A stretch of 64,000 nt of DNA from Salinibacterium sp. SWN248 (lineage in GTDB: Bacteria > Actinomycetota > Actinomycetes > Actinomycetales > Microbacteriaceae). Under the pieces are notes generated by a model. The model did no database searches. It saw only the letters and a list, made by a program, of their open reading frames with translations, and was not told where the DNA came from. Numbering within the stretch: position 1 is the stretch's first letter; each line of letters starts with the position of its first letter. This document shows, in pieces, positions 1 to 64,000 of this stretch. Both the position numbers and the translations under genes were made by a program. The DNA is taken from NCBI RefSeq assembly GCF_015864575.1, contig NZ_JADYWW010000001.1:372001-436000 (forward strand). The letters are read 5' to 3'.

Positions 1-2
1 AG

Positions 3-185
3 GCGTTCTACGAAAAGTCCGGTTACGACCTCGTGAAGTCCAACGGTGCGACTGGCTGGCAGCTGCCGCTTCCCGCAACCTACGTGATCGCGCAAGACGG
101 CACTATCGCGTACGCGTTCGTGCAGGCGGACTACAAGTTGCGTGCCGAGCCCGCCGACGTCATCGAGGCGATCAAGGCTCTTTAG
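3..185 (+). CDS. Peroxiredoxin-like (AhpC/TSA) protein, C-terminal fragment
   Basis: The window opens inside this gene; only the last 60 codons, ending in TAG, are present. The fragment has a segment LPLPATYVIAQDGTIAYAF followed by a basic/acidic helix and a short C-terminal helix. This matches the end of the thioredoxin fold in peroxiredoxin-like proteins (cis-Pro in LPATYVI, then the D-G-x-I turn and last strand). The active-site cysteines would lie upstream of the window, so catalytic type cannot be judged. The probable role is reduction of peroxides in the cytoplasm. Family assignment is from pattern recognition only. Confidence 0.7.
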   Translation, partial: AFYEKSGYDLVKSNGATGWQLPLPATYVIAQDGTIAYAFVQADYKLRAEPADVIEAIKAL

Positions 186-252
186 TGCCTCGGCCGCGTG
201 CTGGTTTCTGGCACGTGGCCGCTGCGTCCCAGCCCAGGCGTAGGCTGGCGGG

Positions 253-441
253 ATGATTGAAACTCAGACACTTCTCGATGGCAGTTGGGCGTGGATTGCC
301 CTCGCTATTGTCACCGCCGGCCTTGCGGAAATGAAGCATCGTCGGCGCTGGGTGTGGTTTCTTCTCGCCCTCATTTTCGGGCCGATCGCCACTGCGCTCG
401 TCGTGATCTGGCGCCGCCCCGATTCCCCCTTCGGAAGGTAA
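253..441 (+). CDS. Small two-helix membrane protein, unknown function
   Basis: A 62-residue protein with two hydrophobic stretches (about residues 12-25 and 33-51) separated by a basic KHRRR loop, ending WRRPDSPFGR. It is probably an integral membrane protein with both ends on the same side. A -10-like TAGGCT lies a few bases upstream of the ATG, suggesting a leaderless transcript. It ends 6 bases before the SGNH hydrolase gene and is probably co-transcribed with it. I do not recognise a family with a known function. Coding status is supported by the orderly hydrophobic pattern and tight spacing. Confidence 0.6.
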   Translation: MIETQTLLDGSWAWIALAIVTAGLAEMKHRRRWVWFLLALIFGPIATALVVIWRRPDSPFGR

Positions 442-447
442 CGCAGT

Positions 448-1212
448 ATGTCTCACCAGTTCGCTAGCTACGTCGCCATTGGTGACAGTTTCACCGAGGG
501 CGTCGGAGATGAACTGCCGGATGGTCGGGTGCGCGGTTGGGCAGACCAAGTTGCTCTCGGTCTTGCGCTCGCATCGCCTGAGCCAGTCACCTATGCCAAC
601 CTCGCCATCCGTGGACGGCTCCTCGCACCCATCGCGGGGGAGCAGTTGCAGGCTGCGGTTGCCCTCCGGCCTCAGCTGATGAGCCTCAATGGTGGCGGAA
701 ACGACATCATGCGCCCCAAAGTCTCGCTGGAATCGATCACCGACCAACTACTGGCCGCAGTCGATACGGCCACGGCCAGCGGCATCCACGTTCTCTTACT
801 CAGTGGCGGAAACCCGAGCAAGCACTTGCCGTTCGGATCGGTGATGGCCACGCGCGGTGATCGTTTAGCTCACGAGGTCATGTCGCGGGCGTCGAAGGAC
901 AACGTGACTTTCGTCAACAACTGGGCGGATGCCGAACTCACCAAGCTGCAGTACTGGTCGGTCGACAAACTGCACCTCAACGCGCGCGGGCATGCCCGCG
1001 TGGCGAGCAACGTGTTGTCGGCGCTCGAGATTGCGGTGCCCGACTTTGGCGCTGATGAGGGGCCAGCGGATGACGCTCGCCCCCGCACTGCGGCCTACTG
1101 GCGTGAATACGTGCTCCCGTGGATCGGCCGCCGTCTCACGGGGCGTTCCTCGGGCGACAACCGCGAACCGAAGAGTGCGACCTTGCAGCCCGTGGAGATC
1201 GCGGGGCGCTAG
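448..1212 (+). CDS. SGNH/GDSL-family hydrolase
   Basis: A 254-residue protein carrying the SGNH hydrolase blocks: YVAIGDSFTEG (nucleophile Ser in GDSxTEG, residues about 8-18), a conserved Gly block, GGNDIMRP (Asn of block III) and DKLHLNARGH (Asp and His of block V). These enzymes are serine esterases or lipases acting on acyl or acetyl esters. No signal peptide is visible, so a cytoplasmic location is likely. ATG 448 is preceded by GGAAGG at a good distance. The last roughly 50 residues form a basic tail beyond the fold, common in actinobacterial homologues. The substrate is unknown. Confidence 0.85.
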   Translation: MSHQFASYVAIGDSFTEGVGDELPDGRVRGWADQVALGLALASPEPVTYANLAIRGRLLAPIAGEQLQAAVALRPQLMSLNGGGNDIMRPKVSLESITDQLLAAVDTATASGIHVLLLSGGNPSKHLPFGSVMATRGDRLAHEVMSRASKDNVTFVNNWADAELTKLQYWSVDKLHLNARGHARVASNVLSALEIAVPDFGADEGPADDARPRTAAYWREYVLPWIGRRLTGRSSGDNREPKSATLQPVEIAGR

Positions 1213-1266
1213 GTTTTTCCGGCGGCGTTGGCGAGGCTGGCGCCGCACAACGATGAAGGAGCTCTC

Positions 1267-1704
1267 ATGACAACGGCACCGACTACTTACGAAGTTCACG
1301 GGCGAAGCGTTGCCCGTCACGAGGCGTCAATTCAGGCCGGAAATCAGACGATTCCGATCGATGCGCTGTGGGGTGCCGCAGAGTCTTCTGCGCTGCCAGG
1401 GCCAGCAGATCTGCTCGCATCAGCGTTGGCCGCGTGCATGCTCAAGAACCTCGAGCGATCTGGTGCGCTCATCCCGTTCAGCTACGAGAGTGCTGAAATT
1501 GATGTTCGCGCCCGCCGCCAAGATGCGCCGCCGAAATTCGTCGAGTTCGAATACGAAATCCGCCTTGTCACGAACGAAGACGAACGACGGGTCGAAATGT
1601 TGCACCGCAACCTCAGCCACTACGGCACCGTGTACAACACGCTCGCGGCGGTTGCCGACGTGCACGGCACCATTGTTGTGGTCAAGCCCTCCGCCGAGAT
1701 CTAG
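1267..1704 (+). CDS. OsmC/Ohr family protein
   Basis: A 145-residue protein of the OsmC superfamily, whose members reduce organic hydroperoxides with a pair of cysteines, or lack them and have unknown roles. Visible features are the GPADLLASALAACML helix carrying one conserved Cys and the following beta-rich half (EIDVRARRQDAPPKFVEFEYEI). I see only that one clear family cysteine, so peroxidase activity is uncertain. The ATG at 1267 is chosen over an in-frame ATG at 1228 because AAGGAG lies just upstream. It is convergent with the aldolase gene to its right. Confidence 0.8.
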   Translation: MTTAPTTYEVHGRSVARHEASIQAGNQTIPIDALWGAAESSALPGPADLLASALAACMLKNLERSGALIPFSYESAEIDVRARRQDAPPKFVEFEYEIRLVTNEDERRVEMLHRNLSHYGTVYNTLAAVADVHGTIVVVKPSAEI

Positions 1705-1718
1705 GCGCGCGCGGCGAG

Positions 1719-2336
1719 CTAGTTGCGCGCGGCGAGCAGTTCCGCGAGACGCGGCAACTGGGTCTCATCGGCGAGTGCCGAACCGACCGCAACAACCTTT
1801 GCGCCCGCGGTGAGGTACTCGCCGGCGTTGCCGGCATCCATTCCGCCGGTGGCGACGAATCGCATCGCGGGGAACGGTCCGCGCATTGCGCCGAACCAGC
1901 TTGTGCCCAAGAGGGATGCCGGGAAGGCCTTCACCCAGGTGAGGCCAGCGGCTTGTGCGGTCTGAACCTCGGTCGCGGAGGCAACGCCCGGCAGCGGGGG
2001 CATTCCCGCTTCGAACGAGGCGCGAACGACGTCGAGGTCGAAGCCGGGGCTGACGGTGAAGGCCGCTCCGGCCTCCGCAGCTTGGCGCACGTGCTCGAGG
2101 GTGACGACGGTTCCGGCGCCGACAGACTTGCCGAGCTCCTTGCCTGCAGCAACGACGGCGCGCAGTGCTTCAACATCTTCGTCGCTCTGGATGGGCACTT
2201 CTACGGAGTCGATGCCGAGCTCCCACGCGGTGCGCGCGAGGGCAACACTGCGGTCGACGCCGAAGCCGCGAAGGATCGCCATGAGGGGCTGGCCTTCGAA
2301 GAGCTGGTCGAGGGATTCGTTAGAGATCTGAGCCAT
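1719..2336 (-). CDS. eda: KDPG/KHG aldolase (2-dehydro-3-deoxy-phosphogluconate aldolase)
   Basis: A 205-residue class I aldolase cleaving 2-keto-3-deoxy-6-phosphogluconate to pyruvate and glyceraldehyde 3-phosphate. Seen: VEVPIQS (position of the catalytic Glu in family VE-x-[TP] motif), SVGAGTVV, FTVSPGFD and LTWVKAFPASLLG, where the Lys is the expected Schiff-base residue, then the phosphate-binding VATGGMDAGN. Length is typical of the family. It lies 34 bp downstream of the PfkB-family kinase gene on the same strand, giving a two-step kinase/aldolase route for 2-keto-3-deoxygluconate. GAAAGG precedes the ATG. Confidence 0.9.
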   Translation of the reverse strand: MAQISNESLDQLFEGQPLMAILRGFGVDRSVALARTAWELGIDSVEVPIQSDEDVEALRAVVAAGKELGKSVGAGTVVTLEHVRQAAEAGAAFTVSPGFDLDVVRASFEAGMPPLPGVASATEVQTAQAAGLTWVKAFPASLLGTSWFGAMRGPFPAMRFVATGGMDAGNAGEYLTAGAKVVAVGSALADETQLPRLAELLAARN

Positions 2337-2370
2337 GAGAGTGAGCCTTTCAGCGGTGTGGGGAGAAAAG

Positions 2371-3279
2371 TTAGAGCGTGGGGAGGTCGGTTGTCGATTG
2401 CAGAACGAGGGCAGCGCGGTCGTGGCCGAGGCTCAAGCGCTGCTCGGGGGAGAGCCCGGTGAGGTAGCCGCTGAGGTAGCCGGCAGCGAACGCGTCGCCC
2501 GCTCCGACGGCTTCAACGACGTCGACCTTGTGGGCGGGCACGAAGACGCTGCCCTCGGCGCTGAACTCTGTCGCGCCGACGTCGCCGTCTTTGATCACGA
2601 GGATGCCGGGGGCGTCGAGCAGCGCCCGCACTTCTTCCGGCGTGGTCGTGCCCCACAGCACTTCGGCCTCATCGAGACCGACGAGCACGATGTCGGCGCG
2701 GCGGGCGAGAGCGAGGAGAGTTGGCCCGGCCTCTTCGATGGGCCAGAGAGCGGCGCGGTAGTTGACGTCGAAGCTCACAACAGTGTCGCTGTGCTGGGCG
2801 CGATCGAGCACTGACTCGATGAGCGCGGCACACGTGGCTGAGAGCGACGGCGTGATCCCCGAGATGTGAGTGATGGCCGCCTGCTCGAACGGAACCTCAC
2901 CGAGATCATCCGGTGTCATTGCCGACGCCGCAGAACCCGCGCGATAGTAGGTCACACCGTTGCCGGGATCTTTGAAGTAAAAGCCGGTGGGGGCATCCGG
3001 AGTGAATTTCACGAGACTGGTATCAACACCGCGCTCGCGCAATTGGCGTTCAACGCGACGACCGAAAGCATCGGTGCCGAGGTGGCTTGCCCACGCGGCG
3101 TGATGGCCGAGAGCGGAGAGGTGCACGGCAACGTTCGACTCGGCGCCACCTGTTTCGAGGTGGAACAGTTCGGCGGTTTCGATGGGCTCGGCGACCGTAG
3201 GCGCAATGAGCACCATGGTCTCGCCGATCGTAATGATCTCCGGCTGCGTCGTCGTCTGCACGGTTCCACTATCGGCCAT
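2371..3279 (-). CDS. kdgK: PfkB-family sugar kinase, probable 2-keto-3-deoxygluconate kinase
   Basis: A 302-residue ribokinase-like kinase, probably phosphorylating 2-keto-3-deoxygluconate at C6 to feed the aldolase encoded next. Seen: ITIGETMVLIAP near the N terminus, GGAESNVAVHLSALG (substrate-side motif) and VEAVGAGDAFAAGYLSGYL with the GAGD anion hole and catalytic Asp. The ATG at 3279 is preferred to an upstream in-frame start at 3411 because the upstream part overlaps the operator and the divergent regulator gene and carries no kinase sequence. Substrate is inferred from the neighbouring eda and IclR genes. Confidence 0.85.
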   Translation of the reverse strand: MADSGTVQTTTQPEIITIGETMVLIAPTVAEPIETAELFHLETGGAESNVAVHLSALGHHAAWASHLGTDAFGRRVERQLRERGVDTSLVKFTPDAPTGFYFKDPGNGVTYYRAGSAASAMTPDDLGEVPFEQAAITHISGITPSLSATCAALIESVLDRAQHSDTVVSFDVNYRAALWPIEEAGPTLLALARRADIVLVGLDEAEVLWGTTTPEEVRALLDAPGILVIKDGDVGATEFSAEGSVFVPAHKVDVVEAVGAGDAFAAGYLSGYLTGLSPEQRLSLGHDRAALVLQSTTDLPTL

Positions 3280-3291
3280 ATGCGCATTCTG

Positions 3292-3318
3292 TGCAACACT
3301 GTTGCATATAGTGCAACA
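3292..3318. promoter_or_regulatory. Three-half-site operator between kdgK and the IclR regulator
   Basis: Three copies of a 7-bp half-site in alternating orientation, TGCAACA (3292-3298), TGTTGCA (3300-3306) and TGCAACA (3312-3318), form two perfect overlapping palindromes with spacers of 1 and 5 bp. The array sits in the 89-bp divergent intergenic region between kdgK and the IclR-family gene. By analogy with IclR/KdgR regulators it is the likely binding site for autoregulation and control of kdgK-eda. Confidence 0.7.
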
Positions 3319-3368
3319 GACTCGAGCGGGACAAAGCTCCGCCAGTGCAGCAACGAGAGGGAGCCCGG

Positions 3369-4106
3369 ATGTCGCAGAGCGTTCGTCGTGCAGCACGCAT
3401 CGTCGATTCAATCGCCCGTCGCCCGGCGAGTGTCAGTGAGCTCGCCGAGGAGTTCGGAGTGCACCGCTCAACGATGTTCCGCGAAGTACAGTCGCTCGAA
3501 GAAGTTGGCTACCTGCGCAAGCGAAAGAATGGCGAGTACGTGCTCGGGCTGCACCTCATTGCTCTGGCTCATCAGGCATCCGACAGCCTTGATCTGCGGG
3601 AAATTGCGCACGATCGACTCGCGAAACTTCACCGCACGGTCGGCAACACCATCCATCTCGCGGCGATGGTCGACCACAGCATTGTCTACGTCGACAAGAT
3701 CGAAGACACCAGCGGTGTGCGCATGTATTCGCGCATCGGCAGCCCAGCCCGGCCGTACTGCAGTGGCGTTGGCAAGGCGATCCTCGCGGAACTTGCTGCC
3801 TCTGACCGGGATGCCGTGCTGCGAAACGTGGTGTGGGAGAAGTTCACGCCCAAGACGCTCACGACGCGCCCCGAGCTCGATGCCGAACTCGCGATCGTCT
3901 CCGCCCGCGGCTGGGCGGTCGACGACGGCGAGTTTGAGGACTTCGTGAACTGCGTCGCCGTGCCGATCTATGGCCCTGCCGGTGTCGTAGGTGCACTCTC
4001 GAACACAGCAATTCGGATGGTCGCTGACCTCAACGCCCTCAAAGCCAACCTGCCGCTGCTGCAAAGCGTGGCGCGCGAGATCTCGACGGAGCTCGGAGCG
4101 GCCTGA
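3369..4106 (+). CDS. IclR-family transcriptional regulator (KdgR-like)
   Basis: A 245-residue regulator with an N-terminal winged helix-turn-helix (VSELAEEFGVHRSTMFREVQSLEEVGYL, about residues 18-47, read here in two stretches) and a C-terminal IclR effector domain including YSRIGSPARPYCSGVGKAIL and the NCVAVPIYGPAG segment. IclR proteins usually repress or activate adjacent catabolic genes in response to a small acid. Divergent from kdgK-eda, so 2-keto-3-deoxygluconate or its phosphate is the obvious candidate ligand. ATG 3369 has GAGAGGGAG upstream; the upstream in-frame ATG at 3345 would remove this site from the leader. Confidence 0.9.
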   Translation: MSQSVRRAARIVDSIARRPASVSELAEEFGVHRSTMFREVQSLEEVGYLRKRKNGEYVLGLHLIALAHQASDSLDLREIAHDRLAKLHRTVGNTIHLAAMVDHSIVYVDKIEDTSGVRMYSRIGSPARPYCSGVGKAILAELAASDRDAVLRNVVWEKFTPKTLTTRPELDAELAIVSARGWAVDDGEFEDFVNCVAVPIYGPAGVVGALSNTAIRMVADLNALKANLPLLQSVAREISTELGAA

Positions 4107-4172
4107 GCGGGTGAAGGGGCGCACGAGCGGGCTAGTGGATCTTCTCTCAGCTATCGCCCGTAGGGTGAGGCC

Positions 4173-4346
4173 ATGACACAGCTCACCGTGCTCCTTCATC
4201 GGCTCGGCGCGTTCGCGGCCAATATCGCGCAGATGTTCCTGCAAAACTATGGCGGCGGTAACGGCGATCCCCAAGTCTTTGACGAGACGGCCAAGCGCGA
4301 TCGTGACTCGGATCCTGAAACCGGGCCCAAGGCTCGCGGGAACTGA
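4173..4346 (+). CDS. Small hypothetical protein, 57 aa
   Basis: A 57-codon frame with start ATG 4173 and stop TGA. The first half is amphipathic (TQLTVLLHRLGAFAANIAQM) and the second half is Gly- then charge-rich, ending KRDRDSDPETGPKARGN. A -10-like TAGGGT lies about 7 bases before the ATG, the same leaderless arrangement seen before several genes in this window. No family recognised. It sits between the IclR gene and a convergent DUF3179 gene. Coding status is plausible but unproven. Confidence 0.45.
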   Translation: MTQLTVLLHRLGAFAANIAQMFLQNYGGGNGDPQVFDETAKRDRDSDPETGPKARGN

Positions 4347-4374
4347 GCGAGCAACGTGCGCACGCAGGTGAGCC

Positions 4375-5400
4375 CTACCGCGTCGGGTCGAAGACCTGAC
4401 CGTCGTCGTTTTGCACAGCCCAGCTGAACCACATCTCGAAATAGAACGGAATCTCAGCCCCCTCTGGATCGATTATCTCCAGCTCGCCATCAGTTTTCGT
4501 GAGCGAGACCGTGCCCTCAGCGACAGTGGTTTCGTAACTGATGCCATCGTCGAGCGTCAACCACGGTGCGGCCACGTGGGTGTCGCCCACCGTGAACGCC
4601 ACGAAGATTTCTTTGGACGGGTAGCGGTCATCAACTCGGCTGGGCACGAAGTAGAAGCTGTCGCTGTCGTCATAGCCGGCGTAGGGATTGTTGGAGTAGT
4701 CGCGCGTATGGCCGGTAGCTTCGCTGAGCACCACGGCATCCGGGTGGCGCTGTTTGATCTCACCCAGACTGAGCAACTGGAAGCTGTGCAGCTGGAGTTC
4801 GCTCGGGTAGTGCGTGCCGGCCAAAGCGTTGCCGGTGCTCTGCTGCCAGAGCGTCTCGGTTTCGCGGTCGAACATGATCATGTTGCTCTCGAGAAGCCCG
4901 CCACTCACTCCGAAAGTAGTGACGGTTCCGTCGGGCAGCACGCTGTCGTACACGGCTGCGCTGCCGCAGAGCGGGCAGAAGCTGACGGCGATCGGTGCAC
5001 CGTCAATCGTGTCGTTCACAATTTCGTGCCAGACCAAGATGTTGTACGGGTACACCTTCGTTTCGGTGTCGCCCTGCACCACAATGGCGAGAACGTCATC
5101 CGGATGCTCGAAGTCGGCTACTGGCTCGAAGCGGGGCTCATCGATCGCCGGGATGCCATCTTTGGGCGGCCCGCCGCTGAGCGCCTGGCTGATTGCCGGG
5201 TCGGCCTGCGACCAGTCGGTGGCGGCAAAGCCTTGCTCAAGGAAAGGCGGGATATCAACCGCGCTGGATGACGAACCTGTCGTTCCCGCGGAACCGCTGG
5301 GCGAGGTGAGGTTGCTGCCGCTCAGCGCAATGCCCGCGACGATGGCGGTGATTCCCGCGACGGCGGCGGCAATCACGATTGCGGTTGTTCGCTTCTTCAT
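4375..5400 (-). CDS. Secreted DUF3179-domain protein
   Basis: A 341-residue protein with an N-terminal signal or anchor segment (MKKRTTAIVIAAAVAGITAI) followed by a Ser/Gly-rich linker and a DUF3179 domain. Diagnostic features are VYPYNILVWHEIVNDTIDG, the SFCPLCGSA motif with its Cys pair, and the FDRETETLWQQSTGNALAG segment. DUF3179 proteins are exported and of unknown biochemical function. GGGAG precedes the start. It is preceded on its strand by the aldo/keto reductase gene, separated by a strong palindrome, so probably a separate transcript. Confidence 0.85.
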   Translation of the reverse strand: MKKRTTAIVIAAAVAGITAIVAGIALSGSNLTSPSGSAGTTGSSSSAVDIPPFLEQGFAATDWSQADPAISQALSGGPPKDGIPAIDEPRFEPVADFEHPDDVLAIVVQGDTETKVYPYNILVWHEIVNDTIDGAPIAVSFCPLCGSAAVYDSVLPDGTVTTFGVSGGLLESNMIMFDRETETLWQQSTGNALAGTHYPSELQLHSFQLLSLGEIKQRHPDAVVLSEATGHTRDYSNNPYAGYDDSDSFYFVPSRVDDRYPSKEIFVAFTVGDTHVAAPWLTLDDGISYETTVAEGTVSLTKTDGELEIIDPEGAEIPFYFEMWFSWAVQNDDGQVFDPTR

Positions 5401-5477
5401 GAGCTGGCTCCCGGTCGTGGCGCGTGGTGTTCGCCCAGACTAAGAGGAGCCTGCTATTCGTGTCTGTGACATGGCGC

Positions 5478-5513
5478 ACAGAGCGGTCGATAGCGCGCTA
5501 TCGACCGCTCTGT
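5478..5513. terminator. 36-bp perfect palindrome, probable terminator of the aldo/keto reductase gene
   Basis: The two 18-base arms are exact reverse complements about a centre at 5495/5496 (outer bases ACAGAGCGG / CCGCTCTGT). It lies 16 bp after the stop of the minus-strand aldo/keto reductase gene. No clear U tract follows on either strand, so termination is inferred from position and stem strength; a dyad protein-binding site is the alternative. Confidence 0.6.
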
Positions 5514-5528
5514 CGCTAAGAATCCGGT

Positions 5529-6557
5529 CTAGGAAACCGCGCTCGACGCCGCCCACAGGTTGATGCCGGCATCCTTGGCGTGCTCGTCGATCGCAGCCAA
5601 CTCGGCTGGCTCGAATTCGAGGTTCTGAACCGCAGCAAGGTTCTGCTCAAGCTGCGTCACGCTTGAGGCGCCGATGAGGGCCGACGTGACGCGGTCGTTG
5701 CGTAGTGCCCACGAGATGGCGAGCTGCGCGAGTGACTGGCCGCGTCCGGAAGCGATGTCGTTGAGCGCCTTTACGCGGCCGAGGGTTTCGTCGTTGAGCA
5801 TTCCCGACTTGAGCGAGCCACCCTTGGCTGCGCGCGAGTCTGCAGGAACCTCACCGAGGTAGCGGTCAGTGAGCAGACCCTGGGCGAGCGGCGAGAAGGC
5901 GATAGTGCCCAAGCCGAGCTCCTCCACGGTGTCGAGCAGACCGTTTTCGATCCACCGGTTGAACATGGAGTACGAGGGCTGGTGGATGACCAGAGGCGTT
6001 CCGAGGTCGTTCATGATGCGCACGGCTTCGCGCGTGAGTTCGGGGGAGTAGCTCGAAATTCCCGCATAGAGCGCCCGGCCCGAGGTGACGGCGGTGTGCA
6101 GCGCACCCATCGTCTCCTCCAGAGGAGTGTCGGGGTCGGCACGGTGAGAGTAAAAGATGTCAACGTAGTCGAGACCAAGGCGGTTAAGCGACTGGTCGAG
6201 ACTCGCGAGCAAATACTTGCGCGATCCCATCACACCGTAGGGGCCTGGCCACATGTCATAGCCGGCCTTGCTCGAGATGATCATCTCGTCGCGGTACGGG
6301 CGGAAGTCTTCGCGCAGAATCTGGCCGAAGTTCGACTCGGCAGAACCGGCGGGAGGGCCATAGTTGTTGGCGAGGTCGAAGTGAGTGACGCCGAGATCGA
6401 AAGCGCGGCGCAGGATGGCGCGCTGATTCGCGATCGGTTTGTCATCTCCAAAGTTCTGCCAGAGGCCGAGAGACACGGCCGGCAATTTAAGGCCACTACG
6501 CCCAACACGGCGGTAGGGCATCGGTTCGTAACGGGCATCATCAGCGACATAGACCAT
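5529..6557 (-). CDS. Aldo/keto reductase (YghZ-like)
   Basis: A 342-residue NADPH-dependent oxidoreductase of the aldo/keto reductase superfamily, resembling the E. coli YghZ/L-glyceraldehyde-3-phosphate reductase group. Seen: FDLANNYGPPAGSAE (catalytic Asp and Tyr of D-x4-Y), IISSKAGYDMWPGPYG (catalytic Lys; the MWPGPYG extension is typical of this subgroup), YVDIFYSHRADPDTPLEE (His) and a C-terminal cofactor segment ending around ALIGASSVTQLEQN. Expected role is detoxification of aldehydes. A short promoter region divergent from the TVP38 gene lies upstream. Confidence 0.9.
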   Translation of the reverse strand: MVYVADDARYEPMPYRRVGRSGLKLPAVSLGLWQNFGDDKPIANQRAILRRAFDLGVTHFDLANNYGPPAGSAESNFGQILREDFRPYRDEMIISSKAGYDMWPGPYGVMGSRKYLLASLDQSLNRLGLDYVDIFYSHRADPDTPLEETMGALHTAVTSGRALYAGISSYSPELTREAVRIMNDLGTPLVIHQPSYSMFNRWIENGLLDTVEELGLGTIAFSPLAQGLLTDRYLGEVPADSRAAKGGSLKSGMLNDETLGRVKALNDIASGRGQSLAQLAISWALRNDRVTSALIGASSVTQLEQNLAAVQNLEFEPAELAAIDEHAKDAGINLWAASSAVS

Positions 6558-6630
6558 TCGCTAATGCTGCCATAACTTTCCTCACTGCAGCAGGGAACGG
6601 GAGTTCCTCATCGGGGCCAGTCTGCTGCTG

Positions 6631-6681
6631 AGTAAGTCACATCACACTTCGGGCGTGGGCGGGAGACGTAGCATTGGCCTA
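6631..6681 (+). promoter_or_regulatory. Promoter of the first TVP38-family gene (shared ATCACA-N21-GTAGCAT layout)
   Basis: AGTAAGTCACATCACA (6631-6646) is followed after 21 bp by GTAGCAT (6668-6674), 7 bp before the ATG. The same two blocks with the same 21-bp spacing occur at 11651-11701 and 14561-14605. The right block is a -10-like element for a nearly leaderless mRNA; the left block sits at about -40 and may be an activator site. Confidence 0.5.
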
Positions 6682-7374
6682 ATGACAAAGCCCCGCACCT
6701 CAACTCTGTGGCGCGCTGGCGTGCTTCTTGTCATTTTTGTGGCAATTGTGGTCGTTGCGTTGACGGTGCAACTCCCTTCCGTGGATGAGATCCACGAGTG
6801 GACCCAGAGCGCCGGAAGTCTCGGGATTGCCCTTTTTGTGATCGGCTACGCACTGCTCACTCTGACTCCCATTCCCAAGAGCGTGCTGAGCATGGCTGGT
6901 GGTGTCGCGTGGGGACTCTGGGTAGGCACTCTCATTGTGCTGATCGGCGCCTTGATCGGTGCGACCCTCTCGTTCTGGCTGGGCAGAGTGTTAGGGCGGG
7001 ATGCTGTTGAACATTTCACGGGAGGGCGAGTGCGCGCCGTCGATGAGATGTTGCAGCGCCGCGGACTGCTCTCGGTGATTGCGTTGCGACTCATCCCTGT
7101 GCTCCCGTTCACGCTCATCAACTACGCGGCAGGACTGACTGCTGTGCGCATTCGGGATTACGCCCTGGGCACTGTCATCGGGATCATCCCGGGAACCTTC
7201 GCGTATGTCGCCGTTGGGGCGTACGGGGCAGAGCTCAACAGCGGGTTCTACATCGCGGTGGGAGCACTTGGCGTGCTCGCCCTAGGCGGTGTGATTATTG
7301 CGCACCGCATCCGCAAAGATGACTCGGTGCCAGAAGAAGTTGTGCCGGAGCAAGCTGCTCCAGAGCAGGCATAG
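6682..7374 (+). CDS. TVP38/TMEM64 (DedA-superfamily) membrane protein, paralogue 1
   Basis: A 230-residue integral membrane protein with the SNARE-associated/VTT domain. Seen: N-terminal helix (RAGVLLVIFVAIVVVALTV), the re-entrant-loop segment LTPIPKSVLSMAGGVAWG, LSFWLGRVLGRDAVEHFTGG, RLIPVLPFTLINYAAGLT and an acidic/Ala C-terminal tail (PEEVVPEQAAPEQA). Members of this superfamily are implicated in phospholipid scrambling or carrier recycling. ATG 6682 rather than 6655 because it aligns with the paralogue start at 11702 and fits the conserved promoter. A close paralogue lies at 11702-12376. Confidence 0.9.
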   Translation: MTKPRTSTLWRAGVLLVIFVAIVVVALTVQLPSVDEIHEWTQSAGSLGIALFVIGYALLTLTPIPKSVLSMAGGVAWGLWVGTLIVLIGALIGATLSFWLGRVLGRDAVEHFTGGRVRAVDEMLQRRGLLSVIALRLIPVLPFTLINYAAGLTAVRIRDYALGTVIGIIPGTFAYVAVGAYGAELNSGFYIAVGALGVLALGGVIIAHRIRKDDSVPEEVVPEQAAPEQA

Positions 7375-7381
7375 TCCTGCA

Positions 7382-7399
7382 GGGGCGGGTGATCGCCCC
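7382..7399. terminator. Weak hairpin between convergent genes
   Basis: GGGGCG, a 6-base loop, then CGCCCC, between the stop codons of the convergent TVP38 and ABC ATPase genes. The stem is short and there is no U tract, so only a weak terminator candidate. Confidence 0.3.
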
Positions 7400-7420
7400 A
7401 AGGTCGCCGCGTCTGGCCCG

Positions 7421-8542
7421 CTAAGCGGGCACCGTCCACAGCGCTTCGCAGGGAAGGCTCACGGTGACGGGGTCGCCGACCGAGAGTAGATTGCCGGGAG
7501 CTGCCTCGGTGTGAACATCCGCATCTCCGACCCGCACGACAAGTTCGCGGCGTGGGCCACGCTGAACGGCAGCCGTGACGGTGCCGCGAAGCTCGCGCGG
7601 GCCTAATCTTTGGCAGGCAGCAGCATCGGCGTGAGGGGTGGCGAGAGCAGCGGCATCCGCCCCGCTTGTGGCGTGACGCAGCGTGGAGGTGACGGCTTCG
7701 TGGCGAAAGACGAGCGTTGCGCGGCCGGAGCCAACGTCGCCGTCAATAGCGACGGCACCGATCGCGGAATGGTGCACGCCATTGTCGATCACGCCCGCAA
7801 AAGCATTCTTGCCGCCAAGCAACCGGGCGACGGCAAGCGACGCAGGCTGATGAAAAACATGATCAACGGTGTCGTGCTGCAGCAGCTGACCGTTCTCCAA
7901 CACGACGATCCGTTCGGCCATCGCGCTCGCTTCGTCGCGGTCGTGAGTAACGAAGAGAATAGTCGGATTCACGGCCGCACGAATGCTCGCAATCATCGCG
8001 TGCATTTCATCCTTTAACCCGGGATCCAGGGCACTGAATGGTTCATCGAGCAACAGCACCGAGGGCTTCGCTGCGAGAGCACGCGCCACGGCAACGCGCT
8101 GCTGCTGACCGCCCGAAAGCGACTGCGGTGAGCGGGAAGCGAAAGTGCCCATCTGCACCATCTCGAGATGTTCGCGGGCCTGTTTCCGCGCCTGCGCACG
8201 GCTGACGCCCGCAGCGCGATCGGCGAACGCGACATTGTCGAGCACCGTCAAATGCGGAAACAGCAGCGGGCGCTGGAACACCATCGAGATACCGCGCTGC
8301 TCCGGGAGAAGCGCGGTGACATCCCGACCGCTGAGGCGCACACGGCCACCATTGGCATCCTCAAGACCGGCAATGATTCGCAGAATCGTGCTCTTGCCTG
8401 AGCCACTCGGCCCGACAATGGCGGTGCTCGTGCCGGGCAGAATGTCAAGGTTCACGCCGTGCAGCGCGGCTGGCGCGGTGGTCGAATAGCTCTTCGTGAC
8501 AGACGTGAGCGTGATCGCAGAGGTCATCAATTCGGTGGTCAT
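7421..8542 (-). CDS. ABC transporter ATP-binding protein (YnjD-like)
   Basis: A 373-residue ATPase of an import system. Seen: Walker A GPSGSGKST, FQRPLLFPHLTV (Q-loop), signature LSGGQQQRVAVARALA, Walker [15 protein letters not shown] and H-loop VTHDRDEA. After about residue 230 follows a TOBE-like regulatory domain. Its ATG overlaps the stop of the upstream permease gene by 4 bp (ATGA), so it is the last gene of a four-gene operon: binding protein, two permeases, ATPase. Substrate is not evident from the ATPase; see the binding protein. Confidence 0.9.
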   Translation of the reverse strand: MTTELMTSAITLTSVTKSYSTTAPAALHGVNLDILPGTSTAIVGPSGSGKSTILRIIAGLEDANGGRVRLSGRDVTALLPEQRGISMVFQRPLLFPHLTVLDNVAFADRAAGVSRAQARKQAREHLEMVQMGTFASRSPQSLSGGQQQRVAVARALAAKPSVLLLDEPFSALDPGLKDEMHAMIASIRAAVNPTILFVTHDRDEASAMAERIVVLENGQLLQHDTVDHVFHQPASLAVARLLGGKNAFAGVIDNGVHHSAIGAVAIDGDVGSGRATLVFRHEAVTSTLRHATSGADAAALATPHADAAACQRLGPRELRGTVTAAVQRGPRRELVVRVGDADVHTEAAPGNLLSVGDPVTVSLPCEALWTVPA

Positions 8543-9426
8543 CGTTGTCTCCCTGGGTCAAGATTACGGCTGCGAGCGATGAGGCCAAGCAGAATGAGCG
8601 GCGGAATCACCGCAGACAATGACAGCACCGCCACACTTGATTCGTTGCCGACCCCGGATGCGCTTGACGCAATAATCAGCGGCAGTGTCACGAGGTGGCC
8701 ACCTCCCACCACCAATGTGATGAGGTAATCGCTCCAGCCCACGAGGAACGCAAGAAACGCGGACCGTGCCAGCGCCGGAGCAATCAGCGGCAGATGGATG
8801 CGCCACAACGTCAGTCGCGAACTCGCCCCGAGCGTGCGGGCGGCTTCATCGAACCCATCGTCGTAGGCGGCGTAGGCGGCACGCATCGAAAAAGTCGTAT
8901 ACGGAATCGCGACGGCCACCAGCACGAGAACCACGCCAACAACGGGAGGAACCCATGCCCGCAACAGCAGCACATTGAGGCCGAGTACCGCAGCAAAGGG
9001 TGGCAGCATCACCGGAGAGAAAAGCAGAACGGTGATCGCCTTGCCGAAACGCACCTGACCGCGAGAAAGGGCGCGGGCCGCCATCGCTCCGAGCGGGGTC
9101 GCGATCGCGGCCACGACAAGTGAGAGCGCCAGCGAATGGAGGAAAGCGCGCCCGCCTCCGTTGGCGATAGCGGCGGTGAGGCCGTCGGTGCCGGTCTCCA
9201 TCGGAAACGCTGCGGGGTGCATCCATTGGTCGGCAAACGACCACAGCACGAGCGGCAAGAAAGGCAACGCGAACCACAGCGCAATCAGCGCGGTCGACAG
9301 GATGCGCAGGGCACGGGCGAGCCCGCGAGACTGGGTCAGGGGCCGACCATGATCTCCGGGCATCCGCCGCTGCTGCTGGTTGCTGCGCGCAGTGTCGAGG
9401 TCGACGCTCGTAGTGGTGACGGTCAT
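8539..9426 (-). CDS. ABC transporter permease, second subunit
   Basis: About 295 residues with six predicted membrane helices and the binding-protein-dependent permease signature around FDEAARTLGASSRLTLWRIH (EAA loop contacting the ATPase). A cytoplasmic N-terminal extension of about 40 polar residues precedes the first helix (LSTALIALWFALPFLPLVLW). The chosen ATG 9426 overlaps the upstream permease stop by 4 bp; a GTG two codons earlier (9432) is possible. Works with the permease at 9423-10283 as a heterodimeric channel. Confidence 0.88.
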   Translation of the reverse strand: MTVTTTSVDLDTARSNQQQRRMPGDHGRPLTQSRGLARALRILSTALIALWFALPFLPLVLWSFADQWMHPAAFPMETGTDGLTAAIANGGGRAFLHSLALSLVVAAIATPLGAMAARALSRGQVRFGKAITVLLFSPVMLPPFAAVLGLNVLLLRAWVPPVVGVVLVLVAVAIPYTTFSMRAAYAAYDDGFDEAARTLGASSRLTLWRIHLPLIAPALARSAFLAFLVGWSDYLITLVVGGGHLVTLPLIIASSASGVGNESSVAVLSLSAVIPPLILLGLIARSRNLDPGRQR

Positions 9427-10283
9427 TGCCACGCTCGCATCCGGCGGAGTCCGAGCATGGCGAGCACCACAACGGCGGCAGTGAGAAGCAGAGTAATCAC
9501 GGCAACGGCGGCCGCTTCCGGCCGAGCGGTGAGGCTAGCTGAGTTGAAGAGGCGAAGCGCCATCACCGAGAGCGGCTCAGGGTAGGTCTTGCCGAGCAGC
9601 CATGCGACCTCATAGGAGCCGAGCGTGTAGGCGAAAGCGATAGTGGATGCCACGAGTAGCGACGGGGCGGCCAGCGGCAAAACGACGAAGCGCAGCCGTG
9701 CTCCGCGGTGAGCGCCGAGCACCGCGGCAGTTTCGTCGTAGGACGTGATGCGGGTGGCGAGGGTGCCGACAATGATGAGCGCGATGAACGCTGACTCTTT
9801 CCACGCGTACTCGGCGATGACGGCAAACCAGGTGGGGCCGGCGACGAGCGCGGGCCATGACTCTGGCGGGATGCCGAAAATGCGCGCGAGCACACCAGAG
9901 TCGGAGAGGAGGAGTCCAACGCTCGCGGCGCCGACGAGGTGGGGCACGGTGACGGCGGCAGCGCTGAGCGCACCCACGATGCGGCCGCCCCAGTTTCCGG
10001 AGATGATCAGCACGGCGGTGAAGAAGCCGACGACGGCAGCGATCGCGGTCGAGACGACGGCGATCCCGAGGGAGAGCAGCGCCGAGCTGAGGAGATCGTC
10101 GGTGCCCTCGAAGGTCTTAACGCTCAACGCGGGCGTGCCCACGAGGGGCATGAGCCCGAGACTCTGCACCACTGTGGTGCCGATGCCACCGATCACCACA
10201 ATCGCGACCGGGATCACGGCTGGCAGCACGAGAAGGGTGGCGCGCACCCCTCGGCGTCGCGGCCGGCTCAGCATCGCTGTCAT
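9423..10283 (-). CDS. ABC transporter permease, first subunit
   Basis: A 286-residue permease with about six membrane helices (for example ATLLVLPAVIPVAIVVIGG and VVLAMLGL near the end) and an EAA-type loop (YDETAAVLGAHRGARLRFV). The start at 10283 shares one base with the TGA of the binding-protein gene (TGATG), a translational-coupling arrangement; an in-frame GTG/ATG start 9 codons upstream is less likely because it would overlap that gene by 28 bp. In E. coli the corresponding YnjC is, to my knowledge, one longer fused permease; here it is two genes. Confidence 0.88.
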   Translation of the reverse strand: MTAMLSRPRRRGVRATLLVLPAVIPVAIVVIGGIGTTVVQSLGLMPLVGTPALSVKTFEGTDDLLSSALLSLGIAVVSTAIAAVVGFFTAVLIISGNWGGRIVGALSAAAVTVPHLVGAASVGLLLSDSGVLARIFGIPPESWPALVAGPTWFAVIAEYAWKESAFIALIIVGTLATRITSYDETAAVLGAHRGARLRFVVLPLAAPSLLVASTIAFAYTLGSYEVAWLLGKTYPEPLSVMALRLFNSASLTARPEAAAVAVITLLLTAAVVVLAMLGLRRMRAWQ

Positions 10284-11560
10284 CAGCGAGCAGCGATCCT
10301 CGTGCGCCAAGCGTCATCGAGAGCGGGGACCCATTCGGCCGAGAGTTCGGGGTTGGCGTTCTGCGAAAGGATGTCAAAACTCGGCACGACGGGCGATTGC
10401 GGCAGCGCATCGAAGAGTGCGCGGTCATCGGCAGAGAGAGCATCCAAATCCAACACCGTGAACTGGCCCCACACTGCCGGGTCAGCTTTCGCGACCTGCT
10501 GCTCAACCGACAGGGCTTCGTTGGCGACAACCATCGCGCCGGCGATGTTGCCGGAGTTGCTGGGGATGCCGAAGAAGCTGGCGTTGCCGAGCGTTCCATC
10601 GTCGACGGTCAGCACTCGCGTCGTGTCGGGCAGGGTGCCGTTCTCGACGAGGGCGGTAAGGGTGGCTGGCCCGTAGGTCATCATCATGTCGATCTCACCA
10701 TCGGCAAAGAGCTTGGTGAGTTGTTCGGATGTTGCGGGGTACGTGCTGCCTTCACGCCACAGCGACGGAGCGAGGGCGTCGAGGCGGTCGAACAGCGCCG
10801 GCGAGAGTTCGTCGAAAGCCTCATCGCTGAAGGTGGATGGGACGTTCTCGTAGCCACCTGACTCGCTGTAGAGCACCGACCGCAAGAAAGCGGAGCCGGT
10901 GAAGTCGGGGGCGGCCGGGTACGTGAAGCGGCCGGGGTTGGCTTCAGCCCACTCGAGGATGCCTTCGATCGTGGTTGGCGGGTCCGGCACGGTCGCCGAG
11001 TTGTAAACGAACGAGAACTGCGCTTTGTGCCAGGGAGCTTCGCAGCCGTCGACGGGGGTGCCAAAGTCTTCCGTGAGCAGCGGGTCGGTGGCGGAGACCG
11101 CAGTCATGTTCGGCAGGAGGTCTGTCCACTCGCAGAACCAGGCATCCGCTTGTTTGCCGGTGCGGAAGTTGTCGCCGTTGATCCACACGAGGTCGACAGC
11201 GCCATCCGTATTGCGGCCAGCCTGCAGCTCAGTGAAAACGCGGTTGAGCGCGTCCTTGGTGTCGGCAATCGGTACGCGTTCGAGCGTGACGCCCTGCGCC
11301 GCCGCGGCCGGAGCTAGTACGTCGTCGACGTAGGCGTTGCCCTGATCGTCGCCGCCCCACATCCACAACTTCACGGTCTGGCCGTCGGCCGCGACCTGCA
11401 CATCAGCCCAATCGAAGAACTCGGGGCCGCGAGGAGTGGTCGTCGGCGCCGAGCACGCGCTCAGGGCCAACACGGTCAGTGCTGCCGTAGCAAGCACGGG
11501 AAGGATGCGGCGGCGTGCGGTCGTGGAGTGCTGGGGGCGAAACGGATTGCGAATCGGCAC
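10283..11560 (-). CDS. YnjB-like ABC transporter substrate-binding lipoprotein
   Basis: A 425-residue lipoprotein. The GTG at 11560 has AAGGAG 7 bases upstream and gives a signal peptide with lipobox LALSAC (Cys about 36). The mature part matches the YnjB-type family: VKLWMWGGDDQGN, LVWINGDNFRTGKQADAW, EAPWHKAQFSFVYNS and FTYPAAPDFTGSAFLRS. E. coli ynjBCD is an uncharacterised importer related to thiamine, iron and polyamine systems, so the ligand is unknown. The open frame continues to 12076 without the lipobox start; that extension overlaps the divergent TVP38 gene and is rejected. Confidence 0.88.
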   Translation of the reverse strand: MPIRNPFRPQHSTTARRRILPVLATAALTVLALSACSAPTTTPRGPEFFDWADVQVAADGQTVKLWMWGGDDQGNAYVDDVLAPAAAAQGVTLERVPIADTKDALNRVFTELQAGRNTDGAVDLVWINGDNFRTGKQADAWFCEWTDLLPNMTAVSATDPLLTEDFGTPVDGCEAPWHKAQFSFVYNSATVPDPPTTIEGILEWAEANPGRFTYPAAPDFTGSAFLRSVLYSESGGYENVPSTFSDEAFDELSPALFDRLDALAPSLWREGSTYPATSEQLTKLFADGEIDMMMTYGPATLTALVENGTLPDTTRVLTVDDGTLGNASFFGIPSNSGNIAGAMVVANEALSVEQQVAKADPAVWGQFTVLDLDALSADDRALFDALPQSPVVPSFDILSQNANPELSAEWVPALDDAWRTRIAAR

Positions 11561-11650
11561 GCACGTGCTCCTTGACAGTCGACGGAAGAGGAAGCGCCAG
11601 ACACCCAGCGCAGTGAACTCTAAGACTAAGTGCGAACTTCTTCGTTGCTC

Positions 11651-11701
11651 AGTAAGCCACATCACATACGCAGCGCGGAGCCTCGACATAACATTGGCCA
11701 A
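11651..11701 (+). promoter_or_regulatory. Promoter of the second TVP38-family gene
   Basis: AGTAAGCCACATCACA (11651-11666), 21 bp, then ATAACAT (11688-11694), 7 bp before ATG. The distance from AGTAAG to ATG is 51 bp, identical to the copy at 6631. The -10 to ATG stretch (ACATTGGCCAAATG) is also nearly the same as in the first paralogue. Confidence 0.5.
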
Positions 11702-12376
11702 ATGAAAAAGAACCGGTCCTCTTCCCTGTGGAAAGCTGGCGCGTTTGTCGTCTTCCTCATCGCAATTGTGATCGTGGCGTTCACGATCGAAATCCCGTCC
11801 GTTGACGAGATTCAAGGATGGGCAGAAGGCACCGGACTGCTTGGTGCTGTGATCTTCATCGTCGCCTACGCCGTGCTTACCCTCACTCCAGCGCCGAAAG
11901 CCGTGATCAGCATTGCGGCCGGGCTCGCGTGGGGATTGTGGATCGGCACGCTGCTGGTGCTCGTGGGCGCCGTTATCGGCGCAGCCCTCTCCTTCTGGAT
12001 TGGCCGCCTTCTCGGCCGCGATGCTGTTGAGCAGTACACCGGCGGCAAGGTTCGCGCCGTCGACGAGATGCTCCAAAAACGCGGACTGCTTTCCATGATC
12101 GCGCTGCGCCTTATCCCGCTCATTCCTTTCACTGTTATCAACTACGCCGCTGGCCTCACCGCCGTGCGCGTGCGCGACTACATGATCGGCACCGCCGTCG
12201 GCATCATCCCCGGCACCATGGCCTTCGTCGCCGTCGGCGCCTACGGGGCCGAACTCAACACTGGCTTCTTCATCGCCCTCGGAGCGCTCGGCGTGCTCAC
12301 GATCGGCGGTGGCATCGTTGCTGGCCGGCTCCGCAAGAAAGATGCGGCGGCCGCAGCGGCTGCGGAGAACAACTAA
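11702..12376 (+). CDS. TVP38/TMEM64 (DedA-superfamily) membrane protein, paralogue 2
   Basis: A 224-residue protein clearly paralogous to that at 6682-7374 along its whole length (shared EIPSVDEIQGWAEGTGLLG-type region, LSFWIGRLLGRDAVEQYTGG, RLIPLIPFTVINYAAGLT, GTAVGIIPGTM). Same predicted helices and re-entrant loops; the C-terminal tail differs (basic RKKDAAAAAAAENN here, acidic in the paralogue). It ends 2 bp before the CDP-alcohol phosphatidyltransferase gene and must be co-transcribed with it, which fits a lipid-handling role. Confidence 0.9.
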   Translation: MKKNRSSSLWKAGAFVVFLIAIVIVAFTIEIPSVDEIQGWAEGTGLLGAVIFIVAYAVLTLTPAPKAVISIAAGLAWGLWIGTLLVLVGAVIGAALSFWIGRLLGRDAVEQYTGGKVRAVDEMLQKRGLLSMIALRLIPLIPFTVINYAAGLTAVRVRDYMIGTAVGIIPGTMAFVAVGAYGAELNTGFFIALGALGVLTIGGGIVAGRLRKKDAAAAAAAENN

Positions 12377-12378
12377 CG

Positions 12379-13023
12379 ATGCTGGATGTCCAGCTGCGTC
12401 GGGCGGTCAGTAAACCTCTCAACGCAATGGCTTCCGCGCTCGACGTGCCCTGGATCACCCCCGACCGGCTCACCATCGCCGGACTCGTGATCGGGTTGAG
12501 CAGTGCCGCGCTCGCCGCAACTCAGCTCTGGGCGTTGGCCCTCGTGGCGTGGTTGCTCTCGCGAGTGCTCGACGGGCTCGACGGAACGCTGGCTCGCCGC
12601 CGGCGCGCTGCGGCATCCGTACCCCGGCCCGCCACGGCGAGCGAAGCGGGCGGTTTTCTCGATATCGTCGCCGACTTCGTGGTTTACGGCGCGACGGTTC
12701 TGGGCGTCGCAATCGGCGCCACGACCGCCTTCGATGCGCCGTGGTGGCCGTTCTTGGTCGTGCTGTTCGCGTACTACATCAACGGAGCAGCGTTCTTGGC
12801 GTTCTCCTCGATCGCTGAACGCACCGGCCGCACGCTTTCAGACGACGACAATCGCTCGCTGTTCTTTCTCGGACGCATCGCCGAGGGCGGCGAAACCGTC
12901 TTCGTGCATACCCTCTGGCTCGCGCTGCCGTTCATTGCCTGGCAGATCGCACTCGTCTGGAGCGTTGTCGTTCTCGTCAGCGCTGCCCAGCGCATGATCG
13001 TCGGCTACCGCATACTGCGCTAG
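12379..13023 (+). CDS. CDP-alcohol phosphatidyltransferase family protein
   Basis: A 214-residue membrane enzyme that transfers a phosphatidyl (or related) group from a CDP-linked donor to an alcohol. The family motif D-x2-D-G-x2-A-R-xn-G-x3-D-x3-D is present: D65, D68, G69, A72, R73, G91, D95 and D99. All four Asp are intact, but the A-R to G spacer is 17 residues instead of the usual 8 or 9, with an inserted Ala/Pro-rich stretch. Around six membrane helices are predicted. Acceptor alcohol unknown. Translationally close to the TVP38 gene upstream. Confidence 0.85.
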   Translation: MLDVQLRRAVSKPLNAMASALDVPWITPDRLTIAGLVIGLSSAALAATQLWALALVAWLLSRVLDGLDGTLARRRRAAASVPRPATASEAGGFLDIVADFVVYGATVLGVAIGATTAFDAPWWPFLVVLFAYYINGAAFLAFSSIAERTGRTLSDDDNRSLFFLGRIAEGGETVFVHTLWLALPFIAWQIALVWSVVVLVSAAQRMIVGYRILR

Positions 13024-13052
13024 CGCCGCCTTCTCGCCGGGCCGCCTCACCT

Positions 13053-14492
13053 CTAGTCGCGGGGCGTGCCCAACAGCGCACGCCGCACTCGAGCCAGCAG
13101 TTGGATGCCCGACTTCACGACTCCGCTCTTCAAGCGGAATTGCACGTCGGCGATCGCGGCATTCCACAGCGCATCGGTGAACGTCGGGTAGGCGTGAGTG
13201 GCGCTGGCCAGAGTGCTCGTGGAGAGTTTTGCGCTCACGGCAACCGTCAGCTCGCCGAGGCTTTCTCCGGCACGGGGGCCGACGATTGTTCCGCCGAGCA
13301 CGCGCCCGCCGGAGTTCACAACGATCTGCGCGAAGCCGTCGTCGTCGCCTTCAGCAATGGCGCGATCAGTGGCACTGTGTTCGCCGGTAAAGACGCGGTG
13401 CTTTCCTTCGACGGCATCCGCTGCGGTGAGGCCAACCGCGGCAATTTCGGGCGAGGTGAACGTCACACGCGGCACGACTGCGTCGTTGAATTTGCGGCGC
13501 AATCCGAGGATGGCGTTGGTGCCGGCGGTGCTGCCGCTCACGCCAGCAACGTGGCTGAACTTCGGCAGCCCGGCAACGTCTCCCGCCGACCAAATGTGCT
13601 TGTTTGTGGTGCGCAGCGAGGCATCCACGTCAACGTAGCCCTGATCGGTGATGGCAACGCCGGCCGTTTCGGGGGAGAGAGTGTCGAGGTTGGGGGTGCG
13701 ACCGATTGCGGCGAGTAGGCGATCGAAGGGAACGCGGGTTCCATCGTCGAGCACGAGTTCGCCACTGAGGCCGTCGCTCGAGACGACCTCAACGGCGCTG
13801 CGGTTGTGCAGCATGGTGATGCCGTCGCGCTCGAACGTGGCGTGAAGCACCGCGCTCGCGCGCTCTTCTTCGCCGGGGAGGATGCGGCTGCTGCGGTTCA
13901 CGATCGTGACGTCAGAACCGAGCCGTGCCATTGCTTGGCCGAGCTCGCTGCCGATTGCGCCGCCACCGAGAACCACTAAGCGTTGAGGGAGTTCGTCGAG
14001 TTCCCAGATGGTGTCGCTCGTGAGTATCTGGACGCTGTCCGCGCCGGGGAAAGAGGGAACGCGCGGCACGGTGCCGGTCGCGATGACGGCCTGCACGAAG
14101 GTGTGGCGAGTGCCGTCGATCTCGAGAGAGTGGCGCCCCGTGAAGCGAGCATCGCCGTGGGCGACTTCGATGCCGAACTCGGCAAAGGCTTCAACCGAGT
14201 CGTGTGGTTCGATCGTGGCTACCGCATCCTGAACGTGGCCCATCGCGCGAGCGAAATCGACCGTCACGTTCTCGGCGATGACGCCAAAGCGTTCCGAGGT
14301 GCGCGCAACGTGCGCGGCATGAGCGGCAGCAATCAGTGACTTGGAGGGCACGCAGCCGGTCCATAAGCAGTCCCCACCGAGGCGGTGTCGTTCGACAAGC
14401 AGCACGCGTGCTCCAAAACGGGCGGCGGTCTTGCTGGCGACAATTCCGGCGCTGCCGGAGCCGATGACGATGAGATCCCACTGAGCGGGCAT
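13053..14492 (-). CDS. Pyridine nucleotide-disulfide oxidoreductase (mercuric-reductase-like)
   Basis: A 479-residue FAD enzyme of the dihydrolipoamide dehydrogenase/mercuric reductase class. Seen: FAD-binding IVIGSGSAGIVAS, redox disulfide GGDCLWTGCVPSKSL (C42, C47), NAD(P)-binding VVLGGGAIGSELGQ, the SAGDVAGLPKFSHVA FAD segment and C-terminal SATHAYPTFTDALWN with the conserved His. There is no N-terminal HMA metal domain and no C-terminal vicinal Cys pair, so mercury reduction is unlikely. The electron acceptor is unknown. It is divergent from the FMN-reductase-like gene. Confidence 0.88.
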   Translation of the reverse strand: MPAQWDLIVIGSGSAGIVASKTAARFGARVLLVERHRLGGDCLWTGCVPSKSLIAAAHAAHVARTSERFGVIAENVTVDFARAMGHVQDAVATIEPHDSVEAFAEFGIEVAHGDARFTGRHSLEIDGTRHTFVQAVIATGTVPRVPSFPGADSVQILTSDTIWELDELPQRLVVLGGGAIGSELGQAMARLGSDVTIVNRSSRILPGEEERASAVLHATFERDGITMLHNRSAVEVVSSDGLSGELVLDDGTRVPFDRLLAAIGRTPNLDTLSPETAGVAITDQGYVDVDASLRTTNKHIWSAGDVAGLPKFSHVAGVSGSTAGTNAILGLRRKFNDAVVPRVTFTSPEIAAVGLTAADAVEGKHRVFTGEHSATDRAIAEGDDDGFAQIVVNSGGRVLGGTIVGPRAGESLGELTVAVSAKLSTSTLASATHAYPTFTDALWNAAIADVQFRLKSGVVKSGIQLLARVRRALLGTPRD

Positions 14493-14560
14493 GCGTGTTC
14501 CTTTCGAGAGGGCGTTTGCCCCCAGTCATGTTTAGCAGCGCATTGTTCAGCGAACCGTAC

Positions 14561-14605
14561 GCTAGATCACAGTTCGCAGGGAGGGCTCGCCCGTAACATC
14601 GGGTC
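14561..14605 (+). promoter_or_regulatory. Promoter of the FMN-reductase-like gene
   Basis: GCTAGATCACA (14561-14571), 21 bp, then GTAACAT (14593-14599), 6 bp before ATG. Core blocks and spacing match those before the two TVP38 genes. A Crp/Fnr-type regulator is encoded just downstream in the same direction and is a candidate to act here. Confidence 0.45.
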
Positions 14606-15355
14606 ATGGCTACCGAAACTAACGCGAATACCGTTCCTGCTGACGCTCCCCGCTACGACGGGCTCAAGGCCGTCTTCATTAACTGCACGCTCAAGAAGAG
14701 CCCCGAGATGAGCCACACCCAGGGGCTCATGGATTCCAGCATCCAGCTGATGCGCAGTGCCGGAGTGCACGTCGACAACGTGCGCTTCATCGACCACGAC
14801 ATCGCGATCGGTGTCTACCCCGACATGCGCGAGCACGGCTGGGAGAAGGACGCCTGGATGGCCGAAGTCTGGCCCCTCATCGAAGCGGCCGACATCCTCG
14901 TCATCGGCGGACCGATCTGGCTCGGTGACAACTCCTCTGTCACCCGGATGCTCATCGAGCGTCTTTACGCAATGAGCGGCGAGTTCAACGACAAGGGCCA
15001 GTACGTCTTCTATGGCAAGGTCGGCGGCGCGCTCTTCACCGGTAACGAGGATGGCGTGAAGCACTCCGCCATGTCGGTGCTCTACAGCCTTCAGCACATT
15101 GGTTACGTCATCCCGCCCGCAGCGGATGCTGGCTGGCTCGGCGAGATCGGCCCCGGCCCCAGCTACCTCGACGAAGGTTCGGGCGGTCTCGAGAACGACT
15201 TCACGAACCGCAACACAACCTTCATGTCGTGGAACCTCATGCATATGGCATCGATCCTCAAGAACGCCGGCGGTATCCCCGCTTACGGAAACACGCGCAA
15301 GGCGTGGAACGACGGCGAGCACTTCGGCTTCGAAGCCAACCCCGAATACCGCTAG
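14606..15355 (+). CDS. Flavodoxin-like NAD(P)H-dependent FMN oxidoreductase
   Basis: A 249-residue protein with a flavodoxin-like fold: AVFINCTLKKSPEMSHTQG (phosphate loop region for FMN), IGGPIWLGDNSSVTRMLIERLY (isoalloxazine-side loop) and GALFTGNEDGVKHSAMSVLYS (third FMN loop). Such proteins reduce quinones, flavins or chromate with NAD(P)H. The C-terminal extension after about residue 200 (FMSWNLMHMASILKNAGGIPAY) is a known subgroup feature. It is followed after 9 bp by a methyltransferase gene and probably forms an operon with it. Confidence 0.82.
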   Translation: MATETNANTVPADAPRYDGLKAVFINCTLKKSPEMSHTQGLMDSSIQLMRSAGVHVDNVRFIDHDIAIGVYPDMREHGWEKDAWMAEVWPLIEAADILVIGGPIWLGDNSSVTRMLIERLYAMSGEFNDKGQYVFYGKVGGALFTGNEDGVKHSAMSVLYSLQHIGYVIPPAADAGWLGEIGPGPSYLDEGSGGLENDFTNRNTTFMSWNLMHMASILKNAGGIPAYGNTRKAWNDGEHFGFEANPEYR

Positions 15356-15364
15356 GCGCACGAC

Positions 15365-15997
15365 ATGGCGTGGAAGAAATACCGCTTCGGCACGCAATTT
15401 TACGATGCGATGTCTGGCGAATGGGCGGTCTATCGTTCAGGCCGTGTTGCCGGTATCGAGCTCATGGGGCTGCGCCCGGGAGACACTGTTGTGGATCTCG
15501 GCTGCGGCACCGGCCTTAGTTTTGAGTTGCTTGTCGACGCGGTTGGTCCAACGGGCCAGGTGATCGGCGTCGACGCGAGTGCCCCAATGTTGCAGGTCGC
15601 GGCCAAGCGTGCGGTGCGCAAGGGGTGGTCGAACGTGCGCGTAGTGCAGGCGGATGCCACGAAGCTGTCGGCCGCAGACCTTGCCGTTGACGGCGTGGTT
15701 CCCACTGTTGACGCGGTGTTCTCTGCCTACGCCCTCAGCGTCATGGGCAGCCACCCGACGGTCTTGGCGGGGGCTCAGAAACTGCTCAGGTCCGGCGGTC
15801 GCCTAGGCATCGTCGATATGCAGCGACCGGTGGGAGCAGCGAAGATCTTCACCCCGCTCGCCCGTCTCGCGTGCCGAATGGGTGGCGCCGATATCGAAGC
15901 GCATCCGTGGGAGTGGCTCACCCAGCGAGCCGACGATGTGCGGCAGACGTCTCGTCGTGGTGGCCACATTCGCGCTGTCACCGGAACTCTCAAGTGA
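15365..15997 (+). CDS. Class I SAM-dependent methyltransferase
   Basis: A 210-residue enzyme. Motif I VVDLGCGTGLSFELL, the acidic residue at the end of strand 2 (IGVDASAPML) and VVQADATKLSAADL mark a Rossmann-type SAM domain; LLRSGGRLGIVDMQRP is the usual motif III region. The substrate cannot be told; ubiquinone/menaquinone-type and small-molecule methyltransferases look alike at this level. The last part (QTSRRGGHIRAVTGTLK) resembles the reactive C-terminal strand of such enzymes. In line with the FMN reductase upstream and the Crp/Fnr gene downstream. Confidence 0.82.
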   Translation: MAWKKYRFGTQFYDAMSGEWAVYRSGRVAGIELMGLRPGDTVVDLGCGTGLSFELLVDAVGPTGQVIGVDASAPMLQVAAKRAVRKGWSNVRVVQADATKLSAADLAVDGVVPTVDAVFSAYALSVMGSHPTVLAGAQKLLRSGGRLGIVDMQRPVGAAKIFTPLARLACRMGGADIEAHPWEWLTQRADDVRQTSRRGGHIRAVTGTLK

Positions 15998-16094
15998 CCG
16001 TGTCATGATGGATTCGTGCGGCAAGCAGGTGGCGTCAGCCCCGATGGCGAGCGAACGCCCGTGGTCGCCGCAGCGAAGGGATCCTGAACCACTC

Positions 16095-16790
16095 ATGCCG
16101 ATCGACAACGGTTCGTTTAGTTGCCTCAGCGAAGTTGACCTGTTTGCCGACCTCTCGCCTGCCGAGATTGAGCAGATGGATCGCATGGCGCCCTCGCGCT
16201 CGTATTCGCTCGGCGAAATGGTCTTCAGCCAGAGCCAGCCCGTCACGGCACTCTTCATTCTGAAGAAGGGCCGCATCCGCATCTTCCGAGTCACCGAAGA
16301 CGGCAAGGCGCTGACGATGGCCATTCTTGAGCCCGGCGCAGTCTTTGGCGAAATGATGATGGTCGGCCAGCGCATGTACGACAACTACGCCGAAGCGATC
16401 GACAACGTCGAAATCTGTCTCCTCAATACGGCAGATGTCGAGCGGTACCTTCTTGCCGACCCGCGTATCGCGATCCGCATTTCGCGTCACCTCGGCGAGC
16501 AAGTGGTCCGGCTCGAAGAGCGCCTCACCGATCTTGCCTTGCGCCCGCTGCAATCGCGCGTGTGCAGCACCCTGGTGCGCCTGGCGGAAACCTCGCGCAC
16601 CCCTCGCTTCGCGAACCCCACGATTCGTCTCAGCCACGACCAGCTCGCTGGGCTCCTCGGTGCAACCCGCGAATCCACGAGCAAGGCCATGTCTGATCTG
16701 GCCAGCCGCGGCATCATCCGGCAGGGCCGCGCCCGCGTCGTCATTCTCGATGCGGATGCCCTCGGCCAGCTTGCGCGTCAGTCCAGCTAA
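16095..16790 (+). CDS. Crp/Fnr-family transcriptional regulator
   Basis: A 231-residue regulator. N-terminal cyclic-nucleotide-binding-like domain (LFADLSPAEIEQM, GRIRIFRVTEDGKALTMAIL, PGAVFGEMM), long dimer helix, then a C-terminal winged helix with the recognition region LSHDQLAGLLGATRESTSKAM. The cAMP-contacting Arg-Ser pair after GEMM is not obvious, and there is no Fnr-like N-terminal Cys cluster. Start 16095 gives the usual length and has AAGGGAT upstream; ATG codons at 16005/16008 are possible alternatives preceded by a -10-like CATGAT. Targets may include the shared promoter motif in this window. Confidence 0.85.
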   Translation: MPIDNGSFSCLSEVDLFADLSPAEIEQMDRMAPSRSYSLGEMVFSQSQPVTALFILKKGRIRIFRVTEDGKALTMAILEPGAVFGEMMMVGQRMYDNYAEAIDNVEICLLNTADVERYLLADPRIAIRISRHLGEQVVRLEERLTDLALRPLQSRVCSTLVRLAETSRTPRFANPTIRLSHDQLAGLLGATRESTSKAMSDLASRGIIRQGRARVVILDADALGQLARQSS

Positions 16791-16871
16791 GGCGCTCGCG
16801 AACGCTCCGCTCACACGATGAAGTAATTCTTACTCACGCGCAGGGTAGAGCGGTTGGTCTACCTTGCTGTC

Positions 16872-17549
16872 ATGGATGTTCTGCAGGGCCCAAAAACAGG
16901 GGTGGCGAGTTCACCCGTTCGCGCGATCGTGGCGTCAGCCGGAGCGTTTCTCGTTGCGCTTTCGCTGGCTGGGTGCACGCCCGCTAGCCCTGATGGGGGA
17001 GCGCCGTTGCCATCGCAGCCGCCAACCACGGCTGAACCAGGGCCGACAGTGTCGTCAGAGCCCGAGGCTGACCCACTGTCTCTTCCGGAATGCGACACGT
17101 TGTATCCGATCGCCGATGCACGGGCCCTGTGGGGTGCAGCAACCGAGCTCTACTTCGAGGGAGACGGGTCAGATGCCGCGCACTTCACTGCCGAGCCCAT
17201 CGCGGCTATCGATACTGCGGGGGCGAACGCGACCGTAGGGCGCACCTGCTTTTGGGGCCTCCCCAACTCGGGTGCGATTTTCGGACTCACCGTTGCCGAT
17301 ATCGCGCCGACAGACGCCGACCTGCTCTCGGCGGCTCTGATGGGGGCTGGGTATTTCAGCTTTGAAAGCCGCGGCGCAACGTCCCTCATGCTCGAAGCAG
17401 ATGGTCCGATAGAGGCCAGTGGCCGAACGCATTATCTGATCGATGACCTCTGGGTTTACGCAGCAGGCACCAGCTTCAGCATTACGGTTCCCGTCGCGAA
17501 TAGCGCGCTTGAGCAGGTTCGCGCAGCCAACCTGACTCGTGACTACTAG
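16872..17549 (+). CDS. Lipoprotein of an unrecognised paralogous family, member 1
   Basis: A 225-residue predicted lipoprotein: signal peptide with lipobox LSLAGC (Cys 35), Pro/Thr/Ser-rich linker, then a domain shared with three other proteins here. Landmarks are LSLPECDTLYP, RTCFWGLPNS, a TVADI-x-[PE]-x-DA segment, HYLIDDLWVYAAG and the C-terminal LEQVRAANLTRDY. Two conserved Cys (in CDTL and CFWG) could form an external disulfide. ATG 16872 is preferred over an in-frame TTG at 16854. First of three tandem copies after the Crp/Fnr gene. Function unknown. Confidence 0.8.
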   Translation: MDVLQGPKTGVASSPVRAIVASAGAFLVALSLAGCTPASPDGGAPLPSQPPTTAEPGPTVSSEPEADPLSLPECDTLYPIADARALWGAATELYFEGDGSDAAHFTAEPIAAIDTAGANATVGRTCFWGLPNSGAIFGLTVADIAPTDADLLSAALMGAGYFSFESRGATSLMLEADGPIEASGRTHYLIDDLWVYAAGTSFSITVPVANSALEQVRAANLTRDY

Positions 17550-17624
17550 AGGCCTGAGAGCGGCGCGCGCATCAGCCAGAGTTGCCGTCTTCCGGTGCGA
17601 GCCGTACGGGGTTACTCTTCAATC

Positions 17625-18287
17625 ATGAACAGTGGGTGGGGCGAAAAAGTGGAACTCGGGCGTCGACAACTGACACGGATATTGGCGGCTGCGGCATCCG
17701 CCCTGCTCGTGAGCGGAGCGCTTGCCGGGTGCGTTCCCGCGGAGCCAGAAAGCGCAACGACAGCGAGCGCTCCACCGGCCACAGCGTCGCCTAGTTCTAG
17801 TCCGATTCCGACCCCGGATCCGTTGATCCTCCCGGGCTGCGACACTCTGTTGCCGCTGAACGACGCGAAGAGTCTGTTCTCTCCCTCGACCGTTGTCTTG
17901 GGGGCTGACGACACGATTCCGATTCGCGGCGACGAGTTGCCGGAGATCGACACCGCGGCGGGCAATGCGTCCGTTGCTAAGAACTGTATTTGGGGAGTTC
18001 CGAATTCGGATGGCGGCTTCACCGTGGTGGTCGCCGACATTTCCGAGGCGGATGCCACCAATCTGCAAGATGCGCTGCTCGCAACGGGATTCACCGGTGC
18101 CAGCGCGGGAACGGTGACAACGCTGGAGAAGGAGTTCGAAACCGCCGTCGGGTGGAGCGCTCAGACTCACTACTTCGTGAGCGACCTCTGGGTGTACGTC
18201 TCCGGCACGAGCACCGAGCTCACGGTTAACGTCGCCGACGCGGTGCTCGATCAAGTACGAACGGCGAACCCCACCCGCACCTACTGA
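17625..18287 (+). CDS. Lipoprotein of the same unrecognised family, member 2
   Basis: A 220-residue lipoprotein (lipobox GALAGC, Cys 36). After a Pro/Ser/Thr linker it has LILPGCDTLLP, KNCIWGVPNSDGGF, VVADISEADATNLQDAL, HYFVSDLWVYVSG and the terminal LDQVRTANPTRTY. It is the closest of the set to an apparent family consensus. TACTCT lies just upstream of the ATG, pointing to its own leaderless promoter, so the tandem copies are not simply one transcript. The in-frame start at 17595 is less likely. Function unknown; extracellular sensor or wall-associated role is only a guess. Confidence 0.8.
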   Translation: MNSGWGEKVELGRRQLTRILAAAASALLVSGALAGCVPAEPESATTASAPPATASPSSSPIPTPDPLILPGCDTLLPLNDAKSLFSPSTVVLGADDTIPIRGDELPEIDTAAGNASVAKNCIWGVPNSDGGFTVVVADISEADATNLQDALLATGFTGASAGTVTTLEKEFETAVGWSAQTHYFVSDLWVYVSGTSTELTVNVADAVLDQVRTANPTRTY

Positions 18288-18303
18288 TTCGAAAGGGAAA
18301 CCA

Positions 18304-18945
18304 ATGAGTGAGCACCTGCAATCTGTCCGAGGTTCAATCGCTGCGGCATCCGCTGCCCTGATCGTGCTCACTCTCACCGGCTGCGTGCAAGCGGAAACCC
18401 AGACCGCGACCGAACCATCAGCGGTGCCGTCAAGCGAGCCAATCGAACCCAGCCCTGACCCAACTCCCGTTGTTGAGCCTCTCGTTCTCCCCGACTGCGA
18501 GACACTCATACCGTTGGTTGAAGTGCACGAATTTGCCAATGACCGGTCGGAGTTGTTGCAAGAGGATGACGCTGTCCCTTTTCGCGAGATGGAACTCGCC
18601 GAACTTGAACCTATTTCTCAGAATGCCGCACCCGCTCGGAGGTGCCTGTGGGGGCTGCCAAGCTCTGAGTATGGTTTCGAGGTCACCGTCGCTGGCGTCG
18701 CTGAAAGCGATGCGGCTAATCTCATGACTGCACTGCGCGACGACGGGTTTTCTGAGCAGGCGGCGGGCGGCGCGAGCACATTCGAGTTCTTGACCGAGCA
18801 GGCGGGGTCTGACTTTTTCAGCAGCCATTATTTCGACGGTGACCTGTGGCTGAGGGTGCTGGCTCCGCGTGACGAGCTCGCGACCGAAGTCACAACGCGA
18901 GTACTGGAGCAGATTCGCGTAGCGAACCCCACGCGCACCTACTGA
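18304..18945 (+). CDS. Lipoprotein of the same unrecognised family, member 3
   Basis: A 213-residue lipoprotein (lipobox LTLTGC, Cys 27). Family landmarks: LVLPDCETLIP, RRCLWGLPSSEYGF, VAGVAESDAANLMTAL, HYFDGDLWLRV and terminal LEQIRVANPTRTY. It starts 16 bp after member 2 with GAAAGGGA as ribosome-binding site, so these two are probably co-transcribed. Sequence divergence between members in the middle of the domain is large while the Cys-W-G motif and the NPTRTY tail stay fixed, suggesting these are the functional parts. Confidence 0.8.
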   Translation: MSEHLQSVRGSIAAASAALIVLTLTGCVQAETQTATEPSAVPSSEPIEPSPDPTPVVEPLVLPDCETLIPLVEVHEFANDRSELLQEDDAVPFREMELAELEPISQNAAPARRCLWGLPSSEYGFEVTVAGVAESDAANLMTALRDDGFSEQAAGGASTFEFLTEQAGSDFFSSHYFDGDLWLRVLAPRDELATEVTTRVLEQIRVANPTRTY

Positions 18946-19072
18946 CTCCGGTCTTCCTCCGCTAACGTCAGTAGCAACCACTCATGCGCTCCCGGGCGCA
19001 CGATCTGTCTGCCCGCAGCGAATTAATCGCCGCGTATGGCCGATGGGGGATGGCCACCAAAGCGACCGTAAA

Positions 19073-19103
19073 TCAAGTTTGCACAGTCAATCTTGATCAT
19101 GTA
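19073..19103. promoter_or_regulatory. Candidate PadR-family operator upstream of the NMT1/THI5-type ABC operon
   Basis: TCAAGTTTG (19073-19081) is followed by AGTCAATCTTGATCATGTA (19085-19103). The second block matches 17 of 19 bases of the block read toward padR at 24137-24119, and TCAAGTTTG also recurs there. The site lies 56 bp upstream of the ABC operon start. Binding by the PadR protein is inferred. Confidence 0.6.
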
Positions 19104-19158
19104 CGTTTTGTCTAGCCATCCAATGACGGATAAGGCCTAGGAAGGAACCTGGATCCAA

Positions 19159-20262
19159 GTGAACACACCTCTTGATTCCAAGAAACTGCGAGGCCTCGGC
19201 ATCGCAGGACTCTTGGCCACAGCACTCACGCTCTCCGCCTGCACAGCGCCAGCCGAAGTAGCAACACCCGACGCCGACGACCTCCTGATTTCGCAGGAGG
19301 CCTGTGACCGCAACGCCGCGGCCGGCACCATCACCTACATCTCCGGCTACGGCTACTCCGCCAGCGCCGGTCAGCTCGACGTATTCCTCGCCGAAGAGCT
19401 CGGCTACTTCAAGGACCTGTGCCTCGACGTCGAGATCAACGCCTCGGGAGCGAACGGGCAGCAGCTCGTTTCTTCAGGGCAGGCCGAGTTCACCGCGCTC
19501 GGTTCGGCATCCGATGTCATGCTCGCCGCCGCCAACAGTAAGAACCTCACCGCGGTAGCGACCTACGGCAACACCCCGCCATTCTCGATCTTCGCCAACG
19601 AAAAGATCGAGAGCCTCAAGGACCTCGAAGGTGGCTCGCTCGGCTACTTCATCAACCTCACTCCGATCGCCTCCGCCATGTTGGATGCCGCTGACGTCGA
19701 TGTCAGCAAGGTCGAACTGATCAAGATGACCAACTACGATCCCACCGTGGTCACCCGTGGACAGGTCGATGCGATCGTCGGCTATGCCTCGAACCAGCCC
19801 GAGAACCTTCGCGCTCAGGGGCTGCCGTTTAGTGAGTTCTTCCCCTCTGATGTGGGCGTCGAAGGCACCTATAACGTGATGGAGGTCAACTCCGAGTTTC
19901 TCGCCGACAACCGCGAAGTCGCCGCAGACTTCATGCGCGCCTCACTGCACGCCCTGCAGTTCTGCCTCGACAGCTCCGACGAATGCATCGACATGATCGC
20001 GCAGCTCGCCGAAGACAACGGTCAAGGTTCCGCCTTCCCGCGCGATCAGCTCGAGCGCACCTGGAATGTGGAATCGCAGTGGGTCAAGGACAGCAACAGC
20101 GGGCTCCCCGGAACCCAGACCGCCGCTGACTGGGAGGCCGAGTACGAACTCGTGAAGAAGTTCGGCAACGTTGACACCCTTCCCGCTATCACCGACATGA
20201 TGGATGAAACGCTTGTCGCTGATCTTTACGCAGACGGCGAACTCATCTGGCCGGGCAACTAA
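19159..20262 (+). CDS. NMT1/THI5-type ABC transporter substrate-binding lipoprotein
   Basis: A 367-residue lipoprotein with lipobox LTLSAC (Cys 28). The mature domain belongs to the NMT1/THI5/SsuA class that binds sulfonates, nitrate, thiamine precursors and similar compounds: ITYISGYGYSASAGQLDVFL, AEELGYFKDLCLDVEIN, NGQQLVSSGQAEFTALG and SLKDLEGGSLGYF. GTG start with GGAAGGAACC upstream. It is followed by an ATPase, a permease and a flavin-dependent monooxygenase, so the ligand is probably a small organic compound oxidised after import. The ligand cannot be told from sequence alone. Confidence 0.88.
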   Translation: MNTPLDSKKLRGLGIAGLLATALTLSACTAPAEVATPDADDLLISQEACDRNAAAGTITYISGYGYSASAGQLDVFLAEELGYFKDLCLDVEINASGANGQQLVSSGQAEFTALGSASDVMLAAANSKNLTAVATYGNTPPFSIFANEKIESLKDLEGGSLGYFINLTPIASAMLDAADVDVSKVELIKMTNYDPTVVTRGQVDAIVGYASNQPENLRAQGLPFSEFFPSDVGVEGTYNVMEVNSEFLADNREVAADFMRASLHALQFCLDSSDECIDMIAQLAEDNGQGSAFPRDQLERTWNVESQWVKDSNSGLPGTQTAADWEAEYELVKKFGNVDTLPAITDMMDETLVADLYADGELIWPGN

Positions 20263-20277
20263 CCCGACCATCCCGCT

Positions 20278-20312
20278 CGGATGCCGCACCAACCCACCCG
20301 GTGCGGCATCCG
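20278..20312 (+). terminator. Intercistronic hairpin after the binding-protein gene
   Basis: A 13-bp perfect stem (CGGATGCCGCACC / GGTGCGGCATCCG) with a 9-base loop, 15 bp after the binding-protein stop and before the ATPase gene. There is no U tract. It probably stabilises or partly terminates the transcript, giving more binding protein than ATPase or permease. Confidence 0.6.
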
Positions 20313-20335
20313 GCTTCACAACTCAGGGAGTAACT

Positions 20336-21136
20336 GTGGAAACCGCACAGCCACACGCGGGCGTTCATATCGAGAACGTCTCTAAGAGCTTCGGCCCCGA
20401 TGGGGCTCGCACGCTCGTGCTCAATCAGGTGAGCCTCTCGATCAAGATGGGCGAGTTTGTCTCCGTGATCGGACCGAGCGGCTGCGGCAAGTCGACACTG
20501 CTCAAGACGGTCGCCGGCCTCATCGACGCCGACAGCGGCACCGTCATGGTCGACGGGATGACGGTGAAAGCCGCGACGAAGAACAAGATGATCGGTCTTG
20601 TTCCTCAGTCTCCGGCGCTGCTCCCGTGGCGCACGGTGCTCGACAATGTGCGGCTGCCGATGACGGTGAACCCGAAAGCGAATGCGAACCGCAACCTACG
20701 AGACCCTCGCGAGATTCTGGAGTCGTTCGGGCTGGGCGCTGCGCTCGACAAGTATCCCGGTCAGCTTTCGGGTGGGATGCAGCAGCGCGTCGCTATTGCC
20801 CGCGCGTTCGTGTTCGACCCGAGTGTGTTGCTCATGGACGAGCCCTTCTCGGCGCTCGACGAGATGAACCGTGACGCTCAACGTTTGGGATTGCTCGATT
20901 TCTGGCAGTCCAACCGCAAGGCCGTCATGTTCGTGACTCACTCGGTGCCGGAGGCAATCATGCTCTCTGACCGCATCGTCGTGATGGGAGCCCACCCGGG
21001 CCACATCGCCGAGATCATCGATGTTCCCCTGCCGCGCCCTCGCACGATCGACGTGTACGCGACCGACGAATTCCGTGACCTTGAAGGCCAAGTTCGTGGC
21101 ACGCTGCGCGAAGTGATGGGACAAAAGAGTGCCTAA
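20336..21136 (+). CDS. ABC transporter ATP-binding protein (SsuB/TauB type)
   Basis: A 266-residue ATPase. Seen: Walker [11 protein letters not shown]-loop [15 protein letters not shown], signature [15 protein letters not shown], Walker [14 protein letters not shown] and H-loop VTHSVPEAI, all with the spacing typical of nitrate/sulfonate/taurine importers. GTG 20336 with CAGGGAG upstream; the upstream open frame runs through the hairpin and has no homology. Its end overlaps a possible GTG start of the permease. Confidence 0.9.
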
Positions 21137-21158
21137 GTCACGCAAGAACGAGGACACC

Positions 21159-22016
21159 ATGTCAACAACCGACACGTCAGCGCTCGCCGTTCAGGCGGCC
21201 ACGAGCGCTACCGGCCGCCGCTTTTCACCGTTGGCCTCCGCCAAGTTCAAACAGAATCTGCGCTGGAGCAACTGGGCTCCCGCCGTCATCACCTTTGTGA
21301 TTGCGGCAGCCCTCTGGCAGATCACCGCGATCGCGAACCCGTATGTGATTCCGACTATCGACCAGGTCTGGGTCAGCCTGATCAACGATGCCGACACCTA
21401 CTGGGCGAACATGCTCGTGACGGGGCTTGAGGTTCTCGTGGGTGCAAGCTCGGGCATTATCGCCGGGTTCATTTTGGCGATCATCATGGCTGAGTTTCAG
21501 GTCATGGAACGCGCGGTCATGCCGCTTGTCGTTGTCGTCATGGTTACGCCAATCGTGGCCATCGCGCCGGCCCTGGTCGTGGCCTTCGGCTTCGGCATGA
21601 CGCCCAAGTTCATCGTGACCGCCCTGGTCGTGTTCTTCCCGATGCTCGTCAACTCGCTTGCCGGGCTGCGAGATGTGGATGACCGAGCTCTCGACGTGAT
21701 GAAGACACTGCATGCCAGCCGCTGGGAAATCTTCCGCGACCTGCGTTTCACCGGTTCAATGCCCTACGTGTTCGCGGGACTGCGCATTGCTCTTCCGCTC
21801 GCGATCGTCGGTGCAGCCGTTGCCGAGTTTGTCGCCGCCGGCCAACAGGCGGGGCTCGGATCCCTCGTGACGATCGCCGCAGCCCAAGCCAACTTGCCCG
21901 TCACCTGGGCCAGCATCACCTTGCTCTGCTTCATGGGCGTCGTGCTCATTTCACTGCTCGCTCTCGTGCGCAAGCGAGTGCTGTGGTGGAGCGATGGAGC
22001 CGCCGTCGGCCGCTAG
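21159..22016 (+). CDS. ABC transporter permease (SsuC/TauC type)
   Basis: A 285-residue permease with about six membrane helices, first at APAVITFVIAAALWQITAI. The EAA loop is seen near residue 188 (DVMKTLHASRWEIFRDLRF). ATG 21159 has GAGGA five bases upstream; a GTG at 21129 overlapping the ATPase gene by 8 bp is an alternative. With the two preceding genes it makes a complete importer; the permease is assumed to be a homodimer since no second permease is present. Confidence 0.9.
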   Translation: MSTTDTSALAVQAATSATGRRFSPLASAKFKQNLRWSNWAPAVITFVIAAALWQITAIANPYVIPTIDQVWVSLINDADTYWANMLVTGLEVLVGASSGIIAGFILAIIMAEFQVMERAVMPLVVVVMVTPIVAIAPALVVAFGFGMTPKFIVTALVVFFPMLVNSLAGLRDVDDRALDVMKTLHASRWEIFRDLRFTGSMPYVFAGLRIALPLAIVGAAVAEFVAAGQQAGLGSLVTIAAAQANLPVTWASITLLCFMGVVLISLLALVRKRVLWWSDGAAVGR

Positions 22017-22050
22017 TTTTCGGCTCCGCCCACCTTTTCCCGCTACCACT

Positions 22051-22089
22051 CTGACTTTTTTCACCACCACCTGACTTTTTCACCACTAC
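22051..22089. repeat. Two tandem 19-20 bp repeats upstream of the monooxygenase gene
   Basis: CTGACTTTTTTCACCACCAC (22051-22070) is followed directly by CTGACTTTTTCACCACTAC (22071-22089). A third partial copy (TTTCACCATG) runs into the start codon. The repeats lie in the untranslated gap before the monooxygenase; no function is evident. Confidence 0.7.
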
Positions 22090-22102
22090 GAAAGGTTTCA
22101 CC

Positions 22103-23470
22103 ATGAAGAAGCTTCGCTTCGGTCTATTCGAAAACCCCCAGGCCAACGACTCGGGAACGTCCACGTGGCGTCATCCCGACAACAAGCGCGACATGTTCGA
22201 CCGCCTCGACTACTGGCGTGAGATCACGACCATCTGTGAAGAGGCCGGCTTCGACTTCATGTTCTTGGCGGATGCCTGGGGCTGGGCTGATGTCAACGGT
22301 GAGCGTCCCGAGATCTGCTCGGTCGAGGGCCTCGACCTGCCCCGTCTTGATCCCGCGATTCTGGCTGCTGCCCTCATCTCGACCACCACGAACCTCGGAC
22401 TCGTGCTCACGGGATCCACTCTTCTTGAGCAGCCCTACGCTTTTGCTCGCCGCATTGCGAGCCTCGACCACCTTTCGGGTGGCCGAATCGGATGGAACGT
22501 CGTGACGACGGGAACCGCCGAGACGGCATCGCAGGCGTTTGGTGTTCCGATGGTCGCGCACGACGAGCGCTACGACATGGCCGATGACTTCATGGAGGTC
22601 GTCTACAAACTGTGGGAGGGTGCCTGGGAGCGTGACGCTCTCGAGCGCGACAAGAAGGGTCGCTTCGCCGACCCGGCCAAGGTGCACCGCATTGAGCACG
22701 ACGGGCCGTACTTCAAATCGCACGGCTACGGAAACTCGTCGTACTCACCGCAGGGCACCCCGGTGCTCTTCCAGGCCGGCACCTCACCGCGCGGTCGCGA
22801 ATTCGGTGGCAAGCACGGCGAGGCCGTCTTCCTCGGTGGCGGAGCGGTGGAGAAGGTGGCCGAGCAGGTCGCATCCATCCGCGAAGAAGCCGTCAAGAAC
22901 GGTCGCGCTGCCGACTCGGTCAAGATCATGTCGGCCTTCACGTGCGTGATCGGCGACACCGAAGATGAAGCCAAAGCCAAGCTGCAAGCGGTGCTGGATG
23001 CCGAGAGCCCCGACGTTGCTGTCGCCTCCTACGCGTGGTTCACGGGCCTCGATCTCTCATCCTTCGACCCGGCAACCCCGATGAAGGAGCTCCACACTGA
23101 GCTTTCGCAGACTCAGGTCACCCGCTTCGGCGACCAGACTGTTGGCGATGTTCTCGCTCAGTGGCACGGCAACGGTGTGCGCAGCAAGCCGTTCGTGGGC
23201 ACTGCTGAGCAGATCGCTGACGAGATGATCGCTCTCGCTGAGGGTGCTGACCTCGACGGCTTCTTGCTGACGCCGATGATCCAGCCCAGTTCGACGGTCG
23301 AGTTCATTGAGAAGGTGCTGCCGATTTTGCGCGAGCGGGGAGTTGCTGGCGAAGGCTACGACGCTCCGACGTTGCGCGAGCGTTTGCTCGGCACCGACGA
23401 TTCGATCTTGCGCGACGACCATCCGGGTGCCGCCTACCGGGCGACAGCCGCGGTCGAAGCGACGAGCTAG
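22103..23470 (+). CDS. FMN-dependent monooxygenase, LLM class (NtaA/SnaA/DmoA type)
   Basis: A 455-residue bacterial-luciferase-like enzyme that uses reduced FMN and oxygen. Seen: start MKKLRFGLFENPQAN, FMFLADAWGWADVNG, LGLVLTGSTLLEQPYAFARR, LDHLSGGRIGWNVVTTG and PVLFQAGTSPRGREF, all typical of the NtaA/SnaA/DszA/DmoA branch acting on aminocarboxylates and organosulfur compounds. Length fits that branch. It needs a separate flavin reductase, which is encoded at 24208. Being last in the ABC operon, it probably oxidises the imported compound. Exact substrate unknown. Confidence 0.9.
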   Translation: MKKLRFGLFENPQANDSGTSTWRHPDNKRDMFDRLDYWREITTICEEAGFDFMFLADAWGWADVNGERPEICSVEGLDLPRLDPAILAAALISTTTNLGLVLTGSTLLEQPYAFARRIASLDHLSGGRIGWNVVTTGTAETASQAFGVPMVAHDERYDMADDFMEVVYKLWEGAWERDALERDKKGRFADPAKVHRIEHDGPYFKSHGYGNSSYSPQGTPVLFQAGTSPRGREFGGKHGEAVFLGGGAVEKVAEQVASIREEAVKNGRAADSVKIMSAFTCVIGDTEDEAKAKLQAVLDAESPDVAVASYAWFTGLDLSSFDPATPMKELHTELSQTQVTRFGDQTVGDVLAQWHGNGVRSKPFVGTAEQIADEMIALAEGADLDGFLLTPMIQPSSTVEFIEKVLPILRERGVAGEGYDAPTLRERLLGTDDSILRDDHPGAAYRATAAVEATS

Positions 23471-24066
23471 CTGGTAGCGCGTCGAGCGGGACGGTCGCCA
23501 TCCTCTCCGGCAAAGACGTAGTCGCCGGAACGGATGCGACCGATCACGTCGCGAGCCCACTGCTGTTCTCCGCGCAAGCGAGATGTCGCAAGTTCGAAGA
23601 TTTCGCGCACGTAGGCGGGAGTGGAAGTCGAGGTCGCAACATCACCGATGTGATAGGCGTTGCTGGCAATGCGGGCGTCGATTTCGGTGACGCGATGCTC
23701 AAGGCCGGCGAGCACTTCTTCGCGCTGCAGGGCGTACATAAACGAGGTGAGCACCATGACCGGTTTGGTGTCGAAGACCTCGACCGTCCAGAGGGCATCG
23801 CGCAGCATCCGGAGCAGTTCAACTTCGCCGGCTTCGGTGACGCGGTAGGTCGTGCGCTCGGGTCGGTTGCCGGCAGATTCGGTGCCGTTCTCTGCGAGGT
23901 AACCGTCGTTGGTAAGCGATCGCAGCGCGTTGTAGATCGAGCCGGGTTGGATGTTGGCCCATTCGTCGATGTGCCAGGTCATGAGTTCGCGGCGCAGGAA
24001 GTAGCCGTGAACTGGCTGGAACTGGTTTACAGCTCCCAGCACGACCAAGCGAGTTGTAGTCGACAT
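23467..24066 (-). CDS. PadR-family transcriptional regulator
   Basis: A 199-residue regulator with a PadR winged helix-turn-helix (VLGAVNQFQPVHGYFLRREL, then IQPGSIYNALRSLTNDGYL and the wing TTYRVTEAGEVEL) and a C-terminal all-helical dimerisation/effector domain. It is convergent with the monooxygenase gene (stops overlap by 3 bp) and divergent from the flavin reductase. It most likely represses this cassette in the absence of substrate; the shared operator element at 19085 and 24119 supports that. Confidence 0.9.
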   Translation of the reverse strand: MSTTTRLVVLGAVNQFQPVHGYFLRRELMTWHIDEWANIQPGSIYNALRSLTNDGYLAENGTESAGNRPERTTYRVTEAGEVELLRMLRDALWTVEVFDTKPVMVLTSFMYALQREEVLAGLEHRVTEIDARIASNAYHIGDVATSTSTPAYVREIFELATSRLRGEQQWARDVIGRIRSGDYVFAGEDGDRPARRATS

Positions 24067-24118
24067 GCCCCCAATCGTAGGCCAAGCGGTGTGCGTGCAG
24101 GGCAGAAAGTCAGTTGTT

Positions 24119-24164
24119 TACATGATCAAAAATGACTAACATGTAGTCATATGTTCAAACTTGA
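24119..24164. promoter_or_regulatory. padR/flavin-reductase divergent regulatory region
   Basis: Contains the minus-strand copy of the shared 19-bp block (24137-24119, AGTCATTTTTGATCATGTA on the minus strand), an inverted repeat ATGACT-N7-AGTCAT (24132-24150) and CAAACTTGA (24156-24164), the complement of TCAAGTTTG found at 19073. The stretch is AT-rich relative to its surroundings. It probably holds both divergent promoters and PadR sites. Confidence 0.6.
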
Positions 24165-24207
24165 CTAGCAGTCGCTGGTTGAACATTTCAAGCAAAGGAG
24201 TCCGCCC

Positions 24208-24702
24208 ATGTCGCATCAGACCACCGCGGAAGAAGTTCCACCCCAGGTTGCTCTTCGCCGAGCACTCTCGCTCTTCCCCACCGGCGTCGTCGCTCTCGCC
24301 GCCGTCGTTGACGGCGCGCCAACCGGCATCGCGGTCAATTCCTTCACCTCCGTGTCCCTCGACCCACCCCTCGTGGCCGTGTGTCCTGCGCGCACCTCCA
24401 CCACGTGGCCCGTGCTCGCTCGCGCCACTCGCATTGGTCTGAGCGTGCTCGGCGCCGATCAAGAGAGCACTGCCCGCAGTCTGGCGTCCCGCACCGGCGA
24501 CCGCTTCGCCGACATCGCGTGGCGTGCCACCGAAGGTGGAGCAATACATATGGATGGCGCCGCGCTCTGGCTTGAGTGCGAGATCCGCAACAGCTTTGAT
24601 GGCGGCGACCACGAGATCGTGACTCTCGAAGTCATCCACTCCGAGGCATTCCCTGAAGTCACCCCTCTTGTCTTTCACCTCAGCCAGTTCCGCGGGCTGT
24701 AG
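24208..24702 (+). CDS. Flavin reductase (FMN reductase-like domain) component
   Basis: A 164-residue protein of the flavin-reductase-like family (HpaC/SnaC type), which reduces FMN with NAD(P)H to supply a two-component monooxygenase. Seen: RRALSLFPTGVVALAAVVDG, the GIAVNSFTSVSLDPPLVAVC flavin-binding stretch, LSVLGADQESTARSLASR and GAALWLECEI. AAAGGAG precedes the ATG. Divergent from padR and close to the LLM monooxygenase gene, so the likely partner is the enzyme at 22103. Confidence 0.88.
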   Translation: MSHQTTAEEVPPQVALRRALSLFPTGVVALAAVVDGAPTGIAVNSFTSVSLDPPLVAVCPARTSTTWPVLARATRIGLSVLGADQESTARSLASRTGDRFADIAWRATEGGAIHMDGAALWLECEIRNSFDGGDHEIVTLEVIHSEAFPEVTPLVFHLSQFRGL

Positions 24703-24744
24703 GCCGCGAGCGTGCTCGGCAGGCCCGCCGCTAGGGTTGGGCTA

Positions 24745-25152
24745 ATGGAGCATCCACCGACGCTGAGCTTTCGTGGCATCGTGGTGCACGGCGATAAGCG
24801 TGGTCGCGAACTGGGATTTCCCACCGCGAATATTGCGGTCACCGACCACGCGGCGTTGCCTGTCGACGGTGTCTACGCGTGCTGGGTGACCTTCCCGCCA
24901 GCTGCCACCCGTCATGGCGCGACCATCAGCATCGGTGACAACCCCACTTTTGACGACGTGACCGAGCGTCGAGTCGAAGCCTTTATTCATGATTTCGACA
25001 GCGATCTCTACGGCGCCGAGGTTGAGTTCACGGTGCACGCCTGGTTGCGGGGAATGTTCCGTTACGAGAGCCTCGACGAACTCATCGAGAAGACGGCGGC
25101 GGATGTCGCGGCCTCGCGCATCGCTCTCGCTCTTCCGGCGCAGCACCCGTAA
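24745..25152 (+). CDS. Stand-alone riboflavin kinase
   Basis: A 135-residue protein equal to the C-terminal kinase domain of bifunctional RibF and lacking the FAD-synthetase domain. Seen: FRGIVVHGDKRGRELGFPTA followed by NI (nucleotide/metal loop with the PTAN motif), GVYACWV, IGDNPTFDD and VEAFIHDFDSDLYG, where the acidic residue in the family pattern acts as base. It converts riboflavin plus ATP to FMN. TAGGGT lies just before the start, suggesting a leaderless mRNA. Position beside a flavin reductase and a monooxygenase suggests it boosts FMN supply. Confidence 0.85.
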   Translation: MEHPPTLSFRGIVVHGDKRGRELGFPTANIAVTDHAALPVDGVYACWVTFPPAATRHGATISIGDNPTFDDVTERRVEAFIHDFDSDLYGAEVEFTVHAWLRGMFRYESLDELIEKTAADVAASRIALALPAQHP

Positions 25153-25218
25153 CTTTCGCGGCTCCCCAGATTCGCTCATCTGAGCACTACGCAGCCGGGA
25201 TTTCGTTAGTCTTAGGCC

Positions 25219-25824
25219 ATGCTTCTCAGTGATCGCGACATCCGGGCCGAACTTGCCACTGGCCGCATCGGCCTTGACCCTCTCGATCTCGACATGGTGC
25301 AACCGTCGAGTGTTGATGTGCGGCTCGATCGCTTCTTCCGCCTGTTCGATAACCACAAATACCCATTCATTGACCCGGCCGTAGATCAGCCAGACCTCAC
25401 TCACCTCATGGAGGTGGATGCCGACCAGCCGTTCATCCTTCACCCCGGTGAGTTTGTGCTCGGTTCCACGTTCGAACTCGTGACTTTGCCCGACGACGTT
25501 GCGGCTCGCCTCGAGGGCAAGAGTTCACTCGGGCGCCTCGGTCTGCTCACGCACTCGACTGCCGGCTTCGTTGACCCTGGCTTCTCGGGTCACGTCACCC
25601 TCGAACTCAGCAATGTGGCGACCTTGCCGATCAAGCTCTGGCCAGGCATGAAAATTGGGCAGCTGTGCTTCATCAAGACCACGTCGCCGGTTGAGTCGCC
25701 TTACGGCTCGGGGCAGTACGGTTCGCGCTATCAGGGCCAGCGTGGTCCAACGGCTAGTCGCAGCTTCCAGAACTTTCACCGCACCGACGTGCGAGCGAAT
25801 GACGCGGGTTCGCTCGGGGGCTAA
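25219..25824 (+). CDS. dcd: dCTP deaminase (probably bifunctional, dUMP-forming)
   Basis: A 201-residue trimeric enzyme of the dCTP deaminase/dUTPase family. Seen: [12 protein letters not shown] start, QPSSVDVRL, the [11 protein letters not shown] motif (conserved Arg) and [12 protein letters not shown] with the catalytic Glu. The C-terminal [20 protein letters not shown] closes over the nucleotide. Actinobacterial homologues such as that of Mycobacterium tuberculosis form dUMP directly from dCTP; that activity is assumed here. TCTTAGG lies just upstream of ATG. Confidence 0.93.
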
Positions 25825-25913
25825 ACCTGTCCTGGTCACGCAAGATTGAACGTTAGATCACGATTCCAACTTCGATAGTTGTTTAATTCTCACTCTCGCA
25901 TACTATTGCGTTC

Positions 25914-26582
25914 ATGAACACATTTGCGGGGTCAGGAGTACCCTCAGCGCGACCCTCTACTCGTCGTATTCTTGCTGCAGCATCTGCGGCTCTCGTCGCA
26001 ATTTCGTTGACCGGTTGCACCCTTCCGGTGGACGGTGCTGACGCTTCAGACCAGCCAACCTCTAGTCCGGTTGAACCAACGGCAGCGCCGGCGGCAGAGC
26101 CGCTCGTCGTGCCGAATTGCGAGCAAATGTTGCCCGAAAGCATCGCGCTGGAATACTTAGGCGACCGAGGCGAACTGCTTCCCACTGAGGGCGATCAGGG
26201 GCCGGAAGAAGTGCCGTGGGCGCTTCACGCTCAAGGCTTCGACACCATCCTCGACACGGTCGCGCAGCGCGATCAGTGCATCTGGGGCTACCCCGACAAC
26301 TTCCACTCGTTCTTTACGATCATGGTCGCTGACGCATCAAGCGTCGAGGCTGCGGCTCTCCGCGATCAGATCGCGGAAGCGGGTTACGAGAGCACGCCAA
26401 ACGGTGATGTAGAAACCTTCGTGCTACAAGAAGAGACCTCCGACGGCTACGACTACCCCACGATCGCTCTCGTTGATGACCTGTGGCTATTTGCCGAGCT
26501 ATTCGAGCCCGAAGACAGCTTGCGTGTCGTCAACGCGATGCTCGACGAAGTGCGCACCCTCAACCCCACTCGCGGCTACTAG
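25914..26582 (+). CDS. Lipoprotein of the unrecognised NPTRxY family, member 4
   Basis: A 222-residue lipoprotein (lipobox ISLTGC, Cys 35), a dispersed paralogue of the three tandem genes at 16.9-18.9 kb. Landmarks: LVVPNCEQMLP, DQCIWGYPDNFHSFF, MVADASSVEAAALRDQI, LVDDLWLFAE and the terminal LDEVRTLNPTRGY. TACTAT lies 9 bases before ATG (leaderless-type promoter). Its stop overlaps that of the convergent idi gene by 4 bp. Function unknown. Confidence 0.8.
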   Translation: MNTFAGSGVPSARPSTRRILAAASAALVAISLTGCTLPVDGADASDQPTSSPVEPTAAPAAEPLVVPNCEQMLPESIALEYLGDRGELLPTEGDQGPEEVPWALHAQGFDTILDTVAQRDQCIWGYPDNFHSFFTIMVADASSVEAAALRDQIAEAGYESTPNGDVETFVLQEETSDGYDYPTIALVDDLWLFAELFEPEDSLRVVNAMLDEVRTLNPTRGY

Positions 26583-27109
26583 TCGCGCTGAGCGTCCAGC
26601 TGCTCCAACTGCCAGCCGAGCCACGGGCTAAACGCGAATGGGGTTGCGGCCACTGCGGTGTGCAGCGATTGAGGGGCGACCCAGTCGAATTCGTCGACCT
26701 CGGCCGGGTTGGGGGCTGCGGTATCCGTCGTCACTGCGCGGTAGACGGGGCAAATCTCGTTCTCGACGATGCCGGAGGAGTCAACGGCGCGGTAACGAAA
26801 ATCGGGCAGCACGAGTTGTACGTCGTCGACGGTAATTCCGAGCTCGTACTTGGCCCGGCGGATGATCGCCGCCGCCATATCTTCACCGGGAGCCGGATGC
26901 CCGCAAAACGAGTTTGTCCAGACGCCAGGCCAGGTGAGCTTGGAGAGTGCGCGACGAGTGACAAGCACTTTGCCGTCGGCGTTGTAGACGTGGCACGAGA
27001 ACGCGAGGTGCAGGGCGGTGTCGGTCGTGTGAACGAGGGCCTTGTCAGCGACGCCAATGTGCTCGCCGGACTCGGAGAGAAGTACAACCTGCTCAGGGAT
27101 TTCACTCAT
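26579..27109 (-). CDS. idi: Isopentenyl-diphosphate delta-isomerase, type I
   Basis: A 176-residue Nudix-fold enzyme interconverting IPP and DMAPP, the precursors for the carotenoids made by the adjacent divergent operon. Seen: HLAFSCHVYNADGKVLVTRR, LTWPGVWTNSFCGHPAPGED (catalytic Cys in SFCGHP and metal-binding His) and a Nudix-like segment around RRAKYELGI; a Tyr and a Glu follow in the second half. ATG 27109 sits a few bases after CTAT; the longer frame from 27172 adds residues with no homology. Divergent promoters shared with crtB. Confidence 0.93.
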   Translation of the reverse strand: MSEIPEQVVLLSESGEHIGVADKALVHTTDTALHLAFSCHVYNADGKVLVTRRALSKLTWPGVWTNSFCGHPAPGEDMAAAIIRRAKYELGITVDDVQLVLPDFRYRAVDSSGIVENEICPVYRAVTTDTAAPNPAEVDEFDWVAPQSLHTAVAATPFAFSPWLGWQLEQLDAQRD

Positions 27110-27215
27110 GATCGCGATAGTCTGCCTAGGTGGAACGAATCGAAATGCCGCACCCCATGTGTCGGCCTGCACTCAGCCTAACTAATGTGCCTGAGCATGC
27201 TGAAGGCGGGCGCGC

Positions 27216-28082
27216 GTGAGCTCACGCCTCAAGTTGTATGACCGTGTCGCCGAAGACGCGGCCGGTATCGTCATCCGCAGCTATTCCACGTCATTTTCCG
27301 CGGCATCCCGCCTTCTCGGCGCGGATGTTCGCCAGCACGTTGAGAACATTTATGCGCTCGTGAGGGTTGCCGACGAAATCGTCGACGGTGGGGCTGAAGA
27401 GGCCGGACTCGACCTGATCGCCACCGGGCGCCAGTTGAACGAGCTCGAGCGAGAAACCGAAAATGCGATCGAGAGCGGTTTCAGCTCGAACCTCATCGTG
27501 CACGCCTTCGCCCTCACTGCTCGCGAGGTGTCGTTCGGCGCAGAACTTACAGCTCCCTTCTTCGAGTCGATGCGCATGGATCTCAGCCAAAAGGAGCACG
27601 ACCAGGCCAGCTTTGACCGCTACGTCTACGGCTCCGCTGAGGTTGTTGGTCTCATGTGCCTGTGTGCCTTCTTGCATGGCCACGATGTCAGCGACGAGCA
27701 GCGCGCCAAGTTTGAGCACGGCGCACAAGCGCTCGGCGCTGCCTTTCAAAAGGTCAACTTCTTGCGTGACCTTGCCGACGACTTCGAGACTCTCGGGCGC
27801 AGCTACTTCCCCGGCATTGATGTCGCGTCGTTCACTGAAGCGGAGAAGATCCGTCTGCTCGACGATCTCGACTCCGATCTGCGGGATGCCGCGATCGGTG
27901 CCGAGCTGCCGGCGAGCAGCAAGAAAGCGGTTGCACTCGCGCATTCCCTCTTTGCCCAACTCTCCAAGCGCATCCGGGCGACCCCGGCGAGTGAATTGGT
28001 GAAGACCCGGGTGCGGGTTCCAGATGTTGTGAAACTGCGGTTGGCTGCGGCTGCCGCGATGGGAGTTACCCCTCGATCATGA
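27216..28082 (+). CDS. crtB: Phytoene synthase
   Basis: A 288-residue head-to-head prenyltransferase condensing two geranylgeranyl diphosphates into phytoene. The two Mg-binding Asp-rich motifs are present: DEIVD (53-57) and DLADD (185-189), plus YSTSFSAASRLLG near the N terminus and YVYGSAEVVGLM. GTG start preceded by GAAGGCGGG. First gene of a tightly overlapping operon crtB-crtI-crtYe-crtYf-crtEb in which each start overlaps the previous stop. No GGPP synthase gene (crtE) is found beside it. Confidence 0.93.
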   Translation: MSSRLKLYDRVAEDAAGIVIRSYSTSFSAASRLLGADVRQHVENIYALVRVADEIVDGGAEEAGLDLIATGRQLNELERETENAIESGFSSNLIVHAFALTAREVSFGAELTAPFFESMRMDLSQKEHDQASFDRYVYGSAEVVGLMCLCAFLHGHDVSDEQRAKFEHGAQALGAAFQKVNFLRDLADDFETLGRSYFPGIDVASFTEAEKIRLLDDLDSDLRDAAIGAELPASSKKAVALAHSLFAQLSKRIRATPASELVKTRVRVPDVVKLRLAAAAAMGVTPRS

Positions 28083-29668
28083 GTGACGTTGTTGTTATTG
28101 GTGGCGGAATTGCCGGGCTCGCGAGTGCGGCGCTATTGGCCAAAGAGGGCCATTCGGTCACGCTGCTCGAGGGCCGCCCCGAGGTGGGTGGCCGTGCTGG
28201 CTCGTGGGAGCACGACGGGTTCCGTTTCGACACGGGGCCATCCTGGTATTTGATGCCTGAGGTCTTCGACCACTTCTACAAACTGATGGGCACGAGTGCC
28301 GCCGAGCAACTTTCGCTCGTCACCCTCGACCCGGGTTACCGGGTCTACTTCGAGGGAGAGAAAGAATCCCTCGACATCTCGACCGACCTCGAAGAGAACT
28401 TGGCTTTGTTCGAGAGCATCGAGCGCGGTTCGGGTGCCCGCATGCGCAAGTACTTGGCCTCGGCCGAAGACACGTACGAGCTCGCCAAGAAGTACTTTCT
28501 CTACACGAGCTTCGCCGATCTGCGCACGAGCGCGACGAAAGAGGTGCTCGCGAAGGCGGCACGCTTCATCCGGTTGCTCATCGAGCCCCTGTCGAAGCTG
28601 GTCGCTCGCACCGTTAAAGACGATCGCCTGCGCAAAGTGCTCGGCTACCCGGCGGTTTTCCTCGGTTCCTCGCCGTATCTCACGCCGAGCATGTACCACC
28701 TCATGAGCCACCTCGATCTGGCGGATGGCGTGCTTTACCCCATGGGCGGTTTCACCCGGGTAATCGAGAGTATTGCCGACATCGCGCGGGCTGCTGGCGT
28801 CGACATCCGCACCGGTTCGAAGGTCACGCGCATCGTGACAGTCGATGGCGTTGCAACAGGTGTTGAGTACACGGATGCCGCTGGCAAGCGTCACACCCTG
28901 AACGCCGAGACCGTGGTCTCGGCGGCCGACCTCCACCACACTGAGACCACCATGCTGGAGTCAAGCGAGCAAACCTATCCCGCTGAGTACTGGGAGAAGA
29001 AGGTTCCCGGCCCGAGCGCGCTCCTGTTGTATTTGGGCGTCAAGGGCGAGCTGCCTGAGCTCGAGCACCACACGCTGCTGTTCATGAAGGACTGGCAAGA
29101 GGGCTTCGAGGCGATCTTTGGTGACGAGCCCAAGGTGCCCGAGCCGGCATCACTGTACATTTGCAAACCCAGTGGCGTTGACCCGAATGTGGCGCCCGAG
29201 GGATATGAGAATGTGTTTGTGCTCGTGCCGATTCCAGCCGACCCCACCATTGGTCACGGTCAACTGGCGGGCGCTGGAGCTGGCGATGAGCGCATCGAAA
29301 AGCTCGCCGATTCGGTGATCTCACAGATCAGTGAGTGGACCGGCATCCCCGACCTCGCCGACCGCATCACCGTGCGCCGCACGGTAGGCCCTGGCGACTT
29401 CGCCGATGACCTCAACGCGTGGCGTGGCACCGCGCTAGGGCCAGCCCACACGCTCAAGCAGAGTGCGTTTTTCCGCGCGGGCAACGTGAGCAAGAAGGTC
29501 ACGGGGCTCTACTACGTTGGTGGGTCCACCATCCCGGGCATCGGTCTTCCTATGTGCTTGATCAGCGCCGAAGTGCTCGTGAAGCGACTGCGCGGCGACA
29601 CCTCTGCCGGCCCGCTTGCTGAGCCGCTGACGCCCGTGGTCGCGCCCCAACCGAGGCCCTGGCCGTGA
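28079..29668 (+). CDS. crtI: Phytoene desaturase
   Basis: A 529-residue FAD-dependent desaturase converting phytoene to lycopene. N-terminal dinucleotide fold VVVIGGGIAGLASAALLAKEG with RPEVGGRAGSWEHDGFRFDT and the C-terminal FAD motif LYYVGGSTIPGIGLPMCLIS (written in part) are diagnostic of CrtI. Start overlaps the crtB stop by 4 bp (ATGA). A membrane-associated enzyme. The C-terminal extension ends in a Pro-rich tail. Confidence 0.94.
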   Translation: MSDVVVIGGGIAGLASAALLAKEGHSVTLLEGRPEVGGRAGSWEHDGFRFDTGPSWYLMPEVFDHFYKLMGTSAAEQLSLVTLDPGYRVYFEGEKESLDISTDLEENLALFESIERGSGARMRKYLASAEDTYELAKKYFLYTSFADLRTSATKEVLAKAARFIRLLIEPLSKLVARTVKDDRLRKVLGYPAVFLGSSPYLTPSMYHLMSHLDLADGVLYPMGGFTRVIESIADIARAAGVDIRTGSKVTRIVTVDGVATGVEYTDAAGKRHTLNAETVVSAADLHHTETTMLESSEQTYPAEYWEKKVPGPSALLLYLGVKGELPELEHHTLLFMKDWQEGFEAIFGDEPKVPEPASLYICKPSGVDPNVAPEGYENVFVLVPIPADPTIGHGQLAGAGAGDERIEKLADSVISQISEWTGIPDLADRITVRRTVGPGDFADDLNAWRGTALGPAHTLKQSAFFRAGNVSKKVTGLYYVGGSTIPGIGLPMCLISAEVLVKRLRGDTSAGPLAEPLTPVVAPQPRPWP

Positions 29669-30033
29669 TTGTTCTCTACCTTCTTGCTCTGCTGATCTCC
29701 CTCACGGGAATGGTCGTGCTCGACCGACGTTTCTCGCTGTTCTTTTGGCGGGATTCCCGGCGCGCACGCATCGTGCTGCCAGTCGGAGTTCTGTTCTTCC
29801 TCGTGTGGGATCTCTTCGGAGTGGGGCTCGGCATCTTCTTTCGGGGAGAGACCGACTTCATGACAGGGCTGCTCGTCGCGCCCGAAGTTCCGCTCGAAGA
29901 AGTGTTCTTCCTCACGCTGCTCTGCTACCTCACGATGAACGTCTACGGTGCGCTCTCGCGGCAACGCCCCCACCCCTCCGTTCAGTCCGCGAGCGTTGGC
30001 TCGGCTGACACCACCGAGGGGCGAGCAGCATGA
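29665..30033 (+). CDS. crtYe: C50 carotenoid epsilon-cyclase subunit
   Basis: A 122-residue membrane protein with three helices; PLEEVFFLTLLCYLTMNVYG with the conserved P-[LE]-E-E motif identifies a heterodimeric lycopene/C50 cyclase subunit. In Corynebacterium, CrtYe and CrtYf together cyclise the C50 product of CrtEb. GTG start overlaps the crtI stop by 4 bp. Whether rings are epsilon or gamma (decaprenoxanthin or sarcinaxanthin type) cannot be decided by eye. Confidence 0.85.
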   Translation: MIVLYLLALLISLTGMVVLDRRFSLFFWRDSRRARIVLPVGVLFFLVWDLFGVGLGIFFRGETDFMTGLLVAPEVPLEEVFFLTLLCYLTMNVYGALSRQRPHPSVQSASVGSADTTEGRAA

Positions 30034-30341
30034 CCTACTGGCTCCTGAACGCCGTCTTCTTGGGACTCGTTGCGGCTCTCGTGATTGCGGTTGTCGTACG
30101 TCGGCGCTCGCCGCAGCTGCGCGCCATCGCTATCACGATGGGCATTTTGCTCGTGATGACCGCGGTCTTCGACAACGTGATGATCTCCGTCGGGCTGGTC
30201 GGCTACAGCGCGGAGGCCATCAGCGGTGCGTTCATCGGTGTCGCCCCGCTCGAAGATTTTGCGTACACAATCGCGGCCGTCGTCGGTCTGCCGTGCTTGT
30301 GGATGCTGCTGGGTTCTCGCCGAAAGGACTCCAATGCTTAA
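30030..30341 (+). CDS. crtYf: C50 carotenoid cyclase subunit
   Basis: A 103-residue three-helix membrane protein, partner of CrtYe. Seen: FDNVMISVGLVGYSAEAISG and APLEDFAYTIAAVVGLP, where P-L-E-D-F is the subunit's conserved motif. Overlaps crtYe by 4 bp and crtEb by 8 bp, so translation is coupled and stoichiometry probably fixed. Confidence 0.85.
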   Translation: MTYWLLNAVFLGLVAALVIAVVVRRRSPQLRAIAITMGILLVMTAVFDNVMISVGLVGYSAEAISGAFIGVAPLEDFAYTIAAVVGLPCLWMLLGSRRKDSNA

Positions 30342-31191
30342 GGACCTGTTCCTCTCCTCGCGTCCCCTCAGTTGGGTCAATACGGCGTTCCCGTTTGCGG
30401 CCGCGTACTACCTGACCACGGGCGCGATTGATCTCACGTTCGTGCTCGGCACGATTTTCTTCCTCGTGCCCTACAACTTGGCGATGTACGGCATCAACGA
30501 CGTGTTCGACTACGAGTCTGACCTGCGCAATCCGCGCAAGGGCGGGGTCGAGGGTGCCCTTCTTGACCCGCGGATGCACCGGCCAACGCTCATCGCCGCC
30601 GCCGTCACGACCATCCCGTTCCTGATCTATCTCGTGATCGTCGGCAACCCACTCTCGTGGCTCGTGTTGCTGATCAGCATGTTTGCCGTCGTCGCTTATT
30701 CGGCGAAGGGTTTGCGCTTCAAGGAGCGCCCGTTCCTCGACTCGCTGACCTCAAGCACGCACTTTGTCTCGCCCGCGATCTACGCGCTCGTGCTGACGGG
30801 AGCCTCGTTCACCCCGCAGCTCTGGGCTGTTCTCGGCGCATTCTTCCTCTGGGGAATCGCCTCGCACGCCTTCGGCGCGGTGCAAGATGTGCTGGCCGAC
30901 CGTGCCGCCGACATCTCGTCGATTGCGACCGTAATCGGAGCGCGAGCCACCACTCGCTTCGCCGTTGTGGCTTACGTGACCGGCGGCATCCTCTTGCTCT
31001 TCTCCGCCTGGCCAGGCCCGCTCGCCGCCATTCTCGTGCTGCCCTATGCGGCCATGTGTGCGCCATTCTGGAACATCACGGATGCCACAGCCGAGTCAGC
31101 AAACCGCGGCTGGAAGAACTTCCTAGCCCTCAATTTCGTCACCGGGTTCTTCGTGACGATGCTGCTCATCTGGTGGGCGTTTATCCGCTAA
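30334..31191 (+). CDS. crtEb: Lycopene elongase (C50 carotenoid prenyltransferase)
   Basis: A 285-residue UbiA-family membrane prenyltransferase adding two DMAPP units to lycopene to give C50 flavuxanthin-type carotenoid. Seen: LSSRPLSWVNTAFPFAAAYY, the first Asp-rich motif NDVFDYESDLRN and the second, QDVLADRAADISS. ATG 30334 has AAAGGA upstream; the longer in-frame upstream frame overlaps crtYf. The presence of crtEb with crtYe/crtYf identifies the pathway as C50. Confidence 0.9.
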   Translation: MLKDLFLSSRPLSWVNTAFPFAAAYYLTTGAIDLTFVLGTIFFLVPYNLAMYGINDVFDYESDLRNPRKGGVEGALLDPRMHRPTLIAAAVTTIPFLIYLVIVGNPLSWLVLLISMFAVVAYSAKGLRFKERPFLDSLTSSTHFVSPAIYALVLTGASFTPQLWAVLGAFFLWGIASHAFGAVQDVLADRAADISSIATVIGARATTRFAVVAYVTGGILLLFSAWPGPLAAILVLPYAAMCAPFWNITDATAESANRGWKNFLALNFVTGFFVTMLLIWWAFIR

Positions 31192-31649
31192 GCGGGTCGC
31201 CCGGTGAGGTGCGGGGTGAGGTTTCTCGCCATGGTTTCGAGCACGGTGACCGTCGTGTCGTACTGCTCAGGCGTGACGCCCTCGGTCGCTTTCTGACGGC
31301 CATCGGCAATCACGATGGTGAGGCGGTCGACAACAACACGGCCACGATCGGTGAGTTCATACAGCGCACCATCGGTGGTGAGCCAGTCGCTTTCGACGAG
31401 TTCGGTGAGCGACTCCAGCGACGTGGTGTGCAAACCCTGGGTCGGAGGAACCGCACCATTCGGGCGGTCTAAGAAGGGCGCGATTTCGATGTCGAGAAGC
31501 TCGACACCGGCAGCGCCTTTCGACAGCACGGTGAGCAGTTGCCATTGGCGGCGGGTGATTCCGTGCTCTTCGAGGGTGGTGGCGAAGAGCTCATCAACGA
31601 TGCGATCGACGAGCTTCACCCAGTAGCTGATGGGTTGTTGCGTGTCCAT
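31188..31649 (-). CDS. MarR-like winged-helix regulator, possible CrtR analogue
   Basis: A 153-residue regulator: N-terminal helix (QPISYWVKLVDRIVDELFAT), recognition region ITRRQWQLLTVLSKG and a wing around LTDRGRVVVDRL. MarR-type CrtR of Corynebacterium represses the carotenoid operon; this gene is convergent with crtEb (4-bp overlap of stop regions), so it might do the same, but in Corynebacterium the regulator gene is placed differently. ATG 31649 lies 8 bases after TACTGT; the frame extended to 31781 is rejected. Confidence 0.75.
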   Translation of the reverse strand: MDTQQPISYWVKLVDRIVDELFATTLEEHGITRRQWQLLTVLSKGAAGVELLDIEIAPFLDRPNGAVPPTQGLHTTSLESLTELVESDWLTTDGALYELTDRGRVVVDRLTIVIADGRQKATEGVTPEQYDTTVTVLETMARNLTPHLTGRPA

Positions 31650-31677
31650 AATCCGACAGTACTCCTCACCCCGCGAA

Positions 31678-32481
31678 TTAGTAGGAGAAACCGAGTTCTT
31701 CGGGGTAGTCGCCCAGAGCGGTAAGCCGCGCGGCGGCCTGCTGCAGGTGGGACAGCGTGAGACCAAGCGTGCGCGGTCCAAAGCTCACGCGGGCGACCCC
31801 GAGCTCGGCGAGAGTCTTCAACGGCACATATCCTGCTCCGCCAATCACTGAAATGGGCCCATCGATCTGAGCGATCGCTTGGGCGACCATGTGCTCGTCG
31901 GCGAGACCGAGAACGAAAATGCAGTCGGCGCCAGCGGCAAGGTAGGCGCCCGCTCGGGCGACCATGTCATCCCATTCCCCGCCACCGGCCAGCACATCAA
32001 CGCGGGCATTGATGGCAATCGGCACGCCGGTAGCCTCGCCTGCTGCGCGGACCGCAGCAACGCGGGCGGCCGCATGCTCGAGGTCAAAGAGGGGAGCCTT
32101 GGCCGGGCCAGAGCTGTCTTCGATGTTCAGCCCAGCAGCGCCGGCCGCGATCAATCGTTCGACGTTTGCTTGCACGCCGGCGGCATCCGAAGAATAGCCC
32201 TTCTCGAAGTCCACAGAGACAGGAATCTCGACGGCGTTGCACATGATGGATGCAGCGTTGATCGCTTGGTCAACCGTCAGGCCTTCGCCGTCGGAAACTC
32301 CGTGCGCGAAGCTCACGGCGTGGCTCGCGGTGGCGAGGGCACGCACTCCGGGGGCTTCGGCAACGATGCGGGCGGTGATGGCGTCCCACACGTTGGAGAC
32401 GATCAAGGGCGTGCCGGGGATGTGGAGTGAGCGGAGAAGTTCCGCGCGGGCGGCGGGGGCGCTGGGGGCGATTTCAGTCAT
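31678..32481 (-). CDS. Isocitrate lyase/PEP mutase superfamily protein
   Basis: A 267-residue TIM-barrel enzyme of the isocitrate lyase/phosphoenolpyruvate mutase superfamily. Seen: PLIVSNVWDAITARIV, VSVDFEKGYSSDAAGVQANV, AAGLNIEDSSGP and AINARVDVL. The K-[KR]-C-G-H catalytic motif of isocitrate and methylisocitrate lyases is missing, so lyase activity on those substrates is unlikely; oxaloacetate decarboxylase or PEP-mutase-like C-C or C-P chemistry is possible. Single gene between a MarR gene and an MFS gene, all on the minus strand. Confidence 0.82.
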   Translation of the reverse strand: MTEIAPSAPAARAELLRSLHIPGTPLIVSNVWDAITARIVAEAPGVRALATASHAVSFAHGVSDGEGLTVDQAINAASIMCNAVEIPVSVDFEKGYSSDAAGVQANVERLIAAGAAGLNIEDSSGPAKAPLFDLEHAAARVAAVRAAGEATGVPIAINARVDVLAGGGEWDDMVARAGAYLAAGADCIFVLGLADEHMVAQAIAQIDGPISVIGGAGYVPLKTLAELGVARVSFGPRTLGLTLSHLQQAAARLTALGDYPEELGFSY

Positions 32482-32557
32482 GAACCAAGCATCCTCCGCG
32501 TGCGCGCTGGGCGCCAGCGAATTTCAGACGTGACCAGCACACTCTCGGGAACGAGAA

Positions 32558-34015
32558 CTAGTCGATCACTGACTGCTTCGCCTTCACCGGCAGCATGAGC
32601 GCGAGGCCGGCGAGCAGCACGATCACGATTCCGACGATGCCAAAGCGAGTGTCGCCCGTCATCGCGACGAAGAGAGTGAAGAGGCCGGGAGCGAGGAAGC
32701 TCACGGCACGACCCGTTGTGGCATACAGGCCGAAGATCTCGCCTTCACGCCCGACCGGTGTGATGCGAGCGAGGAAGCTGCGGCTTGCTGCTTGAACGGG
32801 CCCGACGAAGAGGGTCAAGAAGAGGCCCGCGATCCAGAACCCGGTTTTGGCGTCGCCGACGAAGAGCACTGCCAAGCCGGCGAGTACGAGACCGATCAGT
32901 GAGCCGATGATCACGTTCTTGGCGCCGAGCGTGTCGTCGAGCCATCCGCCAATAAAGGTTCCGATGCCGGCGACCAAGTTGGCGGCCACCGCGAAGTAGA
33001 TGACCTCGCTCGGGCTGAAGCCGAAGACCTGGGCCGCAATGATCGCGCCGAAAGTGAAGACGGCGGCGAGACCATCACGGAAGACCGCGCTGGCGAGCAA
33101 GAACATGAGAACCTGCGGGCTCTTCTTGGCGAGCGTCTTGATGGTGCCAAGAAGCTTGGCGTAGCTGGCCAAGAAACTCACGCGGTTTTCACGAGCTCCC
33201 GCAGGAATCTCGGGAACTGCAATCAGCACCGGAATAGCGAAGATCGCGAACCACGCTGCCGAGGCCAGCACGGCATAACGGATGTCGAGAGCCCCGCCCT
33301 CTGTGCCAAACGGAACGTTCAGGAGGCCGTTGCCGGTGTCGCTTCCGAAGTTCTGGATGAACAACACGAGCAGGATGATCAGCAGCACGATTCCGCCGAT
33401 GTAGCCCATGCCCCAACCGAACCCGGAGACCCGACCGACTGTCTTGGGCGTGGATACCTGCACGAGCATCGCGTTGTAGTTGACGCTGGCGAACTCGAAG
33501 AAGATGTTGCCGGCGGCCAGAAGGGCAGCGCCGAGGTAAATGTAGGAGGGTACGGGGGCGACGAAGAACATCGCACCCATTGCCACGACGACTAGCCCAG
33601 TGTTGATCGCGAGCCAGAGCTTGCGACGCCCCGACCCGTCGGAACGCTGACCAAGAATCGGAGCCAAGAGCGCAACGAGGATGCCGGCGATAGTGAGGGC
33701 ACCGGAGATGACTGTGGTGTTGTTGGCCTTCGCGAGCACGAGCGCGGGATTCTTTTCGTCATCACCGGCGGCGGCAATGATCTCAGGATCGATAAAAAGA
33801 CCACTCGCCAGGTAGGTGCTGAACACAAAAGTGGTGACGACGGCGTTGAACGCGGCGGAGCCCCAATCCCAGAGCGCCCACGCGCGAACGCGGCTCTTGG
33901 GGATCGGAGAATCAGCGAGGAGCCCCTGCCCCACGGTGCCGATGGCCCGCGTGTTGGAGACGCAGGGAACAGCGGGAACGCTAGGGACGTCGTTGTCGGG
34001 AGTCTTGTCCGTCAT
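32558..34015 (-). CDS. MFS transporter, UMF1/Atg22 family
   Basis: A 485-residue membrane protein with about 12 helices. RAWALWDWGSAAFNAVVTTFV (read from its start) near residue 45 and FVGPVQAASRSFLARITP in the second half are hallmarks of the UMF1/Atg22 major-facilitator group, whose eukaryotic member exports amino acids from the vacuole. The bacterial substrate is unknown. The N-terminal 40 residues are cytoplasmic and polar. Convergent with nothing; its start faces the adhesin promoter region. Confidence 0.88.
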   Translation of the reverse strand: MTDKTPDNDVPSVPAVPCVSNTRAIGTVGQGLLADSPIPKSRVRAWALWDWGSAAFNAVVTTFVFSTYLASGLFIDPEIIAAAGDDEKNPALVLAKANNTTVISGALTIAGILVALLAPILGQRSDGSGRRKLWLAINTGLVVVAMGAMFFVAPVPSYIYLGAALLAAGNIFFEFASVNYNAMLVQVSTPKTVGRVSGFGWGMGYIGGIVLLIILLVLFIQNFGSDTGNGLLNVPFGTEGGALDIRYAVLASAAWFAIFAIPVLIAVPEIPAGARENRVSFLASYAKLLGTIKTLAKKSPQVLMFLLASAVFRDGLAAVFTFGAIIAAQVFGFSPSEVIYFAVAANLVAGIGTFIGGWLDDTLGAKNVIIGSLIGLVLAGLAVLFVGDAKTGFWIAGLFLTLFVGPVQAASRSFLARITPVGREGEIFGLYATTGRAVSFLAPGLFTLFVAMTGDTRFGIVGIVIVLLAGLALMLPVKAKQSVID

Positions 34016-34513
34016 GCGAACAGGCTAGTGGTGCGGGGTAAACAATTGGCGCTGAAGATGCGACGCGCGTGTTGGGTCCCCGATTCTGCGGTGACAAAGC
34101 TCTCGACAACTAGACCACTTTCCGCTGCGCGCGGTGTCCCCCGGTTCGCGTTGTTGCACAGTGAACGGCGGCTGCGGTTGAGCGACAGAAGGTCCCAGGG
34201 AAGTGGCAACTGACGAAAGAAGCTGAGAAATAGTCCGAGGATCCCGCCGAATTGCTCACTCGTCGCAATGAACTTGGGATTAGTTCGATTCGGAGGCATC
34301 TAGGCGTTAGGGGACAATCCGGGGTACGTTTGACACTAGTAGACCTTCTCGTATACCCCGCAGTTAGTGGAATGCGAATGGTCTCGTCGCTTCGGATGCA
34401 TGTGTTGTTGTGCCACGAAACGTCCCTATGTCTGCTTGTCCGCCTTAACTACGTGACGACGGCGGCTCCGCTTAACCTCCTTGACCAACGCACCCGCCCT
34501 GTAAGGCCATTCT
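34016..34513. other. 498-bp non-coding region upstream of the first giant surface protein
   Basis: No convincing gene in either strand. It carries the divergent promoters of the MFS gene and the giant gene. A good sigma-70-like promoter is at 34330-34357; GGGGTA (34321-34326) and TATACCCC (34352-34359) could form a stem around it. About 150 bases of untranslated leader would precede the GTG at 34514. I see no recognisable riboswitch. Confidence 0.6.
34330..34357 (+). promoter_or_regulatory. Promoter of the first giant surface-protein gene
   Basis: Consensus -35 TTGACA (34330-34335), 16-bp spacer, -10 TATACC (34352-34357). It is the best vegetative promoter I see in the window and lies on the strand and side expected for the gene at 34514. 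Confidence 0.55.
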
Positions 34514-37500
34514 GTGAAGCTTCTCCTGCGTCCGCTGCTCGTCGCCGCTCTTATTGCGGCGAGCATCACCGTTCCTGCGTCCATCGCCACCGCGGCGGGT
34601 AACCCTGACGTGCAGCTTGATCGCGAGGTCGCCGCTTCTACGCTCTACGGCAGTGACGTTTCCGTGACGCTGTCGGCGCAGCAATCTTCGGTGCCCGCCA
34701 TTAACGCCTATAACTTGACGTTCACCGACGTATTGCCTCCCGGCGCGACGCTCACCGATTCGAGCTATCCCGTTAGCCAGCAGATTGCCCTCCCCGGCGG
34801 AGCGACGAAGCTCATTTGGAGCAATGTGGCTGACCTGTCTGCGGGTATCGTCGTGCCGCTGACGTACTCGTTCTCTTACGACACCGCTACCTACGACGTG
34901 GATGACTCGTTCACGAGCACTGCGGAAGCGTTCGTCAACTCCAACCCTCGAATCGTGGATGAGTTCGACCCCGTGACGGGCGAAGTCGACGAAGACACCC
35001 GCACCGGGTGGGACACAGCAGAATCAACGACAACGCTAATTCCCTTTGAGCTCACTAAGGCTGAGCCGAGCACTGAGGGTGAACTGCAGCGCGGTGTTCA
35101 TGACAACAAGACCGTTTACACGCTGAAAGTTACTAACAACAGCGTTAATGAGAGCACCAACTTCTCAATCGTTGACTACCTGCCTGCCGGGCTCGAATTC
35201 CTTGGCTGCACAACGCAAGACAACAGCGCCGCCAGCACTGAGGAGTACCCCGGGTCAGGAAGCATCGACGACACGCTCTTCCCGGCGGACGTCAATTGCA
35301 ACGGCTTCGTACCCACGACATCCACGGTGACTATCGACCCCGATGGAGCCGGGCCGCTCCTCAGCGATGTCTACACGAGGGTGGAATGGACCTCTCTCGG
35401 CACGATCGCCGATGGAGCAACGCTCACCATCAACTATGCCGCAGCGATCCCGTTGCGGGAGAACGTTGCAGCCGTGGGCATTGCGACTGCAAATCTTGAC
35501 AACAACACGGGAGCCCTGACCGAAGACGAGCAAGAACTCACCAACTACGCGGTTGCTACCGGAACTTACGGGGCAACGGTTTACACGGATGATGCCACTG
35601 CTACGGTGACCGCTGAAGACTTGGCCATTCACAAGTCTGTTGACGAAGAGTCAATTGCTCAAGGTGACACGAGCATCTGGTTGCTTGACTTCCAGACCTC
35701 AGAATATGCGCTGTCGACGAGCGTTCTGAGCATCGTCGACACCATCCCTGATGGGCTCGACTACGTCACAAGCTCGCTCACGCCCGAATCTGTCGTAACC
35801 AACGCCGACGGCACGATCACGGTGTCATGGAACGCAGCAGCGTTTGCGGCGGCATCCGCATCGGCAACGATTACCGTGACCACGACGACGCGCACCGAGT
35901 ACCGCAACGGTGGCGGCCCAGTGAGCTCGAATGACTCGTGGACCAACGCGGTCACCCTCGACGCGACTGCCGAAATTATTACCGCTAGCGATGGAAGCAC
36001 GGCAGCGCTTCCCGTGGTTGACGCATCGAGTGCCGGCCAAACAGCTCAGGGCATCAGCATCAACAAGCGCGTCGCGCAGCCAGCGGCTATCGCCACAACC
36101 TGTGGTGACGAAACTGGCTTAGTGTTCAGCGAAACCGTCACCGGTCCATTCCACCCTGGCGATCTGGTCTGTTACGAACTGACCGTTGATTTCCCGGGAA
36201 TCTTGGACACACTCGAAACTACTGTCGCCGACTTCCTCCCTGCTGGTTTCACCTATGAATCCTTCGAATACACCCCGGCCAGCACGCTGACGGCGGCCGA
36301 TGGAGTTGTCTTTTCCAACACAGCGGATTCACCGCTGCTGAGTTGGAACGTCGGCGAGGTAGATGCCTCCGCTGAATTCCAGGTGATCGTCTCAGCCAGA
36401 ATCACTGATCCTGCTGCGATCACCGACGGCTCGATCACGGCAAATATCATGAAGATGACCTACGAAAACAGCGCTGGTGATGTATTCCAGTTGCGCGATA
36501 GCGCGGACACTCTCGTCGAGAAGCCGATCGTAAGTTTGGCTAAAGGAATTACCGAGCTCAACGCAAACCCGATCGGCGGAGCACCGGTTGACACGCTCAC
36601 GGTGCAGGCGACCGATCGTGTGACCTACTCCATCGTGGTGACTAATACAGGAAGCCAAGCAGCAGACAATATTTCGATCCGTGACAATCTGCCGAGCCTG
36701 TTGGAATGCTCCGATATAGAGAACATCAGCGACGCGGGAGTGTGTGGAGCACCCGCACCCGCGCGCTCCATCGAGTGGACGATCCCAGCCTCAGTGGCTG
36801 CTGGCGACAGCTACACGGTGACCTATGACGTCATAACCCCCGTTGACTCGTCGCTGGGAGATGTGTTCCTTAACACCGCAGGGGTGCGCGACTACGAAGG
36901 TGCCACGAACAGCGGCGATCCGCAGGTGTACGTTCCCGAGAACAACATCGACCCCACGCTGGAAGATGACGCCAACAGTGTTGAGGCGAAAGACACCGCG
37001 ACCGCGAATATCGACAGCCCGACCGTAGTGAAGACGGCTACAACCTCGATCAGTGAATCCGGAAATAACGCCGGAACTGAGGCCACGATCGGTGAACTCA
37101 TCACCTACACCGTGACCACCACGATCTCTGAGGGAGCGAGCGCATTCAACGACCCAGCGGTGACCGACGTCATCAGCGACGATCTCGCCATTGTCGGAAT
37201 TCCGACGTTTACTGTCGACGGAGGCGCTCCGCAGGACGCGGATGTCAGTGGTCAGTTGGTGACGGCGCCTCTAGGTGCGACGTACGAAAATGTTGCGAAC
37301 AGCGGCGATGACCTCGTCGTGCTCACCATCGTGGTGCGCGTTCGTGATGCCAGCGGTCCGGTTCGCGGCGAAACCGTTTCCAACAATGCGACCTTCGCGT
37401 GGGACCACATTGATGGCGCCAGCGATTCTGGTGAGAGCGACAGCGTCACGACCACCATCGTCGAACCTGATATCGATCTCCAGAAGAGCAGCAACGCGGT

Positions 37501-40500
37501 AGATAACGAAGCCGCCGCTGGGCAACTCCTCGAATACACGCTTGAATTGCGCAACAGCGGTGCTGCAGACGTCTCGACCGCACACGACACTCTCGTCGTT
37601 GACACCCTCCCGGATACGGTCCAGCCCATTGATGCCTTCGGTGACCCCGTCAGCGGCGACCAAACACTCCCCGGCGGCGGCGAATGGAACGAAAGCGCTC
37701 GTACCATCACCTTCGCCGTCGCGAGCATTGCTCCCGGCGCGGGCCCCGACCTCACCTATACCGTCATCGTCGATGACCCGTTGCGCGGCGGCGCCACCAT
37801 CGTGAACACGGTGGATGCTACGACGACGTCGATCGCCGGCGCTGATCCTGACGAACGCAATTCTGATTCAGCGCTCGGCACTGAGGTTGGTGGCTACCAA
37901 GACTCCAGCAGTGTGACGCTGCAGACACCCGGGGTTGGCGTCAACAAGACTGCAACCCCCGCAACGCGCACGATTGGTGAGGTTGTCACCTACACGGTTG
38001 AGGTGACGATCCCCGAGAGCGTTGTTGCAGACGACACCACCATCATCGACACGATGCCGGCTAATGTGCGTTTTGGTGAGTTCCTCGACTCTGTATGTGA
38101 CCAAGAAGGCACCCCGTGTGCGGCAACTACCGAGGTTCTCGGTGCGCCAAGCGCGACTGACCGCACCATCGGTTTCTTCATCGGCGACTTTGATCCTGCT
38201 GTGGCTGAAGACCGGGTCATCACGTTCCGCTATACGGGTATCGTGACGACGGCTGCTACAGACGGCAGCACGCTCGTTAATACCGTGCGGCCCTATTGGA
38301 ACGACACGAACCTCATCGCGGGCACCCCGACAACGGTGCCTGATCCGGATGATTTCGACGCTGTTGGAACGCCCTCGACCGCGAACACCGCGGTAGTCGA
38401 GCCGACCCTGACGATTGACAAGAACGTGAACGGTCCGCTTACTGGGCCGGACGCGCGACGGGCCGAGCCTGGTGAGCCTCTCGACTACACGATCATCGTG
38501 ACTAACACGGGCACCTCGCCCGCCTACGACATCACAGTGACGGATACGCCTGACGACCGCGTTACCGCGTTCACTAGTACAGACCCGGCCGGTGTCACGA
38601 ACAATGACTCCGACCCCTCTGACGGAAATTTGAGCTGGACAATTGCTGGTCCGCTCGCGATCGGCGACTCCGTCATCATCACGTATTCCGTGACGATGCC
38701 GCTTCTCGATGAGGCCGACGAAAACGTGGATTCGGCCGAGGTTGTGAACACCGCAGACGTTTCGCAGTACTTTGGCGTTCCTGCGGCTGACCGCGATCTG
38801 TTGATCGACTACAACGATTACGACAACGTGACTGAAGATGTCGTCAGCGTCGAACTCGACCTCGCTTCGATCGGTGATTACATCTGGTACGACGTCAATA
38901 ATGACGGCGTGCAGGATACTGGCGAGTCTCTCCTCGAAGGCGTTGGTGTGACCGTCGTGTACCTCGGCGCCGACGGCATCTTCGGTACTGCCGACGATGA
39001 GACGTTCACCACCGCAACCGACTCTCTCGGTGAGTACGTGGTCGAAAACCTTCCCGGTGGAACTTACCGGGTGACTGTAGATGCGTCGACGCTGCCTGCG
39101 GGCATGACGCCGAGCTTCGACCTCGATGGTGGCGCTACAACGCCCAACGGTGTGTGGCAAGGCGCGCTCGCCGAGGATGCTGCCAAGCGTGACGTGGACT
39201 TCGGTTACACCGGCACCGGTTCGATCGGTAACTACATCTGGTTCGACCAGAACACGGATGGCGTTCAGGATGCGAATGAGCCAGGACTCCCCGGCGCGAG
39301 CGTCACGGTTGTCTCCGGAGGACTCGATGGTGACCTCGCAACCACGGCAGACAACATCACGTTCACAACCTCCACGGATGACAACGGACAGTACACCGTA
39401 GGCAATCTGCCGGCGGGCCCATACACCGTTACCGTGAGTGATTTGCCTGCCGGATACTCGGTGGTCTCCGACCCGAGCGGCGGAACGAGCTCGACGTCGA
39501 CGACATCATTGACGGCGGGCCAGAACCGCACCGATCAGGACTTCGGGTACAACGGCACCGCATCCATCGGTGACTACGTCTGGCTTGATCGCAATAACGA
39601 CGGCGTTCAAGACCTGACTGAGCGCGGCATCTTTGGTGCACAGGTTCAGCTCACCTGGTTTGGCGAAGACGGTGTTCTTGGCGGTGGCGATGATGGCGTA
39701 TTCACCACCACGACTGACGCGTCAGGCGCCTACATTTTCCCCAATCTATTGCCGGGAGAATACTCGGTACAGATCCTCGGTGGCCTGCCCGACGGTGTCG
39801 TGAATAGTTTCGACCTCGACGGAAACAACAATTCGCAAACTCCGGTATCCCTCGCCATCGGTGAGGCAGTCGACGCCGTCGACTTCGGCTACTTCGCGGA
39901 TTCCGTCATTGGTGACCGAGTGTGGTGGGACCGCAACGCTGATGGTGTTCAGGATGCCGACGAGCCTGGCCTCAGCGGCGTCGACATCCGAGTCACGTAT
40001 TTTGGTTCTGACGGCGTTCCCGGCGGAACCGGTGCGGACAGCGACCTCGTGTACACCGCTCAGACTGATGCTGAGGGTGACTGGATTGTCATCAACATTC
40101 CTGACGGCGAGTACCTCGTAGAAGTTATTGGCGGTATTCCTTCGGGGTTCGAGCAAACCTATGACGATGACAGCGGAACTGTTGGTCTTGACGACAACTC
40201 GGCGATCACTCTAGTGGGCTCTAATCTCAATCAGGACTTCGGTTACACGGGAGATTCCAGTATCTCCGACACTGTCTGGCTCGATCTGAATAACGATGGT
40301 GTCGAGGATTCGGGAGAGCCCGGTCTGCCCAACGTTGACGTGACCCTGGTCTGGTTCGGACCGGATGGCGCAGTAGGTGGCGGTGATGATGTCACGTCGG
40401 TTGAAACCACAGATGACAACGGTCAGTACCTCTTCGATGGTCTGCCCGAGGGCAACTACTCGGTGACTGTCGACACTGCGACACTGCCGGCTGGTCTTCT

Positions 40501-41770
40501 GCCCACCTTTGACGCTGATGCTGGAACGAACCAACCGACGCCAGGCACGCCAGCCTCTGGCGTCGACGCGGATTCCACTACGGCCGTAGCGCTTCCGGCA
40601 GGAACCGATCTCGAGAACATCGACTTCGGCTATGCCGCCACCGGTTTGATCGGCGACACCGTGTGGCTCGATCAAAACGGCGATGGTGTTGTCGATGACG
40701 GCGAAGCGGGAATCCCCGAGGTCGACGTCACGCTCACGTGGGCTGGCCTTGATGGCATCCTCGGCAACGCTGACGATGTGGTCTCGACCACGACGACGGA
40801 TGACAGCGGTAACTACCTTTTCGAGGACCTCCCCGAGGGTTTGTTCACCGTGGAACTGACTAATCTTCCCGCGGGAATCGTCGCGACGGCTGATCCCGAT
40901 GGTGGGTTTGACGACGCATCGCAGCTCATCCTCTCTGCTAGTGAAGAGAACCGTGACCAGAACTTCGGCTACGCCGGTGATGCTGGCGTTGGCGACCTGC
41001 TCTGGCTCGATGTGGACAACGATGGAGTGCAGGGAACGAATGAACCTGGTCTTGAAGGAATCGTGATTACCGTCACGAGCCCTGGTGCCGACGGCGTGTT
41101 TGGCACCGCTGACGACATCACCATCACGACCATGACGGATGAGAACGGTAACTACCTCGAAGAGGGACTACCAGCCGGCGAGGTGCAGGTTTCCTATGAT
41201 CCGACGACGCTGCCTGCGGGCTATGTGCCCAGCGCGGACCTCGACGGTGGCGACTTGTTCGAAACGACGGCCACGCTCACCGCGGGAGAAACCCGCGACG
41301 ATGTTGACTTCGTCGTGATCGGAAGTGCCACTCTCACCGGTGTTGTCTTCGATGACCCTGATGGGGATGGCATCCGTGACAGCGGAGAAGCAGGCATTCC
41401 GGATGCAACGGTTGATGTCGTGTGGGCTGGGCCGAACGGCCCCGTCACAATCACGGTGATCACTGACGCGAGTGGTGAGTGGATCCTCACGAACCTGCCG
41501 GCGGGAACCTACACGGCAACGGTCGATCTCGACACTGTCGATCCTGACTTCCGGCCGACCACCGGAACGTCGTCGACGGTGGAGCTGCCAGCCTTTGGCT
41601 CGCGCTCCGTCATTCAGGGGCTCACGACGATGTTGCTCGCGTTCACCGGCACCAATATCGCTTGGGGTGGAGGGCTCGCGGTGCTTCTGTTGCTTGCCGG
41701 GCTCCTGCTCGTGGCCGCGCGGACTCGTGCCGGCGTCAGAGAGACGCGGGCATTGACGACAGGCAAGTAA
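34514..41770 (+). CDS. Giant wall-anchored surface protein (DUF11 and SdrD-B repeats), copy 1
   Basis: A 2418-residue exported protein. Signal peptide (LLLRPLLVAALIAASITVPA), then about 1420 residues of beta-rich DUF11/isopeptide-type repeats (segments such as VVTNTGSQAADN and YTVTTTISEGAS), then eight SdrD-B-like domains starting near residues 1452, 1568, 1682, 1795, 1914, 2043, 2155 and 2271, each with a W/F-x-D-x-[ND]-x-DG-[VI]-x-D calcium-type loop (for example WFDQNTDGVQDANEPG). C terminus: LAFTG (2375-2379), a membrane helix and a basic tail, the sorting signal read by class E sortases. Probably a long stalk for adhesion. GTG start after TAAGG. Strongly similar to the next gene. Confidence 0.9.
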   Translation: MKLLLRPLLVAALIAASITVPASIATAAGNPDVQLDREVAASTLYGSDVSVTLSAQQSSVPAINAYNLTFTDVLPPGATLTDSSYPVSQQIALPGGATKLIWSNVADLSAGIVVPLTYSFSYDTATYDVDDSFTSTAEAFVNSNPRIVDEFDPVTGEVDEDTRTGWDTAESTTTLIPFELTKAEPSTEGELQRGVHDNKTVYTLKVTNNSVNESTNFSIVDYLPAGLEFLGCTTQDNSAASTEEYPGSGSIDDTLFPADVNCNGFVPTTSTVTIDPDGAGPLLSDVYTRVEWTSLGTIADGATLTINYAAAIPLRENVAAVGIATANLDNNTGALTEDEQELTNYAVATGTYGATVYTDDATATVTAEDLAIHKSVDEESIAQGDTSIWLLDFQTSEYALSTSVLSIVDTIPDGLDYVTSSLTPESVVTNADGTITVSWNAAAFAAASASATITVTTTTRTEYRNGGGPVSSNDSWTNAVTLDATAEIITASDGSTAALPVVDASSAGQTAQGISINKRVAQPAAIATTCGDETGLVFSETVTGPFHPGDLVCYELTVDFPGILDTLETTVADFLPAGFTYESFEYTPASTLTAADGVVFSNTADSPLLSWNVGEVDASAEFQVIVSARITDPAAITDGSITANIMKMTYENSAGDVFQLRDSADTLVEKPIVSLAKGITELNANPIGGAPVDTLTVQATDRVTYSIVVTNTGSQAADNISIRDNLPSLLECSDIENISDAGVCGAPAPARSIEWTIPASVAAGDSYTVTYDVITPVDSSLGDVFLNTAGVRDYEGATNSGDPQVYVPENNIDPTLEDDANSVEAKDTATANIDSPTVVKTATTSISESGNNAGTEATIGELITYTVTTTISEGASAFNDPAVTDVISDDLAIVGIPTFTVDGGAPQDADVSGQLVTAPLGATYENVANSGDDLVVLTIVVRVRDASGPVRGETVSNNATFAWDHIDGASDSGESDSVTTTIVEPDIDLQKSSNAVDNEAAAGQLLEYTLELRNSGAADVSTAHDTLVVDTLPDTVQPIDAFGDPVSGDQTLPGGGEWNESARTITFAVASIAPGAGPDLTYTVIVDDPLRGGATIVNTVDATTTSIAGADPDERNSDSALGTEVGGYQDSSSVTLQTPGVGVNKTATPATRTIGEVVTYTVEVTIPESVVADDTTIIDTMPANVRFGEFLDSVCDQEGTPCAATTEVLGAPSATDRTIGFFIGDFDPAVAEDRVITFRYTGIVTTAATDGSTLVNTVRPYWNDTNLIAGTPTTVPDPDDFDAVGTPSTANTAVVEPTLTIDKNVNGPLTGPDARRAEPGEPLDYTIIVTNTGTSPAYDITVTDTPDDRVTAFTSTDPAGVTNNDSDPSDGNLSWTIAGPLAIGDSVIITYSVTMPLLDEADENVDSAEVVNTADVSQYFGVPAADRDLLIDYNDYDNVTEDVVSVELDLASIGDYIWYDVNNDGVQDTGESLLEGVGVTVVYLGADGIFGTADDETFTTATDSLGEYVVENLPGGTYRVTVDASTLPAGMTPSFDLDGGATTPNGVWQGALAEDAAKRDVDFGYTGTGSIGNYIWFDQNTDGVQDANEPGLPGASVTVVSGGLDGDLATTADNITFTTSTDDNGQYTVGNLPAGPYTVTVSDLPAGYSVVSDPSGGTSSTSTTSLTAGQNRTDQDFGYNGTASIGDYVWLDRNNDGVQDLTERGIFGAQVQLTWFGEDGVLGGGDDGVFTTTTDASGAYIFPNLLPGEYSVQILGGLPDGVVNSFDLDGNNNSQTPVSLAIGEAVDAVDFGYFADSVIGDRVWWDRNADGVQDADEPGLSGVDIRVTYFGSDGVPGGTGADSDLVYTAQTDAEGDWIVINIPDGEYLVEVIGGIPSGFEQTYDDDSGTVGLDDNSAITLVGSNLNQDFGYTGDSSISDTVWLDLNNDGVEDSGEPGLPNVDVTLVWFGPDGAVGGGDDVTSVETTDDNGQYLFDGLPEGNYSVTVDTATLPAGLLPTFDADAGTNQPTPGTPASGVDADSTTAVALPAGTDLENIDFGYAATGLIGDTVWLDQNGDGVVDDGEAGIPEVDVTLTWAGLDGILGNADDVVSTTTTDDSGNYLFEDLPEGLFTVELTNLPAGIVATADPDGGFDDASQLILSASEENRDQNFGYAGDAGVGDLLWLDVDNDGVQGTNEPGLEGIVITVTSPGADGVFGTADDITITTMTDENGNYLEEGLPAGEVQVSYDPTTLPAGYVPSADLDGGDLFETTATLTAGETRDDVDFVVIGSATLTGVVFDDPDGDGIRDSGEAGIPDATVDVVWAGPNGPVTITVITDASGEWILTNLPAGTYTATVDLDTVDPDFRPTTGTSSTVELPAFGSRSVIQGLTTMLLAFTGTNIAWGGGLAVLLLLAGLLLVAARTRAGVRETRALTTGK
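38869..41420 (+). repeat. Eight tandem SdrD-B-like domain repeats in copy 1
   Basis: Units of about 110-130 codons. Each opens with SIGDxxW followed by DxNxDGVQD and EPG, and ends near a NxDFGY motif. The last unit (FDDPDGDGIRDSGEAG) is more divergent. Repeats are diverged at DNA level, so recent recombination within the array is not evident. Confidence 0.85.
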
Positions 41771-41788
41771 TAGCGATTGCACGATAGG

Positions 41789-41838
41789 CGCGGTGAGTGC
41801 GCGGGGCCAGCTGGTTCTGTTCGCACTCACCGCGTTTG
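41789..41838 (+). terminator. Terminator after giant gene copy 1
   Basis: A 13-bp perfect stem, CGCGGTGAGTGCG (41789-41801) and CGCACTCACCGCG (41822-41834), with a 20-base loop followed by TTTG. It is 18 bp after the stop and closely resembles the terminator of copy 2. Confidence 0.85.
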
Positions 41839-42057
41839 TCGTTGTAGCGGGGCGATGGGGGACGTAGACGCGTCTGTGTACCCCTTTATGTGGGCTATTG
41901 AGGGGACTGAGCATCCCCTACGGTTGAATATGGTCCGCGCGATGAGCACCCGACACTGAGCTCGTTTTACGGCGACCAACCCGACATCACCCGAGTTATC
42001 TGCGGCCTATCTCCCGATATTAGGTAGGCCCTAGGTCAATCCTGAAGGTCTTACCCC

Positions 42058-45000
42058 GTGAAGTTTCTGCTGCGCTCATTACTCATTGCTGCCCTGCTAG
42101 CCGCCGGAATTACCGTGCCCGCCGCAGTGGCAACTGCCGCCGAGGCAACTATCGCCGTCGACCTCCAGCGCCAGGTGAGCGCGTCGACGTTGTTTGGCGA
42201 CGATGTCTCCGTGACGCTCACAGCACAGCAAACCTCGGGCACTAACGCCTACAACCTGACGTTCACCGACATCCTGCCCGCGGGAGCAACGCTGGTTACG
42301 AACTCCAACTACGGCGCACCGCAGCGGATTCCGCTCGCCGATGGCAGCACCAAGCTCATCTGGAACAACGTTGCCGATCTCTCGTCAGGCGCCGTCGTTT
42401 CATTGACCTATTCGTTCTCCTACCCGACGACGGGCACCTACAAAGTCGGCGACACATTCACGGGTGCCGCTGAAGCGCTGGCCAACACCAACGAGCGCAC
42501 GCTGGTGAAGTTCAACGTGGGCAACGGTGACGTCATTGAAGACTCCCGCGACGTAGGCGGAGCCGCAGAATCAAGCACCACCCTCGTTCCCTTCGTGCTC
42601 GATAAGGCCGAGCTGAACACCGCTGAATCTGAACTGCTGCGCGGTGTGCACGATCACCAGACGGTCTACGAACTCACCGTTACCAACAACGGCGTCAACT
42701 CAAGCTCTGACTTCACCGTTACCGACTTCCTCCCGGCAGGCCTTGAATTCCTCGGATGTGAGCCAGCAGATAATAGTGCAGACGGCACCGAAGAGTATGT
42801 CGGCTCCGGTCGCATCACCAGCTTCCCCAGCGGTGTCGACTGTGACGGCCTAGTTCCGACCACGAGCACCGTAGTTGTTGACCCCGATGGGGATGGCCCA
42901 CTAGATGAGGCTGTTTACACGAAGGTGGTGTGGACCATCAGTGGCGAGCTCGTCGCAGACGGCGTCATCACCATTAGATACGCCGCCGGTATTCCCCTGC
43001 GCGAGAACGTCGCCTTCGACGGTGAAGCCACCGCAAACCTCGACAACAACACGGGCGATCTCACTTACGACGAGCAACAGCTCACGAACTACGCCGAAAC
43101 GAGCGGCACCTATTCCGGCGACGGCGAGAGCTACACCGACGACGCCACAGCAACTGTCTCGGCCGAAGATGTTGCCATTCAAAAGACCGTCGATGTGGAT
43201 GCAATTACTCAGGGTGCCGACAGCGTCTGGACGCTCGACTACCAGTCGTCTGAATATGCGCTTTCCACCGAAACGATCGTGATCACCGACACGATTCCCG
43301 ACGGACTCGAATTCGAAAGCAGCATTCCTGATCCGACCTCTGGCCCCACCTACAACGACGACGGAACTATCACCGTGTCGTGGGATGCCGCAGCATTTGA
43401 CGAAGCGTCCGACAGCGGAGAAATCAAGGTCTTCACGACCGCGCTCGCCTCGTACCGCGTCACAGGCTCTGGTGACGTGGAACGACCCGTCAGCTCGAAT
43501 GACTCGTGGACGAACACCGTCGACCTGGCGACATCCACCACCATCATCACCGACAACGACGCCACGACGTCAGTAATCGAGATTCTTGACACCTCAAGTG
43601 CCAGCCAGCAGGCCGAAGGCATCACGCTCACCAAAAAGGTAGCTGAGCCAGTAGCCGCCATGACGGGCACATGCGACACAATCAGCGGTCTTGATTTCAA
43701 GGATGAGCTTGCCGTGGGTGCGTTCCACCCGGGCGATTGGGTGTGCTACGAGCTGACCGTCACGTTCCCGAGCCAACTCGACACGCTCGACAATGTCGTG
43801 AATGACTTCTTGCCGGCCGGCTTCACTTTCGTTGACTACGCCGAAACCGCGCTCAACAACGTTGCCTCGACGTTCGTGCCAGAAGATCCCGCCGACCCGT
43901 CACGTCTGCTCACGTGGAATATCGGAAATGTCGACAAGGGAACGACGTTCCAGGTTCTCGTCACCGCCGAAATCACCAATCCAGCGGCCATTACAGATGG
44001 CGACATCACATCGAACCTCATGAAGATGACGTACCAGAACACAGCTGGCGATGTCTATCAGCTGCGGGACAGCGCAGACACGCTCGTCGAGAAGCCGATC
44101 GTGACCCTCAGCAAGGGCATCACTCACCTCAACACTGACGCTGTTACCAATGGCCCGCTCAACACGCTTAAGGTGCAGGCGACTGATCGCGTCACGTACG
44201 CGGTTGTCGTGACCAACAGTGGCGGCCAGGATTCCGAAAACGTCTCCATCCGTGACAACCTCCCGGGCCTCTTGGAGTGCTCGGATGTCGAGAACATCAG
44301 CGATGCGGGCGTCTGTGGCAGTGACCCGCTACTCCCGCGCTCAATCGAGTGGACGATTCCTTCGCTGGATGCTGGCGACTCCTACACGGTCACCTACGAC
44401 GTCATCACTCCGGCAGATTCGTCTGCCGGCGACACCTTCCTCAACACTGCCGGTGTTCGCAACTACGAAGGCGTCACAAACACGGGTGACCAGCAGGTCT
44501 ACGTTCCGGTCAACAACATCGACCCCACGCTTGAGGACGATGCGAACAGTGTCGAGGCGAAGGACACCGCCAGCACGAGCGTGCGCCTGCCTACGATCCT
44601 GAAGACTGCGACGACCTCGATCACTGAGTCCACCTACAACACCCTGAGTGAAGCGACCATCGGTGAGGAAATCACCTACACGGTCACGACGACGATCCCC
44701 GAGGGTTCGTCGGTCTACCAGAAGCCTGTGGTCTCTGACACGATCGACAGCCGGTTTGTGATCGTCGGTACGCCTACCTTCACTGTCGAGGGCGGTGCCA
44801 GCCAGAATGCAACCGTCACAGGGCAAAAGGTTGAGGCGCCCTTGGGGGAAACCTACGAGAACCTTCCGAATAGTGGCGATGATGCGGTAGTTCTGACAAT
44901 CACCGTACGCGTGCTGGATGCTTCGGGGCCGGTGCGTAACAACAACGTCAACAACACGGCCAGATTTACGTGGAAGCCGGTCAACGGCGACGCGAAGACG

Positions 45001-48000
45001 ATCTCGAGTTCTGCAGCTATCCGCATTGTGGAGCCAGTGATTTCAGTCGCTAAGACCAGTGACGCAGTTGCTGGCCGCGTCATTGCTGACCAGGTTGTGG
45101 AATACACGCTTGCTGTGCGCAACAGCAGCACAGCCACCGCTTCAGTTGCTCATGACACCACCGTTGTGGACCACGTCCCTGACACCATCCAGCCCGTTGA
45201 TGCGAGCAATAACCCGGTGACTACGAGTCAGATTTTGCCCGGTGGAGGCGCGTGGGACCAAACAGCGCGCACCATTACTTTCACGGTCACCAGCATCAAC
45301 CCCGGTGCCGGCCCCAACCTCAAGTACAAGGCCCGCGTGATCGACCCGCTGTTGAGTGGAACTGAAATCGTGAACACGGTTGATGTCACCACGACATCAC
45401 TTGCGGGCACCGATCCCAACGAACGAACCTCAACGTCAACGACGGGTTCTGCAGCGTACAAAGACGACGATGTGCTGACACTGCGGGCGCCAGATTTGGG
45501 CGTTAGTAAGTCAGCATCGCCCGGAACCCGCACCATTGGTGAGGTCGTGACGTACACGATCGACGTAACAATTCCGAAGAACGTCGTTGCGTACGACGCG
45601 ACAATCATCGACACGATGCCCACCAACGTGCGTTTCGGCCAGTTCCTTGACTCGACCTGTGACCAGAATGGCACCCCGTGTGGTGCCGAGGCATCGCTGA
45701 TCGGGTCACCGACCGCGACCGACCGCACCATTGGCTACTTCATCGGCGATATCGACCCCGCCGAGGCTGAAGTTCGCACCGTCACGATCACCTACACCGG
45801 CATCGTGACGACTGCTGCAGCATCCGGAAACACTCTCGTCAACACGGTTCGCCCGTACTGGAACAGCGTTAACACCATCACGGGAACCCCCACAACGGTG
45901 CCGGCACCCGGCGATTTCGACAAGGTGGGTACGCCGTCGACCGCCAACGTTTCGGTTATCGAACCGCGACTGACTATCGATAAGGATGTTGCTGGCCAGG
46001 TTGGCGACAGCGACACTCGCCGTGCCAAGCCCGGTGAGCTGCTCGAGTACACGATTGTTGTGCGCAACGCGGGCAACTCGCCTGCGTATGACGTGACAGT
46101 CACCGACACTCCTGACGTTCGCGTCACGGACTTCACCTCCGCGGGAGTTGTGGGAGTTTCCCCGACCGATATCGATCCGTCAGACGGAACGCTCGGCTGG
46201 ACGATTGCTGGTCCGATTGCGGCTGGCGCATCCGTGACGATCAAGTACACGGTCACGATGCCTGTCGTCGACGAAACGAGTGAAATCGTTGCGTCGCAGG
46301 AAGTCATCAACACGGCTGACGTGCCGCACTACTTCGGTGTTGCTCCTAGCGCGCAGGTCGATGACATCGACTACAAGGACTACGACAATGTGACCCCGGA
46401 TGTGGTGAGCGTCGAACTCGACCTCGCCTCCATCGGTGACTTCATCTGGTTCGATGTCAACAACGACGGCGTGCAGGATGCCACGGATCCCGCCCTGGCG
46501 GGAGTCGGCGTCACGGTCGTGTACGCAGGAGCTGACGGAATCTTCGGCAACGCCGACGATGAGACGTTCACTCGAACGACTGGCAGCGATGGCGAATACC
46601 TCGTCAACCAGCTGCCCGGTGGTCTCTACCGCGTGACAGTGGATGCCTCAACGCTTCCCGCCGGAATGACTCCGAGCTTCGACCTCGACGGCACCACCGC
46701 AACGCCCAACGGCGTGTGGCAGGGCACCCTCGCCGAGAACGCCAAGAAGCGCGACGTCGACTTCGGCTACACGGGAACCGGTTCGATCGGTGACTTCATC
46801 TGGTTCGACCAAGACAAGGATGGCGTTCAAGACACGAACGAGCCCGGCCTGCCCGGCGCGACCGTCACGGTTGTCTTCGGCGGCCTCGACGGGGATCTCT
46901 CCACGACTGACGACAACATCACGTACACAACGTCGACGGATGCCGATGGCGAGTACACGGTCGGCCTGCTTCCTGCTGGCCCGTACACCGTCACGGTGAG
47001 CGACCTGCCCGCAGGCTACGCCGTTGTCTCCGACCCCAATGGCGGAACGGGTACGAGCTCGACAATCGCATTGACGGCCGGCCAGAACCGTGTTGACCAG
47101 GACTTTGGTTACGCCGGTACGGCATCCATCGGTGACTTCGTGTGGATCGACCGCAACGGCGATGGTGTTCACGATGACACCGAGCCCGGAATCTTTGGCG
47201 CTCAGGTTGAACTGACCTGGTTTGGCGAAGACGGTGTTCTTGGCGGCGGTGACGACGGAGTCTTCACTACGACAACCGACGGCGACGGCCTCTACAGCTT
47301 CCCGAACCTGCTCCCGGGCAACTTCTCGGTAGCGGTAACGGGTGGCCTGCCGGCTGGTGCTACGAACAGCTTCGACCTCGATGCCGACAACGACTCCGAG
47401 GCGCCTGTGACGCTCGAGAACGGCGACGCTGTCACGAATGTTGACTTCGGCTACGACGTGACCTCCGTTATCGGAGACCGCGTGTGGTGGGACCGCAACA
47501 AGGATGGCGTTCAAGACAGCAACGAGCCTGGGTTGGCTGGCGTGAAGATTCTCGTCACCTACCTCGGTACCGATGGTGTTCTTGGCGGCTCCGGCGCTGC
47601 TGGTGACCTCGAGTTCGAGGCAACGACGGACAGCAATGGTGACTGGACTGTCACCGAGATCCCCGACGGTAACTTCATCGTCGAGGTTGTCAGTGGCGTG
47701 CCTGCTGGCTTCAGCCCCACCTTCGACAACGACAGCGGAACGACGTCACCTGACGAAGAGTCTGCTGTAACGCTCGTCGGCTCTGATCTCAAGCAGGACT
47801 TCGGTTATGCCGGCAACTCCAGCATCTCCGACACCGTGTGGCTCGACCTCAACAAGGATGGCGTCAAGGATGCTGGCGAGCCCGGCTTGCCCGACGCCGA
47901 GGTCACCCTCGTCTGGTTCGGTCCGGATGGCGTAGCGGGTGGCGGCGATGACGTAACGTTCGTCGAAACCACCGACTCCAACGGCAAGTACCTCTTCGAC

Positions 48001-49332
48001 GGTCTGCCCGAGGGCAACTACACCGCCACGGTTGACACGACGACGCTGCCTTCTGGCGTGACGCCGACGTTCGATGCGGATGCTGGTCCCAACCAACCGA
48101 CGGCAGCCACGGTTGCTTCTGGTGTTGGCCCCAACTCCACGACCGCCGTTGCGCTGCCTGCAGCGACCGATCTCGACAACATCGACTTCGGTTATGTCGG
48201 CACCGGCAAGATTGGCGACACTGTCTGGCTTGACCAGAACGGTGACGGCATTGTTGACGCGACTGAGCCCGGCATCGCCGAGGTAGTCGTCACGCTCACT
48301 TGGGCTGGCCTCGACGGCGTACTCGGCAATGCCGACGATGTGGTCTCGACGACGAAGACGGATGCCAGCGGCAACTACCTCTTCGAAGATCTTCCTTCGG
48401 GACTCTTCACCGTCGAACTCTCGAACCTGACTGCAGGGCTGACCTCAACGGTTGACCCCGATGGTGGAGCAGACGACGCTTCTGAGCTTCCGCTCCGTGG
48501 CGGCGAAGAGAACCTCGATCAGGACTTCGGTTACCGCGGTGACGCGGGAGTCGGCGACCTGCTCTGGCTCGACGTCGACAACGACGGAGTTCAAGACACC
48601 AACGAGCCCGGACTTTCCGGAATCGTCATGACGGTGACGAGCCCCGGTTCCGACGGAATCTTCGGCAACGAAGACGACATCGTCGTCACCACCACGACGG
48701 ATGAGAACGGCAACTACCTCGTTGAGGGACTGCCGGCTGGCGAAGTGAAGGTCTCCTATGACCCCACGACGTTGACCGAAGGTTATGTGCCGAGCTCGGA
48801 CCTCGACGGCGACGTGTTCTCCGAGACCACGGCAACGCTCGTCTCGGGTGAGACTCGCCTCGACGTTGACTTCATCGTGGTCGGTAGCGCAACGCTCAAC
48901 GGCATTGTGTTCGATGACCCGAACGGCAATGGCGTCCGCGACAGTGGCGACAAGGGCATCCCGAACGCGGAGTTGGATGTCGTGTGGGATGGCCCGAATG
49001 GTCCGGTAACCGTGCGCGTCACCACCGACGCGAATGGAGCGTGGGAACTCACGAACCTGCCTGCCGGTACCTACACGGCAACGGTCGACCTCGCGTCGGT
49101 TGACGCGGAGTACCGCCCGTCGACGGGAACTACTTCAACGGTCGAGCTGCCTGCCTTTGGCACACGCTCGGTCATCCAGGGACTCACAACGTTGATGCTC
49201 GCCTTCACGGGTTCGAACATCGCGTTAGGAGGATCGCTCGCAGGGCTGCTCCTGCTCGGCGGACTGTTCCTTCTCTTGCCGGCACGTCGGGTGCGTGGCG
49301 GAGAAAAGCAGAAGCAGATAACAAGTAGCTAG
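42058..49332 (+). CDS. Giant wall-anchored surface protein (DUF11 and SdrD-B repeats), copy 2
   Basis: A 2424-residue paralogue of the previous gene, collinear along its full length: signal peptide (LLRSLLIAALLAAGITVPAA), DUF11-type region, eight SdrD-B-like domains near residues 1458, 1574, 1690, 1802, 1920, 2050, 2162 and 2278, and LAFTG (2381-2385) with membrane helix and basic tail (KQKQITSS). GTG 42058 is preceded by GAAGG. The 219-bp gap after copy 1's terminator contains an inverted repeat GGCCTA/TAGGCC close to the start and must hold its own promoter. Many surface turns differ, so the copies have diverged for some time. No sortase gene is present in the window. Confidence 0.9.
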   Translation: MKFLLRSLLIAALLAAGITVPAAVATAAEATIAVDLQRQVSASTLFGDDVSVTLTAQQTSGTNAYNLTFTDILPAGATLVTNSNYGAPQRIPLADGSTKLIWNNVADLSSGAVVSLTYSFSYPTTGTYKVGDTFTGAAEALANTNERTLVKFNVGNGDVIEDSRDVGGAAESSTTLVPFVLDKAELNTAESELLRGVHDHQTVYELTVTNNGVNSSSDFTVTDFLPAGLEFLGCEPADNSADGTEEYVGSGRITSFPSGVDCDGLVPTTSTVVVDPDGDGPLDEAVYTKVVWTISGELVADGVITIRYAAGIPLRENVAFDGEATANLDNNTGDLTYDEQQLTNYAETSGTYSGDGESYTDDATATVSAEDVAIQKTVDVDAITQGADSVWTLDYQSSEYALSTETIVITDTIPDGLEFESSIPDPTSGPTYNDDGTITVSWDAAAFDEASDSGEIKVFTTALASYRVTGSGDVERPVSSNDSWTNTVDLATSTTIITDNDATTSVIEILDTSSASQQAEGITLTKKVAEPVAAMTGTCDTISGLDFKDELAVGAFHPGDWVCYELTVTFPSQLDTLDNVVNDFLPAGFTFVDYAETALNNVASTFVPEDPADPSRLLTWNIGNVDKGTTFQVLVTAEITNPAAITDGDITSNLMKMTYQNTAGDVYQLRDSADTLVEKPIVTLSKGITHLNTDAVTNGPLNTLKVQATDRVTYAVVVTNSGGQDSENVSIRDNLPGLLECSDVENISDAGVCGSDPLLPRSIEWTIPSLDAGDSYTVTYDVITPADSSAGDTFLNTAGVRNYEGVTNTGDQQVYVPVNNIDPTLEDDANSVEAKDTASTSVRLPTILKTATTSITESTYNTLSEATIGEEITYTVTTTIPEGSSVYQKPVVSDTIDSRFVIVGTPTFTVEGGASQNATVTGQKVEAPLGETYENLPNSGDDAVVLTITVRVLDASGPVRNNNVNNTARFTWKPVNGDAKTISSSAAIRIVEPVISVAKTSDAVAGRVIADQVVEYTLAVRNSSTATASVAHDTTVVDHVPDTIQPVDASNNPVTTSQILPGGGAWDQTARTITFTVTSINPGAGPNLKYKARVIDPLLSGTEIVNTVDVTTTSLAGTDPNERTSTSTTGSAAYKDDDVLTLRAPDLGVSKSASPGTRTIGEVVTYTIDVTIPKNVVAYDATIIDTMPTNVRFGQFLDSTCDQNGTPCGAEASLIGSPTATDRTIGYFIGDIDPAEAEVRTVTITYTGIVTTAAASGNTLVNTVRPYWNSVNTITGTPTTVPAPGDFDKVGTPSTANVSVIEPRLTIDKDVAGQVGDSDTRRAKPGELLEYTIVVRNAGNSPAYDVTVTDTPDVRVTDFTSAGVVGVSPTDIDPSDGTLGWTIAGPIAAGASVTIKYTVTMPVVDETSEIVASQEVINTADVPHYFGVAPSAQVDDIDYKDYDNVTPDVVSVELDLASIGDFIWFDVNNDGVQDATDPALAGVGVTVVYAGADGIFGNADDETFTRTTGSDGEYLVNQLPGGLYRVTVDASTLPAGMTPSFDLDGTTATPNGVWQGTLAENAKKRDVDFGYTGTGSIGDFIWFDQDKDGVQDTNEPGLPGATVTVVFGGLDGDLSTTDDNITYTTSTDADGEYTVGLLPAGPYTVTVSDLPAGYAVVSDPNGGTGTSSTIALTAGQNRVDQDFGYAGTASIGDFVWIDRNGDGVHDDTEPGIFGAQVELTWFGEDGVLGGGDDGVFTTTTDGDGLYSFPNLLPGNFSVAVTGGLPAGATNSFDLDADNDSEAPVTLENGDAVTNVDFGYDVTSVIGDRVWWDRNKDGVQDSNEPGLAGVKILVTYLGTDGVLGGSGAAGDLEFEATTDSNGDWTVTEIPDGNFIVEVVSGVPAGFSPTFDNDSGTTSPDEESAVTLVGSDLKQDFGYAGNSSISDTVWLDLNKDGVKDAGEPGLPDAEVTLVWFGPDGVAGGGDDVTFVETTDSNGKYLFDGLPEGNYTATVDTTTLPSGVTPTFDADAGPNQPTAATVASGVGPNSTTAVALPAATDLDNIDFGYVGTGKIGDTVWLDQNGDGIVDATEPGIAEVVVTLTWAGLDGVLGNADDVVSTTKTDASGNYLFEDLPSGLFTVELSNLTAGLTSTVDPDGGADDASELPLRGGEENLDQDFGYRGDAGVGDLLWLDVDNDGVQDTNEPGLSGIVMTVTSPGSDGIFGNEDDIVVTTTTDENGNYLVEGLPAGEVKVSYDPTTLTEGYVPSSDLDGDVFSETTATLVSGETRLDVDFIVVGSATLNGIVFDDPNGNGVRDSGDKGIPNAELDVVWDGPNGPVTVRVTTDANGAWELTNLPAGTYTATVDLASVDAEYRPSTGTTSTVELPAFGTRSVIQGLTTLMLAFTGSNIALGGSLAGLLLLGGLFLLLPARRVRGGEKQKQITSS
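46431..48970 (+). repeat. Eight tandem SdrD-B-like domain repeats in copy 2
   Basis: Same order and spacing as in copy 1: unit n of copy 2 is most like unit n of copy 1, so the array was already complete before the gene duplicated. Loops read WFDVNNDGVQD, WFDQDKDGVQD, WIDRNGDGVHD, WWDRNKDGVQD, WLDLNKDGVKD, WLDQNGDGIVD, WLDVDNDGVQD and FDDPNGNGVRD. Confidence 0.85.
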
Positions 49333-49347
49333 CAGCACCAGCGAGTT

Positions 49348-49400
49348 GGCGCGGTGAGCGTGTGGGGCGTCGGGCCCTGTGCATGCTCACCGCGCCATTT
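49348..49400 (+). terminator. Terminator after giant gene copy 2
   Basis: Arms GGCGCGGTGAGCGTG (49348-49362) and CATGCTCACCGCGCC (49382-49396) pair over 15 bp with one G-U, followed by ATTTGCTT. Homologous to the hairpin after copy 1. Confidence 0.85.
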
Positions 49401-49449
49401 GCTTGTGCCCTCGTGGCTCGTCAGTCATTGATTGAGCCAACGACGTTAC

Positions 49450-49470
49450 CTTGAGTCACTCCCACTCAAC
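49450..49470. promoter_or_regulatory. HAIR element 1 (HspR operator)
   Basis: CTTGAGT-N7-ACTCAAC matches the HspR inverted-repeat consensus CTTGAGT-N7-ACTCAAG at 13 of 14 positions. It lies upstream of a -35-like TTGACT (49486-49491) of the dnaK operon. Confidence 0.9.
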
Positions 49471-49512
49471 TTTCAGCTACGCGGCTTGACTCTCGGCGTG
49501 AGCAGGCGCAAA

Positions 49513-49533
49513 CTTGATACAGCGCGACTCAAG
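49513..49533. promoter_or_regulatory. HAIR element 2 (HspR operator)
   Basis: CTTGATA-N7-ACTCAAG, 13 of 14 positions of the consensus. It overlaps the expected -10/start region of the dnaK promoter, where HspR bound with DnaK would block transcription. Confidence 0.9.
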
Positions 49534-49568
49534 TTCGTGCTTCACGAGACTTAAAGGAGTAAGAGCAC

Positions 49569-51437
49569 ATGGCTCGAGCAGTAGGTATTGACCTCGGAAC
49601 CACCAACTCGGTAGTTGCCGTACTCGAAGGTGGAGAACCCACCGTCATTGCAAACGCCGAAGGAATGCGCACCACGCCATCCGTCGTCGCATTCACCAAG
49701 GATGGCGAAGTCCTCGTTGGTGAAACCGCAAAGCGCCAGGCCGTCACTAACGTCGACCGCACCATCGCATCCGTCAAGCGCCACATCGGTACTGACTGGA
49801 CCGTCGCGATCGACGACAAGAAGTACACCCCGCAGGAAATTTCCGCTCGTACGCTTGCCAAGCTCAAGCGCGATGCCGAACAGTACCTGGGTGAAGACGT
49901 CACCGACGCAGTAATCACCGTTCCCGCCTACTTCAACGACGCTGAGCGTCAGGCAACGAAGGAAGCCGGTGAGATCGCGGGCCTCAACGTTCTGCGCATC
50001 ATCAACGAGCCCACTGCTGCTGCACTGGCCTACGGCCTCGACAAGGGTAAAGAAGACGAACTCATTCTGGTCTTCGACCTCGGTGGCGGAACGTTCGACG
50101 TCTCGCTGCTCGAAGTGGGCAAAGACGACGACTTCTCCACCATCCAGGTCAAGTCGACCTCGGGTGACAACCGCCTCGGTGGTGACGACTGGGATGCCCG
50201 CGTCGTTGACTACCTGATCAAGCGCTTCAAGGACTCGACCGGTGTTGACGTTTCTGGCGACAAGATTGCCAAGCAGCGCCTCAAGGAAGCTGCCGAGCAG
50301 GCCAAGAAGGAACTCTCCTCGCAGATGACGGCAAGCATCCAGCTCCCGTACCTCTCGCTCACCGAGAGTGGCCCAGCCAACCTCGACGAGACCCTCTCGC
50401 GCGCCAAGTTCGAAGAACTCACCGCCGACCTGCTCGAGCGCGTTCAGAAGCCCTTCAACGATGTCATCAAGGAAGCCGGCGTCAAGCTGAGCGACGTTGC
50501 ACACGTTGTACTCGTGGGTGGATCGACTCGTATGCCCGCCGTCGTTGAGCTCGTCAAGAAGCTCACCGGTGGCAAGGAACCCAACAAGGGCGTTAACCCC
50601 GATGAGGTCGTAGCCGTTGGTGCTGCACTCCAGGCTGGTGTGTTGAAGGGTGAGCGCAAGGACGTTCTGCTTATCGACGTCACCCCGCTGAGCCTCGGCA
50701 TCGAGACCAAGGGCGGAATGATGACCAAGCTCATCGACCGCAACACGGCAATCCCGACCAAGCGCAGCGAGACCTTCACCACGGCGGATGACAACCAGCC
50801 TTCCGTGTCGATTCAGGTCTTCCAGGGTGAGCGTGAGTTCACTCGCGACAACAAGAACCTCGGAACCTTCGAGCTCACCGGTATCGCACCGGCGCCTCGT
50901 GGAATCCCGCAGGTTGAGGTCACTTTCGACATCGACGCTAACGGCATCGTGCACGTGTCCGCCAAGGACAAGGGCACCGGCAAGGAGCAGTCGATGGTCA
51001 TCACGGGCGGTTCAAGCCTGTCGAAGGACGACATCGAGCGTATGGTTCGCGAGGGCGAAGAGCACGCTGCAGAAGACAAGGCCCGCCGCGAGGCAGCCGA
51101 GGTTCGCAACAACGCAGAGCAGCTCGCATACTCCACCGGAAAGCTCATCACCGACAACGCTGAGAAGCTGCCGGAAGACGTCAAGACTGAAGTTCAGGCC
51201 GACGTTGACGCGCTCAATACGGCGCTCGCCGGAGACGACGAAGCAGAGGTCAAGACCGCGTTCGACAAGCTCACCGAGAGCCAACAGAAGCTGGGCGAAG
51301 CAATCTACAAGCACCAGGAAGAAAACCCTGAGGCCGCTGCAGAGGGCGAAAGCGCTGCCGCTGACGAAAGCTCCGACGAGGACATCGTCGACGCTGAAGT
51401 TGTCGACGAAGACGAAGCTGACACGGACAAGAAGTAG
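49569..51437 (+). CDS. dnaK: Molecular chaperone DnaK (Hsp70)
   Basis: A 622-residue Hsp70 with ATPase domain ([52 protein letters not shown]), substrate-binding domain ([17 protein letters not shown]) and acidic C terminus ([11 protein letters not shown]). AAAGGAG precedes the ATG. First gene of dnaK-grpE-dnaJ-hspR, repressed by HspR through the two HAIR sites and induced on heat shock. Confidence 0.98.
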
Positions 51438-52088
51438 ATGTCTGACAAAAACACGGACCACGACGACAACCAAGAGCCGGTGAACGACGACGAAGGTCGT
51501 GTTGATCCGGAAACTGGCGACGTGAGTGCGGCCGACTCGGCTGCTGCAGAGGAATCTGCGGCAGCCGAGGGGCAGCCTTCCTCTGACGAGGAGCCTGCCG
51601 AGGACGCCACGAAGGCCCCCGATGAGCTGAGTGAAGAAGACAAGCGTCTTCTTGAGGAAGCTAGTCGGGACCTCGTCGCTGAGATGCGTGATCAGATGTT
51701 GCGTGCTCAGGCTGAGTTGGTGAACTTCCGCACTCGCGTTGAGCGGGATCGGGTCGCGAACCGCGAAGCCGTAATCGCCGACGTCATCCGTTCACTGCTT
51801 CCCGCCCTCGATGATCTCGACCGTGCCGACAAGCACGGCGACATCCTTGAGGGAACCCCCATCGCGCTTGTGGCACAGAAGATCAACTCAAGTTTTGAGC
51901 GGTTCGGACTGCGCAAGATCGGTGAAAAGGGCGAAGTCTTTGATCCTGCGTTCCACGAGGCTGTTGTTCATTTGAACGATCCTGAGGCGACCGAAAACAC
52001 GATCGCTGATGTCGTTGAGCCGGGCTACATTCTTGGTGAGCGCGTTGTGCGTGCCGCGAAGGTTGCTGTCTCCGGCCCCGCTGATTAG
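51438..52088 (+). CDS. grpE: Nucleotide exchange factor GrpE
   Basis: A 216-residue GrpE. The first about 65 residues are acidic and disordered, then a long coiled coil (LVAEMRDQMLRAQAELVNFR, TRVERDRVANREAV) and the beta domain (FDPAFHEAVVHLNDPEATEN, VVEPGYILGERVVRAAKV). ATG follows the dnaK stop directly with no gap, so its ribosome-binding site lies in dnaK and translation is coupled. Releases ADP from DnaK. Confidence 0.96.
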   Translation: MSDKNTDHDDNQEPVNDDEGRVDPETGDVSAADSAAAEESAAAEGQPSSDEEPAEDATKAPDELSEEDKRLLEEASRDLVAEMRDQMLRAQAELVNFRTRVERDRVANREAVIADVIRSLLPALDDLDRADKHGDILEGTPIALVAQKINSSFERFGLRKIGEKGEVFDPAFHEAVVHLNDPEATENTIADVVEPGYILGERVVRAAKVAVSGPAD

Positions 52089-52105
52089 GTCGGGGGTGGC
52101 GTGTA

Positions 52106-53104
52106 GTGGCTAGCCAAGATTGGTTCGATAAGGACTTTTACAAGGTGCTCGGGGTGTCGAAAGACATCTCCGAGGCCGAGTTGAAGAAGACCTATCGCAA
52201 ACTCGCGCGCCAGTTTCACCCGGATTCGAACCCGGGAGATCCGAAGGCCGAAGAGCGCTTCAAAGAAATCAGTGAAGCGCACTCCGTGCTTTCTGATGCC
52301 GAGACGCGCAAAGAATACGATCAGGTTCGTGCCATGGGCTCGGGCGCTCGCTTCCAAGCGGGTGGCCAAGGCGGTCAGGCCGGCGGCTTCGAGGATGTCT
52401 TTGGTGGCATGTTCGGTGGCGGTGGCCAGAGTTATGGTGGCGGTCAGAGCTACGGCGGAGGGCAATCAAGCGCAAGCTTCGAAGACCTTCTCGGTGGCAT
52501 GTTCGGTGGCCAAGCCGGCCCCGGCGGTGGCCCCGGATTCCGTGGTGGCCCCGCAAAGGGCCGCGATCTGGCAGCAAACACGACACTCGATTTTGCAACC
52601 GCGATAAACGGCGAAACGATCAAACTCCAGCCTGCTGGCGGTCGTCCGATGAACGTCAAGATTCCTGCGGGAGTCAGCGACGGTCAGAAGATCCGACTCA
52701 AGGGCAAAGGCGAGGCGAGCCCCAATGGTGGCCCCGCTGGCGACCTGGTCCTCACGGTCTCTGTGCGCAAGCATCCGGTGTTCGAGCGTGACGGCAGCAA
52801 CCTTCGTGTTGTTGTTCCTGTGACGTTTGCGGAAGCTGTGCTCGGCGCCACTATCGAGGTGCCGACCCTGGGCGGTGCACCGGTGAAACTGAAGGTTGCG
52901 CCGGGAACCCCGAGCGGACGAGTATTGCGAGTAAAGGGTCGCGGAGTGGCGACAGCGAAAGCAACCGGAGACCTGCTTGCCGAAGTGCAAGTGGCGGTGC
53001 CTAACCGCATCCCAGAAGCTGCGCTCAAGCACCTCGAGGCCTTTGCCGAAGCGATGCCCACGGAGAATCCGCGGGAAGAATTGATTGCCAGAGCCAGGAG
53101 CTAA
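52106..53104 (+). CDS. dnaJ: DnaJ-family co-chaperone lacking the zinc finger (CbpA-like)
   Basis: A 332-residue Hsp40. J domain with HPD at 38-40 (DFYKVLGVSKDISEAELKK), Gly-rich region with GGMFGG repeats and YGGGQS units, then two C-terminal beta domains (TLDFATAINGETIKLQPAGG; LRVVVPVTFAEAVLGATIEV). The four CxxCxGxG zinc motifs of class A DnaJ are absent, as in CbpA/class B proteins. GTG start 17 bp after grpE. Partner of DnaK. Confidence 0.94.
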   Translation: MASQDWFDKDFYKVLGVSKDISEAELKKTYRKLARQFHPDSNPGDPKAEERFKEISEAHSVLSDAETRKEYDQVRAMGSGARFQAGGQGGQAGGFEDVFGGMFGGGGQSYGGGQSYGGGQSSASFEDLLGGMFGGQAGPGGGPGFRGGPAKGRDLAANTTLDFATAINGETIKLQPAGGRPMNVKIPAGVSDGQKIRLKGKGEASPNGGPAGDLVLTVSVRKHPVFERDGSNLRVVVPVTFAEAVLGATIEVPTLGGAPVKLKVAPGTPSGRVLRVKGRGVATAKATGDLLAEVQVAVPNRIPEAALKHLEAFAEAMPTENPREELIARARS

Positions 53105-53109
53105 TAGTC

Positions 53110-53544
53110 ATGGATGAGCTGAGTCCCGCCTTTGCTATCGCCGTTGCGGCGGAGTTGGCGGGCATGCATCCGCAGACACTGCGACAGTACGACCGTCTGG
53201 GTCTCGTGTCTCCCACGAGAACCAGCGGTCGTTCGCGGCGTTACTCCATGCGCGACGTGATGCAGTTGCGTGAGATCGCAGCGCTCAGCGCTGAAGGTCT
53301 CAACCTTGAGGGCATTAAGCGGATCCTCGATCTTGAGAATCAAGTGTCCGAACTCAGTACGCGCGTGCGCGAACTCGAAGCGGCGCTTGCCGATGAACTG
53401 CTCTCAAAACCGGGCCGGCGCGTCTTCGCGGCCGGTTCTGCTGGTGAGGTGATCTCGCTCAAAGCGGGAACCCGCACCGAGCGCGCCAATCAGGTCGAAC
53501 TGTGGCGCCCCTTCGTGAGGCGCGATAACCAACTTCCCCGGTGA
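53110..53544 (+). CDS. hspR: Heat-shock repressor HspR (MerR family)
   Basis: A 144-residue MerR-type repressor. Helix-turn-helix region AAELAGMHPQTLRQYDRLGL, wing VSPTRTSGRSRRYSMRDVMQL and a coiled-coil dimer helix (LDLENQVSELSTRVRELEAA). HspR binds HAIR sites with DnaK as co-repressor and so autoregulates the operon in which it is the last gene. It starts 5 bp after dnaJ. Confidence 0.95.
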   Translation: MDELSPAFAIAVAAELAGMHPQTLRQYDRLGLVSPTRTSGRSRRYSMRDVMQLREIAALSAEGLNLEGIKRILDLENQVSELSTRVRELEAALADELLSKPGRRVFAAGSAGEVISLKAGTRTERANQVELWRPFVRRDNQLPR

Positions 53545-53557
53545 TTGCGGGCATCTG

Positions 53558-54343
53558 ATGATGTTTCGGCAAGCCCCACCGCTCGGCGGCTCCGCTATCC
53601 TGCGGCAGCGCTGGAGCGAAGTAACGTTCCTGCACTGGCGGGTTGATCCTGCGGTCGTGGCTCCGCTGCTGCCCGCGGGCTGCCGCCCCGATACGCTCAA
53701 CGGCAGCACGTGGGTGGGGCTCATCGCCTTTCAGATGTCGCAAAGTTCCTTCTTTGGCGGGCCAAGCATCCCGTGGCTCGGTGACTTTCCCGAAGTGAAC
53801 GTTCGCCTGTACTCCGTTGATGAGCACGGGCGGCGCGGAGTGGTCTTCCTTTCGCTCGAAGCATCGCACCTGATTCCGGTGCTCACCGCGCGGCTCGCTT
53901 TTGGTTTGCCGTACCAGTGGGCGTCGATGAAGATCGGGCAGCGCGACGGGCAGATTGCCTACAAAACGAAACGGCACGGTCAGCCGGATGCCGCATCCCA
54001 CATCATTGTGAAACCGGTGGATGACCCGGCGGCGAGTGTTGCGCTCGCGGCTGACCCCTTGGCTACGTTCCTGACCGCTCGGTGGGGGTTTCACGAAACT
54101 CATCGTGGACGCACGATCTACTCGCGCAACCACCACGAACCGTGGCCGTTGCAATCGGCTGAATTGGTCTACCTCGAGGATGGCTTGCTCGCTGCGGCTG
54201 GTTTTGAGGGTCTGGCCGACCGTGTTCCGGATTCGGTGATGTACGCGAGCGAGGTGACGACGGTGTTTGCGGCGCCTCGCCAGCCTGCTCTTGCGCGTCA
54301 GCCTCGAGCGAGCGCAATCTGGACATTCGCGCCGACTTCGTAA
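53558..54343 (+). CDS. DUF2071 (YqjF-like) protein
   Basis: A 261-residue protein with the DUF2071 pattern: RQRWSEVTFLHWRVDPAVVA, LLPAGCRPDTLNGSTWVGLI, VNVRLYSVDEHGRRGVVFLS and a C-terminal YASEVTTVFAAP. The fold is related to acetoacetate decarboxylase, but the role of bacterial YqjF-like proteins is unknown. It starts 13 bp after hspR (ATGATG, either ATG possible) without an obvious ribosome-binding site and may be carried on heat-shock read-through. Confidence 0.85.
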   Translation: MMFRQAPPLGGSAILRQRWSEVTFLHWRVDPAVVAPLLPAGCRPDTLNGSTWVGLIAFQMSQSSFFGGPSIPWLGDFPEVNVRLYSVDEHGRRGVVFLSLEASHLIPVLTARLAFGLPYQWASMKIGQRDGQIAYKTKRHGQPDAASHIIVKPVDDPAASVALAADPLATFLTARWGFHETHRGRTIYSRNHHEPWPLQSAELVYLEDGLLAAAGFEGLADRVPDSVMYASEVTTVFAAPRQPALARQPRASAIWTFAPTS

Positions 54344-54344
54344 G

Positions 54345-54380
54345 TATTTCGAGAAATATTGTGGAATTGTATAGACAATT
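54345..54380 (+). promoter_or_regulatory. Promoter/operator of the pyrimidine-catabolism-like cluster
   Basis: Two perfect palindromes: TATTTCGAGAAATA (54345-54358) and AATTGTATAGACAATT (54365-54380). The second contains a -10-like TATAGA (54370-54375); TTTCGA 17 bp upstream can serve as -35. The AATTGT-N4-ACAATT form resembles operators of FadR-subfamily GntR regulators; no such regulator is encoded in the window. Confidence 0.55.
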
Positions 54381-54438
54381 TTGCACAACATGGTCTCATC
54401 AGCACAAATGAGCATTGCCACTTACGCTGGAGAGGGAC

Positions 54439-54465
54439 ATGATGAGTAACCACACCGTCACATAG
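54439..54465 (+). other. Eight-codon mini-ORF in the leader of the nitrilase gene
   Basis: ATG ATG then six codons to TAG (peptide MMSNHTVT), preceded at a good distance by GGAGAGGG, a stronger ribosome-binding site than many genes here have. It lies in the leader about 120 bases before the nitrilase start. It could be a regulatory leader peptide or chance. Confidence 0.4.
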
Positions 54466-54503
54466 GCACAACACGATTGAAACGATGAACCTAGAGAATG
54501 GGT

Positions 54504-54524
54504 GAACGGGGATAGTTCCCGTTC
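54504..54524 (+). promoter_or_regulatory. Leader hairpin before the nitrilase gene
   Basis: GAACGGG-N7-CCCGTTC, a perfect 7-bp inverted repeat in the leader between the mini-ORF and the gene. It might be an attenuator stem or a second operator; no U tract follows directly. Confidence 0.4.
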
Positions 54525-54584
54525 GCGTGTCATTTTCCCGGTTCATCGCCGCAGGCAATGACGCCGAATAACGCAGGAGGCACA

Positions 54585-55430
54585 ATGACAACGGTTCGCG
54601 CAGCAATCACTCAGACCACTTGGACAGGCGACAAGGAGTCGATGATTCAGAAGCACGAGCAGTTCGCTCGGGATGCGAAGGCGCAAGGCGCCCAGATCAT
54701 CTGCTTCCAAGAGCTTTTCTACGGTCCCTATTTCGGGATCACTCAGGACAAGAAGTATTACCGCTACGCCGAGCCTGTTGATGGCCCGATCGTTACGCGC
54801 TTCCAAGCCCTGGCTAAAGAGCTCGACATGGTCATGATTCTGCCGATCTACGAAGAAGCGATGACGGGCGTGTATTACAACACCGCCGTCGTTGTTGACG
54901 CCGATGGCACCAACCTTGGTTCGTACCGCAAGCACCACATTCCTCACCTCGACAAGTTCTGGGAGAAGTTCTACTTCACGCCCGGCAACTTGGGTTTCCC
55001 GATGTTCAACACCGCCGTCGGCAAGGTTGGCGTTCACATTTGTTACGACCGCCACTTCCCCGAGGGATGGCGCGAACTCGGGCTCAACGGCGCCGAGATC
55101 GTCTTCAACCCGAATGCCACGAAGCCCGGACTCTCCAACCGCCTCTGGGAGGTTGAAGGTCCAGCAGCAGCAGTGGCCAACGGCTACTTTGTGCTTCAGC
55201 CCAACCGTGTCGGCCTCGAAGACAACGAGTACGGCGACGAAGCTGTCGACTTCTACGGCACCAGCCAGGTCATCGACCCCCGCGGAAACTTCGTGGGCGA
55301 GCGTGGCTCGGGCACCGATGAAGAGATCATGATTCGCGATCTCGACATGGACCTCGTGCAGGAAATGCGCGACGACTGGCAGTTCTACCGTGACCGTCGC
55401 CCCGACGCGTACCTGTCGATCCCTAAGTAA
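54585..55430 (+). CDS. Carbon-nitrogen hydrolase, probable beta-ureidopropionase
   Basis: A 281-residue nitrilase-superfamily amidase with the Glu-Lys-Cys triad: E43 (ICFQELFYG), K116 (YRKHHIPH) and C153 (VHICYDRHFPE). NPNATKPGLSNRLWEVEGPA and LGSYRKHHIPHLDKFWEKFY closely resemble N-carbamoyl-amino-acid hydrolases/beta-ureidopropionases, which release CO2 and ammonia from N-carbamoyl-beta-alanine. Followed after 74 bp by dihydropyrimidinase, fitting steps 2 and 3 of reductive pyrimidine breakdown. AGGAGG precedes ATG 54585; an ATG 9 codons upstream is rejected. Confidence 0.9.
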   Translation: MTTVRAAITQTTWTGDKESMIQKHEQFARDAKAQGAQIICFQELFYGPYFGITQDKKYYRYAEPVDGPIVTRFQALAKELDMVMILPIYEEAMTGVYYNTAVVVDADGTNLGSYRKHHIPHLDKFWEKFYFTPGNLGFPMFNTAVGKVGVHICYDRHFPEGWRELGLNGAEIVFNPNATKPGLSNRLWEVEGPAAAVANGYFVLQPNRVGLEDNEYGDEAVDFYGTSQVIDPRGNFVGERGSGTDEEIMIRDLDMDLVQEMRDDWQFYRDRRPDAYLSIPK

Positions 55431-55504
55431 GCCAAAACTTCAACCCCCAGGTTGTTTTGGCGCCCGGGGGACAGTAGGCACACGACATCGCAGAGGAGCG
55501 AATC

Positions 55505-56968
55505 ATGGCCACCACTCTCATTTCCGGCGGTACCGTCGTCAGCTCAACGGGGCGCGCCCCAGCAGACGTCCTGATCGACGGCGAAGTAATCAAAGCTGTG
55601 TTGTCTCCCGGCAGCACGCTTTTTGGAACCGACATTGCGGCATCCGTCGACAAGGTCATTGATGCCACGGGAAAGTACGTCATTCCCGGTGGCATCGACG
55701 CCCACACGCACATGGAGCTGCCCTTCGGCGGCACCGCGGCAATCGACACGTTCGAGACGGGCACTCGCGCTGCGGCGTGGGGCGGCACGACCTCGATCAT
55801 CGACTTTGCGGTGCAGACCTTTGGAGAGCGCATCCAGGATTCGCTCGCTGCGTGGCACGGCAAAGCGGCGGGCAACTGCGCCATCGACTACGGCTTTCAC
55901 CAGATTGTCGGCGACGTCACTCCCGAGTCGCTCAAGGCGATGGAGAAGCTGCCAGACGAGGGCATCACGAGCTTCAAGATGTTCATGGCTTACCCCGGAG
56001 TTTTCTACTCGGATGACGCACAAATCCTCAAGGCAATGCAGGTGTCTCGCGACACCGGCTTGATGACGATGATGCACGCCGAGAACGGGCCGGTCATCGA
56101 CGTTCTCGCCGAGCAGCTCGTGGAGCAGGGCAAGACCGACCCGTACTATCACGGTGTCGCTCGTGCCTGGGAGATGGAAGAGGAAGCGACGCATCGAGCG
56201 ATCATGCTCGCGAAGCTCACCGGCGCCCCGCTCTACATTGTTCACGTCAGCGCGAAGCAAGCGGTCGAACAGATCGCCACCGCTCGTGACCGTGGCCAGA
56301 ACGTCTTTGCTGAGACGTGCCCGCAGTACCTCTACTTGAGCCTCGAAGAACAACTCGGTGCGCAGAGTGAGCAGTACGGCCACTTCGAGGGTGCCAAGTG
56401 GGTGTGCTCGACTCCGCTTCGTTCACGCGAAGAGGGTCATCAGGATGCCATGTGGCAGTCGCTGCGCACGAACGATGTGCAGATGGTCTCGACCGACCAC
56501 TGCCCGTTCTGCATGAAGGACCAAAAAGAGTTGGGCCTTGCGGACTTCCGCAAGATCCCCAACGGCATGGGAACCGTCGAACACCGCATGGACCTCATGT
56601 ATCAAGGCGTTGTCACCGGCGAGCTCACGCTCGAGCGTTGGGTCGAACTGACGAGCACCACCCCCGCTCGCATGTTCGGTATCTACGGACGCAAGGGTGT
56701 TATCCAGCCAGGAGCCGACGCCGACATCGTGGTCTATGACCCCAACGGTCACACCTCGATCGGTATGCCGGTCGACGAAAACGGCAACCCCACCGGCAAG
56801 AAGCACCACATGAACATGGACCACGCAGCCTGGGAGGGCTTCGAGATCGATGGTCACGTTGACACTGTCATCTCACGAGGCAAGGTCATCGTCGATGACG
56901 ACCAGTACATCGGCACCAAGGGTGACGGCCGCTTCATGAAGCGCGGCCTCACTCAGTACCTGACCTAA
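55505..56968 (+). CDS. hydA: Dihydropyrimidinase / hydantoinase
   Basis: A 487-residue amidohydrolase of the dihydropyrimidinase family with all metal ligands: H67 and H69 (GGIDAHTHMELPFGG), carboxylated Lys K158 (SFKMFMAYPGVF), H191 (MMHAENG), H247 (YIVHVSAKQ) and D331 (STDHCPF). It opens dihydrouracil, dihydrothymine or hydantoins to N-carbamoyl compounds, which the upstream nitrilase would hydrolyse. Cytoplasmic homotetramer in the family. A strong terminator follows, so it forms a two-gene unit with the nitrilase. Confidence 0.94.
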   Translation: MATTLISGGTVVSSTGRAPADVLIDGEVIKAVLSPGSTLFGTDIAASVDKVIDATGKYVIPGGIDAHTHMELPFGGTAAIDTFETGTRAAAWGGTTSIIDFAVQTFGERIQDSLAAWHGKAAGNCAIDYGFHQIVGDVTPESLKAMEKLPDEGITSFKMFMAYPGVFYSDDAQILKAMQVSRDTGLMTMMHAENGPVIDVLAEQLVEQGKTDPYYHGVARAWEMEEEATHRAIMLAKLTGAPLYIVHVSAKQAVEQIATARDRGQNVFAETCPQYLYLSLEEQLGAQSEQYGHFEGAKWVCSTPLRSREEGHQDAMWQSLRTNDVQMVSTDHCPFCMKDQKELGLADFRKIPNGMGTVEHRMDLMYQGVVTGELTLERWVELTSTTPARMFGIYGRKGVIQPGADADIVVYDPNGHTSIGMPVDENGNPTGKKHHMNMDHAAWEGFEIDGHVDTVISRGKVIVDDDQYIGTKGDGRFMKRGLTQYLT

Positions 56969-56979
56969 ACGGTTTCGCT

Positions 56980-57013
56980 GCAGCATCCGCTGGCTACCAC
57001 CAGCGGATGCTGC
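56980..57013 (+). terminator. Terminator after dihydropyrimidinase gene
   Basis: A 14-bp perfect stem (GCAGCATCCGCTGG / CCAGCGGATGCTGC) with a 6-base loop, followed by ACTTTAAAC, 12 bp after the stop. It separates nitrilase-hydA from the LLM-ABC genes downstream, which may have their own promoter or depend on read-through. Confidence 0.85.
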
Positions 57014-57049
57014 ACTTTAAACGACCTTCCACCACGAATGAGGAGCCCC

Positions 57050-58066
57050 ATGGACTTCGGAGCAGTACTTCAGACCAACCCGCCGTCAGCACGAACCGTT
57101 CAACTCGCGAAGCTTGCAGAGGCGCACGGCTTCACCTACGTCTGGACCTTTGACTCGCACATCCTGTGGCAAGAGCCCTATGTGATTTACAGCCAGATCT
57201 TGGCCGAGACCCGCAAGGTGATCGTCGGACCGATGGTGACCAACCCGGCCACGCGCGACTGGACCGTCACGGCGTCTACCTACGCCACGCTCAACGAGAT
57301 GTACGGCAACCGCACCGTCTGTGGCATTGGCCGCGGCGACTCGGCTGTGCGCGTGACCAACGGCAAGCCGACAACGCTGAAGGATCTGCGGGAGTCGATT
57401 CACGTCATCCGCGAACTCGCGAACTCGCGTTCGGTCGAATACGGCGGAGCGCAGTTGCAGTTGCCATGGAGCAAAGGTTCCGAGCTCGAGATGTGGGTTG
57501 CGGCCTATGGCCCCCTCGCGCTCAAGCTCACCGGTGAAGTCGGAGACGGGTTCATCTTGCAGCTCGCTGACCTCGACATTGCCGCCTGGATGATCAAGAA
57601 GGTGCGCGACGCTGCTGAAGCCGCCGGACGCGACCCGATGTCGATCAAGTTCTGTGTTGCAGCGCCGATGTACATCGGAGATGACTGGGAGCACATGCGC
57701 GACCAGTGCCGCTGGTTCGGAGGAATGGTGGGAAACCACGTGGCCGACATCGTGAAGAAGTACGGCTCTGACGGAGACGTACCGAAGGCCCTCACCGACT
57801 ACATCGAGAAGCGTGAAGGCTACGACTACAACCAGCATGGTCAAGCGGGCAACACGCACGCGGCGTTTGTGCCCGACGAGATCGTCGATCGGTTCTGCGT
57901 CATGGGAACCGCCGAGGAGCACATCGCAAAGCTCGAGAAGTTGCGCGAGCTCGGTGTCGATCAGTTCGCCGGCTACCTGCAGCACGACAACAAAGAAGAG
58001 ACCATGCGGGTCTACGGCGAGACGGTAATCCCGGCCCTCACCGAAACAGTGACGGCGAAGGTCTAA
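57050..58066 (+). CDS. LLM-class oxidoreductase, F420-dependent CPS_4043-type family
   Basis: A 338-residue luciferase-like TIM-barrel protein resembling methylene-tetrahydromethanopterin reductase: MDFGAVLQTNPPSARTVQLA, FTYVWTFDSHILWQEPYVIY, VGPMVTNPATRDWTVTAS, CGIGRGDSAVRVTNGKP and MWVAAYGPLALKLTGEVGDG. From memory this is the family annotated as F420-dependent CPS_4043-type, function unassigned. F420 or FMN use cannot be decided by eye. GAGGAG precedes the ATG. It sits between dihydropyrimidinase and the importer genes, where a dihydropyrimidine-forming enzyme would be expected. Confidence 0.85.
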   Translation: MDFGAVLQTNPPSARTVQLAKLAEAHGFTYVWTFDSHILWQEPYVIYSQILAETRKVIVGPMVTNPATRDWTVTASTYATLNEMYGNRTVCGIGRGDSAVRVTNGKPTTLKDLRESIHVIRELANSRSVEYGGAQLQLPWSKGSELEMWVAAYGPLALKLTGEVGDGFILQLADLDIAAWMIKKVRDAAEAAGRDPMSIKFCVAAPMYIGDDWEHMRDQCRWFGGMVGNHVADIVKKYGSDGDVPKALTDYIEKREGYDYNQHGQAGNTHAAFVPDEIVDRFCVMGTAEEHIAKLEKLRELGVDQFAGYLQHDNKEETMRVYGETVIPALTETVTAKV

Positions 58067-58070
58067 CCCG

Positions 58071-59024
58071 ATGACGGCAACCCGAAACGATCAGCGTGGG
58101 GAGGTTGCCGTCCGCCCTGCGAGTTCGCCGGGTGCGGTGGCTAAACCCGCGCGCACTCGGCTGCTCGGCGGCTTCCTCTGGGGCATCGCTGGCGTCGCGC
58201 TCATCGCACTCATCTGGGAGGGCTACAAGTTCTTCGGTCCAGACAACGGCGTGCTCATCGGCGAACTTCGCGTGCTTCCGCGCACGACCGACCTCGCTAT
58301 GCCGCACCTGTGGGACATGATGACGCGGCTCGCGGAGCCCGTCACGCGAGCAGATGGTGCGCTTCCGCTCTGGGCAGTCGTGGCGCTTGCCTCGCTCATG
58401 ACGCTCGGAATCGCTGCTGCTGGCTGGGCTGTCGGAGTGATTGTGGGAGTCGTCTTCGCGCTCCTCATGCAACGCTGGCGCCTCGCCGAATTCGGCCTCC
58501 TGCCGTGGATCGTCATCAGCCAAACCGTGCCGCTCATCGCCTTTGCGCCGATCGTCAAGAGCTGGGGCTCGCGCGTCGAGATCGGCTCGTTCGAGTGGCA
58601 AGACTGGATGTCGGTCGCGCTCATTGCGAGCTATCTGGCGTTCTTCCCGATCACCGTTGGTGCGCTCAAGGGACTGCAATCTCCCGACCGCATCCACGTT
58701 GAGCTCTTCGACACGTATGCCGCTGGCTACTGGCCGACGCTCGTGCGACTGCGCTTGCCCGCAGCCGTTCCGTACCTTCTGCCTGCGCTGCGACTCGGAG
58801 CAGCGAACGCTGTCATCGGCGCGGTTGTCGCGGAAGTATCGACCGGACTTCAAGGCGGCATCGGACGCCTACTCATTCAATTTGCCGGTCAAGCATCGGG
58901 CGACCCCTCGAAGGCGTGGGGCCCCATCTTCGGCGCAATCGTGCTCGGCCTTGTGACGGCCGGTTCCGTTGCACTGCTCGGCATCATTCTCAAGGACTAC
59001 CGACGAACCGAGGAGGCCGCATGA
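58071..59024 (+). CDS. ABC transporter permease (pyrimidine/THI5-type importer), first
   Basis: A 317-residue permease, longer than the second one because of a cytoplasmic N terminus of about 40 residues and an extra-cytoplasmic segment after the first helix (LWGIAGVALIALIWEGYKFF). EAA loop near LFDTYAAGYWPTLVRLRLPA. Begins 4 bp after the LLM gene. Its TGA overlaps the ATPase ATG by 4 bp. Confidence 0.88.
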   Translation: MTATRNDQRGEVAVRPASSPGAVAKPARTRLLGGFLWGIAGVALIALIWEGYKFFGPDNGVLIGELRVLPRTTDLAMPHLWDMMTRLAEPVTRADGALPLWAVVALASLMTLGIAAAGWAVGVIVGVVFALLMQRWRLAEFGLLPWIVISQTVPLIAFAPIVKSWGSRVEIGSFEWQDWMSVALIASYLAFFPITVGALKGLQSPDRIHVELFDTYAAGYWPTLVRLRLPAAVPYLLPALRLGAANAVIGAVVAEVSTGLQGGIGRLLIQFAGQASGDPSKAWGPIFGAIVLGLVTAGSVALLGIILKDYRRTEEAA

Positions 59025-59911
59025 GCGACCAGATCCCGACCACCACTCCCGCTGCCGACACGATGACGACCGATGTTTCGGATGCTGCTGTTGCCGTTCG
59101 CGGTCTCAACAAACAGTTCCAGACTGCCTCGGGCATCGTTCACGCGCTTGAAGGAATCGACCTCACCGTTGAGGCCGGCGAATTTGTCTCCCTCATCGGT
59201 CCTTCGGGCTGTGGCAAGTCAACGCTCATGAGACTCATTGCCGACCTCGATGTTCCGACTTCGGGGGAGCTGACGGTGTTCGGCAAGACGGCGACGCAGG
59301 CTCGACTCGACCAGGACTACGGCATCGCATTCCAGCAGGCCGGGCTTTTGCCGTGGCGCACGGTGGCCGCGAACGTTGCGCTTCCGCTGGAACTGCACGG
59401 GGTGGCATCCGCTGCTCGGCGCACTCGCGTTGCTGACCTGCTCGAGATGGTCGGCCTCACCGAGTTCGCTGATCGTTTTCCTGACCAGCTCTCGGGCGGC
59501 ATGCAGCAGCGCGTTGCGATTGCCCGCTCGCTGGCGGAACAGCCGCGACTGTTGCTGATGGATGAACCGTTCGGCGCCCTCGACGAGATGACCCGCGAGA
59601 AGATGCAGACAGACCTCGTGCGCATTGCCGCCGACACCGGAGCTGCTGTCGTATTCGTGACGCACTCGATTCCTGAAGCCGTGTTCCTCTCCGACCGCGT
59701 TGTGGTCATGTCGCCGCGGCCCGGTCGCATCAGCGACATCATCCCGATGCGATTGGATGCTGCTGACGGTCGCGAAGAACGTGACGACGACCTGCGCGAA
59801 GCATCCTCGTTCTTCGAGATGGTGACCGAAGTGCGTGAAGCACTGCACGGCGGAGCCTCGGATGCGGAAAACCCCGCACCGCGCGCCGCCAGGGGAGTGG
59901 ACACCCGATGA
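59021..59911 (+). CDS. ABC transporter ATP-binding protein (pyrimidine/THI5-type importer)
   Basis: A 296-residue ATPase: Walker [11 protein letters not shown]-loop GIAFQQAGLLPWRTVAA, signature [15 protein letters not shown], Walker B LLLMDEPFGALDE and H-loop VTHSIPEAV. Extended N terminus of about 25 Thr/Ala-rich residues and a C-terminal tail. The start overlaps the upstream permease stop by 4 bp; the frame extended to 58916 is not used. Confidence 0.9.
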   Translation: MSDQIPTTTPAADTMTTDVSDAAVAVRGLNKQFQTASGIVHALEGIDLTVEAGEFVSLIGPSGCGKSTLMRLIADLDVPTSGELTVFGKTATQARLDQDYGIAFQQAGLLPWRTVAANVALPLELHGVASAARRTRVADLLEMVGLTEFADRFPDQLSGGMQQRVAIARSLAEQPRLLLMDEPFGALDEMTREKMQTDLVRIAADTGAAVVFVTHSIPEAVFLSDRVVVMSPRPGRISDIIPMRLDAADGREERDDDLREASSFFEMVTEVREALHGGASDAENPAPRAARGVDTR

Positions 59912-60753
59912 CGACAAACACGACCGCGAACGCGATCATCGGTGCCGGAACCGGTGCCACGCGCACCAAGGGCTGGAGCCCGCGAACGGAGTCGATCCTT
60001 CGCGTGGTTGCCCCCGTCACGCTCGGTATCATCGTGCTCGCCATCTGGCAGTTTCTCGTCACCGTTGGTGGCGTCTCCGACTACCTGCTGCCGAGCCCGA
60101 CTTCGATCATGGCGGAACTGGTCGCGTACTGGCCAGCCGTCGTCTCGGCAACGGTGCTCACCGGAACGAACAGCCTGCTGGGTCTGCTCGTTGGTTCGCT
60201 GCTCGGAATCATTCTCGCTGCGGTCGCCGCACGGTGGCGCATCGCAGACCAGATGAGTGCACCGATCATTGCCGCGCTCGCGGTTGTTCCGATCGTTGCT
60301 CTCGCCCCGGTGCTCAACTCCATGTTTGGAGCTGACAGCCAGTTCGGTCGCCAAGCAATTGCTGCTATCGCGTCGTTCGTTCCCATCTTCATCAACACCC
60401 TGCGCGGGTTTCGCCAAACGCGGCCAGTGCACCGTGACCTAATGAAGGCCTACGCAGCAAGCTCCGGGCAGATGTTGCGCTCGCTCACCCTGCCGACAGC
60501 GCGCCCCTTTATCCTCACTGGCATCCGCATCGCTTCGTCGCTCGCCGTTATCTCCGCCCTCGTGGCGGAATACTTCGGTGGACCACGCGGCGGCCTCGGC
60601 AGTCTGATTGCGACCTCGGCAGCCTCAAGCGCGTATTCCCGCGCGTGGGCCTACGTCGGGGCATCCATCGCTCTCGGTCTGCTCTTCTACCTCGCGACGC
60701 TCGCACTCGAACGACTAGTGCTGCGCCGTGTACCGACCGGGGGCTCCCGATGA
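59908..60753 (+). CDS. ABC transporter permease (pyrimidine/THI5-type importer), second
   Basis: A 281-residue permease with six predicted helices (ILRVVAPVTLGIIVLAIWQF first), EAA loop around MKAYAASSGQMLRSLTLPTA and a highly conserved GPRGGLGSLIATSAA. Start overlaps the ATPase stop by 4 bp. With the 58071 gene it should form a heterodimer, unlike the single-permease importer at 21159. Confidence 0.9.
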   Translation: MTTNTTANAIIGAGTGATRTKGWSPRTESILRVVAPVTLGIIVLAIWQFLVTVGGVSDYLLPSPTSIMAELVAYWPAVVSATVLTGTNSLLGLLVGSLLGIILAAVAARWRIADQMSAPIIAALAVVPIVALAPVLNSMFGADSQFGRQAIAAIASFVPIFINTLRGFRQTRPVHRDLMKAYAASSGQMLRSLTLPTARPFILTGIRIASSLAVISALVAEYFGGPRGGLGSLIATSAASSAYSRAWAYVGASIALGLLFYLATLALERLVLRRVPTGGSR

Positions 60754-60843
60754 CAGCACCCCGCGCAGAAAAGGGAAGGAGATAACCGCTCCACCAGCTC
60801 TACCAGCAGTATCCACTTGCACCGTGAATCTGGAAGGTCTGAC

Positions 60844-61986
60844 ATGAAGTTCACCAAACGCCGCGCACTCGCGGCTGGAGCGTTCGCCGTAACGGCAGCG
60901 GTCCTCCTCGCAGCATGCTCCACCGCCGAAGAGCCCACCAGCGAATCTGGCGAAGCCCTCACCGAAGTGAAGCTCCAACTCCAGTGGCTCCCTCAGGGAC
61001 AGTTCGCTGGCTACTTCGCCGCAGCCGATCAGGGCTACTTTGAAGACGAAGGCCTCAGCGTCGAAATCATCCCGTCGGGTGGCGACATCGTTCCGCAAGA
61101 CGCTCTCGCCAACGGCGACGTTGACTACGCCGTAGCCTGGGTTCCCAAGGTTCTTGGCTCCATCGAGCAGGGCGCCAACCTCACCGACATTGCTCAGATT
61201 TTCCAGAAGTCGGGCACCCTTCAGGTGTCGTGGGCTGACTCGGGCATTGACTCCGTCGCTGACTTCGAGGGCAAGAAGATTGGCTCGTGGGGCTTCGGAA
61301 ACGAGTGGGAGATCTTCGCAGCAATGGCTGCTGAAGGACTCGACTCCTCGACTGTGCAGATCATCACGCAGGACTTCAACATGAACGCGTTCCTGCAGGG
61401 CGACATCGACGCCGCACAGGCCATGACGTACAACGAGTACGCTCAGCTGCTTGAGTCGACCGACCCTGACACCGGAGAGCTGTACCAGCCTGAAGACTTC
61501 AACGTCATCAGCTACGAAGACACCGTTGGCGCCATGCTCCAGGATGCAATCTGGGCTGACACCGAGCGTCTCGACAGCGACGAGGACTACCAGGAGACCA
61601 CGGTCAAGTTCCTCAAGGCTGTAGTCAAGGGCTGGATCTACTCCGCTGAGAACCCTGAATCTGCTGCCGAAGGCACCGTTGCTGCTGGTTCCGGTTGGGG
61701 CCCCAGCCACGAACTGTGGATGGTCAACGAGACTAACAAGCTGATCTGGCCGGCCGACAACGGCATCGGCGTTATCGATGAAGCCGCGTGGGACCGCACC
61801 GTTGAAGGCGCCATCAGCGCCGTCAACGAGACGGGTGCAAGCCCCATCACCACGGCACCGCCGGCAACGGCATGGTCGAACGACTGGATCATGAAGGCAC
61901 TTGAAGAGCTCGAAGCCGAGGGCGTAGACACCACCGGTTCCAGCTTCAGCCCGATCGACGTCACCCTCCTTGAGGGCGGCAACTAG
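60844..61986 (+). CDS. THI5/NMT1-like ABC substrate-binding lipoprotein
   Basis: A 380-residue lipoprotein, lipobox VLLAAC (Cys 25). The mature start VKLQLQWLPQGQFAGYFAAA and DQGYFEDEGLSVEIIPSGGD are the signature of THI5-like proteins that bind pyrimidines such as HMP and related rings; WAVSWADSGI-type residues and GKKIGSWGFGNEWEIFA follow. Given its neighbours, a pyrimidine or hydantoin ligand is inferred. GGAAGG precedes ATG 60844. A strong terminator follows. Confidence 0.9.
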   Translation: MKFTKRRALAAGAFAVTAAVLLAACSTAEEPTSESGEALTEVKLQLQWLPQGQFAGYFAAADQGYFEDEGLSVEIIPSGGDIVPQDALANGDVDYAVAWVPKVLGSIEQGANLTDIAQIFQKSGTLQVSWADSGIDSVADFEGKKIGSWGFGNEWEIFAAMAAEGLDSSTVQIITQDFNMNAFLQGDIDAAQAMTYNEYAQLLESTDPDTGELYQPEDFNVISYEDTVGAMLQDAIWADTERLDSDEDYQETTVKFLKAVVKGWIYSAENPESAAEGTVAAGSGWGPSHELWMVNETNKLIWPADNGIGVIDEAAWDRTVEGAISAVNETGASPITTAPPATAWSNDWIMKALEELEAEGVDTTGSSFSPIDVTLLEGGN

Positions 61987-62010
61987 TCACACTGAATACC
62001 CGCTAGTCGG

Positions 62011-62040
62011 ATGCCGCCCTTACGCTTGTGAGGGCGGCAT
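62011..62040 (+). terminator. Terminator after THI5-like binding-protein gene
   Basis: A 10-bp perfect stem (ATGCCGCCCT / AGGGCGGCAT) with a 10-base loop followed by TCGTT, 24 bp after the stop. It probably ends the LLM-ABC operon or reduces read-through into the aminotransferase. Confidence 0.85.
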
Positions 62041-62124
62041 TCGTTGCATTCACGGCGCCACACCAGCGCCCCGCACCACCTTCTCACCATCTCATTGCCA
62101 CCCCGGATCGAAAGGCCTCGTGCC

Positions 62125-63450
62125 ATGACCGAGCAGAACACCCCCGACCTCGATGCCTACGCACTCGAGCTCGATCAGGCGCACATCTTTCATTCGTGGT
62201 CGGCGCAGACTCCCGCCCATGCTGCGGCCGTGAGTATCAAGAGTGGGCTCGGCACTCGCGTGTGGGATCACGCCGGAAACGAATATCTCGACTTTTCTAG
62301 CCAGCACGTCAATGTGAATTTGGGGCACCAGCATCCGGCCCTGCTTGAAGCTATTCGGGTGCAGTCTCAGTTGCTCGCAACAATCTCACCGCCCACCGCC
62401 AACATCACACGGGGCGAGGCGGCGAAGCGATTGGCTGCCATTGCGCCCGAGGGGTTCAACCGCGTGTTCTTTACGAATGGCGGCTCTGACGCCAACGAGA
62501 TTGCAATGCGGATGGCGCGGCTCTACACCGGGCGCGACAAGATTCTCTCGGCGTACCGCTCGTATCACGGCAACACCGGCAGCAGCATTGTGGCCACGGG
62601 CGACCCGCGTCGCATCCCCAACGAGTTCGCTCGCGGCCACGTGCACTTCTTCGGCCCTTACCTGTATCGCTCCGAGTTCTGGGCGACGACGCCCGAGCAA
62701 GAAAGCAAACGTGCGCTGCAGCACTTGCGGCGCGTCATCGAAGCGGAAGGGGCGGAGTCGATCGCGGCCGTGCTGCTCGAGCCGATTCCCGGCACTCCGG
62801 GCATTTTGGTGCCGCCGCCCGGCTACCTCGCTGGCGTGCGCGAACTGTGTGATCAGCACGGCATCCTGCTGATCTTCGACGAAGTGATGTGTGGCTTTGG
62901 GCGCACCGGCGAGTGGTTCGCCTTCGACGCCTTCGATGCGCGGCCCGACCTCATCACCTTCGCCAAGGGAGTGAACTCGGGCTACGTTCCCATCGGCGGT
63001 GTGATCATCGACGACCCGATTGCGGCGCACTTCAACGACCGGGTGTTCCCCGGCGGGCTGACGTACTCGGGGCATCCGCTGGCTGCCGCCACCGTCGTAG
63101 CCTCACTCGACACGATCGCCTCCGAAGGTGTTCTTGAGCACGTGCGCGATATCTCGGAGAACCACCTCGGGCCGGCGCTTGAGGCTCTGGCCGAACGGCA
63201 TCCGTCGATCGGTGAAGTGCGCGGTCGCGGAGTGTTCTGGGCTCTCGAGCTCGTGACCGATCGGGCGACCCGTGAACCCGTGCCGGCCGCAACGATGGGG
63301 CGCATTCGGGCTGGCCTCGTGGAACGCGGTCTGCTGCCCTTTGTGGCGGAGAACCGCATCCATGTGTTGCCGCCGTGTGTCGTCACGCCTGCCGAAATCG
63401 CTGAGGCGATGGAGATCTACGATGCGGTGCTGACGCTCGAATTGGGGTAA
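62125..63450 (+). CDS. Class III (omega) aminotransferase
   Basis: A 441-residue PLP enzyme of the aspartate-aminotransferase-superfamily class III group. Seen: FFTNGGSDANEIAMRMARLY, YRSYHGNTGSS, FDEVMCGFGRTGEWFAFD with D252 for the PLP pyridine nitrogen, and FAKGVNSGYVPIGGV with Schiff-base K281. Family members include beta-alanine:pyruvate and taurine:pyruvate transaminases. Downstream of the pyrimidine genes it would convert beta-alanine to malonate semialdehyde. GAAAGG precedes the ATG 62125; earlier in-frame starts lie in the terminator. Confidence 0.88.
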   Translation: MTEQNTPDLDAYALELDQAHIFHSWSAQTPAHAAAVSIKSGLGTRVWDHAGNEYLDFSSQHVNVNLGHQHPALLEAIRVQSQLLATISPPTANITRGEAAKRLAAIAPEGFNRVFFTNGGSDANEIAMRMARLYTGRDKILSAYRSYHGNTGSSIVATGDPRRIPNEFARGHVHFFGPYLYRSEFWATTPEQESKRALQHLRRVIEAEGAESIAAVLLEPIPGTPGILVPPPGYLAGVRELCDQHGILLIFDEVMCGFGRTGEWFAFDAFDARPDLITFAKGVNSGYVPIGGVIIDDPIAAHFNDRVFPGGLTYSGHPLAAATVVASLDTIASEGVLEHVRDISENHLGPALEALAERHPSIGEVRGRGVFWALELVTDRATREPVPAATMGRIRAGLVERGLLPFVAENRIHVLPPCVVTPAEIAEAMEIYDAVLTLELG

Positions 63451-63532
63451 CGCGGGAGCTGTGACACACGGTTCAATCGCGCCGCCGATTCATACACTTG
63501 GGTGAAACTCAATTTATGGGTTCGGTGAGGGG

Positions 63533-63979
63533 ATGACCATGGTCGAAATGAGCGGCACACCTGGAGGGTCGGAAGATCCGCACGAATTGACCAAGGACTA
63601 CGCGGAGCTCGAAGAGTCAGAATTCATGCTCGCCCCGCGCCGGTACGACCCCGACAACCTTGCCGCCGGAAAGAAGCTCAACGTAGCGAAACTGCACAAA
63701 GCTCTCCTCGCCATGGACGAATCCCTCGGTGGTGGTGGCACGATCACCGACCCTGCCGAGTGGGTCACTCAAGAAACCACGGATCTGGCGCTCAGTGATT
63801 TCGCCGGAGTGACGATCTTTGCCGAGGATGGCGCGGTGCGGGCCGTCGCGATCGAATTGGGCTCACCGACTAAGCAACAGTGGAGCACTCTTTACCCGCA
63901 GTTGCGCCGTCTCGCGAGAACTCTCTGGGTGCATTTTGCGCCGGGTGAATCTGAAAGCTGGGCGTCGAATCGGGAGTAG
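63533..63979 (+). CDS. Hypothetical protein, 148 aa
   Basis: A 148-residue protein without signal peptide or membrane helix. A Lys-rich middle part (LAAGKKLNVAKLHKALLAMDE) is followed by a Gly-rich turn and a hydrophobic C-terminal half (LALSDFAGVTIFAEDGAVRA; LYPQLRRLARTLWVHF). GGTGAGGGG directly abuts the first ATG (63533), so ATG 63539 or 63548 may be the true start. I do not recognise a family. Confidence 0.6.
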   Translation: MTMVEMSGTPGGSEDPHELTKDYAELEESEFMLAPRRYDPDNLAAGKKLNVAKLHKALLAMDESLGGGGTITDPAEWVTQETTDLALSDFAGVTIFAEDGAVRAVAIELGSPTKQQWSTLYPQLRRLARTLWVHFAPGESESWASNRE

Positions 63980-64000
63980 CCTTTCTCGAGTCACACGATC

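Follow-up and report, generated by a model that had tools for sequence, protein, structure and literature searches.

The reductive pyrimidine-degradation (Pyd) pathway, in its PreAT/PydA form, begins with an FMN/iron-sulfur dihydropyrimidine dehydrogenase. The cluster described here shares with it a dihydropyrimidinase, a probable ureidopropionase, a related importer and a transaminase, the last of which also figures in the pathway scheme in the available part of PMC7332683; in Rhodobacterales, a close HydA, a Zn-hydrolase and a RutR-like regulator are also shared. It differs in lacking the FMN/iron-sulfur dehydrogenase, instead of which a luciferase-like (LLM) protein of family TIGR03842 and F420 genes are found. 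In a variant of step 1 with an altered electron donor, PydAc of Clostridium chromiireducens is ferredoxin-dependent (PMC7332683, same part). PydAc still belongs to the dihydroorotate-dehydrogenase family, whereas TIGR03842 is an unrelated LLM barrel. The closest enzyme in fold and sequence is the F420-dependent methylenetetrahydromethanopterin reductase (MER). The RutA uracil monooxygenase has the LLM fold and uses uracil, but it depends on FMN and oxygen, works with different downstream enzymes and ranks lower in the fold list of the LLM protein than MER and Adf.

A putative F420-dependent luciferase-family reductase (PF00296) of Chloroflexota has been proposed to act in reductive uric acid degradation, replacing the YgfK or UacX of other phyla; like the role suggested here for TIGR03842, this is a proposal only, but the substrate (yanthine) and the phylum differ, and TIGR03842 is not named in the available portion of the text on it (PMC12507026). 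In mureidomycin and napsamycin biosynthesis, the putative F420/FMN oxidoreductase SSGG-03002/NpsU was shown genetically to reduce the C5=C6 bond of the uracil ring, while the in vitro assay of its authors gave no product; that system differs in being biosynthetic, with a nucleoside antibiotic as the substrate (PMC10714638, as far as its available sections go). No description of an F420-dependent step 1 of reductive pyrimidine degradation was found in searches of an open-access library.

Gene content of the cluster and the missing dehydrogenase

The window, i.e., the whole 64,000-nucleotide stretch of Salinibacterium sp. SWN248 DNA analysed, contains nitrilase, dihydropyrimidinase, LLM, ABC importer and aminotransferase genes separated by short gaps or overlaps (Table 1). 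Their positions and single direction agreed with the original prediction, as did the presence of a THI5-like importer with two permeases and of a class III aminotransferase. The importer ATPase gene had been left unmentioned there.

Table 1. Genes of the cluster (positions in the window) and the putative F420-0 importer (position in the genome).
Feature	Position	Strand	Basis
Nitrilase-superfamily amidase, probable β-ureidopropionase (N-carbamoyl-β-alanine amidohydrolase), step 3	54585..55430	+	PF00795 211.6 bits; E-K-C triad
Dihydropyrimidinase, step 2	55505..56968	+	TIGR02033 540.9 bits, cut-off 393.25
TIGR03842 luciferase-like (LLM) protein, proposed F420H2-dependent uracil/thymine reductase, step 1	57050..58066	+	
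ABC importer permease 1	58071..59024	+	PF00528; 31% to homologue in Qingshengfaniella preTA-linked importer
ABC importer ATPase	59021..59911	+	PF00005; 51% to preTA-linked importer ATPase
ABC importer permease 2	59908..60753	+	PF00528; 38% to preTA-linked permease
NMT1/THI5-like lipoprotein, substrate-binding protein of the importer	60844..61986	+	PF09084 133 bits
Class III aminotransferase, proposed β-alanine transaminase, step 4	62125..63450	+	PRK06062 687.5 bits, cut-off 472
Putative F420-0 ABC importer	C1:1249232-1252177		TIGR03868/03869/03873

The predicted triad residues E43, K116 and C153 of the nitrilase were present, numbering from the ATG at 54585. Its nearest solved structures were N-carbamoylputrescine amidohydrolase (3.9e-55), followed by CG3027/β-ureidopropionase chains (3.2e-50 to 4.6e-48); its TIGR03381 score (244.3 bits) was below the cut-off of 410.25, and no curated cut-off was reached. 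The best solved structures for the dihydropyrimidinase were D-hydantoinases/dihydropyrimidinase, and H67, H69, K158, H191, H247 and D331, which we take to be its metal ligands, were all in place at the motif positions. The binding protein was 35% identical to its preTA-linked counterpart, with a formylaminopyrimidine-binding protein second best (4.2e-13) among the four solved relatives listed. The aminotransferase was nearest to taurine:2-oxoglutarate aminotransferase (2.7e-101).

The absence of a dihydropyrimidine dehydrogenase, first noticed at this locus, extended to the whole 99.9%-complete genome, in which no PreA, PreT or PydA was found. Such an enzyme elsewhere in the genome had been named beforehand as counter-evidence, and searches with PF01180, PF14691 and NF006183 did not find one. 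The PreA model NF006183 gave no match in this genome at E <= 1e-70. The single PF01180 match was read as the class-2 dihydroorotate dehydrogenase gene pyrD, and the single PF14691 match, directly after a gene read as gltB, was taken as gltD. A DHOD-type FMN domain with an iron-sulfur partner of the PreAT/PydA type was not found in the genome.

The LLM protein and its proposed cofactor

The LLM protein belongs to NCBIfam TIGR03842 (F420_CPS_4043 family, of no known function), scoring 602.8 bits against a cut-off of 295.45. The start at 57050 given in the original prediction was preferred over the mechanical call at 57038, since the TIGR03842 alignment begins at residue 6 of the longer version and GAGGAG lies just 5' of 57050. 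The nearest folds to the structural model were those of MER and Adf, both F420 enzymes, with RutA well below both; judged from these nearest barrels, the protein would belong to the F420-dependent luciferase-like hydride transferases. It is not a MER itself, as its scores fell below the cut-offs of TIGR03555 (135.1 against 348.7) and PRK02271 (137.7 against 276). Glu6 of M. jannaschii MER, the residue changed in structure entry 8qq8, aligns to Val10 and is not conserved; among 116 aligned rows this position held Val in 101, Thr in nine and Cys in three, the rest being gaps or other residues.

Family, fold, and the co-occurrence and linkage with F420 genes described below suggest, indirectly, that the protein may use F420. 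Of the F420 genes, cofE (TIGR01916, 226.3 against a cut-off of 180.65) and the F420-dependent glucose-6-phosphate dehydrogenase gene (649 against 420) were present in this genome; CofD and FbiC/CofH were not found. Two subunits of a putative F420-0 importer passed their cut-offs, the binding protein with 473.6 (cut-off 392.4) and the permease with 482.6 (cut-off 437.35); its ATPase did not (336.4 against 372.4), though TIGR03873 was its best family. With cofE, the dehydrogenase and this importer but without cofD and fbiC, the Salinibacterium-like organism probably salvages F420, and its supply of the cofactor would therefore hinge on an importer from a family with no more than putative status. 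The idea that the THI5-like importer carries a deazaflavin was dropped, because this importer is also found in FbiC-bearing genomes and a separate putative F420-0 importer was identified.

We consider it probable that the cluster encodes a Pyd pathway in which step 1 is performed by the TIGR03842 hydride transferase and not by a flavin/iron-sulfur dehydrogenase. Uracil or thymine would be taken up by the THI5-like ABC importer. The LLM protein would then reduce the C5=C6 double bond with a hydride taken from F420H2, yielding dihydrouracil or dihydrothymine. The ring would then be opened by the dihydropyrimidinase, the nitrilase-type β-ureidopropionase would release β-alanine, NH3 and CO2, and the aminotransferase would form malonate semialdehyde. 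The F420-dependent glucose-6-phosphate dehydrogenase, whose gene lies outside the cluster, could restore F420H2, with F420-0 probably entering through the putative importer before CofE adds the glutamate tail. In this scheme the substrate, the cofactor, the reaction direction and the salvage of F420 are inferred.

Distribution, linkage and exchange with preTA

Among 396 sampled Actinomycetota genomes, TIGR03842 occurred in 79 and was missing from 317. CofD was found in 72 of the 79 genomes with the family as against 140 of the 317 without it. PreA was present in two of the 396, neither of which carried TIGR03842. Five of the 28 CofD-bearing genera of Microbacteriaceae had no TIGR03842.

In Microbacteriaceae, the cluster often lies next to cofD or the putative F420-0 importer. 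An F420 gene was seen at 56 of 80 LLM loci, which are close relatives because they are the best 80 of 590 matches; this strict count excludes one locus with merely a weak LLM paralogue. Such linkage was seen in one of 38 phylum regions, itself from Microbacteriaceae, and in none outside that family. The LLM gene was accompanied by a dihydropyrimidinase at all of the best 80 of 590 loci, in 26/26 family regions and in 32 of the 38 hand-chosen phylum regions, an association that exceeds chance. In a Streptomyces record (L091), an LLM protein at 62% identity is likewise encoded next to a nitrilase and a dihydropyrimidinase. Two of the six phylum regions lacking a dihydropyrimidinase were contig-limited (under 12 kb), and three of the 38 had none of the pathway genes sought. 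The tightest set comprised LLM, dihydropyrimidinase and ureidopropionase (32/38); an aminotransferase match was seen in 25/38, some at about 30% identity only.

As a control, six stretches of the Salinibacterium genome not chosen for TIGR03842 yielded no NIT, HYD, Zn-hydrolase, aminotransferase or NCS1 match above 50 bits. They did yield ATPase matches, the F420-0 importer itself and, in the stretch with the gene taken as gltD, a PreT match of 27-30%. No RutR-like regulator was found at E <= 1e-6 in 146 actinobacterial regions (144 with TIGR03842 and two PreA controls), the best match being 9e-6 at locus L068. One PreTA cluster (L246) also has a nearby LLM protein, 30% identical, and its genome gave no TIGR03842 match at E <= 1e-60.

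An exchange of preTA for the LLM gene was observed in Rhodobacterales. On Leisingera plasmids, cofGHDCE-npdG-LLM occupies the place of preT-preA in relatives, adjoining a HydA (dihydropyrimidinase) and a Zn-hydrolase 73% identical to the preTA-linked ones. The TetR protein beside this LLM is a RutR-like repressor (PF08362, 146.6 bits) that keeps all five uracil-contacting residues (W77, Y97, W167, Q171 and Q179). Together with family and fold, F420 co-occurrence and linkage, the exchange and the regulator support, by inference, the F420 version of the original prediction, in which the dihydropyrimidine would be produced by the LLM protein with F420 or FMN as reductant.

Alternative readings and implications

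The LLM protein might reduce or oxidise another imported N-heterocycle, e.g., a substituted hydantoin, with the downstream enzymes acting as hydantoinase and carbamoylase. This is improbable, although D-hydantoinases also fall within the dihydropyrimidinase family and NCS1 and THI5-like transporters are not known to be uracil-specific. The nitrilase was much nearer to β-ureidopropionase (3.2e-50) than to N-carbamyl-D-amino-acid amidohydrolase (8.9e-25), and the aminotransferase was nearest to a transaminase of taurine, a β-type amine, so that a hydantoin pathway is disfavoured by the relatives of both. The Leisingera HydA and Zn-hydrolase, and the uracil-contacting residues of its regulator, also argue against it. 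The use of FMN or another reductant for the same step, at least in organisms unable to make F420, has a somewhat smaller chance still. The missing CofD and FbiC speak for it; however, the closest relatives in sequence and fold are F420 enzymes, TIGR03842 co-occurs with CofD, and the genome retains CofE, the F420-dependent glucose-6-phosphate dehydrogenase and the putative importer. Of the two reductants originally predicted, F420 thus gained support and FMN was weakened.

That another enzyme makes the dihydropyrimidine, while the LLM protein acts downstream, e.g., by oxidising an alcohol or semialdehyde on the β-alanine side as an F420-dependent dehydrogenase, is slightly less credible than the FMN reading. 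The F420 alcohol dehydrogenase Adf is among the nearest folds, but the LLM gene keeps company with dihydropyrimidinase and ureidopropionase more often than with the aminotransferase in the phylum regions, and in Leisingera it is grouped with genes replacing preTA. Least likely is a RutA-type oxygen-dependent monooxygenase opening uracil oxidatively, which was rejected on the listed families, the fold ranking and the logic of the pathway. At E <= 0.001 the LLM protein had 22 listed NCBIfam families, none of them a RutA model, RutA ranks well below MER and Adf, no RutB-F-like family occurs among the eight cluster genes, and E. coli RutA reached at most 29% identity (tblastn against the stretches with the 14 LLM genes of the genome). 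Oxidative opening would also leave the dihydropyrimidinase without a substrate.

Beyond this cluster, we regard it as likely, though less so than the F420-type step 1 at this locus, that TIGR03842 is an F420H2-dependent uracil/thymine reductase in general: an unrelated second solution that would be the main Actinomycetota route, account for why some Rhodobacterales carry F420 biosynthesis, and run on scavenged F420-0 in Salinibacterium-like lineages. If so, a widespread orphan family would gain a function, and uracil reduction a second enzyme family. The putative F420-0 importer would become testable, as it should be needed for growth on uracil in an organism without cofD or fbiC. The assay would be simple, since the oxidation of F420H2 shows in both absorbance and fluorescence.

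The reason why Proteobacteria make F420 is posed as open in the available part of a 2021 review (PMC8498797), and the proposed role would answer it for one group. The apparent swap of dehydrogenase for LLM, also seen in relatives and some proteobacteria, may help to explain the retention of the rare cofactor F420 there. A Paracoccus plasmid carries an F420 operon, LLM and an ABC importer, with no annotated hydantoinase within 14 kb. In a Variovorax F420 cassette the LLM is below the TIGR03842 cut-off, yet an amidohydrolase (26% identical to HydA) and a CN-hydrolase are present; ring-opening neighbours are therefore not peculiar to TIGR03842. Five F420 cassettes of Proteobacteria in which no TIGR03842 gene is annotated, drawn from 28 other CofD records, had no annotated dihydropyrimidinase, the plasmid gene table being incomplete. 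One of these five carries a gene annotated pyrC.

Gene cluster and dehydrogenases of the Salinibacterium genome

The genome of Salinibacterium sp. SWN248 is 3.05 Mb in size with a completeness of 99.92% (window, G000:C1:372001-436000). As the original prediction held, all genes of the cluster point in one direction. They follow the order nitrilase, dihydropyrimidinase (HYD), luciferase-like protein (LLM), permease, ATPase, permease, THI5-like binding protein and class III aminotransferase. The cluster is preceded on its 5' side by dnaK, grpE and dnaJ (read from sequence), hspR and a DUF2071 gene; HspR and DUF2071 homologues adjoin it only in L011-L015 among the 80 named loci fetched. The closest named relatives, within the best 80 of 590 matches, are Salinibacterium strains, in which the LLM is 97-99% identical; on this basis the genome is placed in Microbacteriaceae.

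Features and their coordinates
Feature	Coordinates	Strand	Remarks
Cluster, eight genes	window:54585-63450	one strand	short gaps or overlaps between genes
Another LLM-family gene	window:22103-23470		
Putative F420-0 importer	L248:5233-8178 = own genome C1:1249232-1252177		
Further coordinates cited with the incomplete F420 biosynthesis	L098:11305-12132		
Variovorax plasmid stretch	L094:7414-17973		
Caballeronia plasmid stretch	L095:10001-13994		

A dihydropyrimidine dehydrogenase encoded elsewhere and co-regulated with the cluster would have refuted the proposed role of the LLM, and no such dehydrogenase was found in the genome. The only PF01180 gene was read from its sequence as a class-2 pyrD, the only PF14691 gene was taken as gltD because it lies directly 3' of a gene read as gltB, and the PreA model NF006183 had no match at E <= 1e-70. 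PF00296 is represented by 14 genes, one of which is a strong TIGR03842 member; the next-best match listed for that model scored 52 bits. RutA was also considered, and E. coli RutA reached at most 29% identity by tblastn against the stretches holding the 14 PF00296 genes.

The cluster is highly likely to serve pyrimidine degradation, with the LLM acting at the first step. Once that is granted, F420H2 is the donor with very high probability, and the complete reading, cluster, step and donor together, is clearly probable. Within the open-access literature, with preprints and most subscription papers outside its scope, no title, abstract opening or passage among the matches listed described pyrimidine degradation that opens with an F420-dependent step; TIGR03842 and CPS_4043 were included in this coverage. 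The nearest ideas in those sources were a Chloroflexota LLM proposed to act in uric acid degradation and the enzyme that reduces the uracil ring when mureidomycin is made.

Distribution and neighbourhoods of TIGR03842 genes

Among 60 Microbacteriaceae genera, including that of the window, TIGR03842 was above cut-off in 27 and CofD was found in 28 (both in 23, TIGR03842 alone in 4, CofD alone in 5, neither in 28; Fisher p 6e-8, uncorrected for shared descent). Across 396 Actinomycetota genomes, searched at E <= 1e-60 for TIGR03842, 1e-30 for CofD and 1e-70 for PreA, TIGR03842 occurred in 79 and CofD in 212, with 72 carrying both (p 2e-15, likewise uncorrected). The seven carriers without CofD were the Salinibacterium genome plus six others whose assemblies are 81-96% complete. 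PreA was present in two of the 396 genomes, neither of them among the 79 carriers.

Three sets of regions were compared: the 80 named loci, which are biased to close relatives and include one labelled as an Acidobacteria MAG (L081); regions from each of the remaining 26 family-sample genomes with TIGR03842; and a subset of 38 among the 79 phylum carriers, picked by eye for family diversity. A dihydropyrimidinase lay near TIGR03842 in 80/80, 26/26 and 32/38 regions, respectively, and no clear PreA or PreT match was found in any of the 144. Counting clear matches to CofD, CofE, FbiC, F420-glucose-6-phosphate dehydrogenase (FGD) or the F420-0 importer, an F420 gene was near the LLM in 56/80 named and 23/26 family regions versus 1/38 phylum regions, in stretches of varying length, several of those without an F420 gene being short contigs. 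Physical linkage is therefore a trait of the window's family; in other families the link to F420 is genome-level co-occurrence only.

Arthrobacter wenxiniae (L087) carries NCS1, nitrilase, HYD, LLM, Zn-hydrolase, FGD, CofD, CofE and FbiC within ~12 kb. An NCS1 transporter and a Zn-type hydrolase are present in L212-L215, where nitrilase is absent, and the fetched stretches of L219, L220 and L244 held a TIGR03842 gene and none of the pathway genes sought. The LLM match of L235 is in two pieces, with the family match starting at position 64, and the gene may be interrupted. In L246, from one of the two PreA-bearing Actinomycetota, an LLM gene lies near preT, preA, HYD and Zn-hydrolase homologues; its protein is 30% identical to the Leisingera LLM.

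Source of F420

The F420 biosynthesis genes, for which a genome search was proposed earlier as a check, were recovered in part. CofE and FGD (649 bits) are present in the Salinibacterium genome, as is a putative F420-0 importer 5 kb from CofE with two of its three subunits above cut-off; CofD and FbiC/CofH were not found there, and the biosynthesis looks incomplete. The importer family, itself a computational proposal, was reportedly put forward by Selengut and Haft in 2010. It adjoins the nitrilase-HYD-LLM genes in G002, G022 and G041, which are the three remaining CofD-less carriers of TIGR03842 in the family sample; for G022 the short contig includes the binding protein alone. FbiC was detected in only 18/71 genomes searched, and several genomes with CofD and without FbiC carry the importer beside cofD. 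The simplest reading is that F420-0 is imported and CofE extends its tail, and it is rather likely that Salinibacterium sp. SWN248 salvages F420-0.

Plasmid clusters with LLM or preTA

A gene annotated as TIGR03842 was located on eleven plasmid records, ten from Leisingera and one from Paracoccus. The whole 14.7-kb block occurs in 9/10 Leisingera records; the best place in the tenth covers 62% of it and reaches the record's end, and a second place was reported. In two records read gene by gene, one side holds hydA, Zn-hydrolase, aminotransferase, pntB and pntA, and the other cofG, cofH, cofD, cofC, cofE, npdG, LLM and TetR, with NCS1 just outside the block. The transhydrogenase PntAB and NpdG would pass reducing equivalents from NADH through NADPH to F420H2. 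Qingshengfaniella and Roseinatronobacter carry preT, preA, TetR, Zn-hydrolase, hydA and an ABC importer, the first of these under the bare annotation NAD(P)-dependent oxidoreductase. Between these Rhodobacterales genera, preTA and the LLM with its F420 genes are exchanged for one another. Identity between Leisingera and Qingshengfaniella is 73% for HydA, 73% for the Zn-hydrolase and 47% for TetR. No TIGR03842-annotated record was found among 60 listed of the 62 PreA plasmid records.

PF08362, the C-terminal domain of RutR, is present in the Leisingera TetR. According to a figure legend, five RutR residues contact uracil, one through water (PMC10891134). All five are kept in the Leisingera TetR and in its counterparts from three preTA clusters; two further TetR proteins of the alignment lack the full set.

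On the Paracoccus record the same F420 operon and LLM recur together with an ABC importer, and no hydantoinase is annotated within 14 kb. Five further proteobacterial plasmid F420 cassettes (L250, L251, L252, L253, L254) hold differing LLM proteins and neighbours, and that on S. meliloti pSymA combines a TIGR03619 LLM, an amidohydrolase annotated pyrC, CoA-transferases and a transhydrogenase; each such cassette may be a separate F420-dependent pathway. The Variovorax plasmid, from linuron-contaminated soil, holds amidohydrolase, CN-hydrolase, LLM (202.7 bits, under the TIGR03842 cut-off), npdG, RidA and cofGHDCE in a single stretch. On the Caballeronia plasmid only the C-terminal part of the LLM was matched (residues 206-334, 50%), beside genes for a Zn-hydrolase, alanine dehydrogenase and the transhydrogenase beta subunit; this looks like a cluster copy that has decayed.
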